Assembly (NCBI GenBank): GCA_945887835.1
Contig: CAMCZQ010000001.1
Coordinates: 1 to 64,000, forward strand
Length of the DNA stretch: 64,000 bases
From: Bordetella parapertussis
GTDB lineage: Bacteria; Pseudomonadota; Gammaproteobacteria; Burkholderiales; Burkholderiaceae_B
Direction: 5' to 3'
How positions within the stretch are numbered: the stretch's first letter is position 1; the number at the start of each line of letters is the position of its first letter. Under the pieces are notes generated by a model. The model made no database searches, had not been told where the DNA came from, and saw only the letters and a program-made list of their open reading frames with translations. Positions 1 to 64,000 of this stretch are shown one piece after another. The translations under genes and the position numbers were made by a program.

Positions 1-417
1 GCGCCAATTAATATTGGTCAAGCGCTGATTCAAGGTGTGAGTCTGTTCGGTACGCATCGCTTAAGTCGCAACACCCAAGTACGCGGTAGCCTGAACTGGC
101 TCGATCCTCGTAACGCTGAGACTGGCGCTCTGCTTCCACAGCGCGCGCAACGAGTCGCCAAACTCGCCGTTGACCAAACAATCGGTGCCGCAAAGCTCAC
201 GGCCGAATGGTATGCCACTAGCGAGCGAAAAGACACCATGTCTGGCGGCACTTTAGGGGGCTATAGCTTGCTGAACCTGGCAGGTAGCTACCCCTTATCG
301 CCGGATGCCGACATTCAAGTGCGCTGGAACAACGTCTTTGCTAAGCAATACACCTTAATTCAGGGCTACAACACCCTGGGCTCGAATGTGTTTGTCAACT
401 TGGCGTGGCGGATGTAG
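1..417 (+). CDS. btuB: TonB-dependent outer-membrane receptor, C-terminal part (BtuB-like)
   Basis: The reading frame is open from the first base, so only the last 138 residues of the protein are present. They alternate polar and hydrophobic residues like the last strands of a TonB-dependent beta-barrel. The end carries the family's closing pattern: a short NNVF segment, then YTLIQGYNT, then a final strand ending NLAWRM. Vitamin B12 receptors of the BtuB type end in a very similar way. The next gene encodes a BtuF-like cobalamin-binding protein in the same orientation, which supports cobalamin or corrinoid uptake. The plug domain, TonB box and any cobalamin riboswitch would lie upstream of the window. 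Receptor class is sure; the substrate is inferred from the neighbour. Confidence 0.85.
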   Translation, partial: APINIGQALIQGVSLFGTHRLSRNTQVRGSLNWLDPRNAETGALLPQRAQRVAKLAVDQTIGAAKLTAEWYATSERKDTMSGGTLGGYSLLNLAGSYPLSPDADIQVRWNNVFAKQYTLIQGYNTLGSNVFVNLAWRM

Positions 418-450
418 CATCAAGGCTCGATTCACTGCTTAGTCGTTGGC

Positions 451-1338
451 ATGATGCGCGCGCTTTTTTTGAGGATCTGTCGTCTGCTGGCGTGCTGCGT
501 CGTGACCTTTACCGCCGCCGCCACTGAAATCGAAGTCATCGACGACAGCGGCCGCGCGGTGCTACTGAAGGCACCTGCGCGTAGAGTCATCGCGCTTTCA
601 CCGCATGCCACTGAATTAATCTTTGCGGCCGGCGGCGGCGACAAACTCGTTGCCACCACGGTTGGCAGCGATTACCCGGTTCAGTCTCTGGCGCTGCCAA
701 AGCTTGGCGAACGTAAGCCCTTAAACCCCTCTGTAGTTGCCGCCTACAAGCCTGATTTAATTTTTGGCTGGTTACCTGCCGAGCTTGAGCCTCTTGAGGC
801 ACTCAACATTCCTGTTTTTATTAGCACCCCTGGCTCGCTCATTGAGATCGCAGACAGCGTTGAAACCTTTGGCGTTCTCTTAGGCACTGCCGGTGTCGCA
901 CACGGACGCGCTGAAGCCTTGCGCCACAAGCTCGACGCGCTAGCCCGGGCCTCTGTCAAGAAACGCGTGGTACGCGTACTTTTGCAAACCGATACGGACC
1001 CCGACAGTGGTTTAACAGGCGAACATCTGCTGTCAGAGGTCATTGCTTTATGTGGCGGACGCAACGTGCTGACCGAAAACGCTTCGGGCGCACCCAAACT
1101 CACGACTGCCGCGCAGCTTGTGGCAGCAGCGCCCGAAATGGTGTTGATCGCGCGTACGGGCGCAGGCACCACGCCTGTCGTTGACCGTGTGGGCGTGACG
1201 TACTGGCAAAACGCAGGCTTACCCGCCGCGCGGTTAGGGCGTGTGTTTATGATGGAGCATGAAGCGTTGTTTCGCCCCGGACCGCGCCTGTTAGAAGCCG
1301 CTGAACCTCTTTGCGCGCTGATCGAACAAATCCGCTAA
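451..1338 (+). CDS. btuF: Periplasmic cobalamin-binding protein BtuF
   Basis: This 295-residue protein matches the helical-backbone binding-protein fold used by cobalamin and iron-chelate ABC transporters. After a hydrophobic leader (about residues 1-24) come RVIALSPHATELIFAAG and later KPDLIFGWL, both typical of BtuF. It should bind B12 in the periplasm and deliver it to a BtuCD permease. No btuC or btuD lies in the window, so the transporter is encoded elsewhere or is shared. The leader contains LLAC at residues 12-15, which could be a lipobox, but hydrophobic residues continue past the cysteine and ordinary signal peptidase cleavage near ATA is equally likely. It starts 33 bases after the receptor gene and is probably co-transcribed with it. 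Confidence 0.9.
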   Translation: MMRALFLRICRLLACCVVTFTAAATEIEVIDDSGRAVLLKAPARRVIALSPHATELIFAAGGGDKLVATTVGSDYPVQSLALPKLGERKPLNPSVVAAYKPDLIFGWLPAELEPLEALNIPVFISTPGSLIEIADSVETFGVLLGTAGVAHGRAEALRHKLDALARASVKKRVVRVLLQTDTDPDSGLTGEHLLSEVIALCGGRNVLTENASGAPKLTTAAQLVAAAPEMVLIARTGAGTTPVVDRVGVTYWQNAGLPAARLGRVFMMEHEALFRPGPRLLEAAEPLCALIEQIR

Positions 1339-1446
1339 ACGCGAAGCTCAGCACTCAGAAAAACGTTTCGCCTGCCCGCGTTAAACTACGCTAACGGTGC
1401 CCAGCCTTTAGCAAGGCGTCGACCGAAAAATTTTGAATAAAAACAT

Positions 1447-2265
1447 ATGCAAAAAGTCTCGTCTGATCCATTGACCCTCGCTGGTAAAGCCTACCAGTCG
1501 CGACTGCTTGTCGGCACCGGCAAATATAAAGACTTTGCCCAAACACGAGAAGCGATTGACGCCAGCGGTGCGCAAATTATTACCGTAGCGATCAGACGCA
1601 CTAACATCGGGCAGACCGCCGGCGAGCCGAACCTGCTTGAATACCTGCCCCCCAGCCAGTTCACCCTGCTGCCCAATACCGCGGGCTGCTATTCGGCTGA
1701 CGAGGCGGTGCGCACGTTGCGCTTAGCGCGCGAACTGCTTGACGGACATCGCTTAGTCAAACTCGAAGTCCTAGGCGACCCGCACACGCTGTTTCCGAAT
1801 ATGCCCGAAACTCTCGCCGCAGCCAAAACTCTGGTTGCCGAAGGTTTTGAGGTCATGGTGTATTGCACCGACGATCCGATTCAATGCCGAATGCTCGAAG
1901 AGCTTGGCTGCGTTGCCGTCATGCCTCTGGCCTCCTTAATTGGCTCCGGTATGGGAATTCTGAACCCCTGGAACCTTCGCCTGATTATCGATCAAGCGAG
2001 GGTTCCCGTTTTGGTCGATGCCGGGGTTGGTACGGCCTCAGATGCCGCAATTGCGATGGAGCTTGGCTGTGATGGCGTGCTCATGAACACCGCGATCGCC
2101 GGCGCACAACAGCCGGTGTTGATGGCCAGCGCAATGAACAAAGCGGTCCAAGCGGGTCGCGAAGCGTTTCTGGCGGGTCGCGTCCCGCGCAAGACGTATG
2201 AGGCCGCGCCAAGTTCGCCAAGTGCTGGCCTGCTCACGCCTATCACTCCCTCTGCGAAGACATGA
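1447..2265 (+). CDS. thiG: Thiazole synthase ThiG
   Basis: ThiG builds the thiazole phosphate ring of thiamine from 1-deoxyxylulose 5-phosphate, dehydroglycine and sulfur carried by ThiS thiocarboxylate. The 272-residue length is normal. The Schiff-base lysine lies in VKLEVLGD (K105), and the phosphate-binding glycine loop is seen in the [13 protein letters not shown] segment. The stop overlaps the start of thiD by four bases, so the two are translationally coupled. The usual companions thiS, thiO or thiH and thiE are not adjacent, and the 108-base upstream gap shows no recognisable TPP riboswitch. Family assignment is secure. Sulfur delivery depends on partners outside the window, possibly with the ThiF/MoeB-like protein at 34859-35626. 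Confidence 0.96.
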
Positions 2266-3113
2266 GCGAACCGCAAGCGCCACGCGCGATTCCCAACACG
2301 CTAACCATCGCGGGAATGGACCCCTCTGGGGGAGCAGGCATTCTTGCCGACATCAAGGCCATGAGCGCCTTAGGTGCCTATGGCTGTGCCGTGGTGGCTG
2401 CGCTGACGGCGCAAAATACGCAAGCAGTGACCGACATCTCGCCGGTCAACCCACAATTTGTGCGCGCACAAATCGACACGCTCTTCGCCGATATCGATAT
2501 TCACGCCGTCAAGCTCGGAATGCTCGGACAAACCGGCATCATTGAAGTGGTGGCTGATCGGCTGGGGCACTACCAACCACCTCACCTGGTGCTCGACCCA
2601 GTGATGGTGTCAAAAAGTGGTGACCTGTTGCTCGAGCAAAAAGCCATCGGTGCCCTACGAGAGCAATTACTGCCCTTAGCCACACTTTTGACCCCCAACT
2701 TACCCGAAGCTGGAGTTTTACTTGAAATGCGTACGGTCGAAACGGTGCGCGAGATGCGCCGGGTCGCCGAGCGCCTGCGCAACCGGATGACACATGGGGG
2801 GCACCGCTGGGTGCTGGTCAAGGGGGGACATTTGCCGGGCAACGATACGATTGATGTCTTGCATGATGGCGACAAAATGCTAGAGCTACCGGGTCGTAGG
2901 ATCCCCACCCGCAACACCCATGGCACAGGCTGCACACTGTCTGCTGCCATCACGGCCCTTCTGCCCCAAATGAACGATGTGCCGGCGCTCACGAAACGGG
3001 CAAAAGACTATCTTGTGCAGGCCATTGCCCACGCCGACGCCCTGAATGTGGGACAAGGCCACGGCCCGGTGCACCATTTTCATGCCCTTTGGTCAGGAAA
3101 ACCCTTACAATAA
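2262..3113 (+). CDS. thiD: Hydroxymethylpyrimidine/phosphomethylpyrimidine kinase ThiD
   Basis: This ribokinase-fold enzyme phosphorylates hydroxymethylpyrimidine twice to give HMP-PP, the pyrimidine half of thiamine. Visible motifs are the N-terminal [16 protein letters not shown] (residues 18-33), the [10 protein letters not shown] substrate loop (111-120) and the C-terminal anion-hole motif [12 protein letters not shown] with the conserved cysteine at 224. At 283 residues it is of normal length. The ATG overlaps the thiG stop, so this start is well supported. A perfect hairpin straddles the stop codon and probably ends the thiGD transcript. It is a dedicated kinase with no ThiE domain fused at the C-terminus. 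Confidence 0.96.
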
Positions 3114-3122
3114 GGGTTTTCC
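3096..3122 (+). terminator. Hairpin overlapping the thiD stop codon
   Basis: Two perfect 12-base arms, GGAAAACCCTTA and TAAGGGTTTTCC, flank a three-base loop. The inner stem is followed by TTTT, and the TAA stop of thiD forms the first bases of the right arm. This fits an intrinsic terminator for thiGD. The U-tract is short and lies inside the outer stem, so efficiency is uncertain. Confidence 0.6.
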
Positions 3123-3149
3123 GCAATAGATGGCAGCGCCCTTAAACCG

Positions 3150-3830
3150 ATGAATGCAACAGCTTTAACCGCGCTTGAACTCGCCCGCTTTAACATGGTT
3201 GAACAACAAATCCGTCCGGTAGGCGTGTTTGATTCGAACGTGCTTGAGGCTCTCTTTAGCGTACAGCGCGAGCAGTTTGTACCAAAAGCCTATCGCGCCC
3301 TCGCCTTTGCAGATATCGAAATTCCACTACACCTTGAGTCTGCGGATACACGGCAAACCATGCTTAGCCCCAAGCTTGAGGCGCGATTGACGCAATTGTT
3401 GCAGCTCAAGCACGATGACTGTGTGATCGAAATCGGTACAGGCTCTGGCTATCAAGCCGCCTTACTCGCGCGCTTAGCGCGCTCTGTCGTCTCGGTTGAA
3501 ATCGATCCGCGCTTAGTCAGCTTTGCACAACAAAATTTACAAAAAGCGCAAATCAAAAATGTCAGCGTAGAAACTGGCGATGGTAATAACGGCTGGGGAA
3601 CCGCTGAGTACGATGCGATTTTGGTCAGTGGCGGTGTCGACAAAATCTCAAACGCCCTGAAGTATCAGTTAAAAATTGGCGGTCGAATGGTGGTGATTGC
3701 TGGGCATGCCCCCTCAATGACAGCCTTTCGCATTACACGCACAACAGCCGCAAGCTTTGAGACTCTTTCGCTGTTCGAAACAGTCGTTAAGCCTTTGACC
3801 GGTGCCTGTGGTTCGCGCTTTAAATTTTAA
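3150..3830 (+). CDS. Protein-L-isoaspartate O-methyltransferase family protein
   Basis: This 226-residue Rossmann-fold methyltransferase belongs to the PCMT (Pcm) family. The SAM-binding motif IEIGTGSGYQAALLA lies at residues 94-107, followed by an acidic strand end at VSVEID and a DAILVSGG motif. True Pcm repairs isoaspartyl residues in aged proteins by methylating them with SAM. In this subgroup the N-terminal half is divergent: the canonical ISxP-type substrate loop is replaced by a QTMLSPKLEARL segment. Activity on isoaspartate is therefore likely but not certain. The gene stands alone between thiD and the convergent rfaE2. In Bordetella relatives I recall a similar gene located before a TolC-type outer-membrane gene, which is not seen here. 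Confidence 0.85.
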   Translation: MNATALTALELARFNMVEQQIRPVGVFDSNVLEALFSVQREQFVPKAYRALAFADIEIPLHLESADTRQTMLSPKLEARLTQLLQLKHDDCVIEIGTGSGYQAALLARLARSVVSVEIDPRLVSFAQQNLQKAQIKNVSVETGDGNNGWGTAEYDAILVSGGVDKISNALKYQLKIGGRMVVIAGHAPSMTAFRITRTTAASFETLSLFETVVKPLTGACGSRFKF

Positions 3831-3891
3831 GGCTGGCGGTTGAGGGTTTGCTCGCGCGCTTCAAGTGCCAGGGCAGCGCGCCTACCGTGCG

Positions 3892-4377
3892 TCAGACGCG
3901 GCGGATTTTTTCAACGAGCGTCGTCGTTGAACGCTTGAATTCAAACGGAATCGCGATAGCTTTCCCGCCCCACGACTCAACAAGCTTGGTCTCTGGCAAT
4001 ACCTGCATATCGTAATCACCCCCTTTGACGATGATGTCAGGGCGCAGAGTCGCAATGATTTCGACCGGGGTATCTTCGTCAAAAATGATCACCGCCGTCA
4101 CACAACCTAGCGCCGCGAGTAAGGCCGCACGGTCTGTCGCGGTGTTCAACGGTCGGTCGGGCCCTTTGCCCAGGCGTTTGGCTGAGGCGTCTGAGTTAAC
4201 GCCAACCAGCAAGGTAGCGCCGAGTTGCGCGGCCTCGTCTAGATAGGTCACGTGCCCGCGATGCAACAGATCGAAAACACCGTTGGTAAAAACCAACGGT
4301 TTTGGCCATTGGCCACTTGCGATCTTTTCGCCAGCCTGTTGTGCCGACAAGATCTTGGCTTCAAAACGCGCGCTCAA
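3892..4377 (-). CDS. rfaE2: D-glycero-beta-D-manno-heptose 1-phosphate adenylyltransferase
   Basis: This is a 161-residue stand-alone version of the C-terminal domain of HldE. It transfers AMP to heptose 1-phosphate to make ADP-heptose for the LPS inner core. The nucleotidyltransferase motif is clear: FTNGVFDLLHRGH at residues 30-42 with the HxGH pair H39/H42. Later come LLVGVNSDAS and VKGGDY, as in cytidylyltransferase-fold enzymes. Splitting of the kinase (HldA/RfaE1) from the adenylyltransferase is usual in Burkholderiales, so a separate kinase gene is expected elsewhere. Its start overlaps the end of the ferritin-like gene by four bases. The heptose pathway's first enzyme, GmhA, is at 30646-31239. 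Confidence 0.94.
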   Translation of the reverse strand: MSARFEAKILSAQQAGEKIASGQWPKPLVFTNGVFDLLHRGHVTYLDEAAQLGATLLVGVNSDASAKRLGKGPDRPLNTATDRAALLAALGCVTAVIIFDEDTPVEIIATLRPDIIVKGGDYDMQVLPETKLVESWGGKAIAIPFEFKRSTTTLVEKIRRV

Positions 4378-5246
4378 GCGGTTGCGCCTACGACCCCCGC
4401 CGCAGACCGAAGCAGCTCTTTACGATAGCGGTTCAGATCTTGTACGGTTTTAAAGGAGCTATCCATTAGCAGCGACATGTTGTGCAAGATGCGGGTGCTG
4501 ACCTTGTGCTCCCAATCTTTATCAAAGACGATTTGATTGTCTAACCACCGCTCGAGCCAGCCGGGTTCAGGTAACTTGGACTGGACCGTGTCGTTTGGAA
4601 ACATCTCTTTATTGACGTGCAGATTAGTCGGATGCAACGCTTGCGGGGTTCGGTGCGCAGATGCCATCAAGACACCGATTTTGGCGAACGCCATGCGCGC
4701 TTGCGCACCAATCTCTTGGCCGCGCTGCGTGAGGGCGCGCTTCATGTAGCGCAGATACGCGCCCGCATGACGCGCTTCGTCTTGTGCAATCACTTTATAA
4801 ATTTCTTTAATCACGGGCTCGGTGTGCCAATCAGAAGCGCGCCGGTACCAGTGGTTTAAACGGACTTCGCCACAGAAGTGCAGCATCAGGGTTTCGAGCG
4901 GCGGAGCGGGATCGAACTCAAACCGTACGCGATGAAGCTCTTCTTCGGTGGGTACGAGGTCTGGCGCAAAGCGCCGCAGGTATTCGATCAAAACCAAAGA
5001 GTGTTTTTGCTCTTCAAAAAACCAGACCGACATAAAGGCTGAGAAATCGCTGTCGTCGCGATTGTCGCGCAAAAACATTTCTGTCGCCGGCAAGGCTGCC
5101 CATTCAGTGATGGCATTCATCTTGATCGTTTGTGCTTGCTCATCGGTGAGCTTGCTGCGATCAAAATCCTGCCAAGGGATATCGGTGTCCATATTCCAGC
5201 GCACGGATTCCATCGATTTGAAGAGTTCTGCGTAAAGCATAGTCAC
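4374..5246 (-). CDS. Ferritin-like di-iron protein (acyl-ACP desaturase-like)
   Basis: This is a 290-residue, largely helical protein with the two-ExxH signature of ferritin-like di-iron carboxylate proteins: E79-x-x-H82 in FFEEQKH and E157-x-x-H160 in DEARH. Additional acidic candidates are E48 and E127, so a complete metal site can be proposed. The length and spacing resemble soluble acyl-ACP desaturases and related oxygenases more than iron-storage ferritin. Its substrate cannot be read from the sequence. It is coupled to rfaE2 by an ATGA overlap and follows ubiB by 23 bases, so it may share a transcript with the ubiquinone genes. Membrane lipid desaturation or an oxygen-dependent hydroxylation are both possible. 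Confidence 0.8.
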   Translation of the reverse strand: MTMLYAELFKSMESVRWNMDTDIPWQDFDRSKLTDEQAQTIKMNAITEWAALPATEMFLRDNRDDSDFSAFMSVWFFEEQKHSLVLIEYLRRFAPDLVPTEEELHRVRFEFDPAPPLETLMLHFCGEVRLNHWYRRASDWHTEPVIKEIYKVIAQDEARHAGAYLRYMKRALTQRGQEIGAQARMAFAKIGVLMASAHRTPQALHPTNLHVNKEMFPNDTVQSKLPEPGWLERWLDNQIVFDKDWEHKVSTRILHNMSLLMDSSFKTVQDLNRYRKELLRSAAGVVGATA

Positions 5247-5269
5247 TACCTTTAATGTTTAAATTTCAA

Positions 5270-6823
5270 TCAACGCATCAGCGTCCAGAGCGCGACTGCC
5301 AAAGCCATGGCCGCCACACCCGTTACTGCCATCAACACGCGATTGCTTTGTTCACGCGCCCGTCGCATCTGCTGCAACTCACGCAGCACCTCGGCGGACA
5401 CATCTGCGCGACTTAATTGCGCGTGCACCAACCGGGGTAATTCAGGTAACCACTGTGCCCACTGACCAGCCTCTTGCGTCAGTTTTTTGCGAACTCCCTT
5501 GAACCCGACCCTCTCAAGCATCCAGCGCTCAAGATACGGCTTTGCCGTTTTCCATAAGTCTAACTGCGGATCAAGCTGGCGTCCTAATCCTTCTACATTT
5601 AAAAGGGTCTTTTGCAACAACACCAATTGTGGCTGGATCTCGACATTAAAGCGCCTAGAGGTCTGAAAAAGCCGTAATAACACTTGTCCGAGTGAGATTT
5701 CAGCCAAAGGGCGATCAAAATAGGGCTCGCAGACGGCGCGAACCGCACCCTCGAGCTCTTCTTCGCGTGTGGTGGATGGTACCCAGCCCGATTCGATATG
5801 CAAGCGCGCGACGCGCCGATAATCGCGCTGGAAAAAAGCCAAAAAGTTTTGAGCTAGGTAATTCTTATCAAATTCGGATAAGGAGCCCACAATGCCGAAG
5901 TCTAGGGCGATATAGCGCCCAAGCGTCTCAGGGCGATCAGAGACATAAATATTGCCTGGATGCATATCCGCATGAAAAAAACCGTCATCAAACACTTGCG
6001 TAAAGAAGATCTCAACGCCAGTACGTGCAAGGGTTGGGATGTCGACTCCCACTTGCTTCAGGCGTTCGATCTGGCTGACCGGTATGCCGTACATCCGCTC
6101 CATGGTGAAGACAGTTGAGGCGCAATAATCCCAGATCACTTCAGGCACCCACAACAAGTCGCCGCGTGTGCTTTCTGGGCCAAAATTACGACGCAACTGG
6201 CTGCAATTCGCCGCTTCGCGCAGCAGATCCAGCTCATCGTGCAGATGCTTGTCAAACTCTGCAACAACCTCGCGTGGCTTGAGGCGACGCCCATCGGGCA
6301 CGAGCCCCTGAATCAAAACGGCAAGCACGCGCATCAGTGAAAGATCTTTATCAATCACCTCGAGCATGCCGGGGCGCAATACCTTGACCGCCACAGCGCG
6401 CCCGTCATGCAACACCGCAAAATGCACCTGAGCGATCGAAGCAGAGGCCACCGGATCCGTTTCAAACTGAGCAAAAAGTGTCGAAGTTGGCGCGCCCAAG
6501 GCCTGCTCGATCAGTGCCGCAGCCTTGGCTGAGGCAAACGGCGCAACGCGGTCTTGCAACAACGCGAGTTCGTCGGCGACATCCGTCGGGATGAGATCGC
6601 GGCGGGTCGACAGCACCTGACCGAACTTGACAAAGATGGGGCCCAGCGACTCTAGCGCAAGGCGCAGGCGCAGACCACGCGCCATCTTAGGGCGCGAGCC
6701 CAGACGCACGAGCCAAAGCAGCCGATAGGCGACTGGGTGTGCGATGCCCGACAACACAAGCTCATCGAGCCGATAACGCAAGCACACGACAATGATGCGC
6801 AACAGGCGCGGCACAGACATCAT
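5270..6823 (-). CDS. ubiB: Ubiquinone biosynthesis atypical kinase UbiB
   Basis: UbiB is an ABC1/ADCK atypical kinase or ATPase needed for ubiquinone production, anchored to the inner membrane and thought to help extract lipid intermediates. The 517-residue chain has the KxGQ motif at 66-69 (KFGQ), the alanine-rich loop near ASASIAQVH, a VAVKVLRPG lysine near 146, and the catalytic HADMHPGN around 282-289 with a following LDFG. The last 20 residues form one hydrophobic segment, matching the family's C-terminal membrane anchor. It overlaps ubiJ by four bases, and ubiE lies upstream in the same orientation, forming a ubiquinone cluster interrupted by the Tim44-like gene and a terminator. Confidence 0.96.
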
Positions 6824-7482
6824 GCGCGCGCACCCGGGGGAGCCACCAGCCGTTGCAGCCGCGCCTGTAACGCAGCCTGACGTTGCGCAAGCTGCTCAAG
6901 GTGTGCCAACGTGTGGGTGCGGGTTTGATTAAGGACGGCCAAAGCAGGCGTACCCGCTAACGTGCCCGATTCTTCAGCAAGATATTCAGCCATGTTTTGG
7001 GTGAGACCGCGCACCAGCGTTTGTGCTGCACCAAAGAGGCTCTGTGCGCCGCGCACAAGCCTTCGTGCGGGGATATCGCCAAGCCACTGTGCCAGCGCGT
7101 CTTCAGGATCGGGGCGTAAATCTTGCACTAAGTCAGAGATGGTTTGTGCCAATGCGGCCTGACCCGTAATGTGAACCCACTGTGCAAACTCGGGAGGTAC
7201 CGCAGAATCAAGCAAGGCGGCCCACGAGAGCTTTTCAGCGATCAACTCAAGCACGACATTTGGAACCACCGTTGGCTCTGCAGCAACTAAGGTGCCTTGA
7301 GGCTCGATGGTGAACGTCAGTTGAAAGCCGCCCAAACAAATTCTCAGTGTTTGGCCCGCATAAGGCACCAACCGCTGCGCAGCCCAGGGCTGCTGTCGGG
7401 TCAACAGATTGAACGCGCGCGCCAAAAATTTGACTGGGTGCAACTCAGACGGCACTGGCAAAAAAGGCGGGGGGAAGATCAC
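6820..7482 (-). CDS. ubiJ: Ubiquinone biosynthesis accessory factor UbiJ (SCP2 domain)
   Basis: This is a 220-residue protein with an N-terminal SCP2-like lipid-binding fold and a charged helical C-terminus rich in Q, A and R that looks coiled coil. UbiJ is a soluble lipid-binding partner in the Ubi metabolon, handling hydrophobic ubiquinone intermediates together with UbiK. Sequence conservation in the family is low, so the call leans on position: it directly precedes and overlaps ubiB, as ubiJ does between ubiE and ubiB in other Proteobacteria. The start is GTG at 7482, since no ATG occurs in the N-terminal region. An SCP2 protein of other function cannot be fully excluded. Confidence 0.85.
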
Positions 7483-7587
7483 GTAAGTTCAAGCACCGAG
7501 AATCTGAGTGAGGCGACAGTTTAACGGCTGAACCGCCTGCCAATGCGGTTAATTCAACAGCTGCGTCGCTTGACCTGCGTTTGGGAC

Positions 7588-7618
7588 AAAAAAACACCCG
7601 CTAAGCGGGCGTTTTTTT
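7588..7618 (-). terminator. Intrinsic terminator downstream of the Tim44-like gene
   Basis: A stem with CACCCGC and GCGGGCG arms and a three-base loop is flanked by seven A on one side and seven T on the other. It can therefore act in both directions. It sits between the end of the Tim44-like gene and the start of ubiJ on the minus strand, so it separates that gene from ubiJ-ubiB. Confidence 0.85.
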
Positions 7619-7639
7619 CTAAATCCTCTAATGCCAAGC

Positions 7640-8629
7640 TTAACTAGCGAGTGTGACTGGGATTTGTTGGATACCCGCGAGTAACCAGCCGCCTTGTTCT
7701 GGCTTAAACAGGTTCCAGACCTCTTCGAAACGGAACGCCTCAGCGCCAACCTGCTCGCGCAGCATGCCCGAGAAGCGAACGCTTGCCAAATGGCCATCGG
7801 TGACCTTCTCGATACCAAGCATCTCGGCATTGAGCAACACCACCTCGGTGTGATTTTCACCCACGCGTCCAGACAATTGCGCCTGTAACTCTTTAAGCAA
7901 ATCCTCAGTCAAGAAGTTGCGCATTTGCGTCAGATCACCACTGTCCCAAACCTTTTGGATCGAGACAAATTGCGCTTTAGCTTCTTGCAAGAACCGATTG
8001 GTATCAAAATCAACGGGTATAAACCAGTTTTGATCAGGCGCCGGAGCGTCTGAACCAAAACCTGCCGCAGACATCGAGCCCGTGGCCGAAGCCGGTAACG
8101 CAACGGGGGCTGCGGCTGGCGCAGCGGTCTCGCGATACATTTCGTTGGCGGGCGTTTGAGCGCCGCCTGTTGTACCTGCACCTGCACCCTGCGCTGCAGG
8201 CTGAGCCGAAGAGCCACGAATCATTCGAAGCACGAACAACACGCCAAAGATCGCGACGGCGGCTAACAGTGCCACCATCAAGAAGTCACCCATGGCGCCG
8301 CCTAGCCCAAAGTGAGACAGCATGGCAGCGATGCCTAAGCCTGCTGCGATTCCGGCCAGGGGGCCTAACCAACGCGACGCACCGCTTGGCTTGGCGGCTG
8401 CTGCGGCTGGCGCAGCGGCTGCAGGTGCTGTTGCGCTTTTTTGTGTGGTTGAGCCGGTGGCGGCCGCTGGGGTCGCGGGCTTTTGGCTGCTGACATTACT
8501 TGACTGTTTGCCAGAGCTCGTGCCGCTACCTGCGCGGGCTGCCTGAGCCTCGAGCGTTACCGCAGTCAGAGCGACACCGCCTAAGGTCATGAGTGCTACA
8601 GCAAAAAAACGGGACAAAAATCTGGACAT
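7640..8629 (-). CDS. Tim44-like domain membrane protein
   Basis: The 329-residue protein has a signal-like N-terminus (to about residue 30), a low-complexity Ala/Ser/Pro/Thr stretch, two hydrophobic segments around residues 85-140, a second Ala/Pro/Gly linker, and a C-terminal Tim44/MRPL45-type domain. The last contains FLQEAKAQFVSIQKVWDSGD and a FEEVWNLFKP-like strand near the end. Bacterial Tim44-like proteins are membrane-associated and of unknown function; the fold is related to the NTF2-like family. It lies between ubiE and ubiJ, an arrangement I recall from Burkholderiales. A good ribosome site (AGGAG) precedes the ATG. Function in ubiquinone synthesis or membrane transport is not established. 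Confidence 0.85.
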   Translation of the reverse strand: MSRFLSRFFAVALMTLGGVALTAVTLEAQAARAGSGTSSGKQSSNVSSQKPATPAAATGSTTQKSATAPAAAAPAAAAAKPSGASRWLGPLAGIAAGLGIAAMLSHFGLGGAMGDFLMVALLAAVAIFGVLFVLRMIRGSSAQPAAQGAGAGTTGGAQTPANEMYRETAAPAAAPVALPASATGSMSAAGFGSDAPAPDQNWFIPVDFDTNRFLQEAKAQFVSIQKVWDSGDLTQMRNFLTEDLLKELQAQLSGRVGENHTEVVLLNAEMLGIEKVTDGHLASVRFSGMLREQVGAEAFRFEEVWNLFKPEQGGWLLAGIQQIPVTLAS

Positions 8630-8692
8630 CTTGAGCTCCTGGGCGACTAAGCGCCAAAACTTTCACATGAGTTTAAAAACCTACGCCTTCAA

Positions 8693-8726
8693 ATCTTACT
8701 AGAACCTGAATCTTACTAAAAGCTGA
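8693..8726. repeat. Imperfect 17-bp tandem repeat
   Basis: The units ATCTTACTAGAACCTGA and ATCTTACTAAAAGCTGA lie head to tail and differ at three positions. They sit between ubiE and the Tim44-like gene, upstream of the latter, so they may be part of its promoter region or a regulator site. No function is assigned. Confidence 0.5.
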
Positions 8727-8782
8727 ACAGGTTGTAAAGCACAGACTGGCTAAAACGAAAAAAGTTCAGCTTTGACTCAAAG

Positions 8783-9523
8783 TTAGCTTAGCTTGACCCC
8801 CTCGTGCAGGGCCGTCAGCCCCGCTGACAAATTGAAAAACTGCACACGCGACAAGCCAGCCTCGCTTAGCATGCCTTTGAGCGTTTCTTGGTCGGGGTGC
8901 ATACGAATCGATTCGGCCAAATAGCGATAGCTGTCAGCATCACCCGCCACTTTTTGGCCCAGCCAGGGCAAGATCTTGAACGAATACCAGTCATAAGCAG
9001 GCGCGAAAGGCGCTGCGATCTTTGAAAACTCAAGCACCAACAGCTTGCCACCAGGCTTCAGAACCCGCGTCATCTCGGCCAGGGCACGGTCTTTATGGGT
9101 CATATTGCGCAAGCCGAACGCCACCGTGACCCGATCAAAGTAGCCAGAGGCGAACGGCAGGCGCTCGCCATCGCAGACCGCGCAAGGAAGCACCAAGCCG
9201 TCATCAATCAGGCGATCGCGCCCCACTCTGAGCATCGAGTCATTAATGTCGGTCAGCCACACTTCGCCCTGCGTACCGGCCTGTTTAGCAAAAGCGCGCG
9301 CCAAATCGCCCGTGCCACCCGCGATGTCTAAGACTTTCATGCCCGGGCGTACGCCCGCCCGAGCGACCGTAAAGGCTTTCCAGACGCGATGTAGGCCCGC
9401 GGACATCAAGTCGTTCATCACGTCGTAACGCGACGCCACCGAATGAAACACCTGTGCCACCTTTGCTGCTTTTTCTGACTCGGCAATCGTTTGATAACCA
9501 AAATGCGTCTTGTCTTGTGCCAT
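8783..9523 (-). CDS. ubiE: Ubiquinone/menaquinone biosynthesis C-methyltransferase UbiE
   Basis: UbiE methylates the quinone ring carbon of the benzoquinol precursor using SAM. The 246-residue chain starting [13 protein letters not shown] has the usual UbiE motifs: [19 protein letters not shown], the SAM loop [10 protein letters not shown], and [17 protein letters not shown] longer frame runs back 23 codons to 9592, but the family begins at this methionine and a GAGG-type ribosome site precedes it, so 9523 was chosen. The gene is divergent from phoB, and the Pho-box-like element lies 30-47 bases upstream of its start. It heads the minus-strand cluster that continues with the Tim44-like gene, ubiJ and ubiB. 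Confidence 0.96.
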
Positions 9524-9552
9524 GCGTCTTGCCTCAGTTATGCAACGCGCCA

Positions 9553-9570
9553 CTGTCATATACATGACAC
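9553..9570 (+). promoter_or_regulatory. Pho-box-like PhoB binding site upstream of phoB
   Basis: The 18 bases read CTGTCATATACATGACAC. The first half is a perfect CTGTCAT half-site, and the second 7-mer matches the CTGTCAC consensus at five of seven positions. It ends exactly ten bases before a plausible -10 hexamer, the spacing of classical PhoB-activated promoters. It is also a 6-bp-arm inverted repeat (TGTCAT and ATGACA), so a dimeric repressor site is an alternative. Confidence 0.6.
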
Positions 9571-9580
9571 ATTGCAGCCA

Positions 9581-9586
9581 TACTAT
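9581..9586 (+). promoter_or_regulatory. Probable -10 element of the phoBR promoter
   Basis: TACTAT resembles TATAAT (four of six) and is placed ten bases after the Pho-box-like site, which would replace the -35 element. Transcription would start about 9593, giving a leader of roughly 38 bases before the chosen phoB start. Confidence 0.5.
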
Positions 9587-9630
9587 AGACATGTCGCACG
9601 CGTATGCGCGCTTTTAAAATGGTACTCACC

Positions 9631-10329
9631 ATGTCAAGCACTATTCTAGTCGTTGAAGACGAGCCCGCGATTCAAGAGCTTATTGCTGTGAACTTGTCCT
9701 TTGCCGGTCATAAGGTCTTACGCGCCTTTGATGTCGCGCAAGCAGAGACGCTGATTCGCGCCGAGCTGCCAGACTTAATCCTGCTTGACTGGATGCTACC
9801 AGGCGCCTCGGGCCTGACCTTAGCCCGAAAATTACGCAGCGACGAACGGACCCGCTTGGTGCCTGTCATTATGCTAACCGCCAAGGGCGCCGAGCAAGAC
9901 AAGGTCGATGGGCTCGAGGCCGGCGCCGACGATTACATCACCAAACCGTTTTCGCCCAAAGAGCTCATGGCAAGGATAAAGGCGGTTTTGCGCAGACGCG
10001 CGCCCCAACTCACCGACGATTTGATTGAAGTTGAAGGGCTGAAGCTTGACCCCACCTCACATCGCCTGACGGGTAACGGCCAACCGCTTGCGATCGGCCC
10101 GACTGAGTTTCGACTTTTACATTTTTTTATGACGCACCCAGAGCGCGTCTTTTCTCGCGGCCAGTTACTCGATCAAGTGTGGGGCGATCATGTCTTTGTC
10201 GAAGAACGAACAGTCGACGTACACATTCGCCGCTTGCGCAAGGCGCTAGAGCCCTCTAAGCACGACCTGCACGTTGAAACCGTGCGTGGCAGTGGCTACC
10301 GGTTTACCCCCGTCATACCCAAGTCTTAA
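9631..10329 (+). CDS. phoB: Phosphate regulon response regulator PhoB
   Basis: This OmpR-family response regulator has 232 residues from the chosen start. The receiver domain holds D10/E11, the phosphoacceptor D53 in LILLDWMLP, and the switch lysine in [13 protein letters not shown]. The C-terminal winged helix includes [11 protein letters not shown] and [14 protein letters not shown], diagnostic of PhoB rather than OmpR. It activates phosphate-starvation genes after phosphorylation by PhoR. A frame extension of nine codons to 9604 exists, but the family starts at [11 protein letters not shown]. The Pho-box-like site upstream suggests autoregulation. phoR follows after 22 bases. No pst or phoU genes are in the window. 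Confidence 0.96.
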
Positions 10330-10351
10330 GCTTGATGCGACAATCCGTCGT

Positions 10352-11653
10352 ATGAACTGGCCACGTACTCTTTTTTTTGTAGGCTTTTGGTCGACCCTTG
10401 CCCTAGCGATCGAGTATCGCTGGCAGAGCTCAGTCGGCTGGATCCTCATGGCGCTCGGTGGCGGTTTGCTCTTAGTTGTGCGGCGCCGTCACGCTGAGAG
10501 GATTGCGCGCTGGCTAGTTTCTCCCGATGACGAGCCGCCCGCAGACGTGGGTCCCTGGGATGACGTTGTCGCAGCCCTGTATCGCCGTCTTCGCGATCAG
10601 GTTGCCACCATTCAAGAGCTTGAAGAAACCAGCACAGGCGCAATGGCTGCCGGCCAAGCCCTGCCGATCGGCGTGGTCGTCCTGAACACCGCCCTGCAAA
10701 TCAGATGGTTTAATCACGCAGCCGAAAAACAACTGCACCTGCAAGCCGAAAACGACCTCGGGCAGAACCTGCTCAATATTTTGCGTGCGCCGGCGTTCGT
10801 CGCGTACGTCAAGGGGGGCGACTGGTCGGAGCCCTTAACGCTTAAGGTCAATCACTTCAATGGCGATCACAACCTGCTGCTTAGCTTGGTGCCCTACGCC
10901 CGCGACCGCACCCTGCTGATTACACGCGATCTGACTCAGATCGAAAAACTAGAAACCACACGCCGTGATTTTGTTGCGAATGTGTCGCACGAAATGCGTA
11001 CGCCCCTCACCGTGCTGGTGGGTTTTGTCGAAACCCTGCGCGACGCCCCAACGGACGCCTTAAGTCACGCGCAGCGTCAATACTATTTTGGATTGATGCA
11101 TGAGCAAGCGCAGCGTATGCAAGCCTTGGTCACCGATTTACTGACACTCTCGGATCTTGAAACCTCGCCAAGTGCTGAACTGACACCAGTCAATATCGCG
11201 AACTTAATCGATACGGGTCGCGCGCAAATTGAGGCGCTTTCTGCCGGACGGCACCAGTGGAGCTGGCAGATCGAGCCCAACCTGAATCTCGCAGGCAATC
11301 ACTCAGAACTTGCCTCGGCCTTTTCGAATCTTCTCACAAACGCAGTTCGTTATACGCCCGACGCGGGCACGATTGGCGTGGTCTGGCAGCGTGAGGCCGA
11401 CGGGCGCGCACGTTTTAGCGTGACCGACACTGGCATCGGCATCGCCTCTGAGCATCTGTCGCGCTTAAGCGAGCGCTTCTATCGGGTCGACCGCGGCCGC
11501 TCTCGTTCGCTTGGCGGCACAGGTTTAGGCCTGGCCATCACCAAGCACGTCGCCATGCGCCACGATTCGGCCCTGGACGTACAAAGCAAACTGGGGCAAG
11601 GAAGCTGTTTTAGCTTGGTGTTTGACGCAGAGCGGGTCTTGCGCGAAGCTTAA
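10352..11653 (+). CDS. phoR: Phosphate regulon sensor histidine kinase PhoR
   Basis: PhoR senses phosphate status with the Pst/PhoU complex and phosphorylates PhoB. From ATG 10352 the protein is 433 residues: two N-terminal hydrophobic segments (about 6-20 and 28-43) with almost no periplasmic loop, a PAS-like region about 95-195, the HisKA box with H213 in FVANVSHEMRTPL, and a C-terminal ATPase domain with N box (FSNLLTNAVRYTP), DTGIGIASE and GGTGLGLAI. The near-absent periplasmic domain is typical of PhoR. An in-frame start at 10274 would overlap phoB and was not chosen. It is co-transcribed with phoB. Confidence 0.95.
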   Translation: MNWPRTLFFVGFWSTLALAIEYRWQSSVGWILMALGGGLLLVVRRRHAERIARWLVSPDDEPPADVGPWDDVVAALYRRLRDQVATIQELEETSTGAMAAGQALPIGVVVLNTALQIRWFNHAAEKQLHLQAENDLGQNLLNILRAPAFVAYVKGGDWSEPLTLKVNHFNGDHNLLLSLVPYARDRTLLITRDLTQIEKLETTRRDFVANVSHEMRTPLTVLVGFVETLRDAPTDALSHAQRQYYFGLMHEQAQRMQALVTDLLTLSDLETSPSAELTPVNIANLIDTGRAQIEALSAGRHQWSWQIEPNLNLAGNHSELASAFSNLLTNAVRYTPDAGTIGVVWQREADGRARFSVTDTGIGIASEHLSRLSERFYRVDRGRSRSLGGTGLGLAITKHVAMRHDSALDVQSKLGQGSCFSLVFDAERVLREA

Positions 11654-11729
11654 GCGCGTAAGCTGCGCGCGCGCATTCCGTTAAACTGCTTTTATTGACG
11701 CGAACGCAGCGTTTGTCTTTCGCCAACTT

Positions 11730-12458
11730 GTGCACCGCATGACCGCAGCTAATTTTCAGCTTCGCCACCAAGGCGATCATTGCCTGAGCATCGATTTTGG
11801 CGATGTCATTAGCGCCGAGGCTGGCTTAACTTGCTTAGCGGCCGCCAATAAAATTCGCGAAGCGCAGCTCGCTGGCGTCACAGACGTGGTGCCTTCCTAC
11901 ACCGCTGTTGCCGTGCATTACGGGCCAGACCCCCAGACGGGTTTACCTAGTTTTGACTCCCTGTCCGAGCAACTCATCGGGTTGCTTAAAACCGGGCTGC
12001 CCCGCACAGATCTCAACGCACGCAGCATCGATATTCCCGTGTGCTATGGCGGTGAGCACGGCCCCGACCTGAGCGCAGTTGCGCAAACAACAGGCCTGAC
12101 CGAACAGCAGGTGATAGAACTGCATTGCGCGCCTGGCAGTATGGTTTTTATGCTGGGCTTTGCACCCGGCCATCCTTATATCGGCATCCACGATCCCTTA
12201 TTTGCCTTGCCGCGCCGCGATGTCCCGCGTACCGTCGTACCTGCGGGCTCAGTTGCAATTGCCAACCGTCAATCTACGATCTACTCGACTCTTTTGCCCA
12301 GTGGCTGGCATATTTTAGGTGCGACACCCCTTAAGTTATTTGACCTGAGCCGCCCGCAGCCCAGTTTACTCATGCCTGGCGATCAACTTCGATTCGTACC
12401 TATTTCGCCAGAAGAGTTTGACCGATTATCGGTGCTAGCGCACAGTGTGGCTTCATGA
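11730..12458 (+). CDS. pxpB: 5-oxoprolinase subunit PxpB (KipI family)
   Basis: PxpB is one of three subunits of the prokaryotic ATP-dependent 5-oxoprolinase, which converts 5-oxoproline (pyroglutamate) to glutamate. The 242-residue chain carries the family motifs DVVPSYTAVAVHY, IPVCYGGEHGPDL, APGSMVFMLGFAPGHPYIG and the late PSGWHILGATP with MPGDQLRFVPIS. It may begin at M1 (11730) or M4 (11739); no strong ribosome site separates them. The stop overlaps the pxpC start by four bases. KipI in Bacillus also inhibits the sporulation kinase KinA, but no KinA exists in this type of organism, so the metabolic role is favoured. Confidence 0.94.
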   Translation: MHRMTAANFQLRHQGDHCLSIDFGDVISAEAGLTCLAAANKIREAQLAGVTDVVPSYTAVAVHYGPDPQTGLPSFDSLSEQLIGLLKTGLPRTDLNARSIDIPVCYGGEHGPDLSAVAQTTGLTEQQVIELHCAPGSMVFMLGFAPGHPYIGIHDPLFALPRRDVPRTVVPAGSVAIANRQSTIYSTLLPSGWHILGATPLKLFDLSRPQPSLLMPGDQLRFVPISPEEFDRLSVLAHSVAS

Positions 12459-13447
12459 GCCTGGTGGTCAGCAAGCCCGGTATGCTTTCGAGCTTCCAAG
12501 ACCTTGGTCGTTTTGGGCAACAGCACTTGGGCGTCTCGGTTGCGGGGGCGATGGATCTGCGAGCCCACATACTGGCCAACCTGCTTGTGGGTAATGATTC
12601 AAGCCTGGCCACCCTCGAAATCACGTTAACAGGCCCCACGCTTCGCTTTACCAAAGCTTGTTGCATCGCGCTTTGCGGGGCCGACCTGAGTGCAATGCTT
12701 AACGGGCAACCCGTTGCACTGAATCGCCCTGTCGTCGTGCGCCCCCAAGATGAGTTGAGTTTCGCAGGGCGCCGCCACGGCACGCGCGGCTACTTATCGG
12801 TGTTTGGCGGCTTCGCGCTGGCTCCCGTGCTTGGCAGCACCAGCACCTACATTCGTAGTGCAATGGGCGGTTTTGAGGGGCGCGCCCTGCAACGAGGCGA
12901 TGAGATCCCATTGCGGCGTCCGCTCAAAAACAAAAAACTTGAAGAACTTGCAATGGATTTGTGGGCCACCAAACTCTATTTGCCCGCTGCCATTGCGGCC
13001 TCAGCGCGCGCAAGAGTGCGCCTGCTCAAGGGCGCGCAGTGGCACGAATTCACGGCCGAAAGCTGCGCAGCGCTTCTTTCAGAGCCCTATCGCGTCAGCA
13101 CGGACTCTGAACGAATGGGCTACCGCCTGCAAGGCTCACCCCTGCTCATGACCGCACCGCGCCAAATGATCTCAGAGGCCACCACCTTTGGCACGATTCA
13201 AGTGCCGGCAGGCGGCCAACCCATCGTCCTGATGGCAGATCGCCAAACCACCGGCGGCTATCCAAAGATGGCCTATGTCGCGAGTGTAGATTTACCACAG
13301 CTAGCGCAGCTAGGGCCGGGCGATACAGTCAGCTTCGAAGCCATCACCCTGAAGCAGGCGCAACAACTCGAACACGCACGCGGGCGGGCTTTTGCAACAC
13401 TTGCGCAAACACTACTACCTGTGCGAACTTTACTGCTCAATCACTGA
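12455..13447 (+). CDS. pxpC: 5-oxoprolinase subunit PxpC (KipA / biotin-dependent carboxylase-like)
   Basis: This 330-residue partner of PxpB is related to the C-terminal extension of urea amidolyase (AHS2 domain). Characteristic stretches are KPGMLSSFQDLGRFGQQHLGV near the start, GAMDLRAHILANLLVGN, RGYLSVFGGFAL, and the C-terminal PAGGQPIVLMADRQTTGGYPKMA. Many databases label such proteins biotin-dependent carboxyltransferase, but no biotin-carrier lysine motif is present, and the pxpB-C-A arrangement points to 5-oxoprolinase. The ATG overlaps the pxpB stop, so the start is firm. pxpA follows after only seven bases. Confidence 0.94.
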   Translation: MSLVVSKPGMLSSFQDLGRFGQQHLGVSVAGAMDLRAHILANLLVGNDSSLATLEITLTGPTLRFTKACCIALCGADLSAMLNGQPVALNRPVVVRPQDELSFAGRRHGTRGYLSVFGGFALAPVLGSTSTYIRSAMGGFEGRALQRGDEIPLRRPLKNKKLEELAMDLWATKLYLPAAIAASARARVRLLKGAQWHEFTAESCAALLSEPYRVSTDSERMGYRLQGSPLLMTAPRQMISEATTFGTIQVPAGGQPIVLMADRQTTGGYPKMAYVASVDLPQLAQLGPGDTVSFEAITLKQAQQLEHARGRAFATLAQTLLPVRTLLLNH

Positions 13448-13454
13448 GGCAATC

Positions 13455-14210
13455 ATGACACTACGAATTGACTTGAACTGCGACATGGGCGAGAGCTTTG
13501 GCGTCTGGAAACTCGGCAACGACGAAGAGATCTTGCCGTATGTGTCGTCCGCCAACATCGCTTGCGGTTATCACGGAGGCGACCCCGCCACGATGCGCAA
13601 AACGATTGCCGCAGCGCTCAAGCGTGGCGTCGCGCTCGGTGCGCACCCCGGACTGCCTGATCTGCAAGGCTTTGGCCGACGCAATATGGCGATCACCGAC
13701 CAAGAGGCCTACGACATGATGGTGGTGCAGATCGGCGCGCTGGCTGGCGTGGCGGCTTCGCAGGGCGCGCGACTGCGGCATGTCAAAGCCCACGGTCAGC
13801 TTTACAACATGGCGGTCAAAGACCAAGGCCTGGCGCGCGCCTTAGCACAGGCCACCTACGACGTCGATCGTGAACTCATATTTTTTGTGTTGGCAGGCAG
13901 TGCCATGGTGCCGATCGCCAAAGCGGTCGGCCTGCAGGTTGCGCAAGAGGTATTTGGCGATCGCAACTATGCCCCCGATGGCACGCTGAGCCCCCGCAAC
14001 AAGCCAAACGCCATGATCACAGATGTCAATGCGTCGATTAAGCAGGTTTTACAAATGGTGCAAACTGGCACACTGACCGCCAATGATGGCACCACCGTCA
14101 AGGTACAGGCGGACACGCTCTGCATTCACGGCGATCAGCCTGGCGCTGTGCTTTTTGCAAAAGCCATTCGTGACGCGCTGCTGAACGCTGGTATTGAAGT
14201 CGGTGTATAA
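13455..14210 (+). CDS. pxpA: 5-oxoprolinase subunit PxpA (LamB/YcsF family)
   Basis: PxpA completes the 5-oxoprolinase complex. The 251-residue protein begins MTLRIDLNCDMGESFG, the hallmark of the LamB/YcsF family, and continues with ANIACGYHGGDPATM, GAHPGLPDLQGFGRR and VKAHGQLYNMA, rich in the acidic and histidine residues of the TIM-barrel-like active site. The upstream in-frame extension to 13392 lies inside pxpC and lacks family similarity, so 13455 was chosen. The operon has no dedicated transporter next to it. An OplAH/HyuAB-type enzyme pair of a different family lies at 55503-59280. Confidence 0.95.
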   Translation: MTLRIDLNCDMGESFGVWKLGNDEEILPYVSSANIACGYHGGDPATMRKTIAAALKRGVALGAHPGLPDLQGFGRRNMAITDQEAYDMMVVQIGALAGVAASQGARLRHVKAHGQLYNMAVKDQGLARALAQATYDVDRELIFFVLAGSAMVPIAKAVGLQVAQEVFGDRNYAPDGTLSPRNKPNAMITDVNASIKQVLQMVQTGTLTANDGTTVKVQADTLCIHGDQPGAVLFAKAIRDALLNAGIEVGV

Positions 14211-14230
14211 GCCACAAGCTTGAAGGCACC

Positions 14231-17200
14231 CTAAACTAAGACGCGCTCGATGCCCCCAGCGTTGGCTTTTTTGACATAATCTTCGAGCCAGTTTGCACCC
14301 AAGATCAAACGCGCCATCTCTACAACGATATAGTCGGCACGGGCCTCCGTGTCTTGTTCAAAGCGAGATAAGCCTTGCAGACAAGACGGGCACGAGGTCA
14401 GCATTTTGATGTCGCCATCAAAACCGTCAGCGCGCAGCTCGGTGGTGTTTTTAGCGAGCTCTTCCTCTTTGCGAAACCGCACCTGCGTCGAGATATCTGG
14501 ACGCGTCACTGCCAACGTGCCCGATTCGCCACAACAACGTTCCGTTTTAATGGCGGAGTCACCCACCAGTGCTCGTACCGTCTTTAAGGGGTCCTGTAAC
14601 TTCATGGGGGTATGGCAGGGATCGTGATACATGTAACGCGTCCCCTGCACGCCCTCAAGCTTGATGCCTTTTTCAAGCAGATATTCGTGAATATCAATCA
14701 GGCGGCAACCCGGAAAAATCTTTTCAAACTCGTAACCTGAAAGCTGGTCGTAACACGTCCCGCAGCTGACAACGACCGTCTTAATGTCAAGATAATTCAG
14801 CGTATTGGCGACTCGGTGAAACAAGACACGATTATCGGTAATGATTTTTTCGGCTTTGTCGTTCATGCCGTTCGCGCGTTGCGGGTAGCCACAGCACAAA
14901 TAACCAGGTGGCAAAACGGTTTGTACGCCGGCATGCCAAAGCATGGCTTGCGTGGCCAGCCCGACTTGCGAAAACAGACGCTCGGAGCCGCAGCCCGGAA
15001 AATAAAACACGGCCTCAGTTTCGGCCGAGGTTTCAGGCGGCCGGATAATGGGCACGTAATCGACGTCTTCAATATCTAATAATTTACGTGCGGTTTGCTT
15101 GGGCAGATTACCCGGCATTTTTTTATTAATGAAGTGCACCACCTGCTCGCGCAGGGCGGGCTTGCCAACGGTCGCCGTAGGCGCAGCCGTTTGTTTGCGG
15201 GCCAATTTTGAAAACAAATCGTTTGCAAAGCGCTGCACCTTGTAACCGACACCTATCATGGTTGCGCGGGTGGCGTTGATCGTCGCAGGGTCTTTGGCAT
15301 TTAAGAAAAACATCGCCGCTGTCGTGCCAGGATTAAAGGACTTGTGTCCCATCCGACGCAAGAGCGCGCGCATGTTCATCGACACTTCACCAAAATCGAT
15401 ATCAACCGGGCAGGGGTTGTAGCACTTGTGACACACGGTGCAGTGATCGGCCACGTCTTCGAACTCTTCCCAGTGCTTTAAGCTAATGCCACGACGGGTT
15501 TGCTCTTCGTATAAAAACGCTTCGATCAAGAGCGAAGTCGCCAGAATCTTATCGCGCGGCGAATACAGTAGATTTGCGCGAGGTACGTGGGTTGCGCACA
15601 CCGGCTTGCACTTACCACAACGCAAGCAGTCTTTGATCGAATGACTAATCGCCCCAATATCGCTTTGCTGCATGATGAGCGATTCGTGGCCCATTAGGCC
15701 AAAGCTCGGTGTCCAGGCGTTGCGCAAGTCTGCGCCAGGCATCAGTTTGCCGGCATTAAAATGATCGTTCGGGTCGATCTTGCGTTTGTACTGCTGGAAA
15801 GGAGCGAGTTCAGCCGCAGAAAGAAATTCGTACTTGGTGAGTCCGATACCGTGCTCGCCCGAGATCACGCCATCTAAGTCGCGGGCGATTTGCATGATGC
15901 GCGCGACCGCCGCATTCGCCTCGCCAAGCATCTCGTAATCATCCGAGTTAACGGGGATGTTGGTGTGTACGTTGCCATCACCCGCATGCATATGCAGCGC
16001 CACAAAGACACGGCTCTTGAGCACGCGAGCATGAATCGCCTGTACCTCGGCCAACACGGGCGCAAAATCGGTGCCGCTAAACAAGCCCAACAACTCGGAC
16101 TTGACCTCGGTTTTCCAAGAAATTCGCAGCGTGCGGTCTTGCACCAAATCGAACAAGCGCGCCGCCGGCTGCGCGGTCAGTCGCACAGCGGTTGCCTCTA
16201 GCAACGCCTCTAAGCCGTATTGCTTGAAAACCTGAGCGGCCTGCTGCAAGGGCAGATCGAGATTGTCGTGCACCCACTGCCAGCGCTGGCGGACCTGCTC
16301 AAGCAGATCAAGCGCGCGCGCGCTGCGCTCGTTGAGCGCCTCTTCGATTGAGACTCCCTCATCGGTGCTTCGGTCAAGCTTGGCGACCGGCAATACGCCT
16401 TCGCAAAAAACCTTTAGCGCGGCCAGCAGCTTAAGTTTGTTGCGCGTCGAGAGCTCGATGTTGATACGCTCAATGTGATCCGTGTATTCGCCCATTCGCC
16501 CAAGCGGAATCACGACGTCTTCGTTTATTTTGAACGCATTGGTGTGACGCGCGATCGCCGCTGTGCGGGCCCGCTCAAGCCAGAATTTTTTGCGCGCCTC
16601 AGCACTGACCGCAATAAACCCCTCGCCATGGCGGGTATTTGCAAGCCGCACCACTTCGCTGGTTGCGGCGGCCACTGCCGCGTCGTCCTCGCCCACGATA
16701 TCGCCAAACAACACCATTTTTGGCAAAACGCCCCGCTTGCTTTTGGTCGAGTACCCCACCGCGCGTAAATACCGCTCATCAAGATGCTCAAGCCCGGCGA
16801 GAAGCACGCCACGCGCACGCCCCGCGCCATCGAGATAATTTTTTATTTCGACAATCGAAGGAATCGAATCGCGCGCCTGACCAAAAAACTCAAGACAGAC
16901 CGTACGTGTGTGGCGGGGCATGCGATGTAACACCCACCGCGCCGCCGTGATCAGACCATCGCAACCTTCTTTTTGGACACCAGGCAGGCCCGATAAAAAC
17001 TTGTCAGTCACGTCTTTGCCCAGACCAACTTTACGCAAGCCTGCGCCCTCGACGTCTAAAATTTCAGTGCGTAAGAGACGCGTGCCGGCGGGTACCGTGC
17101 CGTCAGACCATTTCAGCTCGAAGCGCACACGCCCGGCTTCATGGATTTTGCCCATGTTGTGCTCAAGACGCGTGACGTCGAGCCAGTTTCCATCGGGGTC

Positions 17201-18169
17201 AACCATGCGCCACCAGGCAAGATTATCGAGCGCAGTCCCCCACAAAACAGCTTTTTTACCGCCAGCGTTCATGGCGACGTTGCCGCCCACGCAGGAGGCA
17301 TCTGCCGAGGTGGGGTCAACCGCGAAGACAAAACCTGCCTGCTCGGCGACTTCTGACACGCGCCTGGTGACCACCCCCGCGCCTGCCCGCACCGTTGCCA
17401 CCGGAGTCGCAACGCCCGGTAGCGTAAGCAGTTCGACGGCGCCGAGTGTGTCGAGTTTTTCGGTATTGATGACGGCCGAGCGCCAGGTCAGTGGAATCGC
17501 GCCACCCGTGTAACCGGTGCCGCCCCCGCGCGGCACAATGGTTAAACCAAGCTCGATACAACCCCGCACTAAACCCGCGATCTCGTCTTCGGTATCCGGG
17601 GTGAGCACCACAAAGGGGTATTCAACCCGCCAGTCCGTGGCATCGGTCACGTGTGACACCCGCGAGAGGCCATCAAACTTAATGTTGTCTTGCTTAGTCA
17701 GCTTACCCAAGGTTTTTTGTACCTGACGGCGCAGCTTTGCGGTTTGCTCGAACCCTTGCTCAAACGCCTTGACCGCTTCGCGGGCAAGGTCAAGCAGACT
17801 TGCCACCTTATCGTCGCGCCCGAGGTCGTCCCCGAGGCGGCGTTTGTCAATCTCACCCAAGCGATGTTGCAAGGCTTCGATCAGTAGTTTGCGGCGTTTG
17901 GGGTTGTCGAGCAGATCGTCTTGCAGGTAAGGATTGCGGCGCACCACCCAAATGTCACCCAAGACCTCGTACAACATGCGGGCAGAGCGGCCGGTGCGGC
18001 GTTCGCCGCGCAAATCAAACAGCAACGCCCACGCTTGTTCTCCGAGCAAGCGGCAGACCACTTCTCGGTCTGAAAACGAGGTGTAGTTGTAGGGGATTTC
18101 GCGCAAACGAGCCTGAGACCCAGACTGGGGTTCGACGCTTAACAAATGGCTGGCAAAGGGAGCGTTCAT
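14231..18169 (-). CDS. DUF3683 giant FAD-linked oxidase with Fe-S and CCG domains
   Basis: This 1312-residue fusion has four parts. An N-terminal region of about 180 residues corresponds to DUF3683. A FAD-binding PCMH domain follows, with [11 protein letters not shown] at 213-223. Next is an FAD-oxidase C-terminal domain containing [13 protein letters not shown]. The end holds two 4Fe-4S motifs (CLRCGKC near 845 and CTVCHKC near 910) and a heterodisulfide-reductase-like region with two CCG cysteine motifs ([10 protein letters not shown] near 1090, [10 protein letters not shown] near 1213). The design resembles GlcD plus GlcF, or YdiJ, on one chain: oxidation of a D-2-hydroxy acid with electrons passed to quinone. 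D-lactate or D-2-hydroxyglutarate are likely substrates, but this is inference. It lies convergent to pxpA. Confidence 0.88.
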
Positions 18170-18301
18170 GGGTCAGAAATCTTCAGGGTTACCCTTAATG
18201 TCTTATTTTAAGCGAAGCGACAAAGATATTTTGAATACCCCCAGAAGAGTGCGCAGACAACCCTGCTGTCAACAGGCTAGCTCGGGCGCGCGAGCAACGC
18301 A

Positions 18302-18841
18302 CTAGTCGAGCCAAAGCTGCAGCAACCCTGCAAGCACGAGGTAGCGGGCGAATTTACCCAGCACAATAAAAAACAAACACGCTCGCCACGGCAGGCGTAA
18401 CCAACCCGCCATCGCGCAAAGCGGATCGCCAATCAGAGGCAACCAGGAGAGCAAAAGAATCGGCGCGCCAAAGCGTTGCACCCACGCCAGACCAAGCGAC
18501 GCGCGAGAGGCGTTGCCGCCGGACTCACCAACGGGGTTGGCTGCGGGCTCGGGGTGCAGCACTTGCGCTGCGGGCGCCACGACCTGATGTTTAAAGCGCC
18601 AGTGACGATAGCCCTGCTGTGCACCGGCGCCCATCAGGTAGGTCAACAAGCCCCCCAGGCTGTTACCCACAGTCGCGACCCACACCGTGGCCCAGAACAG
18701 CTCAGGCTTAAGCGCCAAATAGGCCACAAAGACCGGCTCAGAGCCTAACGGCAGAATCGTCGCCGCCAGCGCACTCACAACAAAGAGCGCGCCAAGACCA
18801 ACCGAGGGCAGAGCCAGCCAACTTAGCAAGTGCGAGAGCAA
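18302..18841 (-). CDS. YqaA/DedA-family inner-membrane protein
   Basis: This 179-residue protein has several hydrophobic segments and the small-residue motifs of the YqaA branch of the DedA (SNARE-associated) family: PLGSEPVFVAYL near the start, GNSLGGLLTYLMG at 59-71, and SWLPLIGDPLCAMAGWLR late in the chain. DedA proteins act as lipid (undecaprenyl phosphate or phospholipid) translocases; the role of YqaA is not settled. A hydrophilic insert of about 35 residues separates the two hydrophobic halves. It is divergent from ilvA and probably monocistronic. Confidence 0.85.
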   Translation of the reverse strand: MLSHLLSWLALPSVGLGALFVVSALAATILPLGSEPVFVAYLALKPELFWATVWVATVGNSLGGLLTYLMGAGAQQGYRHWRFKHQVVAPAAQVLHPEPAANPVGESGGNASRASLGLAWVQRFGAPILLLSWLPLIGDPLCAMAGWLRLPWRACLFFIVLGKFARYLVLAGLLQLWLD

Positions 18842-18883
18842 CGAATCCAGTGCGAACTACTAAAAAATCGAACTCGCTTAGCG

Positions 18884-18892
18884 TGGTATAAT
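18884..18892 (+). promoter_or_regulatory. Extended -10 promoter of ilvA
   Basis: TGGTATAAT contains a perfect TATAAT preceded by TGn, an extended -10 element that can work with a poor -35 box. No good -35 hexamer is seen 16-18 bases upstream. Initiation near 18899 would leave a leader of about 60 bases before the ilvA start. Confidence 0.6.
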
Positions 18893-18959
18893 AGTTTTTT
18901 ATCGTTTACAGCGCGGCGCCACTAAACCTCGCCAGCGATCGCGCGCAGCCAAAAGACTC

Positions 18960-20468
18960 ATGAATACAGATTATCTGAAGCGCATTTTGACATCGAAAGT
19001 GTATGACGTGGCGATTGAAACCGCGCTTGAGATAGCACCGCAACTCTCGGCGCGGCTGGGCAACACCTTTTTACTTAAACGCGAAGATACCCAAACTGTC
19101 TTTAGTTTTAAGCTACGTGGCGCCTATAACAAGATGGCGCATTTACCCTTGAGCGCACTCGCGCGTGGGGTCATCGCAGCCTCGGCGGGCAACCATGCGC
19201 AGGGCGTCGCGCTATCGGCTAAGCGTCTGGGCTGCAAGGCGACGATCGTGATGCCCACCACCACGCCCGACGTAAAAATCAAGGCCGTGCGAGCACTTGG
19301 CGCAACGGTGATTTTAAAAGGCGACAGCTTTAGCGACGCTTACGCGCACGCGCTGACACTCGAACAAAAACACGGCATGAGCTTCGTACACCCTTTTGAC
19401 GATCCCGACGTGATCGCCGGGCAAGGCACGATCGGCATGGAAATCCTGCGCCAGCACGCGGGTCGCCTCGATGCGATTTTTGTTGCGATTGGCGGCGGCG
19501 GGTTAATTAGCGGAATCGCCGCTTACGTCAAACAATTGCGTCCCGAAATCAAAATCATTGGGGTCCAAACCGTCGACTCAGACGCCATGGTCAAAAGTGT
19601 ACGCGCCGGCAGACGCATCACCCTGGCCGAAGTGGGTTTGTTTTCAGACGGCACCGCCGTCAAGCAAGTCGGAGTAGAAACCTTTCGTCTGGTACGCGAA
19701 TACGTCGACGACTTTGTCGTTGTGGATACCGATGCGATTTGTGCCGCGATCAAAGACGTGTTTCAAGACACCCGCAGCGTTCTTGAACCCGCGGGTGCGC
19801 TGGCCCTGGCGGGCGCCAAGCAATACGCGGCAGAACACAAGCTGCAAGGCAACATCCTGGTTGCGATCGCCTGCGGTGCAAATATGAATTTTGACCGCTT
19901 GCGCTTTGTCGCCGAGCGCGCTGAAGTCGGCGAAGCCCGCGAGGCACTGTTTGCCGTGACCTTGCCCGAGCAGCGCGGCAGTTTTCGGGCTTTTTGTGAA
20001 TTGGTGGGCAACCGAAGTGTTACAGAATTTAATTACCGCATTTCAGAGGCGCGCCTCGCGCATGTTTTTGTGGGGATTCAAGTTGCGAATGCTACCGAGC
20101 CCGCTCGAATCGCCAAAAACTTTCGCGTGCATGGTTTTGCAACGCTAGACCTGACCCACGACGAAATGTCAAAAACGCATTTACGCCACATGGTTGGCGG
20201 GCGCTCGGCACTTGCCGACAACGAGTTGCTGTACCGTTTCGAGTTTCCAGAACGTCCGGGCGCGCTCACCCGCTTTCTTCAATCGATGAAGCCCGACTGG
20301 AACATCAGCCTGTTTCATTATCGCAATCAAGGCGCAGCCTACGGGCAAGTCTTAATTGGGATTCAGGTGCCCCGCGGCAGCAAAAAAGCCTTCAAAGACT
20401 TTTTAGACGTGGTTGGTTACCCTTATTTCAACGAAACCGACAACCCCGTTTACAAACTGTTTTTGTAA
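18960..20468 (+). CDS. ilvA: Threonine ammonia-lyase, biosynthetic (IlvA)
   Basis: IlvA deaminates threonine to 2-oxobutanoate, the first step to isoleucine. The 502-residue protein has the PLP lysine K51 in FSFKLRGAYNKM, SAGNHAQGVALSA, the PLP phosphate loop GGGGLISG and, in the C-terminal third (about 325-500), two ACT-like regulatory domains that bind isoleucine and valine. This length and the double domain identify the biosynthetic rather than the catabolic TdcB form. The ATG at 18960 is the natural start and a strong -10 element is upstream. It stands alone; other isoleucine-valine genes are not in the window. Confidence 0.96.
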   Translation: MNTDYLKRILTSKVYDVAIETALEIAPQLSARLGNTFLLKREDTQTVFSFKLRGAYNKMAHLPLSALARGVIAASAGNHAQGVALSAKRLGCKATIVMPTTTPDVKIKAVRALGATVILKGDSFSDAYAHALTLEQKHGMSFVHPFDDPDVIAGQGTIGMEILRQHAGRLDAIFVAIGGGGLISGIAAYVKQLRPEIKIIGVQTVDSDAMVKSVRAGRRITLAEVGLFSDGTAVKQVGVETFRLVREYVDDFVVVDTDAICAAIKDVFQDTRSVLEPAGALALAGAKQYAAEHKLQGNILVAIACGANMNFDRLRFVAERAEVGEAREALFAVTLPEQRGSFRAFCELVGNRSVTEFNYRISEARLAHVFVGIQVANATEPARIAKNFRVHGFATLDLTHDEMSKTHLRHMVGGRSALADNELLYRFEFPERPGALTRFLQSMKPDWNISLFHYRNQGAAYGQVLIGIQVPRGSKKAFKDFLDVVGYPYFNETDNPVYKLFL

Positions 20469-20524
20469 GCTAGGCTTCACTGCGTCGGTTTGACTCAGCT
20501 TGAATCAACGCGCGTTGCCCGAAC

Positions 20525-21085
20525 TCAACCACCCTCAAATTCGCACACGCTAAAAAACGGCGTGCCCGTCTGCGCAATCAGGCCTGAGCCCCCGAGCGCC
20601 GGCAAATTCACCACCGCCGCCGCCTCAGCCACGTTGCCTCCGAGCTGCTGTAACAGCTTGATCGCCGCCAACATCGTGCCTCCGGTGGCCACCAGATCGT
20701 CGACCAACAACACCCTTTGACCTGGTTTAATTGCGTCTTGATGCACCTCGACCGTCGCGTCACCATACTCAAGAGAGTAAGGCTGCGCAACTGTCTTAAA
20801 AGGCAATTTGCCTTGTTTACGAACCGGGACAAAGCCAACATTTAAAGCATAAGCCAGCGCACTGCCAAAAATAAAGCCACGTGCGTCGATCCCCACAACC
20901 ACATCAAGCCGGTTGCGCATGTGGCGATAAACAAACATATCGATTAAGGCCCGAAACGCGCGCGGATCGAGCAGCATGGGGGTAATGTCGCGAAACTGCA
21001 CACCTGGCTTAGGCCAGTCGGGCACGGTGCGAATCAGACCACGAACCAGTTCAATTGGGTCTTGGTACGGGATGGGTGTAATCAT
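20525..21085 (-). CDS. apt: Adenine phosphoribosyltransferase
   Basis: Apt salvages adenine to AMP with PRPP. The 186-residue protein has the PRPP-binding motif [13 protein letters not shown] at 125-137, the family's [16 protein letters not shown] near the start and [10 protein letters not shown] at 65-74, which separates adenine from hypoxanthine enzymes. Length matches the family. The gene is divergent from kdsD and convergent with ilvA; nothing in the surroundings suggests a special role. Confidence 0.95.
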
Positions 21086-21201
21086 TAAACGGCACTCCGC
21101 GAGTAAAAATCGGTATTAAACACACCGCGCAGCCTCTGCGCGCACCCGTAGAATACGCTAGCGGCGCCCCATCGTGGCGCCGAACCGTTTAAACTCAAGC
21201 T

Positions 21202-22209
21202 ATGGCAAGCACAGAATCGCACCCACCTCTTAACGCGTTTGATCTTTCGGCGACGCTGACTTCTGCGCGTCAAACCCTCGAACTCGAAGCCCAGGCGATT
21301 CTGGCGCTTAAACAACGGGTGAGCGAAGACTTTGTGCACGCCGTCGAACTCATGCTCGCCTGCAAAGGCCGCGTGGTGGTCTGCGGCTTGGGCAAGACCG
21401 GGCATATCGCCCGCAAAATTGCCTCGACACTGGCTTCAACCGGCACACCTTCGTTTTTTTTACACGCGTCAGAAGCTGTTCATGGCGACCTTGGCATGCT
21501 TGGCCGTCAAGACCTTTTGGTGGCGCTGTCGTATTCAGGGAGTGGCCAAGAAATTCTTTCTATTCTGCCTGCAGCGCACCGACTTGGCGTCAAAGCCATC
21601 GCCCTGACCGGCAATCCCGACTCTGAACTGGCCCGGCTGGCAGACGTCCACTTAGATGTCAGCGTCACGCTCGAAGCCTGCCCGCTGAATCTGGCTCCCA
21701 CCTCAAGCACAACCGCCTCTCTCGCAATGGGCGACGCACTTGCTGTGGCGTGCCTGCAAGCTCGGGGCTTTGGCGCTGCGGACTTTGCTCGCTCGCACCC
21801 TGGTGGCGCGCTGGGCCGAAAGCTTTTAACGCGCGTCTCTGATGTGATGCGCAGCGGTGTGGCTCTGCCAGTCGTGGGTGTCGACGCTACGATGTCGCAA
21901 GCGCTTGAAGAAATGTCTCGCAAAGGGATGGGCATGACGATCGTTCTTGACGACCAAGGCCGGGCGCTGGGTCTGTTCACCGATGGTGATTTGCGCCGTC
22001 TGATTGAACGCGAAGGTGACATCCGTCTGCTCACTGTTCGCGCGGGTATGACCATTAATCCGCGTCACATCCATGCGCAAGCCCTGGCCGTCGATGCTGC
22101 GTTGGTGATGGATACACACCGCCTGAACCACTTGCTGGTCAGCCAAGACGATGGACAAATCATTGGGGCTTTGCATATGCACGACTTGATGGCCGCAAAA
22201 GTGATCTAG
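21202..22209 (+). CDS. kdsD: Arabinose-5-phosphate isomerase KdsD
   Basis: KdsD interconverts ribulose 5-phosphate and arabinose 5-phosphate, the first committed step to Kdo for LPS. The 335-residue chain has an N-terminal SIS domain (GLGKTGHIARKIASTLASTG, from about 62, and ALSYSGSGQE) and two C-terminal CBS domains beginning around DVMRSG near 215. It heads a gene string kdsD-kdsC-lptC-lptA-lptB that makes Kdo and exports LPS, an order shared with E. coli. A GC-rich 7-bp-arm hairpin (21162-21182) precedes it and could shape the leader RNA. Confidence 0.95.
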   Translation: MASTESHPPLNAFDLSATLTSARQTLELEAQAILALKQRVSEDFVHAVELMLACKGRVVVCGLGKTGHIARKIASTLASTGTPSFFLHASEAVHGDLGMLGRQDLLVALSYSGSGQEILSILPAAHRLGVKAIALTGNPDSELARLADVHLDVSVTLEACPLNLAPTSSTTASLAMGDALAVACLQARGFGAADFARSHPGGALGRKLLTRVSDVMRSGVALPVVGVDATMSQALEEMSRKGMGMTIVLDDQGRALGLFTDGDLRRLIEREGDIRLLTVRAGMTINPRHIHAQALAVDAALVMDTHRLNHLLVSQDDGQIIGALHMHDLMAAKVI

Positions 22210-22224
22210 GGTGACTGGTTGAAG

Positions 22225-22824
22225 ATGAAACGTTCGCAGACACTTCCCCACCCCGCCGAGGCCTTGATTTTGGCGCGCATCGAACCCGCTTTGCGCGAAC
22301 GGCTGACACGCCTCAAACTCATGGTTTTTGATGTCGACGGCGTGCTCACCGACGGCGCACTTTGGTTCACCGAGCAAGGCGAGACCATCAAACGCTTTCA
22401 CGCGCTTGATGGTCATGGCTTAAAGATGCTGACGGTGAGCGGTATTAAAGTCGCACTCGTCACGGGCCGGGAGAGCCCGATTGTCGCCCGACGCGCGGCT
22501 GAACTAGGAATAGGTGCAGTCATGCAAAACGTGCGCGATAAAGGGGCTGCCCTCAAAGCGTTAATCACCCGAGAAGGCCTTAAACTTGAACAGGCGGGCT
22601 TTATGGGCGATGACTTGATTGATTTGCCTGCCATGCAACTCGCTGGGTTTGCGGCGTCTGTTCCTGACGCTCCCGCCTACCTGACGCAAGCGGCGCACTG
22701 GGTCTCAGAGCGGCGCGGCGGTCAGGGGGCCGCACGCGAATGCTGCGACCTAATCCTGGCTGCCCAGCAACGCCTCGGGGCATTCTTTCAACCCGGGCTG
22801 CTTGGCTCTGGGGCAGTACAGTAA
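22225..22824 (+). CDS. kdsC: Kdo 8-phosphate phosphatase KdsC
   Basis: KdsC removes the phosphate from Kdo 8-phosphate. From ATG 22225 it is 199 residues and a capless HAD phosphatase: nucleophile and acid in FDVDGVLTDG (D36 and D38), VTGRESPIVARRA as motif II-III region, and FMGDDLIDLPAM as motif IV. A TTG two codons upstream is an alternative start. The gene follows kdsD by 15 bases and is followed by lptC after nine, so it is part of the LPS operon. KdsC normally works as a tetramer. Confidence 0.95.
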   Translation: MKRSQTLPHPAEALILARIEPALRERLTRLKLMVFDVDGVLTDGALWFTEQGETIKRFHALDGHGLKMLTVSGIKVALVTGRESPIVARRAAELGIGAVMQNVRDKGAALKALITREGLKLEQAGFMGDDLIDLPAMQLAGFAASVPDAPAYLTQAAHWVSERRGGQGAARECCDLILAAQQRLGAFFQPGLLGSGAVQ

Positions 22825-22833
22825 AGGCCGCGC

Positions 22834-23460
22834 ATGAAAGAACGCTTTGCGCTCATTGTCTCGTTTGTAATCCTGACCTCCTTGGTGATGGGCACCTGGT
22901 GGGCGGCCGAGTACTCGCAACGAGCCGTCGACATCGATCCGCCCGTGCGTCTCACCCACGAGCGCGATAACTGGGCCAAACAGATTGTGTTAGTGCGTAC
23001 CAACGAACACGGCGTGGTGATCCATCGCCTCGAAGGTGATTTGATGGAGCACTTTCCAGACGACAAGTCATACGATGTCGTGCGCCCGCGCGCCTTTGCC
23101 CTCAAGTCCGACAATCCACTCACCATCGCCACCTCGCGCACCGCCACGGTTTACGACGAAGGGGATCGCATCGTCATGAAAGGCGATGCGATCGTACTTA
23201 GGCTTGGTGATACCGAGCGCCAGCCACTGAATTTTCGTACCGAAGTGGTGACTATGCTGATTAAAGAAGATCTTGCCTACACTGATCTGCCCGCAATCGC
23301 CACCAGCGGTCGTTCGCGCATGAGTGGCACCGGCATGCGCTACAACAATGCAACTCAGCAACTAGACGTGTTTAAATCAACCGATGTTGAGATCGCACCC
23401 AAAGACAAGACCGACAAGACCGACAACACCGAACCCGCAGCTTCACGGCCAAAACGATGA
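22834..23460 (+). CDS. lptC: LPS export system protein LptC
   Basis: LptC is a bitopic inner-membrane protein that receives LPS from LptBFG and hands it to LptA. The 208-residue protein begins with one membrane segment (about 7-24) and continues as a periplasmic beta-jellyroll, with the family stretch GVVIHRLEGDLMEHFPDDKSY followed by repeated short strands. Sequence identity in this family is low, but position between kdsC and lptA makes the call firm. It overlaps lptA by four bases. lptF and lptG are not in the window. Confidence 0.92.
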   Translation: MKERFALIVSFVILTSLVMGTWWAAEYSQRAVDIDPPVRLTHERDNWAKQIVLVRTNEHGVVIHRLEGDLMEHFPDDKSYDVVRPRAFALKSDNPLTIATSRTATVYDEGDRIVMKGDAIVLRLGDTERQPLNFRTEVVTMLIKEDLAYTDLPAIATSGRSRMSGTGMRYNNATQQLDVFKSTDVEIAPKDKTDKTDNTEPAASRPKR

Positions 23461-24161
23461 TGACTCACCTGCCCTCACCCCACCTGCTTCGTCTGCTGCT
23501 CGCCTTGGGTTTGTGCGCGCTGCTGAGCTTGGCACACGCTCAAAAAAAGCCGTCTTCCACCGCGGCACTGGTGCCCCAAGAAGAGCCCAGCACCATGATT
23601 TTGTCTGACACTCTGCATTTTGACGACACCAAGCGAGAGAGTACGTTTTCGGGCAATGTCGTGATGACCCGCGGGTTCATGACCATGAACGCAGACAACC
23701 TTAATCTTCGCGAAGACGCCGAAGGCTTTCAGTACGGCACCGGCACCGTCAAACCAGGCAAGCGAGTGTTTATTCGCCAAGTACGGCCCGAAGTATACGA
23801 AGTCCTCGAAGGCGTCGGTGTGCGCGCCGAGTACAACGGCAAGACTGAAACCTTTGACTTGCTTGGTCAGGCGGTTGTCACCCGTTACATCTGTGGGCAG
23901 CACTTTGATACCGTCAGCGGCGAACGCGTGCGTTACAGTCAAAAAACCGATATCTACGAGGCGTTCTCTGGGCCAGACTCTGCCAATGCCGGGGGTAGGG
24001 TACGCTCGATCGCACAACCTCGGGCACGCGCAGATGCGGCAGTCGCTGAATGTAAAGCCAAAGAGGCCGGCTTACCCGCCCCAACGCCAAAGCTCTCACC
24101 GGCAACCCCTGCAACGCCAGCGGCGAACACGCGCCGTCCACCTGCGCCCGCTCGCCCTTAA
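23457..24161 (+). CDS. lptA: LPS transport periplasmic protein LptA
   Basis: LptA forms the periplasmic bridge that carries LPS to LptDE. The 234-residue precursor has a cleavable signal peptide ending near SLAHAQ (about residue 29) and an OstA-like beta-jellyroll with [21 protein letters not shown]. The C-terminus extends into a Pro/Ala/Thr-rich tail of some 30 residues that is unlike the short E. coli protein and may be disordered. The start overlaps lptC by four bases and lptB follows 28 bases later. Confidence 0.94.
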
Positions 24162-24189
24162 GCCCGTTCGCCCTTACTTTTTCAGGCTC

Positions 24190-24978
24190 ATGCAAACCTC
24201 AAATGAAACCGGCTCGTCGCAGCCTGAATACTTAACGCCCGGTCGCCTCAGCGCGACGGGATTGCGCAAGTCTTACGGCGGGCGCATGGTCGTACAAGAC
24301 GTCTCGCTCTCGGTCAACAGCGGTGAAGTGGTGGGTTTACTGGGCCCGAACGGTGCTGGCAAAACCACTAGTTTTTATATGATTGTTGGTTTGGTTGCGG
24401 CGGATGCGGGCCGGATTGAGATTGATGAGACCCCCATCAGCAGCATGCCGATTCACCAGCGCGCCCGCCGCGGGGTGTCTTACCTGCCACAAGACGCGTC
24501 GGTGTTCAGGCGTTTAACGGTCGAAGAGAACATTCGTGCCGTTCTCGAACTCCAAATCGATCACAACGGTAAAAAATTCTCTAAGCCCATGATCGAGCAA
24601 CAACTCGACGCGTTGCTCGAAGAGCTTCAAATTACGCATATTCGTCGTAACAGCGCGCTTTCGCTTTCGGGTGGAGAGCGGCGGCGAGTTGAAATTTCGC
24701 GTGCCTTGGCGACGCGTCCACGCTTTATTTTGCTCGACGAACCGTTTGCCGGCGTGGACCCCATCGCTGTGATTGAAATTCAACGGATCGTGCGTTTCCT
24801 TAAAAGTCGCGGCATCGGGGTGCTGATCACCGACCACAACGTGCGCGAAACACTCGGTATTTGTGACCGCGCCTACATCATCAGCGAAGGCAAAGTGCTC
24901 ACCACCGGCAAACCCGAAGACATCATCAATGACGCCTCGGTACGCAAGGTTTATTTAGGCGAGCATTTCAAGATGTAA
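24190..24978 (+). CDS. lptB: LPS export ABC transporter ATPase LptB
   Basis: LptB powers LPS extraction from the inner membrane with LptFG. From ATG 24190 the protein has 262 residues, with Walker [10 protein letters not shown] at 52-60, Q loop [12 protein letters not shown], signature [11 protein letters not shown] near 160, and Walker [14 protein letters not shown] near 180. It ends VYLGEHFKM, as LptB does. A longer frame upstream overlaps lptA in another frame and is not family-like, so it was rejected. In most relatives rpoN follows; here it does not. Confidence 0.96.
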
Positions 24979-24990
24979 CTGCCTGTTTAG

Positions 24991-25030
24991 GCGCAACAAA
25001 TGTGCACAAACGTGCACAAACATGCTCAAA
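24991..25030. repeat. Four phased 10-bp direct repeats
   Basis: Four consecutive 10-base units, GCGCAACAAA, TGTGCACAAA, CGTGCACAAA and CATGCTCAAA, lie in exact register in the gap between lptB and hpf. Two contain the palindrome GTGCAC. Spacing of one helical turn would put the same face of DNA towards a protein. The gap is where rpoN is expected; whether this is a binding site or slippage product is unknown. Confidence 0.6.
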
Positions 25031-25201
25031 CTCAACCACCCGCAAAATATATGTCTTTAACGTGACATAAATGTCGATTTGCCGCTTGATTTCTTGGGCG
25101 AACTGACTAAACTAAAAGTGTCATCTACTCACAAATCGAGGTTTATCCGCCGCCCTTTTCGCGCACTCGCGCACCCCTTCACTTTTTTTGGAGAGTACGC
25201 T

Positions 25202-25528
25202 ATGAACCTAAGCATCATTGGTCACCACTTAGACGTTACCCCTGCAATTCGTGAATATATCCATAGCAAAATGGCGCGCGTGTTGCGGCATTTTGACCAT
25301 GTGATAGACATACAGGTCATGTTGTCGATCGAACCCCTCAAGCATCGCGCCGAAATTACCCTGCATGTCCGAGGCAAAGATATCCATTGCGAAGCCTCAG
25401 AGGCAAATCTCTATGCCTCGCTTGACTTGCTGATCGATAAAATCGATCGCAAAATTATTCAGCATAAAGATCGTACACAAAACCACCACCATCTCGCGGC
25501 CAAACGCCAGCTTTTCGAAGCGGCCTGA
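25202..25528 (+). CDS. hpf: Ribosome hibernation-promoting factor HPF (short form)
   Basis: The 108-residue protein is the short type of HPF/YfiA fold, lacking the long C-terminal dimerisation domain. It begins MNLSIIGHHLDVTPAIREYIHSK and has DIQVMLSIEPLKHRAEITLHVRG and IDRKIIQHKDR, all basic and family-typical. It binds the ribosome in stationary phase to make inactive 100S dimers. A GGAGAG ribosome site precedes ATG 25202, favouring it over an in-frame start at 25079. It lies in the rpoN-hpf-ptsN neighbourhood but with rpoN absent. A strong terminator follows. Confidence 0.95.
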   Translation: MNLSIIGHHLDVTPAIREYIHSKMARVLRHFDHVIDIQVMLSIEPLKHRAEITLHVRGKDIHCEASEANLYASLDLLIDKIDRKIIQHKDRTQNHHHLAAKRQLFEAA

Positions 25529-25551
25529 GCAGCAGCCCCTTCGCCACAACT

Positions 25552-25596
25552 GCCCCGCAAGCCCTTAAACTAAAGGGTCTGCGGGGCTTGTTTTTT
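25552..25596 (+). terminator. Intrinsic terminator after hpf
   Basis: An eight-base GC-rich outer stem (GCCCCGCA with TGCGGGGC) and a five-base inner stem separated by a two-base mismatch enclose a six-base loop, followed by TTGTTTTTT. This is a textbook rho-independent terminator and separates hpf from ptsN. Confidence 0.9.
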
Positions 25597-25670
25597 GAAC
25601 CTCCCGCGCCCACGCGCAGCAGGACTTGAGCTAAACCCCGACCTCTCAACGAGCCGCATATGCCGCGCCC

Positions 25671-25676
25671 TATAAT
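25671..25676 (+). promoter_or_regulatory. -10 element abutting the ptsN start codon
   Basis: A perfect TATAAT ends only six bases before the ATG of ptsN. A start seven bases downstream of the hexamer would fall on the A of the ATG, giving a leaderless message. The -35 region (AACGAG at 17-base spacing) is poor, so promoter activity is not certain. Confidence 0.45.
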
Positions 25677-25682
25677 CACTGT

Positions 25683-26138
25683 ATGAAACTTTTGTCACGT
25701 ATCTTGCCCGCCGCGAACGTCATGCTTGAGCTGTCTGTGACAAGTAAGAAGCGTGTATTCGAACAAGCCGGTCTTTTGTTTGAAAACCAGCACGGGCTCG
25801 AACGGGCTGCGGTCTACGAAAGCCTATTTGCGCGCGAACGGCTCGGCTCGACTGGTCTGGGGGCTGGGATTGCCGTGCCACATGGCCGAGTCAAGGGCCT
25901 GAAGCACTCGGTTGCGGCATTTTTTAGGCTGACTCACCCAATTGCCTTTGAGGCGCCGGATCAACAGCCGGTCAAGCAGCTACTGTTTCTGTTGGCCCCA
26001 GAAGACGCAGCGCAACAACATCTGGATATACTAGCTGAGGTCGCGCAATTATTTTCAGAAGAAGCGTTTCGCCTGAAGCTTGCCGATCAAACCGATTCTG
26101 GTGTCGTGCACCGGCTGCTGACCACGGGCTCGGTGTAA
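25683..26138 (+). CDS. ptsN: PTS IIA-like nitrogen regulatory protein PtsN
   Basis: PtsN (EIIA-Ntr) is a regulatory phosphocarrier of the nitrogen-related PTS. The 151 residues hold the phosphorylated histidine H67 in AGIAVPHGRVKGL and the family's ARERLGSTGLG just before. In Proteobacteria it regulates potassium transport and stress responses rather than carrying sugar. It is placed after hpf and before hprK and rapZ. The region just upstream has a TATAAT directly at the start codon. No ptsH gene (HPr, Npr) is adjacent, so its phosphate donor is elsewhere. Confidence 0.95.
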   Translation: MKLLSRILPAANVMLELSVTSKKRVFEQAGLLFENQHGLERAAVYESLFARERLGSTGLGAGIAVPHGRVKGLKHSVAAFFRLTHPIAFEAPDQQPVKQLLFLLAPEDAAQQHLDILAEVAQLFSEEAFRLKLADQTDSGVVHRLLTTGSV

Positions 26139-26183
26139 AACCCCCACGCAAGCGCGCGTGCGCTTCATCCTGACGGAGTCACT

Positions 26184-27110
26184 ATGCTGACGGTGCAAGA
26201 TCTGGTGAACGACAATGTTGAAGATATTGCTTTTAACTGGATTGCGGGTCAATCTGCAGCCGGTCGCCGCATCCCAGATAATGGTATGGCTGCAGCAGAC
26301 TTAATCGGGCACCTGAACTTGATTCACCCCTCGCGCATCCAGGTGTTTGGACGCGAAGAAATGGCTTATTACACCCGCTTCGATACGCGACGGCGCGTGC
26401 ACCATCTAGACGAATTATTAGCCGGTGGCGTACCCGCGATTTTAATTGCCGATGGTCTGAACGCGACCGAAGATCTGATTCAAGAATGCGAAAGCAATCA
26501 GGTCCCCTTACTGACCACCAAGGTTCCCGCGGCAGAACTCATCGACTTGCTGCGAATTTATCTGGGTCGCCGTTTGGCGCCTGTCACGACCGTGCATGGC
26601 GTGTTTATGGATGTGTTGGGCCTGGGCGTGCTGATTACCGGCGAGTCAGGCCTGGGTAAAAGCGAGTTGGCGCTTGAGTTGATTTCGCGCGGCCATGGTC
26701 TGGTCGCCGATGATGCAGTCGAACTCTCACGTACCTCGCCCAATGTGATAGACGGTCATTGCCCTGCCTTGCTTCAAAATATGCTTGAGGTACGCGGCCT
26801 AGGCTTGCTGAATATTCGTACGATTTTTGGTGAAACCTCGGTGCGCCGAAAAATGAAACTCAAGCTCATCGTGCATTTGGTGCGAGCAACCGCCCAAGAC
26901 AAATTCGAGCGTCTGCCCTTGCAAGACATGACCCAAGAGTTGCTGGGCTGTCCGATTCGCAAGGTCATGCTGCAGGTGGCGGCCGGTCGCAACTTAGCCG
27001 TCTTGGTTGAAGCGGCGGTTCGCAATACGATTCTAAAACTACGCGGCATCGACACCCTGACCGAGTTCATGGAGCGCCAGGCTGCGGCCATCGCGCAGAA
27101 CAACGCCTAA
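26184..27110 (+). CDS. hprK: HPr kinase/phosphorylase HprK
   Basis: HprK phosphorylates and dephosphorylates HPr on serine. The 308-residue protein has the P-loop GESGLGKS at 153-160, H139 in VHGVFMDVLG, and the signature SRGHGLVADDAVEL, followed by MLEVRGLGLLNIRTIFG and the family C-terminus. In Proteobacteria without a full sugar PTS it is thought to link PTS phosphorylation state to envelope or metabolic regulation. A ribosome site GACGGAG is near the start. It follows ptsN by 45 bases and abuts rapZ with one base between, so the three are probably one operon. Confidence 0.96.
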   Translation: MLTVQDLVNDNVEDIAFNWIAGQSAAGRRIPDNGMAAADLIGHLNLIHPSRIQVFGREEMAYYTRFDTRRRVHHLDELLAGGVPAILIADGLNATEDLIQECESNQVPLLTTKVPAAELIDLLRIYLGRRLAPVTTVHGVFMDVLGLGVLITGESGLGKSELALELISRGHGLVADDAVELSRTSPNVIDGHCPALLQNMLEVRGLGLLNIRTIFGETSVRRKMKLKLIVHLVRATAQDKFERLPLQDMTQELLGCPIRKVMLQVAAGRNLAVLVEAAVRNTILKLRGIDTLTEFMERQAAAIAQNNA

Positions 27111-27111
27111 C

Positions 27112-27984
27112 ATGGGTGCGCTCAATGTCGTCTTGATCACGGGGATTTCGGGCTCAGGCAAATCCGTTGCGTTGCGCATGCTCGAAGACGCCGACTACAC
27201 CTGTGTTGACAATTTACCCGTCCGCTTTTTGCACGAGTTTATCGTCTCGCGTGTTGGCAACGCCGGTGAACGCATTGCCGTCGCGATTGACGCGCGCTCG
27301 GCCGACGAGCTTGGCGAACTTCCAGGCATCATCGTCTCGCTGCGTGAAGCGGGCATACAACTACGGGTTGTGTTTCTTGAGGCAGATGACGTCACCCTGT
27401 TGCAGCGCTACGCCGAATCACGCCGCCGTCATCCCCTGTCAGACCGCATGCGAAAAAAAGGTCAGGTGCTCTCGCTTGAAGAGTGCCTCGCGCAAGAGCG
27501 TGAGCTACTAGACCCCCTGCGCACTCAAGGCCACGTGGTCGACACCTCAGGGCTCACGCCGGGCCAGCTACGCGCCTGGGTACGCGACTTAGTGCAAGCC
27601 GATCGCAGCCAGTTATTGCTCACGTTTGAGTCGTTCGCTTTTAAAACCGGTGTGCCGCGTGACGCTGACGTAGTGTTTGATGTGCGCTGTCTGCCCAACC
27701 CGCACTACGATCCGGTACTGCGCCCGCTGACGGGGCGTGATGAACCGGTCGCAGACTGGCTGGCCGGCTTTGAGGATGTGGGCCAAATGATCGATGACAT
27801 CGAGGGGTTTCTGCGCAAATGGCTGCCGCGCTATACCGAAGATACCCGAAGCTATCTAACCGTGGCGATCGGCTGTACCGGCGGCAAACATCGCTCGGTC
27901 TACGTCGTTGAAACCCTTGCGCAGCGCTTCTCTGAGCACAAGCCACTGCTCGTCAGGCACCGCAACCAGCCTGGGCTGAGCTAA
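27112..27984 (+). CDS. rapZ: RNase adapter protein RapZ
   Basis: RapZ binds glucosamine-6-phosphate and, in enterobacteria, guides RNase E to the GlmZ small RNA. The 290-residue chain has a P-loop GISGSGKS at 11-18 and a C-terminal domain with DVRCLPNPHYDP and the RNA-binding GCTGGKHRSVYVVE. Family membership is clear. Whether a GlmZ-like RNA exists in this lineage is unknown, and the protein may act in phosphosugar sensing. It ends with an ATGA-type overlap into the rlpA-like gene. Confidence 0.95.
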   Translation: MGALNVVLITGISGSGKSVALRMLEDADYTCVDNLPVRFLHEFIVSRVGNAGERIAVAIDARSADELGELPGIIVSLREAGIQLRVVFLEADDVTLLQRYAESRRRHPLSDRMRKKGQVLSLEECLAQERELLDPLRTQGHVVDTSGLTPGQLRAWVRDLVQADRSQLLLTFESFAFKTGVPRDADVVFDVRCLPNPHYDPVLRPLTGRDEPVADWLAGFEDVGQMIDDIEGFLRKWLPRYTEDTRSYLTVAIGCTGGKHRSVYVVETLAQRFSEHKPLLVRHRNQPGLS

Positions 27985-29015
27985 TGCCCGCGACGCTCAG
28001 CCGCCTGCTCAGGCTGATCGGTGTGTGTGTCTTGCTTGCCCTGCTTGGCGCCTGCTCTGGCGGTGGTAAACGCAGCGGAGGCTACTATCTCGATGACGGC
28101 CCAGATGCCAACCCACCCGCGAACCTGGACGCTGTGCCAGACGCAGTCCCTAAAATCGAAGCTTTCACCCCGAGTACAAGCAAGCCATACGTCATTTTTG
28201 GGAAAACCTACACCCCTGACGTGAGTGGCGGGCCTTACAGAGCGCAGGGGCACGCCTCGTGGTACGGCAGAAAATTTCATGGTAAGGCAACCGCAAACGG
28301 TGAGCGTTACGACATGTACGGCATGACTGCCGCACACCCCACACTGCCTCTGCCCAGTTATGTGCGCGTCACCCGGCTCTCGAATAACAAAAGCATCGTT
28401 GTGCGCGTCAATGATCGAGGTCCTTTTTTAAACAACCGCCTGATTGACTTGTCGTACGTTGCGGCCTACAAGTTAGGCATGCTCAGCCCCGGCAGCGCCG
28501 AAGTGCTCGTCGAGCGGATCACACCCGAGCAAATTCGAAGCTGGCAATCCGCCCCAGTGCCTGCCAGTTTTGTTGCCGCGACAACCGTAACAACCGTGCC
28601 GCCGCCCGCCGCGGCAAGTGCGCCCACACCGATGGTGGCCCAAGCGCAAGAGCCCAAGCCTGTTAGCGACACGCCTGCCCTGAGCGACACCGCCAGACAG
28701 AGCGCCAGCGCTACCAGCGCAACTAGCACCGCCTCGGCCGCCACCCCAGTCACGTCCGCTCAGGTACCCGTCGCGCCAGGCAGTATGTTTTTACAACTTG
28801 GCGCCTTTGCCGATGCAAGCAAAGCTCAGGCCCTGGCGACGCGGGTGTCGAGCCAAATTCCGGCAGACTTAGGCGCCTCTGTCCGTGTCGATCTAGGCAG
28901 CAACAACTTGCATCGCGTCAGAATCGGCCCGTTCGCCAACCGCGAAGCGGCCGTGCAGGCGCTCAGCCCGATACAAACCTCGACAGGTGTGACGCCAAGT
29001 TTGTCGCCGCCTTAA
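27984..29015 (+). CDS. rlpA: RlpA-like septal lipoprotein with SPOR domain
   Basis: The 343-residue protein is a lipoprotein: the leader ends in LLGAC with the lipidated C24. A double-psi beta-barrel (RlpA core, about 86-175) contains GHASWYGRKFHGKATANGE and RVNDRGPF, the motifs of lytic transglycosylase RlpA. A long Ala/Thr/Ser/Pro-rich linker leads to a C-terminal SPOR domain (about 265-340) that binds denuded septal peptidoglycan. RlpA cleaves glycan strands without stem peptides during division. It overlaps rapZ by one base, an unusual neighbour since rlpA more often sits with mrdA/mrdB. It overlaps the convergent rsmI by four bases. Confidence 0.93.
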   Translation: MPATLSRLLRLIGVCVLLALLGACSGGGKRSGGYYLDDGPDANPPANLDAVPDAVPKIEAFTPSTSKPYVIFGKTYTPDVSGGPYRAQGHASWYGRKFHGKATANGERYDMYGMTAAHPTLPLPSYVRVTRLSNNKSIVVRVNDRGPFLNNRLIDLSYVAAYKLGMLSPGSAEVLVERITPEQIRSWQSAPVPASFVAATTVTTVPPPAAASAPTPMVAQAQEPKPVSDTPALSDTARQSASATSATSTASAATPVTSAQVPVAPGSMFLQLGAFADASKAQALATRVSSQIPADLGASVRVDLGSNNLHRVRIGPFANREAAVQALSPIQTSTGVTPSLSPP

Positions 29016-29953
29016 GCGGACGGTTTACGCGCCAGCGCGCGCGCATAGAGCGTATCGCGCGCCAGCCCTGTGGCTTTAGCGGCGATACGTGCGGCATCAC
29101 GCACCGACACAGCCTCGAGCAAGGCATCGAGCCACACATCAACGGCTGCGGCCCCCTCAAGATCAAGCTCAGCACTAGCCAGCGGTTCGAGCGGGCACAC
29201 AATCACCACATATTCGCCCTGCTCGCGGTGCGAGTCCGCGGCCAACCAGGCTTGCGCCTGCGCCAGCGGCATCCGAGCAAGCTCTTCAAACCGTTTGGTC
29301 AGTTCGCGCGCAAACGCAACCTGACGCTCAGGTCCTAACACCTCAAGCAAGTCTTGCACGCTTGCCTGAATGCGATGCGGAGCCTCATAAAACACCGTCG
29401 CTGCAGGCAATTGGGTCCAAGTGCGAAACCAGCGCTGACGCGCCATCGACTTGATGGGTGCGAAGCCGGCAAAAACAAAACCGGGTGACGCATCGGTCGT
29501 GACCCCAGTGCCCATCAACGCGGTGATCACCGCACTAGGCCCCGGTAAAGGCACCACTTTGAGTCCGGCCGCATGCACCGCCTGTACTACCCGCCCGCCT
29601 GGATCGCTCACAGCGGGCGAGCCTGCGTCAGACACTAACGCCACCCGTTGCCCTGCCTGCAAGCGCTCGACAATCGCGGCCGCTGCACTTACCTCATTAT
29701 GGCGATGCACTGCGATGAGTGGGGTGCTGATTCCCCAGGCCTCGAGCAGGATGCGACTGGCGCGGGTATCTTCGGCCGCAATCACATCGGCACGGTCTAA
29801 CGCCTGCCACCCCCGCAAAGTCAGATCGCCCAGATTACCGATTGGGGTCGCCACAACATACAGAGCATGGGTAGGCCACGACTGCGCGTCTACCCGTTGC
29901 CCAACACGCTGCCAGGCCTCGGGCAAATCTTCAGGTAAGACATTTTGAGCCAT
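29012..29953 (-). CDS. rsmI: 16S rRNA (cytidine1402-2'-O)-methyltransferase RsmI
   Basis: RsmI methylates the ribose of C1402 in the decoding centre of 16S rRNA. The 313-residue chain has the tetrapyrrole-methylase fold: [18 protein letters not shown] at 31-48, AAEDTRASR near 60, and the glycine-rich [14 protein letters not shown] motif. It is divergent from yraN, the same arrangement as rsmI and the lpoA-yraN-diaA-dolP set in E. coli, with lpoA absent here. The frame starts at 29953 with 30 additional residues before the first motif, so a later start is possible but no better candidate was seen. Confidence 0.95.
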
Positions 29954-30090
29954 ATCAGAGCGCCAAGCGTGTGAATTGTGGCAGTGTAGACCGCCTGCGA
30001 GCCTGCGTCAGCACCTCGCCCCCTTTACCCAAACCTGTTTGCAGCCTCTGGGCACAAAACACGTTGCAATCTGAAGCCTCCTGCCACCAA

Positions 30091-30612
30091 ATGATGCCAC
30101 CCTTTTTTTCACAGCCCGAGGCTTTTTTTGCCATCGCGCAACACGCTCAGCGTAAAGCCCTGCAAGCGCGCAAACGCAAGCTGGCGCGCCAAAATCGTCC
30201 GCCAACGCGGGCTGCCACCCCCGCACACGTGCCACAACGCTCGAGTCGTCAACAAATTGGTGATTGCTACGAGCAAGCCGCCTGGCAGTTGCTCGAACAG
30301 GCAGGTTGCGCCTTACTCGCCCGCCAACTGGGCTGCCCGGTTGGAGAGCTGGATTTGGTCGTGCGCGAGGGCGCCGAACTGGTCTTTGTCGAGGTTCGCC
30401 GGCGCGCCTCGGCGCGCTTTGGCGGTGCCGCCGCGAGTGTCTCGGCGGGCAAACAGCGACGCCTGCTACGTGCCGCGCAGTGGTGGTTACCCACCCTCGT
30501 GCGCCGTCACTTTGCGGGTCGGATTCCGCCTTGCCGCCTCGACGTCATTACCTTCGGCCCCGAAGGGGCTGCCTGGCATCGCGACGCCGTGCGCTTGACT
30601 CAGGATAAGTGA
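30091..30612 (+). CDS. YraN family (UPF0102) endonuclease-like protein
   Basis: YraN proteins have a Holliday-junction-resolvase-like fold of unproven function. The core motifs are here: [37 protein letters not shown] with the D-E-V-K-like acidic residues and a late LDVITF. From ATG 30091 the protein has 173 residues, of which about 55 precede the core and are basic and low in conservation. A GTG start at 29971 would add 40 more. It is divergent from rsmI and precedes gmhA, which matches the E. coli rsmI-yraN-diaA order. Confidence 0.85.
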
Positions 30613-30618
30613 GATAAT
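30613..30618 (+). promoter_or_regulatory. Possible extended -10 element of gmhA
   Basis: GATAAT with an upstream TG two bases before (TGAGATAAT) lies immediately after the yraN stop and 28 bases before the gmhA start. It may give gmhA-dolP its own promoter. No convincing -35 is present at standard spacing. Confidence 0.35.
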
Positions 30619-30645
30619 ACGGTCTTCAGAGCTTTCATAAACACC

Positions 30646-31239
30646 ATGGATCTTGCCGCCAAACTGACCGCTCACTTTGAAGACAACATTGCTGCCACTC
30701 AGCGCAGCATGCAAACACTGTCTGAACCCCTGCTGCGTGCCATCGACCTTTGCTTTGGCTGCGTGACAAACAACGCCAAGATGCTGGCTTGTGGCAATGG
30801 TGGCTCAGCCGCCGATGCCCAACACTTCATCGCCGAGCTCGTGGGCCGCTTCGAGCGCGATCGCCTGCCACTTGCAGGGGTCGCTCTCAACACTGACACC
30901 TCAATTCTGACTGCCGTGGGTAACGACTACGGCTTTGAGCAGATCTTTGCCCGCCAGGTGATGGCGCTAGGCCAGCCAGGCGACGTATTGGTTGCGATTT
31001 CAACTAGTGGTCACTCCGCCAATGTGCGGCTGGCGATCGAAGCCGCGCACGCGCGCGAAATGAAAGTCATCGCGCTCACCGGCAAAGGCGGTGGCCCGAT
31101 CGGCAATCTACTTCATGCCGGCGACATCCATTTATGCGTGCCACACGAGCGCACGATGCGTATTCAAGAAGTTCATATTCTGCTGCTACATTTGCTATGC
31201 GATGGCATTGACACACTGTTACTCGGAGACCCCGCATGA
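30646..31239 (+). CDS. gmhA: Phosphoheptose isomerase GmhA (DiaA position)
   Basis: This 197-residue SIS protein has LACGNGGSAADAQHFIAELVGRF, ISTSGHSANV and RIQEVHILLLH. GmhA and DiaA are homologues; E. coli DiaA, found at this same map position, lacks the catalytic glutamate of GmhA. Here the glutamate (E64 in IAELVGRF) and histidine (H177 in QEVH) are both kept. This favours true sedoheptulose 7-phosphate isomerase activity for ADP-heptose, consistent with rfaE2 at 3892-4377. A dual role in DnaA interaction cannot be excluded. The next gene starts within its stop region, so they are coupled. Confidence 0.9.
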   Translation: MDLAAKLTAHFEDNIAATQRSMQTLSEPLLRAIDLCFGCVTNNAKMLACGNGGSAADAQHFIAELVGRFERDRLPLAGVALNTDTSILTAVGNDYGFEQIFARQVMALGQPGDVLVAISTSGHSANVRLAIEAAHAREMKVIALTGKGGGPIGNLLHAGDIHLCVPHERTMRIQEVHILLLHLLCDGIDTLLLGDPA

Positions 31240-31967
31240 AACTCATCCCGCTTGCTCGCCCCTTGCTGCTGTGCCTGGCCTTAGTCGGCACAAGTGCCCT
31301 GCTACAGGGCTGCGTAGCGCTACTGATCGGCGGCGCGGCTGCCACGACGGGCGTTGTGGTGGTCGACCGACGCACCGTGGGTCAACAAGTCGAAGACAAA
31401 ACCATCGAAATCAAAGTCGCCAACTCGATTCGCTCAAAATTTGGCGACAGCGTGCGCATCAACACCACCAGCTATGAGGGTGTGGTGCTCGTCACGGGCG
31501 ACTCACTGGGCAACGACCGCAAGGCTGCCATCACCGAAATCGCCAGCAAAACCCAAAGCGTGAAGTCGGTCTCAAATCAAGTCAATGTCGTCAAAGAAAC
31601 CGCCTCGTTTGGCGAACTCAGCAGCGACACGTGGCTAAGCTCTAAAGTCATGACGACGCTTGCAACCACCAACGAGGTCCCCTCACGCACCATCGTGGTG
31701 GTCACCGATCGCAGCGTGGTGTATTTGATGGGTTTGGTCACACAGCGAGAAGGTGACCTGGCGGCTGCAGCGACGGCGCAGGTCAGTGGTGTCAAGCGCG
31801 TTGACAAACTTTTTCAAGTCATCTCGCCGGCCGAAGCTAACAAACTAGACGATTCAAATCGCATTTTTAATAGAAGCTCAAGCGGCACCACCACCCCTCT
31901 TGGTGAAGCGCCCAGCACTGCTGCGCCCGCAGCGGGCGCTGGCGTCGAGGTGTTGCCGATCAAATGA
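31236..31967 (+). CDS. dolP: DolP-like outer-membrane lipoprotein with two BON domains
   Basis: This 243-residue lipoprotein has the lipobox LQGC (C26) and a glycine/alanine-rich segment, followed by two BON domains (about 50-115 and 125-195), with EIKVANSIRSKFGD and VVVTDRSVVYLMGLV. DolP (YraP) in E. coli supports BAM complex function and binds anionic phospholipid at the outer membrane. Here the C-terminal 40 residues are a Ser/Thr/Ala/Pro-rich tail not seen in E. coli. The start overlaps gmhA by four bases and the end overlaps the TlpA-like gene by four, so the set forms one operon. Confidence 0.92.
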   Translation: MKLIPLARPLLLCLALVGTSALLQGCVALLIGGAAATTGVVVVDRRTVGQQVEDKTIEIKVANSIRSKFGDSVRINTTSYEGVVLVTGDSLGNDRKAAITEIASKTQSVKSVSNQVNVVKETASFGELSSDTWLSSKVMTTLATTNEVPSRTIVVVTDRSVVYLMGLVTQREGDLAAAATAQVSGVKRVDKLFQVISPAEANKLDDSNRIFNRSSSGTTTPLGEAPSTAAPAAGAGVEVLPIK

Positions 31968-32455
31968 AAAAGCTGTTTGCTGCCGCGGTTGTTGCCACGC
32001 TTTGCGGCTTGGGCTTTTGGCTGTTCGCCAGCCCGCCGACGCAGGCACCCGAGGTTACGTTCTCAACACTCTCGGGCAAACAGCTGCAAATGTCAGAGCT
32101 GCGGGGCAAGGTCATACTGGTTAAGTTTTGGGCCACCAGCTGCGTCACTTGCGTCGCCCAAATGCCTGACAATATGGATAACTTCAATACCTATCACACC
32201 AAAGGTTTTGAAGTCGTCGCTGTCGCCATGCAGTACGACCCAGCAAACTACGTTATTAATTTTGTCGAGACACGCAAAATTCCGTTTACCGTTGCCCTCG
32301 ACACTCGCGGTCAGGTGGCTCAGGCGTTTGGAGACGTCAAACTTACCCCGACCGCTTTCCTGATTGATAAAAATGGCAAGATTCTAAAACGCTATCTCGG
32401 TGAATACGACAAAGCAGAGTTTCGCCGTACGCTCGAAAAAGCGCTGGCAGGCTAA
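31964..32455 (+). CDS. TlpA-like periplasmic thioredoxin
   Basis: The 163 residues start with an N-terminal membrane anchor or signal (about 4-22) followed by a thioredoxin fold with the redox motif CVTC (C60 and C63 in FWATSCVTC) and a cis-proline region LTPTAFLIDKNGKI. TlpA/ResA-like proteins reduce disulfides in the periplasm, often in cytochrome or other metal-centre maturation. The substrate is not evident. Translation is coupled to the DolP-like lipoprotein by an ATGA overlap, so a link with outer-membrane quality control is a reasonable guess. Confidence 0.88.
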   Translation: MKKLFAAAVVATLCGLGFWLFASPPTQAPEVTFSTLSGKQLQMSELRGKVILVKFWATSCVTCVAQMPDNMDNFNTYHTKGFEVVAVAMQYDPANYVINFVETRKIPFTVALDTRGQVAQAFGDVKLTPTAFLIDKNGKILKRYLGEYDKAEFRRTLEKALAG

Positions 32456-32545
32456 GCGCTTCGTCAAACACTACGTTCGCCACACACTACAATTATTCTC
32501 GCCGCACCTGTTGGTTTCCCTTCAATACGCCTTTTCTGTTGCTAA

Positions 32546-33451
<906 letters not shown>

Positions 33452-33458
33452 AGCTCAC

Positions 33459-34247
33459 GTGCCTCGGCTGCGTTTTCCGCAACAGCCGCCCGTGCGCTCG
33501 CGCCGGGCGGGTGTGCATCGGCCGTTAGCGACCGGACAGTCGCTAGCAGGTGCAACCGCGCAGGAACAGCAGTCACCGGTTTGGCTGTTTGATCTGGACA
33601 ATACGCTGCACGACACCTCTTACAAGATTTTTCGCGAGATCAATCTGGGCATGACCGCTGCAGTCATGGAAACCCTCAAGCTCAACGAGAAGGACGCGAG
33701 CGAACTGCGCACGCGGTACTGGCGGCGCTATGGGGCGACTCTGCTGGGGCTGGTACAGCATCACAATATCGACCCTCACGCGTTTTTGCAGCGAAGCCAC
33801 GCCTTTGAGGTGGCGCCGCTCGTAAGGGCCGAGCGAGGTTTGCGCGATAAACTCAACCGCCTGTCTGGACGCAAAATATTATTCACAAATGCGCCGCTGC
33901 ATTACGCCCGCGCCGTACTCAAACACCTGGGTATTTTGCGCTGTTTTGACCAGCTCTGGGGCGTTGAACAAATGCAATTGCATGGCCGCTTTCGCCCCAA
34001 ACCCTCGGTCACCCTGATGCGACACGTACTCGCCCAAGAGGGCATCCACCCCAGACGCGCTGTCCTGGTCGAAGATACGATCGAAAATCTTCGCAGCGCC
34101 CGTAAGGCAGGTTTACGCACGGTGCACGTTTTTCATCCGGGCACGCCCTTTGGGCGAGGCAAAAGCGGTCGCCCCGATTTTGTTGACTTGCGGGTAAACT
34201 CCGTTGGTCACCTATTGTTACAGAAGCGGCCGCTGCGAGGCGCTTGA
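33459..34247 (+). CDS. HAD-family pyrimidine 5'-nucleotidase-like protein
   Basis: The 262-residue protein carries HAD motif I VWLFDLDNTLHDTSYK (D45 and D47) and motifs II-IV as KILFTNAP, the lysine in FRPKPS and VLVEDTIENL. This matches the Phm8/Sdt1-type pyrimidine 5'-nucleotidase subgroup, which dephosphorylates UMP and CMP or related nucleotides. The first 40 residues are Pro/Arg-rich, so the GTG start at 33459 is uncertain, and GTG 33513 is an alternative. It lies between argB and slmA, separated by seven and 44 bases. Substrate remains inferred from family naming. Confidence 0.85.
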   Translation: MPRLRFPQQPPVRSRRAGVHRPLATGQSLAGATAQEQQSPVWLFDLDNTLHDTSYKIFREINLGMTAAVMETLKLNEKDASELRTRYWRRYGATLLGLVQHHNIDPHAFLQRSHAFEVAPLVRAERGLRDKLNRLSGRKILFTNAPLHYARAVLKHLGILRCFDQLWGVEQMQLHGRFRPKPSVTLMRHVLAQEGIHPRRAVLVEDTIENLRSARKAGLRTVHVFHPGTPFGRGKSGRPDFVDLRVNSVGHLLLQKRPLRGA

Positions 34248-34291
34248 GTCGTGCCGCATTTTTTTAACCCTTTCTGTTGGGCGAGATGACT

Positions 34292-34867
34292 ATGTCAGCC
34301 AAACCGGGCGAACGCAAACATCAGATCCTGCAGATGCTCGCAGAAATGCTCGAGCAGCCTCGGGCAGCGCGCATCACAACGGCGGCCCTGGCGGCTCGAC
34401 TGCAGTGCTCAGAGGCGGCACTTTATAGGCACTTTGCCAGCAAAGCGCAGATGTTCGAGGGATTGTTTGAGTTTATCGAGACCACAATCTTCAGTCTGGT
34501 GAATCAAATCATCGCTGACGAGACCAATGGTGTCGAGCAAGCCCGCAAAATCGCAGTGATGTTAGTGACCTTCGCCCAACGCAATCGTGGCATGACTCGG
34601 GTGCTTTGCGGCGACGCCTTAGTGACCGAAGACGAGCGCCTGCAGGCCCGCGTCAGTCAAATCACAGAACGCATTGAAACAACGTTTAAACAAGCCCTGC
34701 GCGGCGCGGTTACGGCCGGGGTGCTAGACCCCGCCACCGAGATTACCCCGCTGGCAGCGCTCTTAACGCACTGTGTCTTAGGCAGTTGGCTGCGCTTCGC
34801 ACAAAGTCGCTGGCAGTCTACGCCCACGACTCACATCGACGCCCAACTGCGTCTGATCTTAGGCTGA
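34292..34867 (+). CDS. slmA: Nucleoid occlusion factor SlmA (TetR family)
   Basis: SlmA is a TetR-like DNA-binding protein that blocks FtsZ ring assembly over the nucleoid. From ATG 34292 it is 191 residues, with an N-terminal helix-turn-helix (ARITTAALAARLQCSEAALYRHF) and LVNQIIADE and FAQRNRGMTRVLCGDALV, both diagnostic. A GGGCGAG ribosome site six bases before ATG 34292 decides between it and ATG 34286 or TTG 34277. Its end overlaps the convergent ThiF/MoeB-like gene by nine bases. Confidence 0.92.
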   Translation: MSAKPGERKHQILQMLAEMLEQPRAARITTAALAARLQCSEAALYRHFASKAQMFEGLFEFIETTIFSLVNQIIADETNGVEQARKIAVMLVTFAQRNRGMTRVLCGDALVTEDERLQARVSQITERIETTFKQALRGAVTAGVLDPATEITPLAALLTHCVLGSWLRFAQSRWQSTPTTHIDAQLRLILG

Positions 34868-35626
34868 CGGGCCCGCGACACGCGTCGCACAGACTGGGCA
34901 CCCCGGATCACGCTTGACGCGCACGCGGTGCCAGTCCATTTCGAAGGCGTCCAGAATCAAGAGTTGCCCCTTAAGCGATTGACCCACGTGCGACAGCACC
35001 TTGAGGGCCTCGGCGGCCTGCATACTGCCGATGATGCCCACCAAGGGGGAGAACACCCCGGTTGAGGCGCAGGTTGCGGCCTCGAGATCTTCAGCTTCAG
35101 GAAACAAACAGTGATAGCAGGGCGCTGTGGCGTCGCGTGGATCGAACACGCTAATTTGACCCTCGAAGCGAATCGCAGCGCCAGAGACTAAAGGCTTATT
35201 GTGCTTGACGCAGGCTCGATTAATCGCGTGACGCGTGGCAAAATTATCGGTGCAATCCAACACCACATCCACCTGAGCAATTTGCGCATCAAGCATGTCG
35301 CCCGCCAGGCGAACGGTGCGTGTTTCGACCGTGATCTCCGGGTTCAAAGCGAGTAAGGCGTCTCGTCCGGATTCGGCTTTTAAAGCGCCCAAACGTGAAG
35401 TTTGGTGCAAGATTTGTCGCTGCAAATTACTGATTTCAACCGTGTCATGGTCGGCCAAAATAATCGTCCCAACCCCCGCAGAGGCCAGATACATGGCGGC
35501 GGGCGAACCCAAACCGCCTGCCCCAACCACCAGCGCTGTACTTGCCAAAAGCTTCGCTTGCCCTTCTATCCCAAACTCGTCGAGCAAAATATGTCTGGCA
35601 TAGCGCAGCAATTGTGCATCGTTCAT
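34859..35626 (-). CDS. moeB: HesA/MoeB/ThiF family adenylyltransferase
   Basis: This 255-residue E1-like enzyme adenylates the C-terminal glycine of a small sulfur carrier. Motifs are the ATP loop VVGAGGLGSP at 33-42, DHDTVEISNLQRQ, DCTDNFATRHAIN, the zinc pairs CYHC and CPVC, and the ATCASTGVFSPL cysteine. MoeB serves molybdopterin synthase and ThiF serves ThiS; the two families overlap. Since thiG is in the window and no other E1 is seen, it may serve either or both. It is overlapped at its start by ctpA by four bases, the last gene of the gpmA-envC-ctpA-moeB run. Confidence 0.88.
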   Translation of the reverse strand: MNDAQLLRYARHILLDEFGIEGQAKLLASTALVVGAGGLGSPAAMYLASAGVGTIILADHDTVEISNLQRQILHQTSRLGALKAESGRDALLALNPEITVETRTVRLAGDMLDAQIAQVDVVLDCTDNFATRHAINRACVKHNKPLVSGAAIRFEGQISVFDPRDATAPCYHCLFPEAEDLEAATCASTGVFSPLVGIIGSMQAAEALKVLSHVGQSLKGQLLILDAFEMDWHRVRVKRDPGCPVCATRVAGPSA

Positions 35627-37029
35627 TTTTTAGCCGCCGCGCCCCCGCTAGGTTCGGTCGCACTCACCGCCTTAGGCTTGGCGACTGCTTTTTGCCGAGG
35701 CTTGCCATCTAAGAAATTGATCGCTTGTTGCAACTGAAAATCTTCGGGCGCACCAAAAGTAAACATTTTATCGGTATTGGCCAGGGGTGGTTCATCCGCC
35801 GTGCCTTTTACCTCAGTTTCATTTTGTCGATTACTTAAATGTCTTTGTAAATCAGCCTCGCGCGGGACACGGAATAAATCACCCTCAGCGGTATCGGCCA
35901 CGACCTCATCGGGGACGATGCCTGTGGCTTGAATCGAACGACCGTTAGGCGTGTAATAGCGCGAAGTCGTGAGCTTAATGGCCGTGTTTTCAGAGATCGG
36001 CAAAATCACCTGCACAGACCCTTTACCGAAGGTACGGTTGCCCATAATCGTGGCACGCTTGTGGTCTTGCAAGGCACCTGCCACGATCTCTGAGGCCGAG
36101 GCTGAACCCACGTTCACGAGCACCACCATTGGCACTGTTTTTACCCAACTGGGCAAGCCAGACAAGTAATCAGATTCGCCGCGTGCGTAGTCAGAGGCAA
36201 CAGCCAGGTACTTATGTTTTGAATCGGGTGCGCGCCCGTCGGTCGACACCACCAGGGTGTTGGGTTTCAGAAACGCAGCTGACACACCAATGGCACTGTT
36301 GAGCAAACCACCCGGATCGTTACGCAGATCGAGGATCAAGGCGCGAGGCGCACCTTTGACGCTGAGGTCTTTCAGGTGTCGCACAAGATCCGAGCCCGTT
36401 TTTTCTTGGAACTGGGCGATGCGCACGTAACCGATATTATCGTCGAGCATTTTGCTGCGAACGCTGCGCACACGAATCGTGTCACGAACGATTTTAATCA
36501 CCAACGGCTGCGCCTGACCTTGGCGAATAATGGTCAAAGTAATTGGCGTCTTGACTGGGCCACGCATGAGCTTGACCGCATCAGTCAGCGTCAGGCCTTT
36601 AGTCGACTTATCATCGATCTTTGAAATCAAATCACCCGAACGAATGCCTGCGCGTGCAGCTGGAGTGTCTTCGATTGGCGAAATCACCTTCACCATTCCG
36701 TCTTCAGTGCCAACTTCGATTCCTAAACCACCAAACTCGCCTTGCGTGGCCGTTTGCATTTCTTTAAAAGCGTCGGCATCAAGATAAGCGGAGTGGGGGT
36801 CAAGATCAGACAACATGCCGGCGATCGCGCCGTCAATCAGTTTTTTGTCGGTGACTGGCTCGACGTAGTTGTTTTTAATCGCCGACAACACATTTGAGAA
36901 TTGTCTGAGCTCGTCGAGCGGCAAAGGCGAACCGCGTTGCGCCAGAGCGGTGATGCCCATGCTGAGCAGAATGCCCGCGATCACGCCAACTGAGACCAAA
37001 CCGAAACCACGTATTTTACGAGTGCCCAT
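35623..37029 (-). CDS. ctpA: C-terminal processing peptidase CtpA (S41 family)
   Basis: This 468-residue serine protease has an N-terminal membrane anchor (about 9-30), a PDZ domain (about 85-165, with GLGIEVGTEDG and GIRSGDLISKID), and an S41 catalytic core with the Ser in GSASASEIVAGAL near 310 and the Lys in FGKGSVQ near 333. Such proteases trim periplasmic proteins including cell-wall hydrolases. A Ser/Lys/Ala-rich C-terminal tail follows. ATG 37029 is preceded by CAGGA at a good distance, favouring it over GTG/ATG codons up to 37053. It is in the gpmA-envC-ctpA operon, so it may regulate EnvC-dependent septal hydrolysis. Confidence 0.95.
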   Translation of the reverse strand: MGTRKIRGFGLVSVGVIAGILLSMGITALAQRGSPLPLDELRQFSNVLSAIKNNYVEPVTDKKLIDGAIAGMLSDLDPHSAYLDADAFKEMQTATQGEFGGLGIEVGTEDGMVKVISPIEDTPAARAGIRSGDLISKIDDKSTKGLTLTDAVKLMRGPVKTPITLTIIRQGQAQPLVIKIVRDTIRVRSVRSKMLDDNIGYVRIAQFQEKTGSDLVRHLKDLSVKGAPRALILDLRNDPGGLLNSAIGVSAAFLKPNTLVVSTDGRAPDSKHKYLAVASDYARGESDYLSGLPSWVKTVPMVVLVNVGSASASEIVAGALQDHKRATIMGNRTFGKGSVQVILPISENTAIKLTTSRYYTPNGRSIQATGIVPDEVVADTAEGDLFRVPREADLQRHLSNRQNETEVKGTADEPPLANTDKMFTFGAPEDFQLQQAINFLDGKPRQKAVAKPKAVSATEPSGGAAAKK

Positions 37030-37084
37030 GCACATTCCTGAGTTAAAAACCATTAAAGCTCAAACACTGCGACTGCCGCGCGCA

Positions 37085-38410
37085 CTAGCGCGCTAAAAAT
37101 TGAACCGGGTCGACAGCGGCGCCACGATGCCGGATTTCGAAGTATAGGGCGGAATCCACCTGACCACCGGTACTTCCGGCAAGGGCAATGGTCTCTCCTG
37201 ATTGAACCTGATCACCAATTTGCTTAAGTAAACTTTGGTTATAGGCGTAGACGCTGAGGTATTGCTGTCCGTGATCAATAATCAGCAAGTTACCGAAGCC
37301 ACGCAGCCAGTTCGAATAAACCACTGTTCCCGAGGCGACCACCTGTACAGAGGCCCCCTCAGCAGCACGCACTAAAATGCCGCGCCAAACACCCCCTTCG
37401 GGGCGATTAGAGCCAAAGCGGGCCATCACAGCGCCCCGCAGGGGCCAGCGCAACCCAGGCTTCAAGCCCGCACCGTCCGAATCGCCGCTGCTTTGCGACG
37501 ACGCCTCCTGTTGGCGCTGCCTCAACTGACTCGTCTCTTGCGCCTGCCGAGCCTGCTCTTGTTTAGCCTGCTCTTGCCGCGTCTGTTCCTGCCTGGCTTG
37601 CTCTTGCCGCTCTCGTTCGGCCATGCGGGCAAGCTCGGCCTTACGGCCCGCCTCGGCCGCCTCACGTGCCGCATGTAATTGACCGCCCAAATCGTCAATC
37701 AAAGTCGACAGGCGCTTGTCGTCACGCCCAAGCATCGCGGCTTCGGCGCGCTGGGCCTGCAATTGACCCTCGATTCGTGCAAGCACCGTCGCGCGCTCTT
37801 TTTTTTGCGTGTCCAAGACGCTTTTTTGTTCGGTCGTATCTTGCACCACGCGTACGACCTCTTGTCGGCGAAGCTCAGTTTTAGCCTCAAGCTCAGCCAG
37901 GCGTTCGATCTCTTTTTTAACTGCCGCCACGGCAGACGCCCGCGCACGCGAGATGTAATCCAGGTATATCAAATCACGCCCAATTTGCTGCGGATCATCG
38001 CCCGACAACAGCGCAGTCCAGGGCGACAAACCACTTGCGTATTGCTTGCGCAATTGGTTGGACAATTCATCGCGTCGCAACACCAACACGCCAAACTGAC
38101 GTTTGAATTGACTTTGCAACTCGTCTAGTTCATTTTGCGCCTGCCGCAGTTGCGTCGCCAACTCATTGAGGCGACGCGTCGTCACCGAGATGGCCGCCTC
38201 AGAAACTTTCAGCGCGTCAGCCGCGTCTTTGCGCAGCGCCTCGCGCTCGTCGAGTTCTTTTTGAAGCCCTTCGATGCGCGAACGCAGTTCGACCCGCTCA
38301 CGTTCGGCCTGCGTTTGTTTGGCAACAAGATCGTCGGTGGCGGCGCACGGGGCGCCGCAAAGCGCCAGACCACTTAAGGCCAACCACAGCCACCAGACGG
38401 GCAAGCGCAT
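37085..38410 (-). CDS. envC: EnvC-like murein hydrolase activator
   Basis: The 441 residues have a signal peptide (to about 24), a long coiled coil (about 28-270), a charged Gln/Glu/Arg linker and a C-terminal LytM (M23) domain (about 330-441). In the LytM domain, a true enzyme would show HxH before FEIR, but here LYFEIRHRG lacks the first histidine, and HGQQYLSVYAY has no catalytic HL. This degeneracy matches EnvC, which activates amidases AmiA and AmiB at the septum rather than cutting itself. The linker includes four tandem pentapeptides of the RQEQA type. It precedes ctpA and follows gpmA. Confidence 0.9.
   Translation of the reverse strand: MRLPVWWLWLALSGLALCGAPCAATDDLVAKQTQAERERVELRSRIEGLQKELDEREALRKDAADALKVSEAAISVTTRRLNELATQLRQAQNELDELQSQFKRQFGVLVLRRDELSNQLRKQYASGLSPWTALLSGDDPQQIGRDLIYLDYISRARASAVAAVKKEIERLAELEAKTELRRQEVVRVVQDTTEQKSVLDTQKKERATVLARIEGQLQAQRAEAAMLGRDDKRLSTLIDDLGGQLHAAREAAEAGRKAELARMAERERQEQARQEQTRQEQAKQEQARQAQETSQLRQRQQEASSQSSGDSDGAGLKPGLRWPLRGAVMARFGSNRPEGGVWRGILVRAAEGASVQVVASGTVVYSNWLRGFGNLLIIDHGQQYLSVYAYNQSLLKQIGDQVQSGETIALAGSTGGQVDSALYFEIRHRGAAVDPVQFLAR
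37551..37610. repeat. Four 15-bp tandem repeats inside envC
   Basis: Four degenerate 15-base units with the core GCCTGCTCTTG run through 37551-37610 on the plus strand. On the coding strand they encode a pentapeptide series like RQEQA, TRQEQ and KQEQA. They sit in the coiled-coil linker of the EnvC-like protein and could vary in number between strains without breaking the frame. Confidence 0.65.
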
Positions 38411-38414
38411 GAAA

Positions 38415-39167
38415 TTAATCCTTTTTGGCTTTACCCTGCGCCGCCACCGCCGCCATTGCCGCCTCGATTTCAGCCGGATCGCCCAGGTAATAGTGCTTAA
38501 GCGGCTTTAAATCTTTATCTAGTTCATAAACCAGTGGCTGGCCTGTGGGAATATTCAGGTGCACGATCTCGTCGTCAGAGACGCCGTCAAGGTGTTTGAT
38601 CATGGCTCGCAAACTGTTACCGTGGGCTGCAACCAACACCCGCCGGCCGGTGCGAATGGCTGGCGCAATACTATCGTTCCAGAAGGGCAAGACCCGTTCG
38701 ACGGTGTCTTTCAGACATTCGGTTGCCGGCAATTGCTCGGGCGTGAGCTTGGCGTAACGCGAATCAAACTTGGGGTGGCGTGTATCGTCAAGCGCAAGAG
38801 GATTGGGCGCGATCGCATAGGCCCGGCGCCAAATCAGCACCTGCTCGTCGCCGTATTGCGCCGCCATTTCAGCTTTATTGAGGCCTTGCAGGTCGCCGTA
38901 ATGTCTTTCGTTTAAGCGCCAGCTATTGTGCACCGGTACATACATGGTGCCCAGCGCATCAAGCGTGAGCCACAGTGTGCGAATCGCGCGAGTCAGCACC
39001 GAGGTATAAGCCAAATCAAAGCCAAAACCCTTTTCTTTGAGTAACTCGCCCGCTTTTCGTGCTTGCTCGCGGCCAAGAGCCGTCAAATCGACATCGGTCC
39101 AGCCGGTGAAGCGGTTTTCGAGATTCCACTGGCTCTCGCCGTGACGCATTAAGACTAATTTATACAT
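38415..39167 (-). CDS. gpmA: 2,3-bisphosphoglycerate-dependent phosphoglycerate mutase GpmA
   Basis: GpmA interconverts 2- and 3-phosphoglycerate. The 250-residue chain from [15 protein letters not shown] has the phosphohistidine H9 in RHG, the family [34 protein letters not shown] and the second catalytic histidine in AHGNSLRAM. The in-frame upstream start at 39176 would add three residues only. In E. coli the cofactor-independent GpmM is found at the corresponding position, next to envC. It heads the gpmA-envC-ctpA-moeB run and is divergent from the rhodanese gene. Confidence 0.96.
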
Positions 39168-39277
39168 GGTTAACACAGGTTAAAGTGTGAAGGAAGCCGC
39201 CATTTTATAATTGTCTGGTGCCTGGCGACCACCCACCCCTTAAAATTAGGGGTTAACCGTACTTTTTTGGACACACC

Positions 39278-39700
39278 GTGGATTTTTTCTTCAGTCAAAA
39301 TAACCTTCTTTTGCTGGTCGTCGCACTTGGCTCGGGCCTCGCCTTAGCGTGGCCCATGATTCAACGCAGCCGGGCCGGCGCTGCCATTTCAAGCACGCAG
39401 GCCGTACAAATGATGAACCATCAACATGCGGTCTTGGTCGATGTGCGCACCACCGAAGCCTTTAACGCCGGCCACGTACCTCAGGCGCGCAGCGTGCCGC
39501 TAGGCGACCTCGAAAAGAAAGCAGGCGCGTTGCCTAAAAACAAACCGCTCATCGTGATTTGTGACGTTGGTCGCACCGCGATCGGCGCAGCCACGCGTTT
39601 GCGCGCGCAAGGCTTTACTGACGTTGTCACCCTTGAGGGTGGCCTCAAAGCCTGGCTCACCGCCGGGCTGCCCGTTACCGCCAATAAAACCGGAGCCTGA
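39278..39700 (+). CDS. Membrane-anchored rhodanese-like protein (YibN type)
   Basis: The 140 residues begin with a membrane segment (about 9-27) and a rhodanese domain with the active-site cysteine C95 in LIVICDVGRTAIG, followed by LEGGLKAWLTAGLP. Rhodaneses transfer sulfane sulfur or bind it; YibN in E. coli has the same layout and map position next to grxC-secB-gpsA. The start is GTG at 39278. A TATAAT at 39206-39211 and a small hairpin (39235-39253) lie upstream. Three bases separate it from grxC, so it heads this operon. Confidence 0.9.
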   Translation: MDFFFSQNNLLLLVVALGSGLALAWPMIQRSRAGAAISSTQAVQMMNHQHAVLVDVRTTEAFNAGHVPQARSVPLGDLEKKAGALPKNKPLIVICDVGRTAIGAATRLRAQGFTDVVTLEGGLKAWLTAGLPVTANKTGA

Positions 39701-39702
39701 CC

Positions 39703-39960
39703 ATGCTTAAAGTTGTGATGTATACCACCGGCTTCTGCCCCTATTGCTCACGCGCAGAAATGCTGCTTAACCAACGCGGCGTGACTGAAATCGAAAAAAT
39801 CCGTATCGATGTCGATACCGAACAGCGGACCTTGATGATGGAACGCACGGGCCGGCGTACCGTCCCGCAAATTTATATCGGCGAGACCCACGTCGGTGGC
39901 TTTGATGATTTGTCTGCGCTTGATCGCGACGGCAAGCTGATGCCTCTGCTAAACGGTTAA
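39703..39960 (+). CDS. grxC: Glutaredoxin 3 GrxC
   Basis: GrxC is a small dithiol glutaredoxin using glutathione to reduce disulfides such as those of ribonucleotide reductase. The 85 residues have CPYC at 12-15, the cis-proline in RTVPQIYIGETHVGGFDDL and no extra domains. It is placed between the rhodanese and secB genes as in E. coli, giving a conserved redox and export cluster. Confidence 0.97.
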   Translation: MLKVVMYTTGFCPYCSRAEMLLNQRGVTEIEKIRIDVDTEQRTLMMERTGRRTVPQIYIGETHVGGFDDLSALDRDGKLMPLLNG

Positions 39961-40013
39961 AGCCAACACTGCATTTTTTATACCCTTTCACCCCCTGATC
40001 CAGAGACCCTTTC

Positions 40014-40550
40014 ATGTCTGACCAAAACGCTCCAGCCGACAGCGCACAAAATCCCAACGCACCTGTATTTAATATGCAGCGTGTCTACCTCAAAGATCTC
40101 TCTCTTGAGATGCCCAATGCGCCCAATATTTTTCTTGAGCAAGAGGGTCCAAAAGTCGAAGTCGCCATCAATGTGGGTGGACAAGCCCTTGCCGATACGG
40201 TCTTTGAATCCACCATCACCGTGACTGTCACGACTCGCATCGGCGACAAAGTGTTGTATTTGGTTGAAGCCACGCAAGGCGGTGTTTTTGAGATCGCTAA
40301 CGTTCCCACAGAGCAGCTTGATCCTCTGATGGGGATCGTATGCCCGACCATGCTGTACCCCTATCTGCGCGCAAACGTGGCAGATGCCATCACACGCACT
40401 TCGTTGCCACCTTTGCATTTGGCCGAGGTCAATTTTCAGGCGCTGTTTGAGCAGCGCATGGCGCAGGCCGCTCAAGAGGCGCAGGCTCAGGCGCCCGCAG
40501 GTGGCAACGAGTCGGGTCTGATTCTTCCGCCCGGCATGCTGCGTCAATAA
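40014..40550 (+). CDS. secB: Protein-export chaperone SecB
   Basis: SecB is a tetrameric cytosolic chaperone that holds precursor proteins unfolded and passes them to SecA. The 178-residue protein has the family motifs [32 protein letters not shown]-like strands, and [19 protein letters not shown] Gln/Ala-rich C-terminus extends it by about 20 residues over E. coli SecB. It sits between grxC and gpsA, the ancestral order. Confidence 0.96.
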
Positions 40551-40551
40551 T

Positions 40552-41619
40552 TTGAGCTCTCGCGCGCCTTCACCTGAGCCTGTCGTGTCGCTCACGCAGC
40601 AGCACGTCGCGGTCTTGGGCGCCGGTGCCTGGGGTACCGCGCTAGCCTGCGCAGCCAGCCAGCGCGCGCCGACCCAACTCTGGGCGCGCGACGCCAAACT
40701 GAGTGAAGCGATCAACGCGCAGCACACCAGCCCGCGTTACTTGCCTGGCATCTCTTTGCCACCCGCGCTGGTCTGCACGGCAAGCCTCGCGCAGGCGCTT
40801 GCCCATGCGCAGGGCGGTCACCTTCCGGGTTTACTGCTTCTCGGCGTACCACTTGCAGGGCTGCAAGCACTTTGCGTTCAACTCGCCGAGCAACTTGCAC
40901 ACTCAACACCCAAACTTGCGGGCATTGTTTACACGTGCAAAGGGCTTGAGGCCCAAAGCGGGCAACTTCCCAGCGAAGTCGCACAAGTCGCGCTTGAACC
41001 ACTCGGCGCGTTACCCACAGGCGTATTGTCGGGTCCCTCGTTTGCGCTCGAAGTCGCGCGTGGCTTACCCGTTGCACTCACCGTGGCAAGCGCAAGTCTC
41101 GACCTGCAAGAGGCCACAATCCACGCACTGCATGGCGGCAATATTCGCGTCTATGCCAGCACAGATGTCTTGGGCGTTGAGGTCGGGGGCGCGCTTAAAA
41201 ACGTTCTGGCGATTGCCTGCGGAGTGGGCGACGGACTAGGTCTAGGTGCCAACGCACGCGCGGCACTGATTACTCGCGGACTCACCGAGATGACCCGCTT
41301 TGGCAAGGCGCTTGGGGCTCAAACGGCAACCTTCGCGGGGCTCACTGGACTGGGCGATCTTGTTTTGACCGCAACCGGAGACCTCTCGCGCAACCGTCAA
41401 GTCGGTCTGGCCCTTGGCCGGGGTGCAGTACTTTCGACTTTGCTTGCGTCTGGGCTGACCGCAGAGGGGGCTCGCTGCGCACAAGCTGTACGAGAGCGTG
41501 CGCGTACGTTAGGTGTGGATATGCCAATTACCGAAGCGGTGTGTCAGGTTTTGTTTGAGGGCGTCAAGCCCCTCGACGCGGTGACACAGTTGTTGGCGCG
41601 AGAGGCCACCATAGAATAA
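40552..41619 (+). CDS. gpsA: Glycerol-3-phosphate dehydrogenase [NAD(P)+] GpsA
   Basis: GpsA makes sn-glycerol 3-phosphate from DHAP for phospholipid synthesis. The 355 residues have the NAD motif [12 protein letters not shown] at 21-32, the catalytic-lysine region [18 protein letters not shown] and a helical C-terminal domain. A TTG start at 40552 lies one base after the secB stop; a GTG at 40585 is a realistic alternative because the first 11 residues are not conserved. The operon order rhodanese-grxC-secB-gpsA is shared with E. coli. Confidence 0.95.
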
Positions 41620-41641
41620 ATATCTCCATTTTGAGCGAACC

Positions 41642-42724
41642 ATGACCAACACTCTGCACGGCTTAAACCAACGCGACAAACAACACTTAACTTTGTGTGA
41701 CCTGCCTGGGTCGCTCAGCTCAGGTTTGCGCGACGTCACGGTGCCCACCGGGTCAAAACTTGTCTTCGCCCTGTTTGTCTTTGTCGTGGGAGCTCTGTTC
41801 GCCCCATCTACGCAGGCGGCCTGGCCAGACGAGCGCCCGATTCACCTCGTGGTGCCGTTTCCCGCAGGCTCTTCGCCCGATTTGCTCGCCCGCATACTCG
41901 CGGCACCCTTGGGCAAAGCGCTCAAGCAAACTCTGGTGGTCGACAATAAGCCTGGCGCGGGTGGCAACTTAGGCACGCGCTTTGTGGCGCGGGCACCCAA
42001 CGACGGCTACACCCTGCTCTATACAATCAACGGCCCGTTAGTCACTGCACCCACGCTGTATAAAAAAACGCTGGGCTACGACCCAATGACCGACCTTGCC
42101 CCCATCACGTTAGTCGCCACCAGCCCGAACATCTTGGTGGTCAACCCATCGCTTGCAGCCAACACCACGGCAGACTTAGTCAAACAAATAAAAGCGCGAG
42201 CCGGTGCGATGAATTACGGCTCGGTCGGGGCGGGGAGCGCCGCGCATTTGGCGATGGAGCTCTTTAAGCAACAGGCGGGTCTAGACCTTCTGCACGTGCC
42301 CTATCCCGGCTTTGCACAAGTCACCACGGCAATGCTTGCGCAAGATATTCAAGCCGCTTTTATGGTGCCCGCGATCGCGATGCCACAAGTCAAAGCGGGC
42401 AAACTAAAGGTGCTTGGCGTCACGAGCCTGCTAGTCTCGCCTGCTCTACCAGGGGTCTTGCCGCTTGCGATGCAGGGCTTTGCTGGTTTTGAGGCGATCT
42501 CTTGGAACGCAATTCTTGCGCCTGCTGGCACTGAGCCTGCTATTTTGCTGAGGCTACAACAAACACTCACCGGCCTATTGGCCGAGGCGTCCATCAAAGA
42601 ACAGTTTTCGGCACAGTATTTTTCGGCCGTCGGTTCAAACGCGCAGGATTTGCGCGCGCTGATGCAAGACGAAACCAAACGCTGGACTCAAGTCATTGAA
42701 CGTCTGGGTTTGTCACTCGATTGA
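41642..42724 (+). CDS. Tripartite tricarboxylate transporter solute-binding protein (Bug/TctC)
   Basis: This Bug-family protein of 360 residues has the characteristic two lobes: PIHLVVPFPAGSSPDLLARI near the mature start, VDNKPGAGGNLGTRFVARAPNDGYTLL, and KAGKLKVLGVTS. Bug proteins bind small carboxylates in the periplasm and are greatly expanded in Bordetella relatives. No tctA or tctB is adjacent, so it is an orphan. The signal peptide core begins near residue 36, so an internal GTG at 41741 that gives a normal-length leader may be the true start. It takes the position where E. coli has cysE, next to gpsA. Confidence 0.88.
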   Translation: MTNTLHGLNQRDKQHLTLCDLPGSLSSGLRDVTVPTGSKLVFALFVFVVGALFAPSTQAAWPDERPIHLVVPFPAGSSPDLLARILAAPLGKALKQTLVVDNKPGAGGNLGTRFVARAPNDGYTLLYTINGPLVTAPTLYKKTLGYDPMTDLAPITLVATSPNILVVNPSLAANTTADLVKQIKARAGAMNYGSVGAGSAAHLAMELFKQQAGLDLLHVPYPGFAQVTTAMLAQDIQAAFMVPAIAMPQVKAGKLKVLGVTSLLVSPALPGVLPLAMQGFAGFEAISWNAILAPAGTEPAILLRLQQTLTGLLAEASIKEQFSAQYFSAVGSNAQDLRALMQDETKRWTQVIERLGLSLD

Positions 42725-42809
42725 CGTCCTGCGCCTGAGCGCAGAGGATTTGTGCGCCTAACTTGAGCGCGACAGCAAAATATCTGCCCTTCTGCTGCCT
42801 GACCGGCGT

Positions 42810-43280
42810 TCAGACACCCCCACGATAGCCCTGTTGTCGCCACGCTTCGTACACCACAATCGCGACAGCGTTTGACAGATTTAGGCTGCGTTGCGCCGGC
42901 AACATCGGTAAGCGCAAGGTTTGCGGCAAGCTAAACAAAGCCCGCTGCTCGGTCGACAACCCGGCGGTCTCGCAACCAAACACAAAAACATCGTTGGGCA
43001 GAAGCGCGATTTGCCCAACGAGTTGGGTTGCTTTGGTCGTGATGGCGAACACCCGCTCGGGTGGTGCGCCGGTCGCGGCAATTGCAAGTTCAAGCGAGTC
43101 ATGCACCTGCACAGGCTGCCACTCGTGATAGTCCAGTCCGGCGCGTTTGAGGCGCTTATCATCGATTTCAAAGCCAAGCGGGCGCACCAAGTGCAAGCGC
43201 GCACCGGTATTGGCACAAAGCCGGATGACGTTACCCGTATTGGGCGGAATTTCTGGCTGAACAAGGATGACATCAATCAT
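42810..43280 (-). CDS. trmL: tRNA (cytidine(34)-2'-O)-methyltransferase TrmL
   Basis: TrmL methylates the wobble ribose of tRNA-Leu species. The 156-residue SPOUT protein from MIDVILVQPEIPPNTGNVIR has PNTGNVIRLCANTGARL, FGCETAGLS, and LPMLPAQRSLNLSNAVAIVVYEA, the trefoil-knot SAM motifs. An in-frame extension to 43358 lies in the comF end and was rejected. It precedes comF in reverse, and the gene is also near gpsA in E. coli (as yibK), though here its orientation is opposite. Confidence 0.95.
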   Translation of the reverse strand: MIDVILVQPEIPPNTGNVIRLCANTGARLHLVRPLGFEIDDKRLKRAGLDYHEWQPVQVHDSLELAIAATGAPPERVFAITTKATQLVGQIALLPNDVFVFGCETAGLSTEQRALFSLPQTLRLPMLPAQRSLNLSNAVAIVVYEAWRQQGYRGGV

Positions 43281-43299
43281 GGGCGATATTTTGCCACGC

Positions 43300-44070
43300 T
43301 TAACTGACCGGACGCATGGGGGTATGGGCAGCAGCAAGCGCCACGACACCCGCCGCACCGGCGTTCAGTAGCGCACGCGCTGCCGTATGCATCGTGCTGC
43401 CTGTCGTGACGACATCGTCGACTAAGCCCACCCAGACCCTTGGTAAAGCGTGCGGGCAAACATACAATCCTTTCACACTTTCGCGCCGGGCCGCCGAGTC
43501 GAGCACTTTTTGGCTAGGTGTTTCGCGGGTCCGTCTGAGCCATTCACGCTGCAAGGGATAACCACTGAGCCGCGCCAATTCAAGCGCAAGCTCGCCTGCA
43601 GGGTTAAAGCCCCGACGCCTGAGTGCCTGCTGACTGGAGGGAATTGGCACCAACGCCCCAAATGGCAACAAACCTGCGTCGACAGGTGGCTGGGTGCGCA
43701 AGCGGGTCCAGAGGACTCGGGCGAAGAGGCCGGCGTAGGCCAGGTAGGCACCCTCCTTAAAGCGCTGAATCAACATTGCAGTCGGATACGCGTAGTCCAT
43801 CGCGGCCACCAGGCGCGCGTATGGGGGCGCGTCGCGTCGGCAACGCGAACATTGCGCCGCCTGCAAGGTGTCATCGGCTGTCGCTAGCGTCGCTGAGCTC
43901 GTTTGCCGGGGCAAGGGATTGAGGCAACGCACGCAACGCAGCAGACCGTTCAAACGCCAGACGAAGTCTTGTGCGCACCCCGAACATAAATTACCACCAC
44001 GCGCGGTTAAACCGCAAAGCGGACACGCCGAAGGGAGTTTTTGTAAAATCGTTGCGCGGATAGAGTACAT
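43300..44070 (-). CDS. comF: ComF family phosphoribosyltransferase-like protein
   Basis: This 256-residue protein has three CxxC pairs at the N-terminus (C16/C19, C29/C32, C46/C49) forming a zinc-binding region, and a C-terminal phosphoribosyltransferase-fold motif VWVGLVDDVVTTGSTMHTA. ComF proteins are needed for DNA uptake in naturally competent bacteria, apparently moving single-stranded DNA across the inner membrane. In non-competent organisms the role is unclear. dprA in the same window makes competence plausible. It is divergent from bioC. Confidence 0.93.
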   Translation of the reverse strand: MYSIRATILQKLPSACPLCGLTARGGNLCSGCAQDFVWRLNGLLRCVRCLNPLPRQTSSATLATADDTLQAAQCSRCRRDAPPYARLVAAMDYAYPTAMLIQRFKEGAYLAYAGLFARVLWTRLRTQPPVDAGLLPFGALVPIPSSQQALRRRGFNPAGELALELARLSGYPLQREWLRRTRETPSQKVLDSAARRESVKGLYVCPHALPRVWVGLVDDVVTTGSTMHTAARALLNAGAAGVVALAAAHTPMRPVS

Positions 44071-44146
44071 TTTGCTACCTTGCGCGCGCCGTTAAAGTTA
44101 ACAGTCTGAGCCCAAGGCCTCATTTTTTGCCTTCTCCAAGATCAAA

Positions 44147-45082
44147 ATGTCCACCCCGAGCACACTCCCGCTGAACTCTGCCCATGTTGCGTTGCAATTC
44201 ACGCGACGCGGCGACTTATCTTCCGCCCAGTTTTTATACGGTGAGATCGCGCGCCGCATGGACGAGCGCTTGCGACTGGTGCGTTTACAACCCGAGCAGC
44301 TGTTAGACGCGGGCTGCGGTGCCGGTCAGCAGATCAAGTTATTGCATGCCCGCTATCCTACGGCTCGATACCTCGGCCAAGACCATAACCCTCGGTTGCT
44401 GCAATACGCTCGTCAGTCTGCCAAACAACACCTGCCAGGCGGTTGGCGTCAAACGCTCTCGCAATGGCGTGGCAAGCCCGCTCAGGCGCAGTGGCTTGAG
44501 GCCGATTTAGCGCACACGGGGCTCGCCCCAGAGTCACTCGACCTGGTCTGGTCAAACCTTGCTCTGCATTGGCATGCTGCGCCTCACGATGTCCTGCAAG
44601 AGTGGTCGCGAATACTCAAGCTTAATGGTCTTGTCTTTTTTTCATGCTTTGGGCCCGCCACGTTGCAAGAGGTACGCGCCGCCGCACACCAAGCAGGGCT
44701 CAGTACCGCCACGCCAAGCTTTGTCGACATGCACGACTTTGGCGACCTGTTGATTGAAAAAGGGTTCGCCGACCCAGTGATGGATCAAGAAGTCCTCACT
44801 CTGACGTACGCGACGCCTGAAAAACTCTTGGCAGACGTTAAGGCCTTGGGAGGGAATCCGAGTCTTGGGCGACGCCCTGGCTTACTCGGGCGCGACCGGT
44901 ATCAGCGCTTACTCGCCGCGCTTGAGGCGCAGCGCAAAACAGACGGGCTACTACACCTGACGATCGAAGTCGCCTATGGTCACGCCTGGCGCACCGGTAC
45001 GTTGCGCGGAGCAACCGGCGAGACCCGCATCAGCGTCAGTGCGATCGGGCGGCTAGCGCCCGGCACACTAGCCAAAAAATGA
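44147..45082 (+). CDS. bioC: BioC-like malonyl-ACP O-methyltransferase
   Basis: BioC methylates malonyl-ACP so that fatty-acid synthesis can make the pimeloyl chain of biotin. The 311-residue class I methyltransferase has LLDAGCGAGQQIKLL at 52-66, YLGQDHNPRLLQYAR, SLDLVWSNLALHWH, and RILKLNGLVFFSCFGP, all BioC-like. No other bio gene is nearby. The end overlaps the convergent TauE/SafE-type gene by 15 bases, so those two transcripts can pair. Family is clear; exact substrate rests on similarity. Confidence 0.85.
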   Translation: MSTPSTLPLNSAHVALQFTRRGDLSSAQFLYGEIARRMDERLRLVRLQPEQLLDAGCGAGQQIKLLHARYPTARYLGQDHNPRLLQYARQSAKQHLPGGWRQTLSQWRGKPAQAQWLEADLAHTGLAPESLDLVWSNLALHWHAAPHDVLQEWSRILKLNGLVFFSCFGPATLQEVRAAAHQAGLSTATPSFVDMHDFGDLLIEKGFADPVMDQEVLTLTYATPEKLLADVKALGGNPSLGRRPGLLGRDRYQRLLAALEAQRKTDGLLHLTIEVAYGHAWRTGTLRGATGETRISVSAIGRLAPGTLAKK

Positions 45083-45886
45083 CAGATACGCCTTGTAACC
45101 CATGTAAACCGCCAGCCCAAACAACAAGTAGGCAAAAATACGCTTGAGTGTTTTCACTGGCAGCTTGTGCGCCGCACGCGCGCCAAGCGGGGCTAAAAAC
45201 ACGCTAAAGATCGCCAACACAACCAGCGCTGGCCAAAAAATATAGCCAACCATTTGTGGCGGCAGCCCTGTTTGACCCCAGCCGGACCAAACATAACCCA
45301 GCGTATTGGCCAACGCAATCGGAAACCCAAGCGCGGCTGACGTGCCAACGGCCTGATGCAAGGGTACGTTGCACCACAACATGAAGGGCACAGAAATAAA
45401 GCCACCGCCCGCGCCGACCAGACCAGAAATAAAGCCGATCGCACCACCCGAGGCTGCTGTACCTGCCGGGCCGGGCATCTGGCGCGACGCCTTAGGCTTT
45501 TTATCGAGCAGCATCTGCAAGGCAGAGTAAGCAACAAACACCGCAAAAAACAAGGCTAACCAGCCCGTTTTCAGGAGTGAAAACAACGCCCCGCCCGACA
45601 CCAGCCCCCCGACCAGAATGCCTGGGGTTAAGGCGGCAACAAGATCCCAGCGCACTGCGCCTTTGTTGTTATGGGCCCGAACGCTTGAGACCGAGGTAAA
45701 CAGTATCGTTGCCATCGAGGTCGCAATCGCGGCGTGCACCGTTAACTCGAGCGACAGCCCCTGCCAGGTAAACAAGAGAGTCAAAAACGGCACCAAAATC
45801 ATTCCGCCGCCAATGCCTAAAAGCCCTGCAGCGAAGCCCGTGACACAGCCTAAGACTGCTAACGCTAATGCAAATATCGGATCCAT
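45068..45886 (-). CDS. TauE/SafE family (TSUP) membrane transporter
   Basis: This 272-residue protein has about eight hydrophobic segments and the two TSUP repeats, including GFAAGLLGIGGGMILVPFL and FISGLVGAGGGFISVPFML. The family exports sulfite, sulfoacetate or related organosulfur anions. Direction and substrate are not inferable from sequence. It is convergent with bioC and divergent from the xdhC-like gene, so is probably transcribed alone. Confidence 0.9.
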   Translation of the reverse strand: MDPIFALALAVLGCVTGFAAGLLGIGGGMILVPFLTLLFTWQGLSLELTVHAAIATSMATILFTSVSSVRAHNNKGAVRWDLVAALTPGILVGGLVSGGALFSLLKTGWLALFFAVFVAYSALQMLLDKKPKASRQMPGPAGTAASGGAIGFISGLVGAGGGFISVPFMLWCNVPLHQAVGTSAALGFPIALANTLGYVWSGWGQTGLPPQMVGYIFWPALVVLAIFSVFLAPLGARAAHKLPVKTLKRIFAYLLFGLAVYMGYKAYLSFFG

Positions 45887-46004
45887 ATGATTTTTCTTAA
45901 TGCCCAGGCGCGTAAAGGGGCTTAGTATACTGACAGGACAACCTGCCGCCGGCAGGCAATCATTTTTTGCGCTTAACCGCGCGCCTCAACAAGACGCAAC
46001 TGCC

Positions 46005-46997
46005 ATGGATTCTCTGGACACCGAAGTTCTTCAACAAGCGCACCAATGGTTGGCCGCGGGGCATGCCGTTCACCTCGCCACCGTGGTTAAAACCTGGGGC
46101 TCTGCACCGCGCCAGGCAGGTGCCATGCTTGCGGTGCGCAAAGATGGCCGGGTGGTGGGTTCGGTGTCAGGCGGCTGTATCGAAGATGACCTGATCGCGC
46201 GCGCGCAGGCGGGCGAGTTGCCGGTACGCCCCGAGTGGGCAACCTACGGCGTATCGCAAGAAGAGGCTGCTCGTTTTGGGTTGCCCTGCGGCGGTACGCT
46301 CAAATTGGTCATCGAACCGCTCACAGCAGGCGCTTGGCTAGACCGCGTGCTTGAGGCCACCACCGCCCAAAAACTGATTGGCCGCTGGCTAGACCTCAGT
46401 ACCGGTCAATCGACACTCACCGAGGCCAAGCCAGGCCAACTGACCGAGGTCAAAGAACAAGGCTGTTATTTCGTATACGGCCCGCATTGGCGCTTATTGA
46501 TTATTGGCGCCAATCAAACCGCAAAGGCGCTTGCGCAAATTGCCACGATGCTTGAGTTTCAGGTGCTCGTTTGCGATCCGCGTGAAGAATTTACAGCCGA
46601 CTGGAACATGCCCGACGTCGCTTTGCAACCAGGCATGCCCGACGATGCCGTGCTTGAAATTCAAACCGATGCACGCACGGCCATTGTGGCGATCACCCAC
46701 GACCCCAAGCTTGACGACATGGCGCTGCTTGAAGCGCTGCGCTCTAAGGCGTTTTACGTCGGGGCTTTAGGCTCATCGCGCAATCAACAAAAACGTCGAG
46801 AACGTTTGCTGACCTTTGACCTGACGCAAGCCGACATCAGCCGCCTGCACGGCCCAGTTGGTCTGCAAATTGGCAGTCGCACGCCAGCAGAAATCGCAGT
46901 CGCGATCGCCGCACAACTTGTACAAGAACGTCGCGTCTTTGAAGACGCCCGCGTCGGTGGACTCGAGACGCCACCGGCGGATGCTGCAGCAGCTTAG
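46005..46997 (+). CDS. XdhC/CoxI family protein
   Basis: The 330 residues from ATG 46005 show the N-terminal XdhC domain (WGSAPRQAGAMLAV, SVSGGCIEDDLIAR) and the C-terminal Rossmann-like domain (LLIIGANQTAKALAQIA). XdhC binds molybdenum cofactor, inserts it and promotes its sulfuration in xanthine dehydrogenase-type enzymes. No molybdoenzyme gene is next to it, so its client is unknown. An upstream extension to 45900 is Arg/Gln-rich and was rejected. It overlaps the end of the convergent NtrX-like gene by four bases. Confidence 0.88.
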   Translation: MDSLDTEVLQQAHQWLAAGHAVHLATVVKTWGSAPRQAGAMLAVRKDGRVVGSVSGGCIEDDLIARAQAGELPVRPEWATYGVSQEEAARFGLPCGGTLKLVIEPLTAGAWLDRVLEATTAQKLIGRWLDLSTGQSTLTEAKPGQLTEVKEQGCYFVYGPHWRLLIIGANQTAKALAQIATMLEFQVLVCDPREEFTADWNMPDVALQPGMPDDAVLEIQTDARTAIVAITHDPKLDDMALLEALRSKAFYVGALGSSRNQQKRRERLLTFDLTQADISRLHGPVGLQIGSRTPAEIAVAIAAQLVQERRVFEDARVGGLETPPADAAAA

Positions 46998-47686
46998 CTG
47001 CTACGTTTGCGGGCCTCGATGCCAAGCTGTTTAAGCTTGCGATACAGGTGGGTGCGTTCGAGGCCTGTTTTGTCAGACACGCGCGTCATGCTGTTGTTCT
47101 CGCGCCCGAGATGATATTCAAAATAGACGCGCTCGAACGCATCACGCGCTTCGCGCAGTGGCTGGTCTAGCGGGATATTACCCAACAGACTTTTGTCAAC
47201 CTCGGCGGCGGCAACAGGCAGCGCTGCAACCGCTGGGCCTGCAGCAATCGCCGCCACTGGTGTAGCAGCCCGTGGGCTGATCGGCGCAAAGGCGCCAGAA
47301 GCCGACTTGGCAACAGTTAAACGACCACGCGCCAACCCTGTCGAAATCGTTTTCAACAAGCGTTGCAACGTAATCGGTTTTTCAAGAAAATCGATCGCAC
47401 CAATTTTTGTCGCCTCAACCGCAGTATCGATGGTGGCGTGGCCGCTCATCATAATTACGGGCATATCGAGTAAGCCCGCTGAGCTCCACTCTTTAAGCAA
47501 GGTCACGCCGTCGGTATCTGGCATCCAGATATCGAGCAAGACCAGATCGGGACGGCCACGCAAACGCGCCGCACGCGCCTGCTCGGCATTTTCAGCCAAC
47601 TCGATCGTATGCCCTTCATCGTAGAGGATTTCGGAAAGTAACTCGCGGATTCCGATCTCGTCATCGACCACTAAAATTCTGGCCAT
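46994..47686 (-). CDS. ntrX: NtrX-like response regulator without AAA+ domain
   Basis: The 230-residue protein has a receiver domain with D52 in LVLLDIWMPDTDG and the switch region PVIMMSGHATIDTAVEATKIGAIDFLEKP, then an Ala/Pro-rich linker (about 135-165) and a C-terminal Fis-type helix-turn-helix (MTRVSDKTGLERTHLYRKLKQLGI). A classical NtrX has an AAA+ sigma-54-activating domain between the two. Here there is none, so it cannot activate sigma-54 polymerase in the classical manner and may act as a repressor or with sigma-70. I recall short NtrX forms from other betaproteobacteria. It follows the ntrY-like kinase by 14 bases. Confidence 0.88.
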   Translation of the reverse strand: MARILVVDDEIGIRELLSEILYDEGHTIELAENAEQARAARLRGRPDLVLLDIWMPDTDGVTLLKEWSSAGLLDMPVIMMSGHATIDTAVEATKIGAIDFLEKPITLQRLLKTISTGLARGRLTVAKSASGAFAPISPRAATPVAAIAAGPAVAALPVAAAEVDKSLLGNIPLDQPLREARDAFERVYFEYHLGRENNSMTRVSDKTGLERTHLYRKLKQLGIEARKRSS

Positions 47687-47700
47687 ATACTTTTAATCAC

Positions 47701-50013
47701 CTATTGCAAGCTTGCATTATCGTTATCTTGTGGTCTTGCGTCTAGTTGTTCTGCTAATTGCGTCAGCAGAACCGATACTCGGGCGCCCCCTTCTTTACGA
47801 TTCGATACCTCGATCCGCCCGTGATGCTCTTCGATGATTTTACGAACAATCGCCAAGCCCAAACCCGTACCCTGCTTTTTGGTGGTCACGTAGGGCTCGA
47901 ACGCTCTTTGTAACACTTGTGCCGGAAAACCGGCACCATTGTCCGTCACCGTGAGCCGTACCGCTGGCGGGGCAGCGGTTTGAGCGTCATCCGAGGCAAT
48001 CATTTGTGTGCTGACCTGGATCACGCCCGGGTGCGTCACTTCGGCCAAGGCGTCTCGGGCATTCGCCAATAAATTATGAATCACCTGACGCAGCTGCGTC
48101 TGATCCCCCAAAATTATAGGCACGGCAGGATCAAGTGAAACCTCAAACCGCCACGACGCAGGGGGTTCGTCGGGCGCTGCGCCGCCCTGAGGATCCCAGC
48201 CGTACAGGCCTAAGACTTCATCGACCATTGCGTTGAAATCCACCGGCGCCAACACCACAGGCGGCTTCCGCGCATATTCACGAAAGTCGTCCACCATTTG
48301 CTTCAAAGAGCTCACTTGGTTCACGATCGTGTTGGTCGCCCGCTCGAGCAACTGCGCATCAAGCGGCTCAAGTTTAGGCGCGAGCTTCATGGCTAACCGT
48401 TCGGCCGACAGTTGAATTGGTGTCAGGGGATTTTTGATTTCGTGCGCGAGTCGGCGCGCGACTTCGCCCCAAGCCACGCTACGGCTCGCCGAAATCACTT
48501 CGGTAATATCGTCAAACACCACCATGTAACCGTTATCGCGACCGTCCACACTAAGCTGCGTGCCACGCACGAGCAAGGTCAGTGTAAAACTTTGCTCCTG
48601 CGCGCCGGGCTCGCGCAACGTCAGCTCAAACTGTTCTTGCCAGTGCGTGCGCTCAGACCCCACCGCACTGTGCTCAGAAAACGCTTGCTTGATGCGCATC
48701 GCAAAGTCATTCATCCCCTCAACAGTCTGCAAGAGGCGGCCAGGCGCGGTGCGCAAATCGGCCTTCAAAATAGTTTGCGCGCCTTGATTAAAAGTGGTTA
48801 GCAAAAACCGCTCGTCAAACACCAAGACTCCCGCCGATAAATTTGCCAGAACACTTTCAAGATAAACGTTTGAGCGTTGCAATTGACTACGGTTGGTTTC
48901 GACCATGCGCCGAGCTTCGTCGAGCTGACGCGTCATGGTGTTAAACGAGCGGGTCAGTTGCCCCACCTCGTCGTTTGTGGGCGGTTCGGGTAAGGCGCGA
49001 TAATCACCCACACTGACAGCCTGAGTGCCTGCGGCCAACGCCAACAGGGGCCGAACCAGTTTTTTAGACAAATACAGAGCGACCGCGATGGCCGCGAATA
49101 CTGCCAGCAATAACGCTAGCGTGAGCGTGACGCCAAACAAGTTGCGCAGACTTTGCCGCGACAAGGCGAGCTCTTGATAGTCTCTATTCCCTTGCTGCAC
49201 TTCACTGGCGTTGCGGGCGATTTTTTCAGAGACCGGTTGCACCAGTTGCAGCCAGCGCGAGTCGGCGTTGACGCCCAACGCGGTTTCGGTACGCTCAGGT
49301 GCCGTCAGGGGCACAATCACCCGAAGCTGCGAACCTGGCTCAACGGTTTGGTTGTTCAGTGCATCAGCGCTATCGGTCTTTGAATAGCCCCGCGTAATAC
49401 GAAGCTGATTCAAAATTGCTGCCGGTGGGGGTTGCGGCGAAAGCGCCCCGAGATTGTCGCTAGAAAACGCGATCACCCGACCGCCGCCACTGAACACCAT
49501 TGCATCGACTGGGCCACTCGCTTCTCGCAGGCGCGCGAGCACGCCTGCCACTTCGGCGTCGGGCGTCAGGTTTAGTTCGGGTGTCATGATGCGCGCGCGC
49601 GCCTCAAGCTCGGCGAGTTGCGCTTCGAGCGCTGCGCGCGCCAAGGCCAGGCCCGACTCAAGCGCCGTATCGACGCGCACGTTAAACCACGACTCAATCG
49701 AGCGCGCCATGAACTGTAACGAGACGCCATAAATCAGCGCACCCGGAAGCACGCCAATGAGCGCGAACGCCAGAGCAAAGCGCGCCGTCAATCGCGCGCC
49801 GAACTGGCCACTGCGCAATTGCAATAGCAAGCGGGCACTTAGGGCAACGACCCAAACAAACAGCGCGAGGGCCAACGCCCCATTGAGCCATAGCAACAAG
49901 CCCTGATACTGCGCCACGCGTGAAGCGTTTCCGGTTGACCAGGCAAGCAGGCCGAACAGGCCAGCGCCGCTACTGACCGCAGTAAATAAAGCGAGGCGAA
50001 GCAGTCGGTTCAT
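47701..50013 (-). CDS. ntrY: NtrY-like sensor histidine kinase
   Basis: This 770-residue membrane kinase has several N-terminal membrane segments, a periplasmic or extracytoplasmic domain, a HAMP domain (about 325-375, with KKLVRPLLALAAGTQAV), a PAS domain, then the HisKA box with H524-like residue in ARRLAHEIKNPLTPIQLS and an ATPase domain (FRVSLDPAVPII... to GTGLGLAIV). It is the partner of the NtrX-like regulator. NtrYX responds to redox or nitrogen in other Proteobacteria. Its operon starts with rsmB, then a DUF4390 protein. Confidence 0.93.
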   Translation of the reverse strand: MNRLLRLALFTAVSSGAGLFGLLAWSTGNASRVAQYQGLLLWLNGALALALFVWVVALSARLLLQLRSGQFGARLTARFALAFALIGVLPGALIYGVSLQFMARSIESWFNVRVDTALESGLALARAALEAQLAELEARARIMTPELNLTPDAEVAGVLARLREASGPVDAMVFSGGGRVIAFSSDNLGALSPQPPPAAILNQLRITRGYSKTDSADALNNQTVEPGSQLRVIVPLTAPERTETALGVNADSRWLQLVQPVSEKIARNASEVQQGNRDYQELALSRQSLRNLFGVTLTLALLLAVFAAIAVALYLSKKLVRPLLALAAGTQAVSVGDYRALPEPPTNDEVGQLTRSFNTMTRQLDEARRMVETNRSQLQRSNVYLESVLANLSAGVLVFDERFLLTTFNQGAQTILKADLRTAPGRLLQTVEGMNDFAMRIKQAFSEHSAVGSERTHWQEQFELTLREPGAQEQSFTLTLLVRGTQLSVDGRDNGYMVVFDDITEVISASRSVAWGEVARRLAHEIKNPLTPIQLSAERLAMKLAPKLEPLDAQLLERATNTIVNQVSSLKQMVDDFREYARKPPVVLAPVDFNAMVDEVLGLYGWDPQGGAAPDEPPASWRFEVSLDPAVPIILGDQTQLRQVIHNLLANARDALAEVTHPGVIQVSTQMIASDDAQTAAPPAVRLTVTDNGAGFPAQVLQRAFEPYVTTKKQGTGLGLAIVRKIIEEHHGRIEVSNRKEGGARVSVLLTQLAEQLDARPQDNDNASLQ

Positions 50014-50612
50014 TTTTTTGCCGCCTCGGACTGGATCGCAAAGTCAAACGGCGTCCACTCACTTGCAAGCGACCAGGCGCTGCGTTTAGAGGCCTCAAGT
50101 TGCAAGGGCCGCGCAAGTTGCGAGGAATCGAGCCGAAACCGAATTTTTCCGTCGTAGCGCTGATTTTTTTCAAAGCGATCAGAGGGCGCAACCGGCCAGG
50201 CTCGCACCTGCTTAAGCACCGCCAGCGCCTCTGGCAGCGAGCGCTCGGGCACAAACAAATCGCCGGTTGCCACGCGCCACTGCTGCGTGAGCACGTTATA
50301 GGTCAGGCGCTTAGTCAGCGTCGCTTCAACTAACACACGCTCAAACCACCACCAGCGTGGTGACGTGATTTTTAAATCAAACGTGAAATACAAGGGCACA
50401 CCGCGCTCGGCAGCCTCAATCACGACCCGGCCCAGTTCGAAGTTTGAATCCAGATCAAGTGTCAACTGGCCCTCTGCAAGCAAGGGTTCGATGCGCTCAA
50501 TTCTGGGCTCGGCTCCCTGACTCGCCGTGGCACAAAAGCACAGCAAGACAGCCAGCACGCTTAAGCACGTGCGGTTAAACACAGAGGGCCACGTGATCTT
50601 CGAAGCAGTCAT
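50010..50612 (-). CDS. DUF4390 exported protein
   Basis: The 200-residue protein has an N-terminal signal segment (about 8-33) and then a predominantly beta domain that matches DUF4390: RIERIEPLLAEGQLTLDLDSNFELG, GVPLYFTFDLKIT and RWWWFERVLVEATL. Its function is unknown. It is coupled to ntrY by a four-base overlap and lies downstream of rsmB, an order I recall from many betaproteobacteria. An envelope or sensory accessory role with NtrY is likely but unproven. Confidence 0.88.
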   Translation of the reverse strand: MTASKITWPSVFNRTCLSVLAVLLCFCATASQGAEPRIERIEPLLAEGQLTLDLDSNFELGRVVIEAAERGVPLYFTFDLKITSPRWWWFERVLVEATLTKRLTYNVLTQQWRVATGDLFVPERSLPEALAVLKQVRAWPVAPSDRFEKNQRYDGKIRFRLDSSQLARPLQLEASKRSAWSLASEWTPFDFAIQSEAAKK

Positions 50613-50626
50613 GGCCTAATTAACGC

Positions 50627-51952
50627 CTAAACTTGGCGAGAAAACAAGGCATAAAAGAACCCATCTTGCCCGGCCGGATGCTCGGCATCCGCCAAGCAAG
50701 GCAAAAGCTGTCCGGGTGCCGGCAAACGCAGCGCTTGTGCATGACGCTGAGTAAAGGCAGCCGCCTGCGCTTCGCCTTCTTCAGTAAAAATCGAACACGT
50801 CACAAGCAACAATTTGCCACCAGGCGCCACCAGACTCCAGAGTGAGTCTAATATTTCTCTTTGCAGTTTGGCGGTCGCGCTCAAATCGGTGGCGCGACGC
50901 AACCAGCGAATATCGGGATGGCGGCGCACAATGCCCGAGGCGGTGCAGGGAACGTCGGCCAGCACGGCATCGAAGGGCTTGCCGTCCCACCAGGTATGCG
51001 CGCGCATGGCGCTCTCGGCAATCAACTCCACCTCGTCGGTCAGCAGTCCCAGCCGTTCTAGATTTTGCTCGACCCGGCCCATCCGGGCGTTGTCAATGTC
51101 TAGCGCGACCAGTTTGAGCTTGGCCAGTTCAAGCATATGCGCGCTCTTGCCTCCTGGGGCCGCGCAAGCATCCAAAACACGCATGCCGTCTTTTAGCTCG
51201 AGCAGCGGCGCCGCAAGCTGGGCGCCCGCGTCTTGTACCGACCACCAACCCTGTGCATAGCCGGGCAACGAGGCGATTGACCTTGGTACCTCAAGCACCA
51301 GTCCGGCGGCGCCAAACGCCGTTGAGGCGATGCCTTGGGCTGCGAAGGCCTGTTCAACGGTTGCACGGGTGGTCGCGCGCAGGTTGACCCTCAAGGTGAG
51401 TGGCGGATGCACATTTGCGGTTTCGAGCAGACGCTGCCACTCTTGCGGGTAGGCCTTTTGCAGCGCCTCAATCCACCACTTCGGATGGTTGTACTGTGCC
51501 TCGAGATCTTGCGCGAGTTGCGATAACAGTTGAGCTCGCTCGCGCTGAAAACGACGCAGGATGGCGTTGACCAGCCCTTTAAAATTAAGCGTATCGCGCT
51601 GCCCCTGCGTAGCCTGCACAGCCTGATCCACCAAGGTGTGCGCGGTGTAGGTCGGTGCGGTGGCGTCGCGCTCAGTGGGGTCACTGAGCGCCACCTCGAG
51701 CAATAACAGACTCAAGCCAAGCAAGGCGTAGACGGTCGGGTTTTGCGGCACCCGATCAAGCAGCAGACGACGTAACGCCATCGCCTGCCCCCAGTGCCGC
51801 ATCGCATAAAAGCTCAAGGACTGCGCGGAAGGCCGCAAATCAGGCTGCACCTCGAGCAAGGCTTCGGTTAAAGACTGACCGTTTTCGACTGCGCCGAGGG
51901 CGCGCGCGGCGGCCAATAAACTATCAGAGAGTGCGGGAGCATTTTGCGTCAT
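50627..51952 (-). CDS. rsmB: 16S rRNA (cytosine967-C5)-methyltransferase RsmB
   Basis: RsmB methylates C967 of 16S rRNA. The 441-residue chain has an N-terminal NusB-like RNA-binding domain (about 10-150) and a C-terminal methyltransferase with VLDACAAPGGKSAHMLEL, the catalytic cysteine in VPCTASG and the second cysteine in LVTCSIF. It leads an operon with the DUF4390 gene, ntrY and ntrX. In E. coli rsmB follows fmt; here rimO separates it from fmt in the opposite orientation. Confidence 0.95.
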   Translation of the reverse strand: MTQNAPALSDSLLAAARALGAVENGQSLTEALLEVQPDLRPSAQSLSFYAMRHWGQAMALRRLLLDRVPQNPTVYALLGLSLLLLEVALSDPTERDATAPTYTAHTLVDQAVQATQGQRDTLNFKGLVNAILRRFQRERAQLLSQLAQDLEAQYNHPKWWIEALQKAYPQEWQRLLETANVHPPLTLRVNLRATTRATVEQAFAAQGIASTAFGAAGLVLEVPRSIASLPGYAQGWWSVQDAGAQLAAPLLELKDGMRVLDACAAPGGKSAHMLELAKLKLVALDIDNARMGRVEQNLERLGLLTDEVELIAESAMRAHTWWDGKPFDAVLADVPCTASGIVRRHPDIRWLRRATDLSATAKLQREILDSLWSLVAPGGKLLLVTCSIFTEEGEAQAAAFTQRHAQALRLPAPGQLLPCLADAEHPAGQDGFFYALFSRQV

Positions 51953-52035
51953 AGCTCAATTGTAGGGGCTGACAACGATCGAAGGTAAAATCAGGCTCTC
52001 TTTCATGCGGGCTACGGCCTGACAGGTGGCGCGTC

Positions 52036-53352
52036 ATGTCTTCCCCAAAAGTCGGTTTTGTCAGTCTCGGGTGCCCCAAAGCGCTGGTTGATTCTGAACG
52101 TATCCTTACCCAGCTGCGTACCGAGGGCTATTTGATCGTGCCTGACTACCACAACGCCGATGTGGTGGTGGTCAATACCTGCGGCTTTATTGATAGCGCC
52201 AAGGCCGAGTCCCTAGACGCGATTGGCGAGGCCATTGCCGAAAACGGTCGTGTCATTGTGACCGGGTGTATGGGGGTCGATGAGTCGGTGATTCGTGCGG
52301 TACACCCCAGTGTGCTGGCCGTCACGGGCCCGCAACAGTACGAACAGGTCGTGCGTGCGGTGCACGAGGCTGCGCCGCCTAACCCCTTGCACGATCCCTT
52401 TACCGATTTGGTGCCACCGCAAGGGATCAAACTGACCCCGCGCCACTACGCCTATCTCAAAATTTCTGAAGGCTGTAATCACCGCTGCAGTTTCTGCATC
52501 ATTCCGTCGATGCGCGGCGATCTCGTCAGCCGCCCCGTGGGGGATGTGCTTGACGAAGCCCAACGTCTGGCGCGCGCCGGCGTCAAAGAGCTGTTGGTGA
52601 TTTCGCAAGACACCAGCGCCTATGGCGTAGATGTCAAATACCGCAGCGGCTTCTGGAATGGTCGCCCCGTTAAAACGCGTATGACCGAGCTTTGCTCGGC
52701 CTTATCTGAATTAGGGATTTGGGTACGCCTGCACTATGTCTATCCCTATCCCAATGTCGACGAAGTGATTCCTTTGATGGCCGAAGGCAAAATTTTGCCT
52801 TACCTCGATATCCCGTTTCAACACGCCAGCCCACGCATTTTGAAGGCCATGAAACGCCCCGCCTTTGAAGATCGTACGATGGCGCGAATTCATCGCTGGC
52901 GCGAGCAGTGCCCCGACATCACTTTGCGCTCGACCTTTATTGTTGGGTTTCCGGGCGAAACAGAAAGCGAGTTTCAATACCTGCTTGACTGGATGTCAGA
53001 GGCCCAACTCGATCGCGTCGGTTGCTTTCAATATTCGCCCGTCGAAGGTGCGTTCGCTAATGCGCTTGAAGGGGCCGTGCCCGACGAGATCAAGCAAGAG
53101 CGTTATGACCGCTTTATGGCACACCAGCAGGCGATTTCAACCGAACGCCTGGCACGTAAAGTCGGCAAAGAGTTTGACGTCTTGATTGATGAGGTCGATG
53201 ACGAAGGCGCAGTCGGGCGCTCAAGCGCTGATGCACCCGAGATCGATGGCAGCGTGTTTGTGGATAGCGCTGCACCCCTAAAACCGGGCGACATGGTGCG
53301 GGTGCGCGTCACTGACTCTGACGAGTATGACTTGTGGGCTGAAAAGATTTAG
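52036..53352 (+). CDS. rimO: Ribosomal protein S12 methylthiotransferase RimO
   Basis: RimO adds a methylthio group to an aspartate in ribosomal protein S12. The 438-residue radical-SAM enzyme has three N-terminal cluster cysteines (C13 in SLGCPK, C49 in NTCG, C78 in TGCMG), the radical-SAM CNHRCSFC motif (C147, C151, C154), and a TRAM domain at the end. The GTG/ATG choice is clear at 52036. It is followed by fmt 10 bases after the stop. Confidence 0.96.
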
Positions 53353-53362
53353 TCTGGCCACG

Positions 53363-54361
53363 ATGCCTACAGCCACAACCCTGCTTTCTGACAAAGACTC
53401 GACCCCCTTACGGGTCGGATTTGCCGGCACGCCTGAGTTCTCGGCTTTGGCGTTGCAGGCGATTCTGGCCGCTGGGTTTAAGCTACAGTTAGTACTCACA
53501 CAGCCTGACCGCCCCTCAGGACGTGGTCTTAAGCTTACACCTAGCGCCGTAAAGCAATGCGCCCTCAAGCATGAAATCGCTGTCGTACAACCGCGCAGTT
53601 TGCGGCTTGACGGCAAGTATCCAGATGAGGCGCGCAGCGTGCAAGCCGCCCTTGAGCTGGCTCAGCTCGACGTTTTAGTGGTTGCCGCCTACGGCCTAAT
53701 TTTGCCAAACTGGGTGCTCACCACGCCGCGCTACGGCTGCCTAAATATTCACGCCAGCCTGCTGCCACGCTGGCGCGGAGCGGCGCCAATTCAGCGGGCC
53801 ATCGAAGCCGGTGACGCGCAAACTGGTGTCACGATCATGCAAATGGACGAGGGTCTGGATACCGGTGCCATGCTGTTGGTTGAGCCTTTGGCAATCACCG
53901 ACACCGAAACGGCAGCAACATTACACGATAAGTTAGCCGAACAAGGAGCGCGCCTGATTGTGGCGGCTTTACAGGCGCTGCCACTTGGGACCTTAACCGC
54001 GCAACCCCAACCGCTTGAGGGCGCGACGTATGCTTCAAAGCTCAACAAAGCCGAGGCCACGCTTGATTTCACCCAGTCAGCCGTTCAACTTGCACGACGG
54101 ATTCGGGCCTTTAACCCGGCCCCCGGTGCCACGCTGCAATTACCGGCAATTGACGAGCCCGTAAAAGCCTGGAACGCGGTCGCAATCGCGGCCGCAGACA
54201 AGCAGGCTCAGCCCGGCACCGTCGTCGGTGCCAGCTCCGAGGGGCTTGACCTTGCCACGGCACAAGGCGTGTTGCGCCTGACTGAACTACAGCGTGCTGG
54301 TGGCAAGCGACAAAGTGCTGCTGCGTTTATTCAAGGCTGGGCCGGCGCCCCAAAGACATAA
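53363..54361 (+). CDS. fmt: Methionyl-tRNA formyltransferase Fmt
   Basis: Fmt formylates Met-tRNAi. The 332-residue protein has [18 protein letters not shown] near the start, the formyl-folate site [21 protein letters not shown], and [13 protein letters not shown], then a C-terminal OB-like tRNA-binding domain. ATG 53363 is family-like; an upstream in-frame TTG was not chosen. def follows in the opposite orientation after the SemiSWEET gene. In E. coli def-fmt are one operon, so this arrangement is rearranged. Confidence 0.96.
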
Positions 54362-54434
54362 CGCGAGGGTTTTAAAGCTTGCGAGCGCGCCTTCACGGTC
54401 TGCTCACGGCACCGAAGGCTTGACGCGCGCGGGT

Positions 54435-54686
54435 TTAGCGCTCTTTGAGCTTGAGAACCAAAATCGTACCCGCCATCACAAACGTAATCGTGTTTGCAAA
54501 AATCAAGGGCAACGACTCAATCAAAATGCCATACGCCAACCACAGTGCAATCCCCAGCGTAAACAACACGTACATCGCCAATGAAATCGCTTTGGTATCC
54601 CGCGTTCTGATCGTTTGATATGTCTGCGGAAAAAACGCCGCGGTCGTTAAAAATGCCGCGATGTATCCCATGATTTCGATGTGCAT
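54435..54686 (-). CDS. SemiSWEET-type sugar transporter
   Basis: The 83-residue protein has three membrane segments and the PQ motif P20-Q21 in FFPQTYQTIR, matching SemiSWEETs, which function as dimers to move sugars down their gradient. Its exact substrate is not evident from the sequence. It has a normal length for the family. The gene follows def by six bases in the same orientation and is probably co-transcribed with it. Confidence 0.88.
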   Translation of the reverse strand: MHIEIMGYIAAFLTTAAFFPQTYQTIRTRDTKAISLAMYVLFTLGIALWLAYGILIESLPLIFANTITFVMAGTILVLKLKER

Positions 54687-54692
54687 GGGGGG

Positions 54693-55205
54693 CTAGGCGC
54701 GTTCGAGTTCGCGTTGTTCTTTACGCAGGCGAGCTTTGAGCCGTGTCTGCTTCAAGTAAGACAAGTGCTGCACAAACACCTTACCGTTTAAATGATCAAT
54801 CTCGTGCTGTACGCACACTGCCAGCAAGCCTTCGGCATCAAATTCGTGTACCTCGCCTTCGAGGTTCAACGCCCGTATGCGCACTGTCGCAGGCCGCTCT
54901 ACCTCGTCATAGACACCAGGCACCGACAAACAACCCTCTTCGTGGGTTTTTTGCTCGTCACTGCGCGACAAGATCTCGGGATTAATCAGCACCATTAAGT
55001 CGTCTTTATCTTCACTGACGTCAATCACCACAACGCGCTCGTGCACATCAATCTGCGTAGCCGCCAGCCCCACCCCGGGAGCGTCGTACATGGTTTCGGC
55101 CATGTCAGCCGCCAGTTTGCGGATGCGATCCGTCACCGCAGCAACAGGCTTGGCGACCTTGTGCAGGCGTTTATCAGGGAAGTGCAGGATAGGGAGCAGG
55201 GCCAT
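54693..55205 (-). CDS. def: Peptide deformylase Def
   Basis: Def removes the formyl group from new proteins using a metal ion. The 170-residue chain has all three family motifs: PGVGLAATQ at 43-51, EEGCLSVPG with C92, and QHEIDHLNG with H134 and H138 as metal ligands and E135 catalytic. The start at 55205 is normal. It is convergent with fmt and is next to the boundary of the hyu gene cluster. Confidence 0.96.
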
Positions 55206-55264
55206 ACGAGCAAAGTGATTAGATTTGTAACGTTATTAACATTTTAAATTATTCAGGCGCTCAA

Positions 55265-55348
55265 TTGCAATGAAACCTTGTTTTCAGGGCGGTCGCCTAC
55301 CCACTCTTGCAATGAAACTTTGTTTTCGGGGTGGTGGCCTACCCACTC
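55265..55348. repeat. Two 42-bp tandem repeat units
   Basis: Two head-to-tail units of 42 bases begin at 55265 (TTGCAATGAAACCTTG...) and 55307 (TTGCAATGAAACTTTG...), each ending CCTACCCACTC. They match at 38 of 42 positions. The length is a multiple of three, and on the minus strand they encode GEWVG-PENKVSLQ-type repeats in an open frame (55253-55471). They lie between def and hyuA, in a gap of about 297 bases with an AT-rich part at 55215-55257. Confidence 0.85.
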
Positions 55349-55502
55349 GCCGCAGTCGCGCAAATTAGACGTGCCATCCGGCTGTTGGCGGCGCCGATCT
55401 AAATAGGCTTGAACTAGGGCAAACCTAGGGGTTTCGCCCTTGACAAAGGGGCTGCCTGAACCCACGATCAAACTTAGTATTTTTTTGAAGGTTTAAGAGC
55501 GT

Positions 55503-57566
55503 ATGAATCGCATTGGTATTGACGTAGGCGGCACGTTCACGGACATTGTCTTGGTTGACGACGCCACCGGACAAATCTGGTCCGCGAAGGTGCCGACCAC
55601 TCCCTCAGATCGGGTGGTCGGTGCCATGCACGGCTTTCATCGCATCTTGGAGCTGAGCGACAAGACAAGTGCCGAAATTGGCTTTATCGGGCACGGTACC
55701 ACCATGGCCACCAACATGATTGTTGAGGGCAAGGGTGCCAAGACCGCGCTCATTACCACGGCCGGTTTTCGCGATATTCTTGAGCTCCGTAGGGTCTCGC
55801 GCCACGACCGAGCTGATTTGTATGACTTGCAATTTGAAAATCCTAAGCCTCTCGTAGAACGACGCTGGCGCCTCGAGGTGCCCGAGCGCCTGCGCCCCGA
55901 CGGCTCGATCGAGACACCTCTTGACCTCCGGGCGCTGGCAAGTCTGGCTGAAAAAATTAAAGGTTCAGATATCGAAGCGGTAGCGATTTGCTTTTTACAC
56001 GCCTATGTCAATCCCGCACATGAAAAGCAAGCCTTTGATCTGCTTAAGCAATTATTGCCGCAGCACTTCATCACCACGTCGCATCAGGTCAACCCCGAAA
56101 TGCAAGAATACGAGCGCACGAGCTCGACCGTCATGAACGCCCTCTTAGGCCCTGTTTGTGGTCGCTATATCCATCATTTCGACAGTCAGCTTCAAGCCGC
56201 CGGCTTTCGTGGCGAGCTGCTCTTTATGCAATCAAACGGCGGCTTGGCATCAACCGCCGTTGTGGCTGCCAAGCCGATCGTGCTGCTTGAGTCGGGCCCC
56301 GCGGGCGGCGTCAGTGCAGCGGTGCGCGCCAGCGAACAAGCCCAACTACCTGGCGTGTTGTTAGGTGATATGGGCGGCACCACCTTTGACGTTTCGTTAA
56401 TTCGGGAGTCACGCCCAGAGCTTCGTAACAGCAGCCTGCTGCACACCCATGCCGTGCGTGCACCCACCATCGACATCGACTCAATTGGTGCAGGCGGCGG
56501 CTCAATCGCCTGGATTGACAGCGGCGGCGGGGTGCATATTGGCCCCCAAAGCGCAGGGGCTGACCCGGGCCCAGCCTGTTATGGTCGCGGCGGCAAACGC
56601 CCAACCGTCACGGACTGCAACGTCTTACTAGGTTATGTCGACCCAAATTCATTTTTAGGTGGTGAGTTCAAACTTGATGCGCAAGCTGCCGCTGACGCGG
56701 TAGAAGAGCATCTGGCCAAACCGCTGGGGGTATCGGCGCTTGAAGCTGCGTGGACAGTGCGGGTGGTTGCCAACGCCTTAATGGCGCAAGCGATGCGCCT
56801 GATGACCGTTGAGCGCGGCTTTGACCCGCGAGAATTATCGTATATGTGCTACGGTGGCGCAGGCCCGGTGCACGCAATCGATCTGGCCGAAGAACTCGAA
56901 ATCAAAGAGGTGATCGTGCCGCCGCTACCCGGTCTGTTTAGTGCCTTTGGCATGATTGTGGCCGATCGCCAGTTTGATGGACAAACTGCAGTTGAAACCG
57001 AGCTTGAGGCGATTGCTGCGCGGGACATCGCGGCACTTTGCGCCGAGCTCAGGCAGCAGGCGCTCGATACCTTCGGCGCTCAACAAAACTCGCATTCGGT
57101 GCAAACCCACTTTCGCGCCGATTGCCGCTACACCGGTCAGCCCGCGTCGATCTCGGTCGACATCCCTGCCAGCATGCTTGACGGATCTGGGCAACACAGC
57201 CTGATTGCGACCATTCGTGCCGGCTTTGAAACAAACCACAAGCGAATGTGGAACTTCACTAAGCCTAACCAACCGATTGTGCTGGTGAACTTGCGCGTTC
57301 AAGCCAGCGTACGCACCGGCTGGCGAGGTGTGGTGCAGCAATCAAGCGTACGCGTCGCCACGCACGCACTGGTGGCGCCACGCGCACGCGAAGTCTATAT
57401 CGACGGCCGTATGCAAGCACTGCCCACCTACCAACGCTCAGATCTTGCTCCGCTTGCCGTCTTGGCCGGGCCCGCCATTATTGAAGAACAAAGCAGCTGC
57501 TTGATTTTCAAAGTGGGCCAGACCGCACGGATTGATGCGGTCGGCAATTTGCGTATTTCACTCTAG
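55503..57566 (+). CDS. hyuA: HyuA-like hydantoinase/oxoprolinase family protein
   Basis: The 687 residues form the HyuA (N-methylhydantoinase A) subunit: an ASKHA-like N-terminal domain with GIDVGGTFTDIVLVDD and HGTTMATNMI, then ESGPAGGVSAAVRA, DMGGTTFDVSLI, and GGGSIAWIDSGG. In this family A and B subunits hydrolyse ATP to open a ring or to activate a carbonyl for carboxylation. Known members include N-methylhydantoinase, 5-oxoprolinase and acetone or acetophenone carboxylase. Substrate cannot be told from sequence. hyuB follows after seven bases and it starts the operon. The window also has PxpABC for 5-oxoproline. Confidence 0.9.
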   Translation: MNRIGIDVGGTFTDIVLVDDATGQIWSAKVPTTPSDRVVGAMHGFHRILELSDKTSAEIGFIGHGTTMATNMIVEGKGAKTALITTAGFRDILELRRVSRHDRADLYDLQFENPKPLVERRWRLEVPERLRPDGSIETPLDLRALASLAEKIKGSDIEAVAICFLHAYVNPAHEKQAFDLLKQLLPQHFITTSHQVNPEMQEYERTSSTVMNALLGPVCGRYIHHFDSQLQAAGFRGELLFMQSNGGLASTAVVAAKPIVLLESGPAGGVSAAVRASEQAQLPGVLLGDMGGTTFDVSLIRESRPELRNSSLLHTHAVRAPTIDIDSIGAGGGSIAWIDSGGGVHIGPQSAGADPGPACYGRGGKRPTVTDCNVLLGYVDPNSFLGGEFKLDAQAAADAVEEHLAKPLGVSALEAAWTVRVVANALMAQAMRLMTVERGFDPRELSYMCYGGAGPVHAIDLAEELEIKEVIVPPLPGLFSAFGMIVADRQFDGQTAVETELEAIAARDIAALCAELRQQALDTFGAQQNSHSVQTHFRADCRYTGQPASISVDIPASMLDGSGQHSLIATIRAGFETNHKRMWNFTKPNQPIVLVNLRVQASVRTGWRGVVQQSSVRVATHALVAPRAREVYIDGRMQALPTYQRSDLAPLAVLAGPAIIEEQSSCLIFKVGQTARIDAVGNLRISL

Positions 57567-57573
57567 GGTCAAC

Positions 57574-59280
57574 ATGCAAACGATCGTTTACGAAATTTTG
57601 CGCAATTCACTTTACGCCATCGCCCGTGAAATGAAAATCGCCATGATGCGCACTGCGGCCAGCCCCATTATGCATTTAGGTGCTGACGCCTCTGCTGCAG
57701 TATTTGACGCACAGATGCAACTCGTCGCGCAAGGCAATGACATCCCAACGATGTTGGGCTCAGCCGTGATCTCAACCAAGGTCTCCGTCGAAGCGATTGG
57801 TCGCGAGAATTTGCGACCGGGCGATGTCATCATCAGCAACGATGCCTATCTGGGTGGGGGTAATCATCAACCTGATATTCAAATTACACGCCCTGTGTTT
57901 GTGGATAATGAAATTGTCGCCTTTGTGATGACACGGGGTCACTGGAACGACATCGGTGGTCAAGCACCGGGCAGCTACGCGCTCAACACATGGGATATCT
58001 ATGGCGAAGGCATCCGTATTCCGCCTGTGCTGCTGTTTCGTAACGATGAGATCGTACGCGACGTACAAAACATGATCGTCAGCAACACACGCGATCCAGA
58101 AGGTCGGCTACTCGATATTCAAGCGCAATATGCCGGCACCTTTGTTGGCGATCAACGGATTCAGTCCTTGGTGAAGAAGTATGGTGCAGACGCCCTGCGC
58201 GATGCCATGAAGCGCTCGCTCGATCATTCTGAAACCTTGATGCGCGAAGCGATTCGCGGTATCCCCGACGGCGTATATGAGGCTGAAGATTTCGTTGAAG
58301 GCGTGCAATCGCCTGGTTGGTCGGGCGCGAATATCCCAATCAAAGTTAAAGTTACGGTGGCGGGTGATCAGATACACTTTGATTACACCGGTACGGGTAA
58401 ACAAGCGCGCGGTGGGATCAATTGCCCCTTAGCCGTCACCTGCAACAGCACCTGGTTTACGGTCAAGGCCCTCACCGATGTGGCGATACCGATCAATCAA
58501 GGGTGCTATCGCCCCGTGACGATCGAAGCGCCCTTGGGCAGCATCGTGAACTGTACCTTTCCGGCCTCGGTTGTGAGCGGCAACACTGAAACCTCACCTC
58601 GTGTGATCGACCTCTGCTTAAAAGCGTTATCGCAAGCCGTACCCGAACGCGTGATTGGTCAAAGCAACTGCGCAGCCTGCTCGGGCGTCTTTGGCGGGCG
58701 CGACCCCAACGAAGCACGGGTGCGTCGCACCGGCAAAGAATTCATCAGCTTGGTCGAACCGCATGGCGGCGGCATGGGCGCTCGTGCCACGCGTGATGGC
58801 ATTAATGGCATTCGCGTCTATGTGGGCAACGCGGGTGCCTTGCCCGTTGAGTTTATCGAACAGACCATGCCGATCACCGTCGAAGCCTGGGCACTTGTAC
58901 CCGATAGCGGCGGCGCCGGTCGGTGGCGTGGGGGCTTAACCTCACGGCGAACTTACCGCGTCGGCTTTGAAGAGGCCACTGTGACAGCCGCAGGCGAACG
59001 CGGCCAAGCGGCGCCAGAAGGCTATTTTGGCGGTTTAGCGGGTGGCCTCTTTGAATGCCGCATCGTGAGCCCCGATGGCACCGAGCGCACTATGCCAAGC
59101 AAGGGCGCAACCGAGATTGTCCACCTAGGCGATCGAGTGCTCTTGCAACCCGCCGGCAGTGGCGGCTACGGCGACCCGAAAGAGCGCGCGGTTGCGTCAA
59201 TCGAGGCCGATCTGCTGGACGGCTATATCACCATCGAAGCAGCGCGTTCGTTATACGGTTATCAAGGAAGTATCGAATGA
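57574..59280 (+). CDS. hyuB: HyuB-like hydantoinase/oxoprolinase family protein
   Basis: The 568-residue protein is the B subunit partner of HyuA: MRTAASPIMHLGADASAAVFDAQ near the start, DVIISNDAYLGGGNHQPDIQI and HWNDIGGQAPGSYA later, then GINCPLAVTCNSTWF and HGGGMGARATRDGINGI. The in-frame extension back to 57532 overlaps hyuA and is not family-like, so 57574 was chosen. The A and B subunits are separate genes as in hydantoinases, without the additional small zinc-binding subunit seen in acetone carboxylase. It overlaps the CoA-transferase gene by four bases. Confidence 0.9.
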   Translation: MQTIVYEILRNSLYAIAREMKIAMMRTAASPIMHLGADASAAVFDAQMQLVAQGNDIPTMLGSAVISTKVSVEAIGRENLRPGDVIISNDAYLGGGNHQPDIQITRPVFVDNEIVAFVMTRGHWNDIGGQAPGSYALNTWDIYGEGIRIPPVLLFRNDEIVRDVQNMIVSNTRDPEGRLLDIQAQYAGTFVGDQRIQSLVKKYGADALRDAMKRSLDHSETLMREAIRGIPDGVYEAEDFVEGVQSPGWSGANIPIKVKVTVAGDQIHFDYTGTGKQARGGINCPLAVTCNSTWFTVKALTDVAIPINQGCYRPVTIEAPLGSIVNCTFPASVVSGNTETSPRVIDLCLKALSQAVPERVIGQSNCAACSGVFGGRDPNEARVRRTGKEFISLVEPHGGGMGARATRDGINGIRVYVGNAGALPVEFIEQTMPITVEAWALVPDSGGAGRWRGGLTSRRTYRVGFEEATVTAAGERGQAAPEGYFGGLAGGLFECRIVSPDGTERTMPSKGATEIVHLGDRVLLQPAGSGGYGDPKERAVASIEADLLDGYITIEAARSLYGYQGSIE

Positions 59281-60443
59281 GTCAGCCACTACCCCTGGCC
59301 GATGTCTGCGTCATTGAAATCGGCCATAGCTTAGCCGCACCCTATGCTGGCCAAATTTTTGCTCACTTGGGCGCACGCGTGATCAAGATCGAAAACTCAA
59401 CGACGGGCGACTATGCCCGCGGCTGGGGACCGCCGTTTATCGAAGGCGCTGCCGCACTGTTTCATGCGATGAACAACGGTAAACAAAGTATCCGCGCCGA
59501 CTTCAATGACAAAGAGTTCATCGCGCGCGTACGCGCTTTTATCCTTGAGCACGCCGACGTTGTGATTCAGAATCTCAAGCCAGGTAACCTTGAAAGCCAC
59601 GGACTCGGCGCAAATGAGCTGACCGCTGAACAACCCTCGCTGATCTACTGCAATCTTGGTGCGTTTGGTGCCAACGGTCCACTACGCGACAAGCCGGGCT
59701 ACGACCCACTGGCGCAAGCCTACAGCGGCATGATGAGTATTTTGGGACATGAAGGCGACGCCATGAGCCGAGTGCCTTTATCGCTGAACGACATGGGTAC
59801 GGGGATGTGGACCGTGATTGGTGTGCTGTCGGCACTACGCACGCGCGATGCCGACCCCCAGCGGCGCGGTCAAATTGTCGATGTCTCGCTGTACGAAACC
59901 GCCTTGGCCTGGATGATGGTGCCCCTGTCTGATGTGCTTGCAGGTGCAGCTTTACCCAAGCGCAGCGGTTCAAGCAGTCCAAATATTGTTCCCTATCAAG
60001 TGTTTGACTGCGCAGATGGCGCGATCTTGGTAGCAGCAGGAAACGACATCCTTTACGCACGGCTCTGCCAAGCGATGGAGTTACCCGCACTGGCCCAAGA
60101 CCCACGCTTTATCGCCAACGGTGGTCGCGTCGAAAACCGAGTGGCTTTGATCGAATTACTGCAAACGCGCTTTAAAGAATTACCGGCTCAAGAATGGCTC
60201 GCCAGGCTTGAAACAGTGTCGATACCGTGTGGCCCGATTCAGACCGTTGATCGCGTCATTGCTAACGAGCAGACACGAGCACTTGATATTTTGCGCACGA
60301 CACCGAATGGCAAAGCCACGACGGTAGCCTTGCCGATTTCTTTTAACGGCAACCGTCCGCCTCTGGCGGGCAATGCGCCTACACTTGGTGAACACGATTA
60401 TTTGCTGCACCCAGCCAACCAGCAAACCAACTCGGAGACATGA
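59277..60443 (+). CDS. CaiB/BaiF family (class III) CoA-transferase
   Basis: The 388-residue protein has the class III CoA-transferase pattern, with EIGHSLAAPYAGQIFAHLGARVIKIE at the start and the catalytic aspartate D172 in SLNDMGTGM. Members move CoA between a donor thioester and an acid, such as oxalate, carnitine or arylacids. ATGA overlap with hyuB fixes the start. With the HyuAB pair and the hydratase, it suggests that the product of HyuAB is an acid which is then activated to a CoA ester. Confidence 0.92.
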   Translation: MSQPLPLADVCVIEIGHSLAAPYAGQIFAHLGARVIKIENSTTGDYARGWGPPFIEGAAALFHAMNNGKQSIRADFNDKEFIARVRAFILEHADVVIQNLKPGNLESHGLGANELTAEQPSLIYCNLGAFGANGPLRDKPGYDPLAQAYSGMMSILGHEGDAMSRVPLSLNDMGTGMWTVIGVLSALRTRDADPQRRGQIVDVSLYETALAWMMVPLSDVLAGAALPKRSGSSSPNIVPYQVFDCADGAILVAAGNDILYARLCQAMELPALAQDPRFIANGGRVENRVALIELLQTRFKELPAQEWLARLETVSIPCGPIQTVDRVIANEQTRALDILRTTPNGKATTVALPISFNGNRPPLAGNAPTLGEHDYLLHPANQQTNSET

Positions 60444-61258
60444 TGTCTGTTGCCACGATTAATCTTGCCACACCTTATCAAACGCTAGCGCTGTCTTCGC
60501 CATTTGAAGGCCTGCTGGTGGTTCAACTAAATCGCCCTAAAGTCGCCAACGCCCTGAACACCACCATGGGCGAAGAGTTGATACAAGTGTTCGGCACGCT
60601 CGAGGCCTCACCTGAACAGTTTCGCTGCGTTGTCTTAACGGGCGCTGGCGAAACTATTTTTTGTGGTGGCGCCGATCTAAAAGAGCGCGATGGCATGACC
60701 GATGCGCAGTTCAACACTCAACATTATTTGTTTGAGCGCATGGCGCGTGCGATTTATGACTGCCCGGTCCCCACCATTGCTTGCGTCAACGGCGCGGCCA
60801 TCGCTGGCGGGCTTGAGCTCGCCTTGTCGTGTGACTTTATCGTTGCCTCAGACAATGCTCGCTTTGGCTTTGCTGAAGTCAAACGCGGCATCATGCCGGG
60901 TGGTGGTGGCACACAACAACTGCCGCGGGCCATTGGTGTTCGACGCGCGAAAGAGGTCATCTTCACCGGCGACCCGTTTGATGCGCAAGACGCTTTGAGT
61001 TTTGGGCTACTGAATCATGTGTATCCCAAAGCGGCGCTATACGACGAGACCATGAAACTCGTACAACGCATTCTTGCTAACGCCCCTATTGCTGTGCGAC
61101 AAGCAAAAAAATCCATTACCTTTGGCTTGCAGATGGATATGCGTACCGGTATGTTCTTTGAAGTAGAAGCCTATAGCCGCTTAGTGGCAACCGATGATCG
61201 CATGGAGGGGATCCGTGCCTTTAACGAAAAACGTCCCCCAAAATTTACCGGTAAGTAA
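60443..61258 (+). CDS. Enoyl-CoA hydratase/isomerase family protein
   Basis: The 271-residue crotonase-fold enzyme has GGADLKERDGM (oxyanion loop), NGAAIAGGLELAL and FGFAEVKRGIMPGGGGTQQLPRAIG. Both catalytic glutamates of classical hydratases are kept (E125 in GGLELA and E145 in GFAEV), so water addition to an enoyl-CoA is likely. Starts at 60440 and 60443 are possible; GGAG upstream favours the second. It follows the CoA-transferase with a one-base overlap and precedes a Bug gene. Confidence 0.92.
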   Translation: MSVATINLATPYQTLALSSPFEGLLVVQLNRPKVANALNTTMGEELIQVFGTLEASPEQFRCVVLTGAGETIFCGGADLKERDGMTDAQFNTQHYLFERMARAIYDCPVPTIACVNGAAIAGGLELALSCDFIVASDNARFGFAEVKRGIMPGGGGTQQLPRAIGVRRAKEVIFTGDPFDAQDALSFGLLNHVYPKAALYDETMKLVQRILANAPIAVRQAKKSITFGLQMDMRTGMFFEVEAYSRLVATDDRMEGIRAFNEKRPPKFTGK

Positions 61259-61321
61259 TCACCAAAACATAATATTCACCCCGACCCGAGCAACTCGCTC
61301 AAACAACTGCAAGGAGACATT

Positions 61322-62344
61322 ATGAAACTCACCCAGCGTGCAAAAGACACTCAGGTAGCGCTTGTAAACAAAAATTTGCGTGGTTTACTAAAAGGCTTCG
61401 CACTGGCAGCAACACTTGGTGCCACGCCGTTTATCGCAAGCGCCCAAGCGCCTGCGGCCTGGGCGCCCAACAAACCCATCAAACTGATCGTGCCTTACCC
61501 GCCCGGTGGTGGCTCGGACACGATCGCGCGCATTATCGTCAACGGCTTAGGCAATAAACTAGGTCAAACGGTGGTGGTTGAAAACCGTGCTGGTGCAAAC
61601 GGCGCGGTCGCGCACGAAGTCGTATTTAACGCGGCTCCCGATGGCTATACCCTGCTACTCTCGAGCGCAGACACCTATTCGATGTACCCCGCGCTCTATC
61701 CCAACCCAAAATTTATTTCGGCAGAGTTTGTACCGATCGCACCGGCAGCGGTCGTGAACTTTGTACTGATGGGTCGCCCAGGTCTTGAGGCTAAAAATGT
61801 ACCTGAGCTGATTGCCCTGGCAAAAAAGGGCAAGCTGAGTTATTCGAGCTGGGGCAATGGTAGCGCTGGACATATCGCTATGGCTCAATTTAATCAAGTA
61901 ACGAAAACCGACATGCTGCACGTGCCCTATCAAGGTGCTGCACCAGCGGCGCAAGCTGCAATGGGTGGTCAGGTTGACTTAGCGCTTGTGCCGGCCCCGT
62001 TGGCGGCAGGCTTTAAAACTAAGCTCATCCCGTATGGAGTGGCCTCTGCAAAGCGCGTCGAACTGATTAACGAAATCCCAACGCTGACCGAGCAAGGCAC
62101 AACCGTGGTTGCCCCGTCATGGGTGGGCGTGGTCGCTCCACCAAAAACGCCTAGCAACATCATCGCCGCACTTGCCAAAGCCTTTATTGAAACTTCAGCT
62201 GACCCAGAAGTTGGCAAAAAGCTCAACGCTGCAGGCTTAGTGCCTTTATATGGCTCAACGAAAGAGTTTGCTGACTACATCGCCAAAGACTACGCGTTTT
62301 GGGGAAAGGCCATTCGAGATGCCGGCATCAAAGTTGAAAACTAA
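61322..62344 (+). CDS. Tripartite tricarboxylate transporter solute-binding protein (Bug/TctC)
   Basis: This 340-residue Bug-family protein has a signal peptide ending near SAQA (about residue 43, with a long basic n-region), PIKLIVPYPPGGGSDTIARIIVNGL, and NRAGANGAVAHEVVFNAAPDGYTLL. It should bind a carboxylate or amide in the periplasm, perhaps the substrate of the preceding HyuAB pathway. A GGAG site precedes the ATG (AAGGAGACATT). No tctAB follows, so the membrane component is elsewhere. It is the last gene of the cluster. Confidence 0.93.
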   Translation: MKLTQRAKDTQVALVNKNLRGLLKGFALAATLGATPFIASAQAPAAWAPNKPIKLIVPYPPGGGSDTIARIIVNGLGNKLGQTVVVENRAGANGAVAHEVVFNAAPDGYTLLLSSADTYSMYPALYPNPKFISAEFVPIAPAAVVNFVLMGRPGLEAKNVPELIALAKKGKLSYSSWGNGSAGHIAMAQFNQVTKTDMLHVPYQGAAPAAQAAMGGQVDLALVPAPLAAGFKTKLIPYGVASAKRVELINEIPTLTEQGTTVVAPSWVGVVAPPKTPSNIIAALAKAFIETSADPEVGKKLNAAGLVPLYGSTKEFADYIAKDYAFWGKAIRDAGIKVEN

Positions 62345-62395
62345 AGTCTGATGACCATCGCGGCACGACGCGACAGGGCTTGCGCGTAATAGGTA

Positions 62396-62429
62396 CGGAC
62401 ATTCTTCCTCTGGAGGGGAAGAATGTCCG
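62396..62429 (+). promoter_or_regulatory. Perfect hairpin enclosing the dprA ribosome site and upstream start
   Basis: Two perfect 13-base arms (left 62396-62408, right 62417-62429) flank an eight-base loop, TCTGGAGG. The loop holds most of a strong GGAGG ribosome site, and the right arm contains the ATG at 62423, so the start codon would be paired. This could be a translational control element for dprA, a weak terminator for the Bug gene (only a TTTT follows five bases later), or the end of a mobile element. Confidence 0.6.
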
Positions 62430-63688
62430 CAGCTTTTGGTTTAAAGACGATACCGCGACCGCATTCGGGTAAAGGCCATCATTGGCCTCGTTTGGGATAT
62501 TTTGATCCTACCGCTGCTTGGGTGCGTGACGCGGTTCGTGTCAAACTCGGCACCATGCAAAATACTCTACCCGACGATGCGCTTGCCGCGTGGCTGCGTT
62601 TAAGCCTGCAACCCGGCATTGGCGCGATACATGCCCATCGCCTATTACAAGCGTTTGACGACCCGCGCGCGCTTTATCGAGCTTCGTACGCCACCTTGCG
62701 CGCGCTACTCTCTGCACCGCTCGCCACCCAGCTGGCTCAACCCTTAAGCCCAGACGATGCGCGCTACCTTGAGCGTGCGTTGCGTTGGTCACACGAACCT
62801 GGTCATGCGCTTGTCACCCCCGCCCATCCACTGTACCCAGAGCGCCTGCGGCAAATGCCTGACGCACCACTGGTGCTTTACGCCCGCGGTGCCCTGCGCC
62901 GGCTTGAACAGGATGCACTCGCGCTGGTGGGCGCGCGTAACGCCACCGCTGATGGTCTAGACCATGCACACGCCTTTGCCCTGTACTTGGCGCAACACGG
63001 GTTCACCATCGTGAGTGGTCTGGCACACGGCATCGACGCGGCGGCACATCGCGGCGCGCTTGAGGCGGGCTCTGAACAAGGCGGCACCATTGCGGTCTTG
63101 GGCACGGGCGCCGATATTATTTACCCCACTTCGCACCGCTCGCTTGCCGAAGATATTTTGTCGGCAGACGGCTTAATTTTGTCTGAGCTTGAGTTGGGCC
63201 GCCCAGCACTTGCGGCGCATTTCCCCAAGCGCAACCGCATTGTGGCAGGGCTAAGCCTTGGGGTAGTGGTGGTTGAGGCCGCGCTCAAAAGCGGCTCGCT
63301 GATTACCGCCCGACTTGCCGTTGATATGGGGCGCGAGGTTTTCGCGATCCCTGGTTCGATTCATTCGCCGCTTGCGCGTGGCCCACATGCTTTGATTAAG
63401 CAAGGTGCCAAACTCGTCGAGTCTGGTGCCGATATTCTGGCCGAATTACGCCCAGGGGTTGGACGACTTGCGGCACACTTGCCGCCCTCATCTCATGCGC
63501 AAGCGCCAAGTTCACCCGCTTGGCACGCAATCGGCTACGATCCTATCACCGAGGATCAACTGCAACGTCGCACCGGTTTAGCGCCTGCGCAATTGCAAGT
63601 TGAACTCTTTACCCTTGAACTCGAGGGTCATATTGAACGTCGAGGTCACGGTCAGTTTGTGCGTACCCCTACCCGATCGGCCAGCTAA
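62423..63688 (+). CDS. dprA: DNA-processing protein DprA
   Basis: DprA protects incoming single-stranded DNA and loads RecA during natural transformation. The family core includes ALVGARNATADGLDHA, SGLAHGIDAAAHRGAL, GTGADIIYPTSHR and ELELGRPALAAHFPKRNRIVAGLS, and a C-terminal winged helix (about 350-421). The length is 421 residues from ATG 62423, which has a strong GGAGG site, but the conserved N-terminus begins at codon 45 (ATG 62555, MQNTLPDDALAAWLRL), which has none. The extra 44 residues may be fused sequence from the edge of the inserted cluster. comF is also present in the window. Confidence 0.92.
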   Translation: MSAAFGLKTIPRPHSGKGHHWPRLGYFDPTAAWVRDAVRVKLGTMQNTLPDDALAAWLRLSLQPGIGAIHAHRLLQAFDDPRALYRASYATLRALLSAPLATQLAQPLSPDDARYLERALRWSHEPGHALVTPAHPLYPERLRQMPDAPLVLYARGALRRLEQDALALVGARNATADGLDHAHAFALYLAQHGFTIVSGLAHGIDAAAHRGALEAGSEQGGTIAVLGTGADIIYPTSHRSLAEDILSADGLILSELELGRPALAAHFPKRNRIVAGLSLGVVVVEAALKSGSLITARLAVDMGREVFAIPGSIHSPLARGPHALIKQGAKLVESGADILAELRPGVGRLAAHLPPSSHAQAPSSPAWHAIGYDPITEDQLQRRTGLAPAQLQVELFTLELEGHIERRGHGQFVRTPTRSAS

Positions 63689-63702
63689 ACGAGTCACACA
63701 CT

Positions 63703-64000
63703 ATGCACCAGCAACGATTTAACTGCCTACGCAGCTTGGTATGCCTGGGCTTCACTTCGGCCTTTTTACTCGGCTCGACTGCTGGCGTTGCACAGGCGCT
63801 CGATTGCAACATCACCCTTCAAACAGATGATGCCTTACGCTTTTTACCTTCGCATATCGAGGTGCCAGCTCAATGTAAAGACTTCACCGTTAAGCTGACG
63901 CACACCGGCCACTTACCACCTTTGGCCATGTCACACAATTGGGTGTTGACAAAAAAAAGTGATCTCGACGGGGTAGCACGCACCGGCATGCTCGCAGGCG
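63703..64000 (+). CDS. azu: Azurin (partial, N-terminal part)
   Basis: The reading frame runs off the end of the window, giving 99 residues. After a signal peptide ending near QALDC, the chain reads CNITLQTDDALRFLPSHIEV, then CKDFTVKLTHTGHLPPLAMSHNWVL, and KSDLDGVARTGMLAG. This is the copper protein azurin: CK-FTV, the copper-ligand H in SHNWVL and the D/GV segment all match. Azurin carries electrons in the periplasm, for example to nitrite reductase or cytochrome c peroxidase. The C, H and M ligands of the C-terminal loop are outside the window. It begins 14 bases after the dprA stop. Confidence 0.9.
   Translation, partial: MHQQRFNCLRSLVCLGFTSAFLLGSTAGVAQALDCNITLQTDDALRFLPSHIEVPAQCKDFTVKLTHTGHLPPLAMSHNWVLTKKSDLDGVARTGMLAG

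Follow-up and report, generated by a model that had tools for sequence, protein, structure and literature searches.

Genes of the hydantoinase/oxoprolinase family are abundant and mostly without known substrate. The caprolactamase of Pseudomonas jessenii, CapAB, is described as a two-subunit, ATP-dependent enzyme (PMC8453981). Anaerobic indoleacetate (iaa) catabolism in Aromatoleum involves a gamma-lactamase of the HyuAB family (PMC5214803); here, activation by the CoA ligase IaaB is the first step, IaaL transfers CoA either inside one acid or from one acid to another, the mutase IaaGH and the dehydrogenase IaaF come after, and the substrate is aromatic (PMC8360864). The itaconate/methylsuccinate cluster of Pseudomonas and Cupriavidus encodes Ict, Ich, Ccl, a methylsuccinyl-CoA dehydrogenase and the MmgE/PrpD methylsuccinate isomerase (PMC12290011, PMC9875883). 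Among the openly licensed papers listed, our search found no description of HyuAB combined with a CoA-transferase and a hydratase; an earlier note on this DNA likewise could not match the operon to a described pathway.

The window, i.e. the whole stretch of 64,000 nucleotides analysed, contains such a combination in an operon of five genes on the + strand, spanning 55503-62344 in the order HyuA, HyuB, CaiB, ECH and Bug, as identified from open reading frames and Pfam:

55503..57566, + strand: HyuA, ATP-binding alpha subunit, hydantoinase/lactamase-type; 687 aa; Pfam PF05378/PF01968/PF19278; ATP motifs
57574..59280, + strand: HyuB, metal-binding beta subunit; 568 aa; Pfam PF02538, 542 bits; metal ligands; clade-specific pocket residues
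59277..60443, + strand: class III (CaiB/BaiF) CoA-transferase; 388 aa; PF02515, 338 bits; D172 in SLNDMG
60440..61258, + strand: crotonase-type enoyl-CoA hydratase (ECH); 272 aa; PF00378; nearest PRK07657 and AUH
61322..62344, + strand: Bug (TctC-type) solute-binding protein; 340 aa; PF03401, 190 bits; exchangeable transporter slot

The distances between successive genes are 7, -4, -4 and 63 bases, given the ATG starts that we chose for HyuB (57574) and CaiB (59277); the mechanical list of open reading frames holds longer frames for both (from 57532 and 59055), each overlapping the preceding gene. All Pfam scores are far over the cut-offs (Hydantoinase_A 311, Hydantoinase_B 542, CoA_transf_3 338, ECH_1 237 and TctC 190 bits), the CaiB query in this search carrying two extra residues. 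Thus, frames, distances and scores confirm the five same-strand genes with small gaps or overlaps of the earlier note. The catalytic residues that it named, an Asp in the CoA-transferase and two Glu in the hydratase, could be located as D172 in the SLNDMG motif and as E126 and E146, which we take to be the catalytic residues of the class III CoA-transferase and hydratase families, respectively.

HyuA has the two phosphate motifs and the adenosine motif for ATP (DVGGTFTD from residue 7, DMGGT at 289 and GADPGP at 352), and the metal-ligand tetrad D38/H98/D101/H123 of HyuB is kept in 56/56 HyuBs compared. The ATP motifs are also common to carboxylases, as is largely the Asp-His-Asp-His metal site, which is not decisive for the hydrolase branch. 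Weak markers are the HyuB equivalent of CapB Tyr136, which is Tyr in 49/56 and Phe in 7/56 HyuBs, and D296 of HyuA, a position at which Apc-alpha likewise has Asp (PMC8453981). The positions that form the CapB pocket are conserved otherwise in the HyuBs related to that of the window, as T59, S341 and H397, when compared with CapB and 27 paralogue controls. The best NCBIfam model for HyuA is CapA with 540 bits and the CapB model reaches 289 bits; these scores outrank those of the Apc models (540 vs 272 and 289 vs 101 bits), all of which are under cut-off (ApcC 272 vs 1500, ApcA 212 vs 1250, ApcD 101 vs 1500). An acetone carboxylase model is not listed among the NCBIfam matches of the operon proteins, and the operon has neither a gene for a third (gamma) or further subunit nor room for one between its genes. 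Hyd clusters have two genes, Acx clusters three and Apc clusters four or five (PMC5214803). With alpha and beta and no gamma subunit, the window operon has the two-gene arrangement of the ATP-dependent cyclic amidohydrolase (Hyd) branch. This architecture would favor ring opening by HyuAB and makes ketone carboxylation less likely because there is no third subunit.

On these grounds, several identities were rejected. The operon resembles CapAB in its two-subunit architecture, ATP motifs, metal ligands and the mostly conserved Tyr at position 136; however, the CapA and CapB models are under their cut-off of 1000, it departs from CapAB in the Cys-Cys pair, in a number of pocket residues and in its downstream genes, and it is not identified as a caprolactamase. 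The acetone and acetophenone carboxylases have homologous alpha and beta subunits, but their models are unlisted or, for Apc, far under cut-off and the gamma or extra subunits are absent; the operon is thus not assigned to the known acetone or acetophenone type that the earlier note had considered. Carboxylation of a ketone to a beta-keto acid is further weakened in that such a product is ill-suited to the following hydratase and a thiolase is absent among the five operon genes.

The nearest NCBIfam models of the CoA-transferase are the succinate--glutarate, oxalate and mesaconate CoA-transferases, all under cut-off. For the hydratase, PRK07657 is closest (269.7 bits, under the cut-off of 363), and the best PDB matches are 3kqf and then 1hzd (AUH, methylglutaconyl-CoA hydratase), with a common GADLKER motif.

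For the survey of the gene neighborhood, one HyuB-based scan, together with two records of plasmids and the copy in the window, gave 60 loci, of which 6 are short of DNA for the count at 2.5 kb and 15 for that at 5 kb. L114 (34% HyuB identity) was left out before counting, while L105 and L112, which look broken, were kept in. Neighboring open reading frames were picked by a codon-usage script and clustered by single linkage at 35% identity. CaiB and ECH directly follow HyuB in 47/54 orthologue loci whose downstream DNA extends for 2.5 kb or more, whereas both are nearby in 1/27 paralogue HyuAB loci; these controls were hand-picked, mostly as best-scoring paralogue matches, all belong to the same order as the window, and they were searched with tblastn across 10.5-20 kb rather than clustered, so that the two counts are not strictly comparable. 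The association is therefore more than chance, and HyuA-HyuB-CaiB-ECH is confirmed as a conserved cassette with Bug as a weak member; the scattered co-occurrence that the earlier note had named as the contrary outcome was not what the survey found. The order is broken in 7/54 loci: L064 is HyuA-HyuB-ECH-Bug without CaiB, ECH is missing after CaiB in L074, CaiB is reduced to a 93-residue piece in L081 and is not adjacent in L099, L104 and L107, and L105 is a broken locus. The same gene order recurs in records that, from their names, we take to be alpha- and betaproteobacterial. The Shinella plasmid NZ_CP069303 has no annotated features in the stretch examined. Three loci, in which the gene picker had overlooked some genes, were set aside: L173 is a short contig with ECH and HMGL (HMG-CoA-lyase type) only, L174 has HMGL with Bug, and L175 has HMGL with a 33% CaiB and no ECH.

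A lyase gene is absent from the window operon. Counting a lyase anywhere in the stretch examined, 27 of the 45 loci with 5 kb or more of downstream DNA carry a Claisen-type lyase, which is HMGL in 24/45 and a citryl-CoA lyase (CCL) in 3/45; no locus (0/45) has both and 18/45 have neither, including all six loci with room from the window's genus. Curated cut-offs are exceeded by two representatives of HMGL and by one of CCL. In Variovorax sp. RA8, the order is LacI-HyuA-HyuB-CaiB-ECH-HMGL-Bug, and genome G000 has two HMGL homologues elsewhere, which are 42% and 35% identical to the cassette-type HMGL. Moreover, a sister operon that lacks HyuAB occurs in the window's genus, in the order CaiB-ECH-HMGL-acyl-CoA dehydrogenase-MmgE/PrpD (G001, G008 and G014; the set is also on a short G003 contig), and at L104 this set and HyuAB lie side by side. 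The two kinds of lyase and the sister operon with its different front end suggest that CoA-transferase, crotonase and HMGL form a module that is reused for branched diacids, in parallel with the itaconate route.

Like the cassette, the itaconate/methylsuccinate cluster combines a CoA-transferase, a hydratase and a Claisen-type lyase, the latter present in relatives of the window operon; its acyl-CoA dehydrogenase and MmgE/PrpD are matched in the sister operon and at L104 but are absent from the window operon. The cassette, however, adds HyuAB as a front end and has a crotonase-fold hydratase, and its lyase is of HMGL type, of citryl-CoA-lyase type or not nearby. Ich is of the MaoC type and Ccl of the CitE type. 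A plain itaconate pathway was thus rejected because the hydratase (ECH_1) and the lyases of the relatives are from other families. The Liu (leucine/isovalerate) pathway is similar in the HMG-CoA-lyase-type enzyme of the relatives and perhaps in the methylglutaconyl-CoA-hydratase-like enzyme, but the cassette has a CoA-transferase, and the five operon genes do not include a biotin 3-methylcrotonyl-CoA carboxylase. The iaa pathway is a partial precedent in that a hydantoinase-family lactamase and a CoA-transferase (IaaL) serve one pathway; it differs in its ligase-first order, and neither IaaGH nor IaaB is among the five operon genes.

Bug is near 22/27 control HyuAB loci and is replaced in relatives by MFS, ABC or TRAP transporter genes; for these reasons, it was rejected as part of the cassette signature and is an interchangeable transporter slot, not diagnostic. 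Thus, the uptake member of the earlier note is present but not specific. LeuC/LeuD/LeuB-like genes lie beside 7 loci; the one set scored (L103) is over leucine-biosynthesis cut-offs, and these genes were therefore not taken as proof. Four neighbors of the Asp/Glu-racemase family obtained no NCBIfam name at 1e-15.

Based on these data, we suggest, with about even confidence, that the operon is a cassette for the catabolism of a small cyclic amide, either an imide or a lactam, whose carbon skeleton is branched; in this model, the individual reactions, the sequence in which they run and the substrate are all inferred. Bug would capture the cyclic amide or a related acid, HyuA would phosphorylate the ring carbonyl using ATP and the HyuB metal site would open the ring to a branched, unsaturated C5-C6 dicarboxylate or half-amide, resembling mesaconate, itaconate or 3-methylglutaconate. 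The 4-base overlap of CaiB with hyuB suggests that the HyuAB product is the substrate of the CoA-transferase, which would form the CoA thioester of the ring-opened acid. The AUH-like hydratase would then add water, giving a tertiary 3-hydroxyacyl-CoA, which would be cleaved to acetyl-CoA and an oxoacid by an enzyme of the HMG-CoA-lyase or citryl-CoA-lyase type; many relatives encode such an enzyme nearby, and the genome that holds the window may do so at another place. The hydratase and lyase families are compatible with both 3-methylglutaconyl/HMG and mesaconyl/citramalyl chemistry. This ambiguity, the 18/45 loci with room but no lyase nearby, the seven loci of broken order, the lack of a half-amidase in the cassette and the ligase-first order of the iaa precedent count against the model. 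The conserved cassette supports the earlier proposal of ATP-dependent activation, CoA transfer and hydration as one unit, with the role of HyuAB now refined towards ring opening by the two-gene architecture; the downstream breakdown need not be ordinary beta-oxidation, given the lyases in 27/45 loci.

Other readings of the same genes have to be weighed. HyuAB could open a lactam or hydantoin to an amino or ureido acid, with CaiB, ECH and the lyase acting later on the deaminated skeleton, so that the ring would not be an imide and further enzymes would be encoded elsewhere in the genome. The known hydrolases of the family are concluded to act on lactams, hydantoins or oxoproline (PMC8453981), and an amidase is near the cassette in only 3 loci, with no half-amidase inside it. 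However, the named neighbor clusters, beside which many neighboring open reading frames are unnamed, include no transaminase, carbamoylase or deaminase, and the overlap of CaiB with hyuB points to direct use of the HyuAB product; we regard this reading as rather unlikely. Still less probable is that HyuAB is a biotin-independent, ATP-dependent carboxylase forming a glutaconate-type diacid, e.g. 3-methylglutaconate from 3-methylcrotonate, with CaiB, hydratase and HMG-CoA lyase completing a leucine-like route. Ketone carboxylases are among the homologues of HyuAB, the hydratase comes closest to PRK07657 and AUH, and the neighboring lyase is mostly HMGL, as in the Liu pathway (PMC9636800); against these points stand the missing gamma subunit of Acx or Apc, the model scores, the sister operon with the same downstream enzymes but no HyuAB, and the citryl-CoA lyase in place of HMGL at three loci.

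Metallo-beta-lactamase-fold genes near 6 cassette loci, of which the one scored is lactonase-like but far under cut-offs, and an SMP-30/gluconolactonase gene near the Variovorax cassette would fit a HyuAB substrate that is not an amide but a cyclic ester such as a lactone. Yet, a lactonase, where present, would make HyuAB unnecessary for this step, and the family is not known to open lactones with ATP; we consider a lactone substrate very unlikely. Finally, the genes might travel together without forming one pathway, in line with the accessory nature of the cassette in the genus, where it adjoins def in 8/30 def loci while dprA does so in 21/30. The recurrence of the order across alpha- and betaproteobacterial records and the lack of association in the paralogue control leave this explanation only the slightest probability.

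Within the cyclic amide model, we speculate, as a narrower and doubtful version, that HyuAB is an imidase driven by ATP, which opens the ring of naturally occurring alkylated maleimides, of glutaconimides or of similar cyclic imides, and that their carbon is recovered via CoA transfer, crotonase hydration and Claisen cleavage of the HMG/citramalyl type in an undescribed, widely distributed pathway. Candidate sources of such imides would be tetrapyrrole breakdown products or plant or fungal secondary metabolites, and the pathway, if it exists, would do with ATP what the imidase and half-amidase route does without it. The cassette ties one tight HyuAB clade to definite downstream chemistry. It would thereby narrow the substrate range from any lactam, hydantoin or ketone towards compounds that yield a branched short dicarboxylate, so that the question of the substrate can be tested directly in cultured relatives.

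The window operon is a real, conserved, accessory catabolic cassette. As the earlier note had described, genes for HyuA, HyuB, a CoA-transferase, a hydratase and a Bug solute-binding protein lie on one strand with small gaps or overlaps, the distances in gene order being 7, -4, -4 and 63 bases. The two flanking genes are named from their translations.

55503-62344, + strand: HyuA, HyuB, CaiB-type CoA-transferase (CaiB), crotonase-type hydratase (ECH) and Bug (five genes; translations and profile search)
54693-55205, minus strand: def-like gene, one flank (named from its translation)
from 62423: dprA-like gene, other flank (named from its translation)

In a survey of the window's genus, 30 def loci were found in 29 of 32 genomes; HyuA adjoins def in eight of these loci, dprA adjoins def in 21, and one is cut off. 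The cassette is accessory and sits at the def-dprA junction. Among these def loci (L177-L206; 54693-62423 in the window), genome G007 has both a filled (L179) and an empty (L206) junction, perhaps reflecting two strains within one metagenome bin. Orthologues of HyuA with 79% identity or more are present in 12 of the 32 genomes, the window's own included, while all remaining matches (E <= 1e-100, 101 genomes searched) have at most 43% identity. The window HyuAB thus form a discrete clade. In those of loci L039-L048 and L057-L065 with HyuA of at least 89% identity to the window's, identity is 97-100% for HyuB and the hydratase, 89-97% for HyuA, and 89-99% for CaiB and Bug each.

A HyuB scan across genomes gave 58 loci, and two more, in Variovorax sp. 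RA8 (85%) and Shinella sp. PSBB067 (63%), came from searching plasmids; with L114 (34%) removed and the window copy added, 60 loci were examined. CaiB directly follows HyuB in 48, and CaiB-ECH in 47, of the 54 loci with at least 2.5 kb downstream of HyuB. By contrast, among 27 other HyuAB loci from relatives, picked mostly as best-scoring and all from the window's order, CaiB was found in two, ECH in six, both in one (L150) and Bug in 22, and HMG-CoA-lyase-type proteins (HMGL) and citryl-CoA lyase in none. Thus, CaiB and ECH belong with this HyuAB clade, and the neighbourhood survey proposed in the earlier note reveals conserved co-occurrence. Bug, which that note also placed in the operon, is indeed present in the window but is not clade-specific, being a frequent companion of HyuAB genes generally.

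The exceptions are L064 (HyuA-HyuB-ECH-Bug, CaiB missing), L074 (ECH elsewhere in the locus, CaiB present), L081 (CaiB reduced to a 93-residue piece), L105 (a broken locus), and L099, L104 and L107, with no CaiB adjacent to HyuB. L074 (Burkholderia sp. Ac-20365) and L081 (Paraburkholderia graminis) encode another CaiB, which matches that of the window at 71-72% identity and so more closely than the CaiB beside HyuB does (58%, or the short piece), as well as a separate ECH-MFS-HMGL-metallo-beta-lactamase-fold group. HyuA/HyuB seem to be fragmented in L105 and L112 (Candidatus Paraburkholderia schumanniana and Caballeronia sp. BR6202001591004), through either pathway loss or sequencing error. 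Seven loci (L075, L079, L093, L094, L103, L105 and L106) have LeuC-LeuD-LeuB-like genes close to the cassette, which may be the leucine genes or catabolic paralogues of them, and an amidase gene lies near the cassette in three Roseomonas-type loci.

Lyase genes often accompany the cassette. Among the 45 loci whose sequence extends 5 kb or more past HyuB, 24 have HMGL, three (Pusillimonas caeni and two Shinella) have citryl-CoA lyase, none has both and 18 have neither; in all six such loci from the window's genus, the cassette lacks a neighbouring lyase. Caballeronia loci with an intact cassette read HyuA-HyuB-CaiB-ECH-MFS-HMGL, mostly with a divergent LysR gene, and the Variovorax order is LacI-HyuA-HyuB-CaiB-ECH-HMGL-Bug, the record itself annotating a hydroxymethylglutaryl-CoA lyase. 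Two HMGL representatives score 273 and 283 bits (NCBIfam subfamily cut-off 246) and the Shinella citryl-CoA lyase 394 bits (equivalog cut-off 261); residues 7-286 of 309 in the Variovorax HMGL align with solved HMG-CoA lyases. Two different lyases in one place point to a tertiary 3-hydroxyacyl-CoA, which would be split to acetyl-CoA.

The window's own genome (G000) has two HMGL homologues away from the cassette (42% and 35%). It also has a further HMGL-CaiB-Bug group (L167, G000:C35:4000-23900), in which no hydratase was called. Next to this group are genes for two TcuA-like FAD dehydrogenases, which reach 346 and 353 bits against a cut-off of 369, and for an Asp/Glu-racemase-family protein; the chemistry may be the same, with a third kind of front end. 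In L168 (G000:C165), the 35% homologue is directly followed by an MmgE/PrpD gene, whose product is 43% identical to the one encoded in a sister operon, and Bug genes lie in the vicinity.

This sister operon occurs in genomes G001, G008 and G014 of the window's genus (L169-L172 set). It encodes CaiB and ECH (45-47% and 53-55% identical to those of the window), HMGL (52-55% identical to the Variovorax protein), and also an acyl-CoA dehydrogenase and an MmgE/PrpD protein, the last two assigned by Pfam in G008 and by similarity elsewhere. No HyuAB was found in the 15-20 kb of sequence that covers it in these three genomes. The same stretches contain a tartrate-dehydrogenase-type gene (above model cut-off in G008) and, in G001 and G008, a TRAP permease-like gene. 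A short contig of G003 has ECH, HMGL, acyl-CoA dehydrogenase and MmgE/PrpD (two of the four cut) without CaiB. L104 comes from a Rhodobacteraceae record; here, genes for MmgE/PrpD, acyl-CoA dehydrogenase, HMGL, ECH and CaiB are divergent from HyuA, HyuB and TRAP genes. The gene set of the sister operon parallels the itaconate/methylsuccinate cluster (PMC12290011, PMC9875883). We infer that CaiB, ECH and HMGL together make up a module for branched short dicarboxylates that can be reused, with HyuAB as one possible front end.

Two carbon skeletons fit the sequences, and neither is preferred. Conversion of 3-methylglutaconyl-CoA to HMG-CoA would fit because PRK07657 and human AUH are the closest to the hydratase, the motif GADLKER being common to it, 3kqf and AUH. 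Conversion of mesaconyl- or itaconyl-CoA to citramalyl-CoA would fit as well, in view of the MmgE/PrpD genes nearby and of citryl-CoA lyase taking the place of HMGL. There is also a mycobacterial lyase that belongs to another family than the cassette-associated lyases. This single enzyme performs both reactions (PMC6689899), and therefore lyase family membership need not separate the two skeletons. Haloarcula is known to possess a mesaconate CoA-transferase of class III together with a mesaconyl-CoA hydratase (PMC5592240). According to PMC12290011, the known MmgE/PrpD substrates have a four-carbon dicarboxylate core in common.

For HyuAB, the earlier note had allowed either ring opening or ketone carboxylation. 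Hyd clusters have two such genes, whereas acetone carboxylase has three and acetophenone carboxylase (Apc) four or five (PMC5214803). The window has two, with no room for further genes between those of the operon; thus, ring opening is favoured, and the extra subunit genes of carboxylases are absent from the operon. The NCBIfam models for the caprolactamase subunits CapA and CapB outscore the Apc models, but neither passes its cut-off, and a caprolactamase identity was rejected. The four CapB metal ligands (PMC8453981) correspond to D38, H98, D101 and H123 of HyuB, invariant in 56 HyuBs; being largely common to carboxylases, they are not decisive. CapB Tyr136, called the only obvious acid/base candidate there (PMC8453981), corresponds to Y135 (Tyr in 49 and Phe in seven of 56; most commonly Ile, in nine, among the 27 controls). 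Unlike CapB, cassette HyuBs have T59 for I62 and S341 for M339 (each 56/56), H397 for S389 (55/56) and V415-Y416 for the Cys-Cys pair. Among the controls, E339, Q309 and C311 of HyuB occur in three, one and three of 27, and the HyuA C372 position is Ala in all 27. With these distinct conserved residues, the pocket appears to be specific for a single small, polar substrate. HyuA D296 was matched to CapA Asp302 by how far it lies from the DMGGT motif. The residue is Asp in 53/53 cassette proteins (controls: 18 Asp, nine Lys), but since Apc-alpha too has Asp at this position, the sign is weak. HyuAB are best read as a putative ATP-dependent enzyme that opens a ring and feeds a branched-dicarboxylate module.

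A lead towards cyclic imides comes from one of four HMGL-CaiB plasmid loci viewed, L208 on pJE1 of Sphingomonas sp. JE1; the other three gave no imidase hint, though L207 has an amidohydrolase-family gene. L208 encodes HMGL (51%) and a CaiB with 28% identity to that of the window; it also has two LeuCD-type pairs, a hydrolase of the isochorismatase family, an Asp/Glu-racemase-family protein, a methylisocitrate-lyase-like protein (below cut-off) and two proteins resembling allantoinase PuuE (114 and 80 bits, cut-off 425), and no HyuAB. Half-amidases are found among isochorismatase-family enzymes, and cyclic imide hydrolases among proteins with the deacetylase fold. L208 could possibly encode an ATP-independent cyclic imide pathway.

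A partial precedent exists in Aromatoleum indoleacetate catabolism, which contains a gamma-lactamase of the hydantoinase family (PMC5214803) and the CoA-transferase IaaL (PMC8360864); in that pathway, however, the first step falls to a CoA ligase, and IaaL moves the CoA. Hence, a hydantoinase-family lactamase with a CoA-transferase is already known. The earlier note could match the operon to no described pathway, and a search of openly licensed papers likewise found no description of this pair coupled to hydration and Claisen cleavage.
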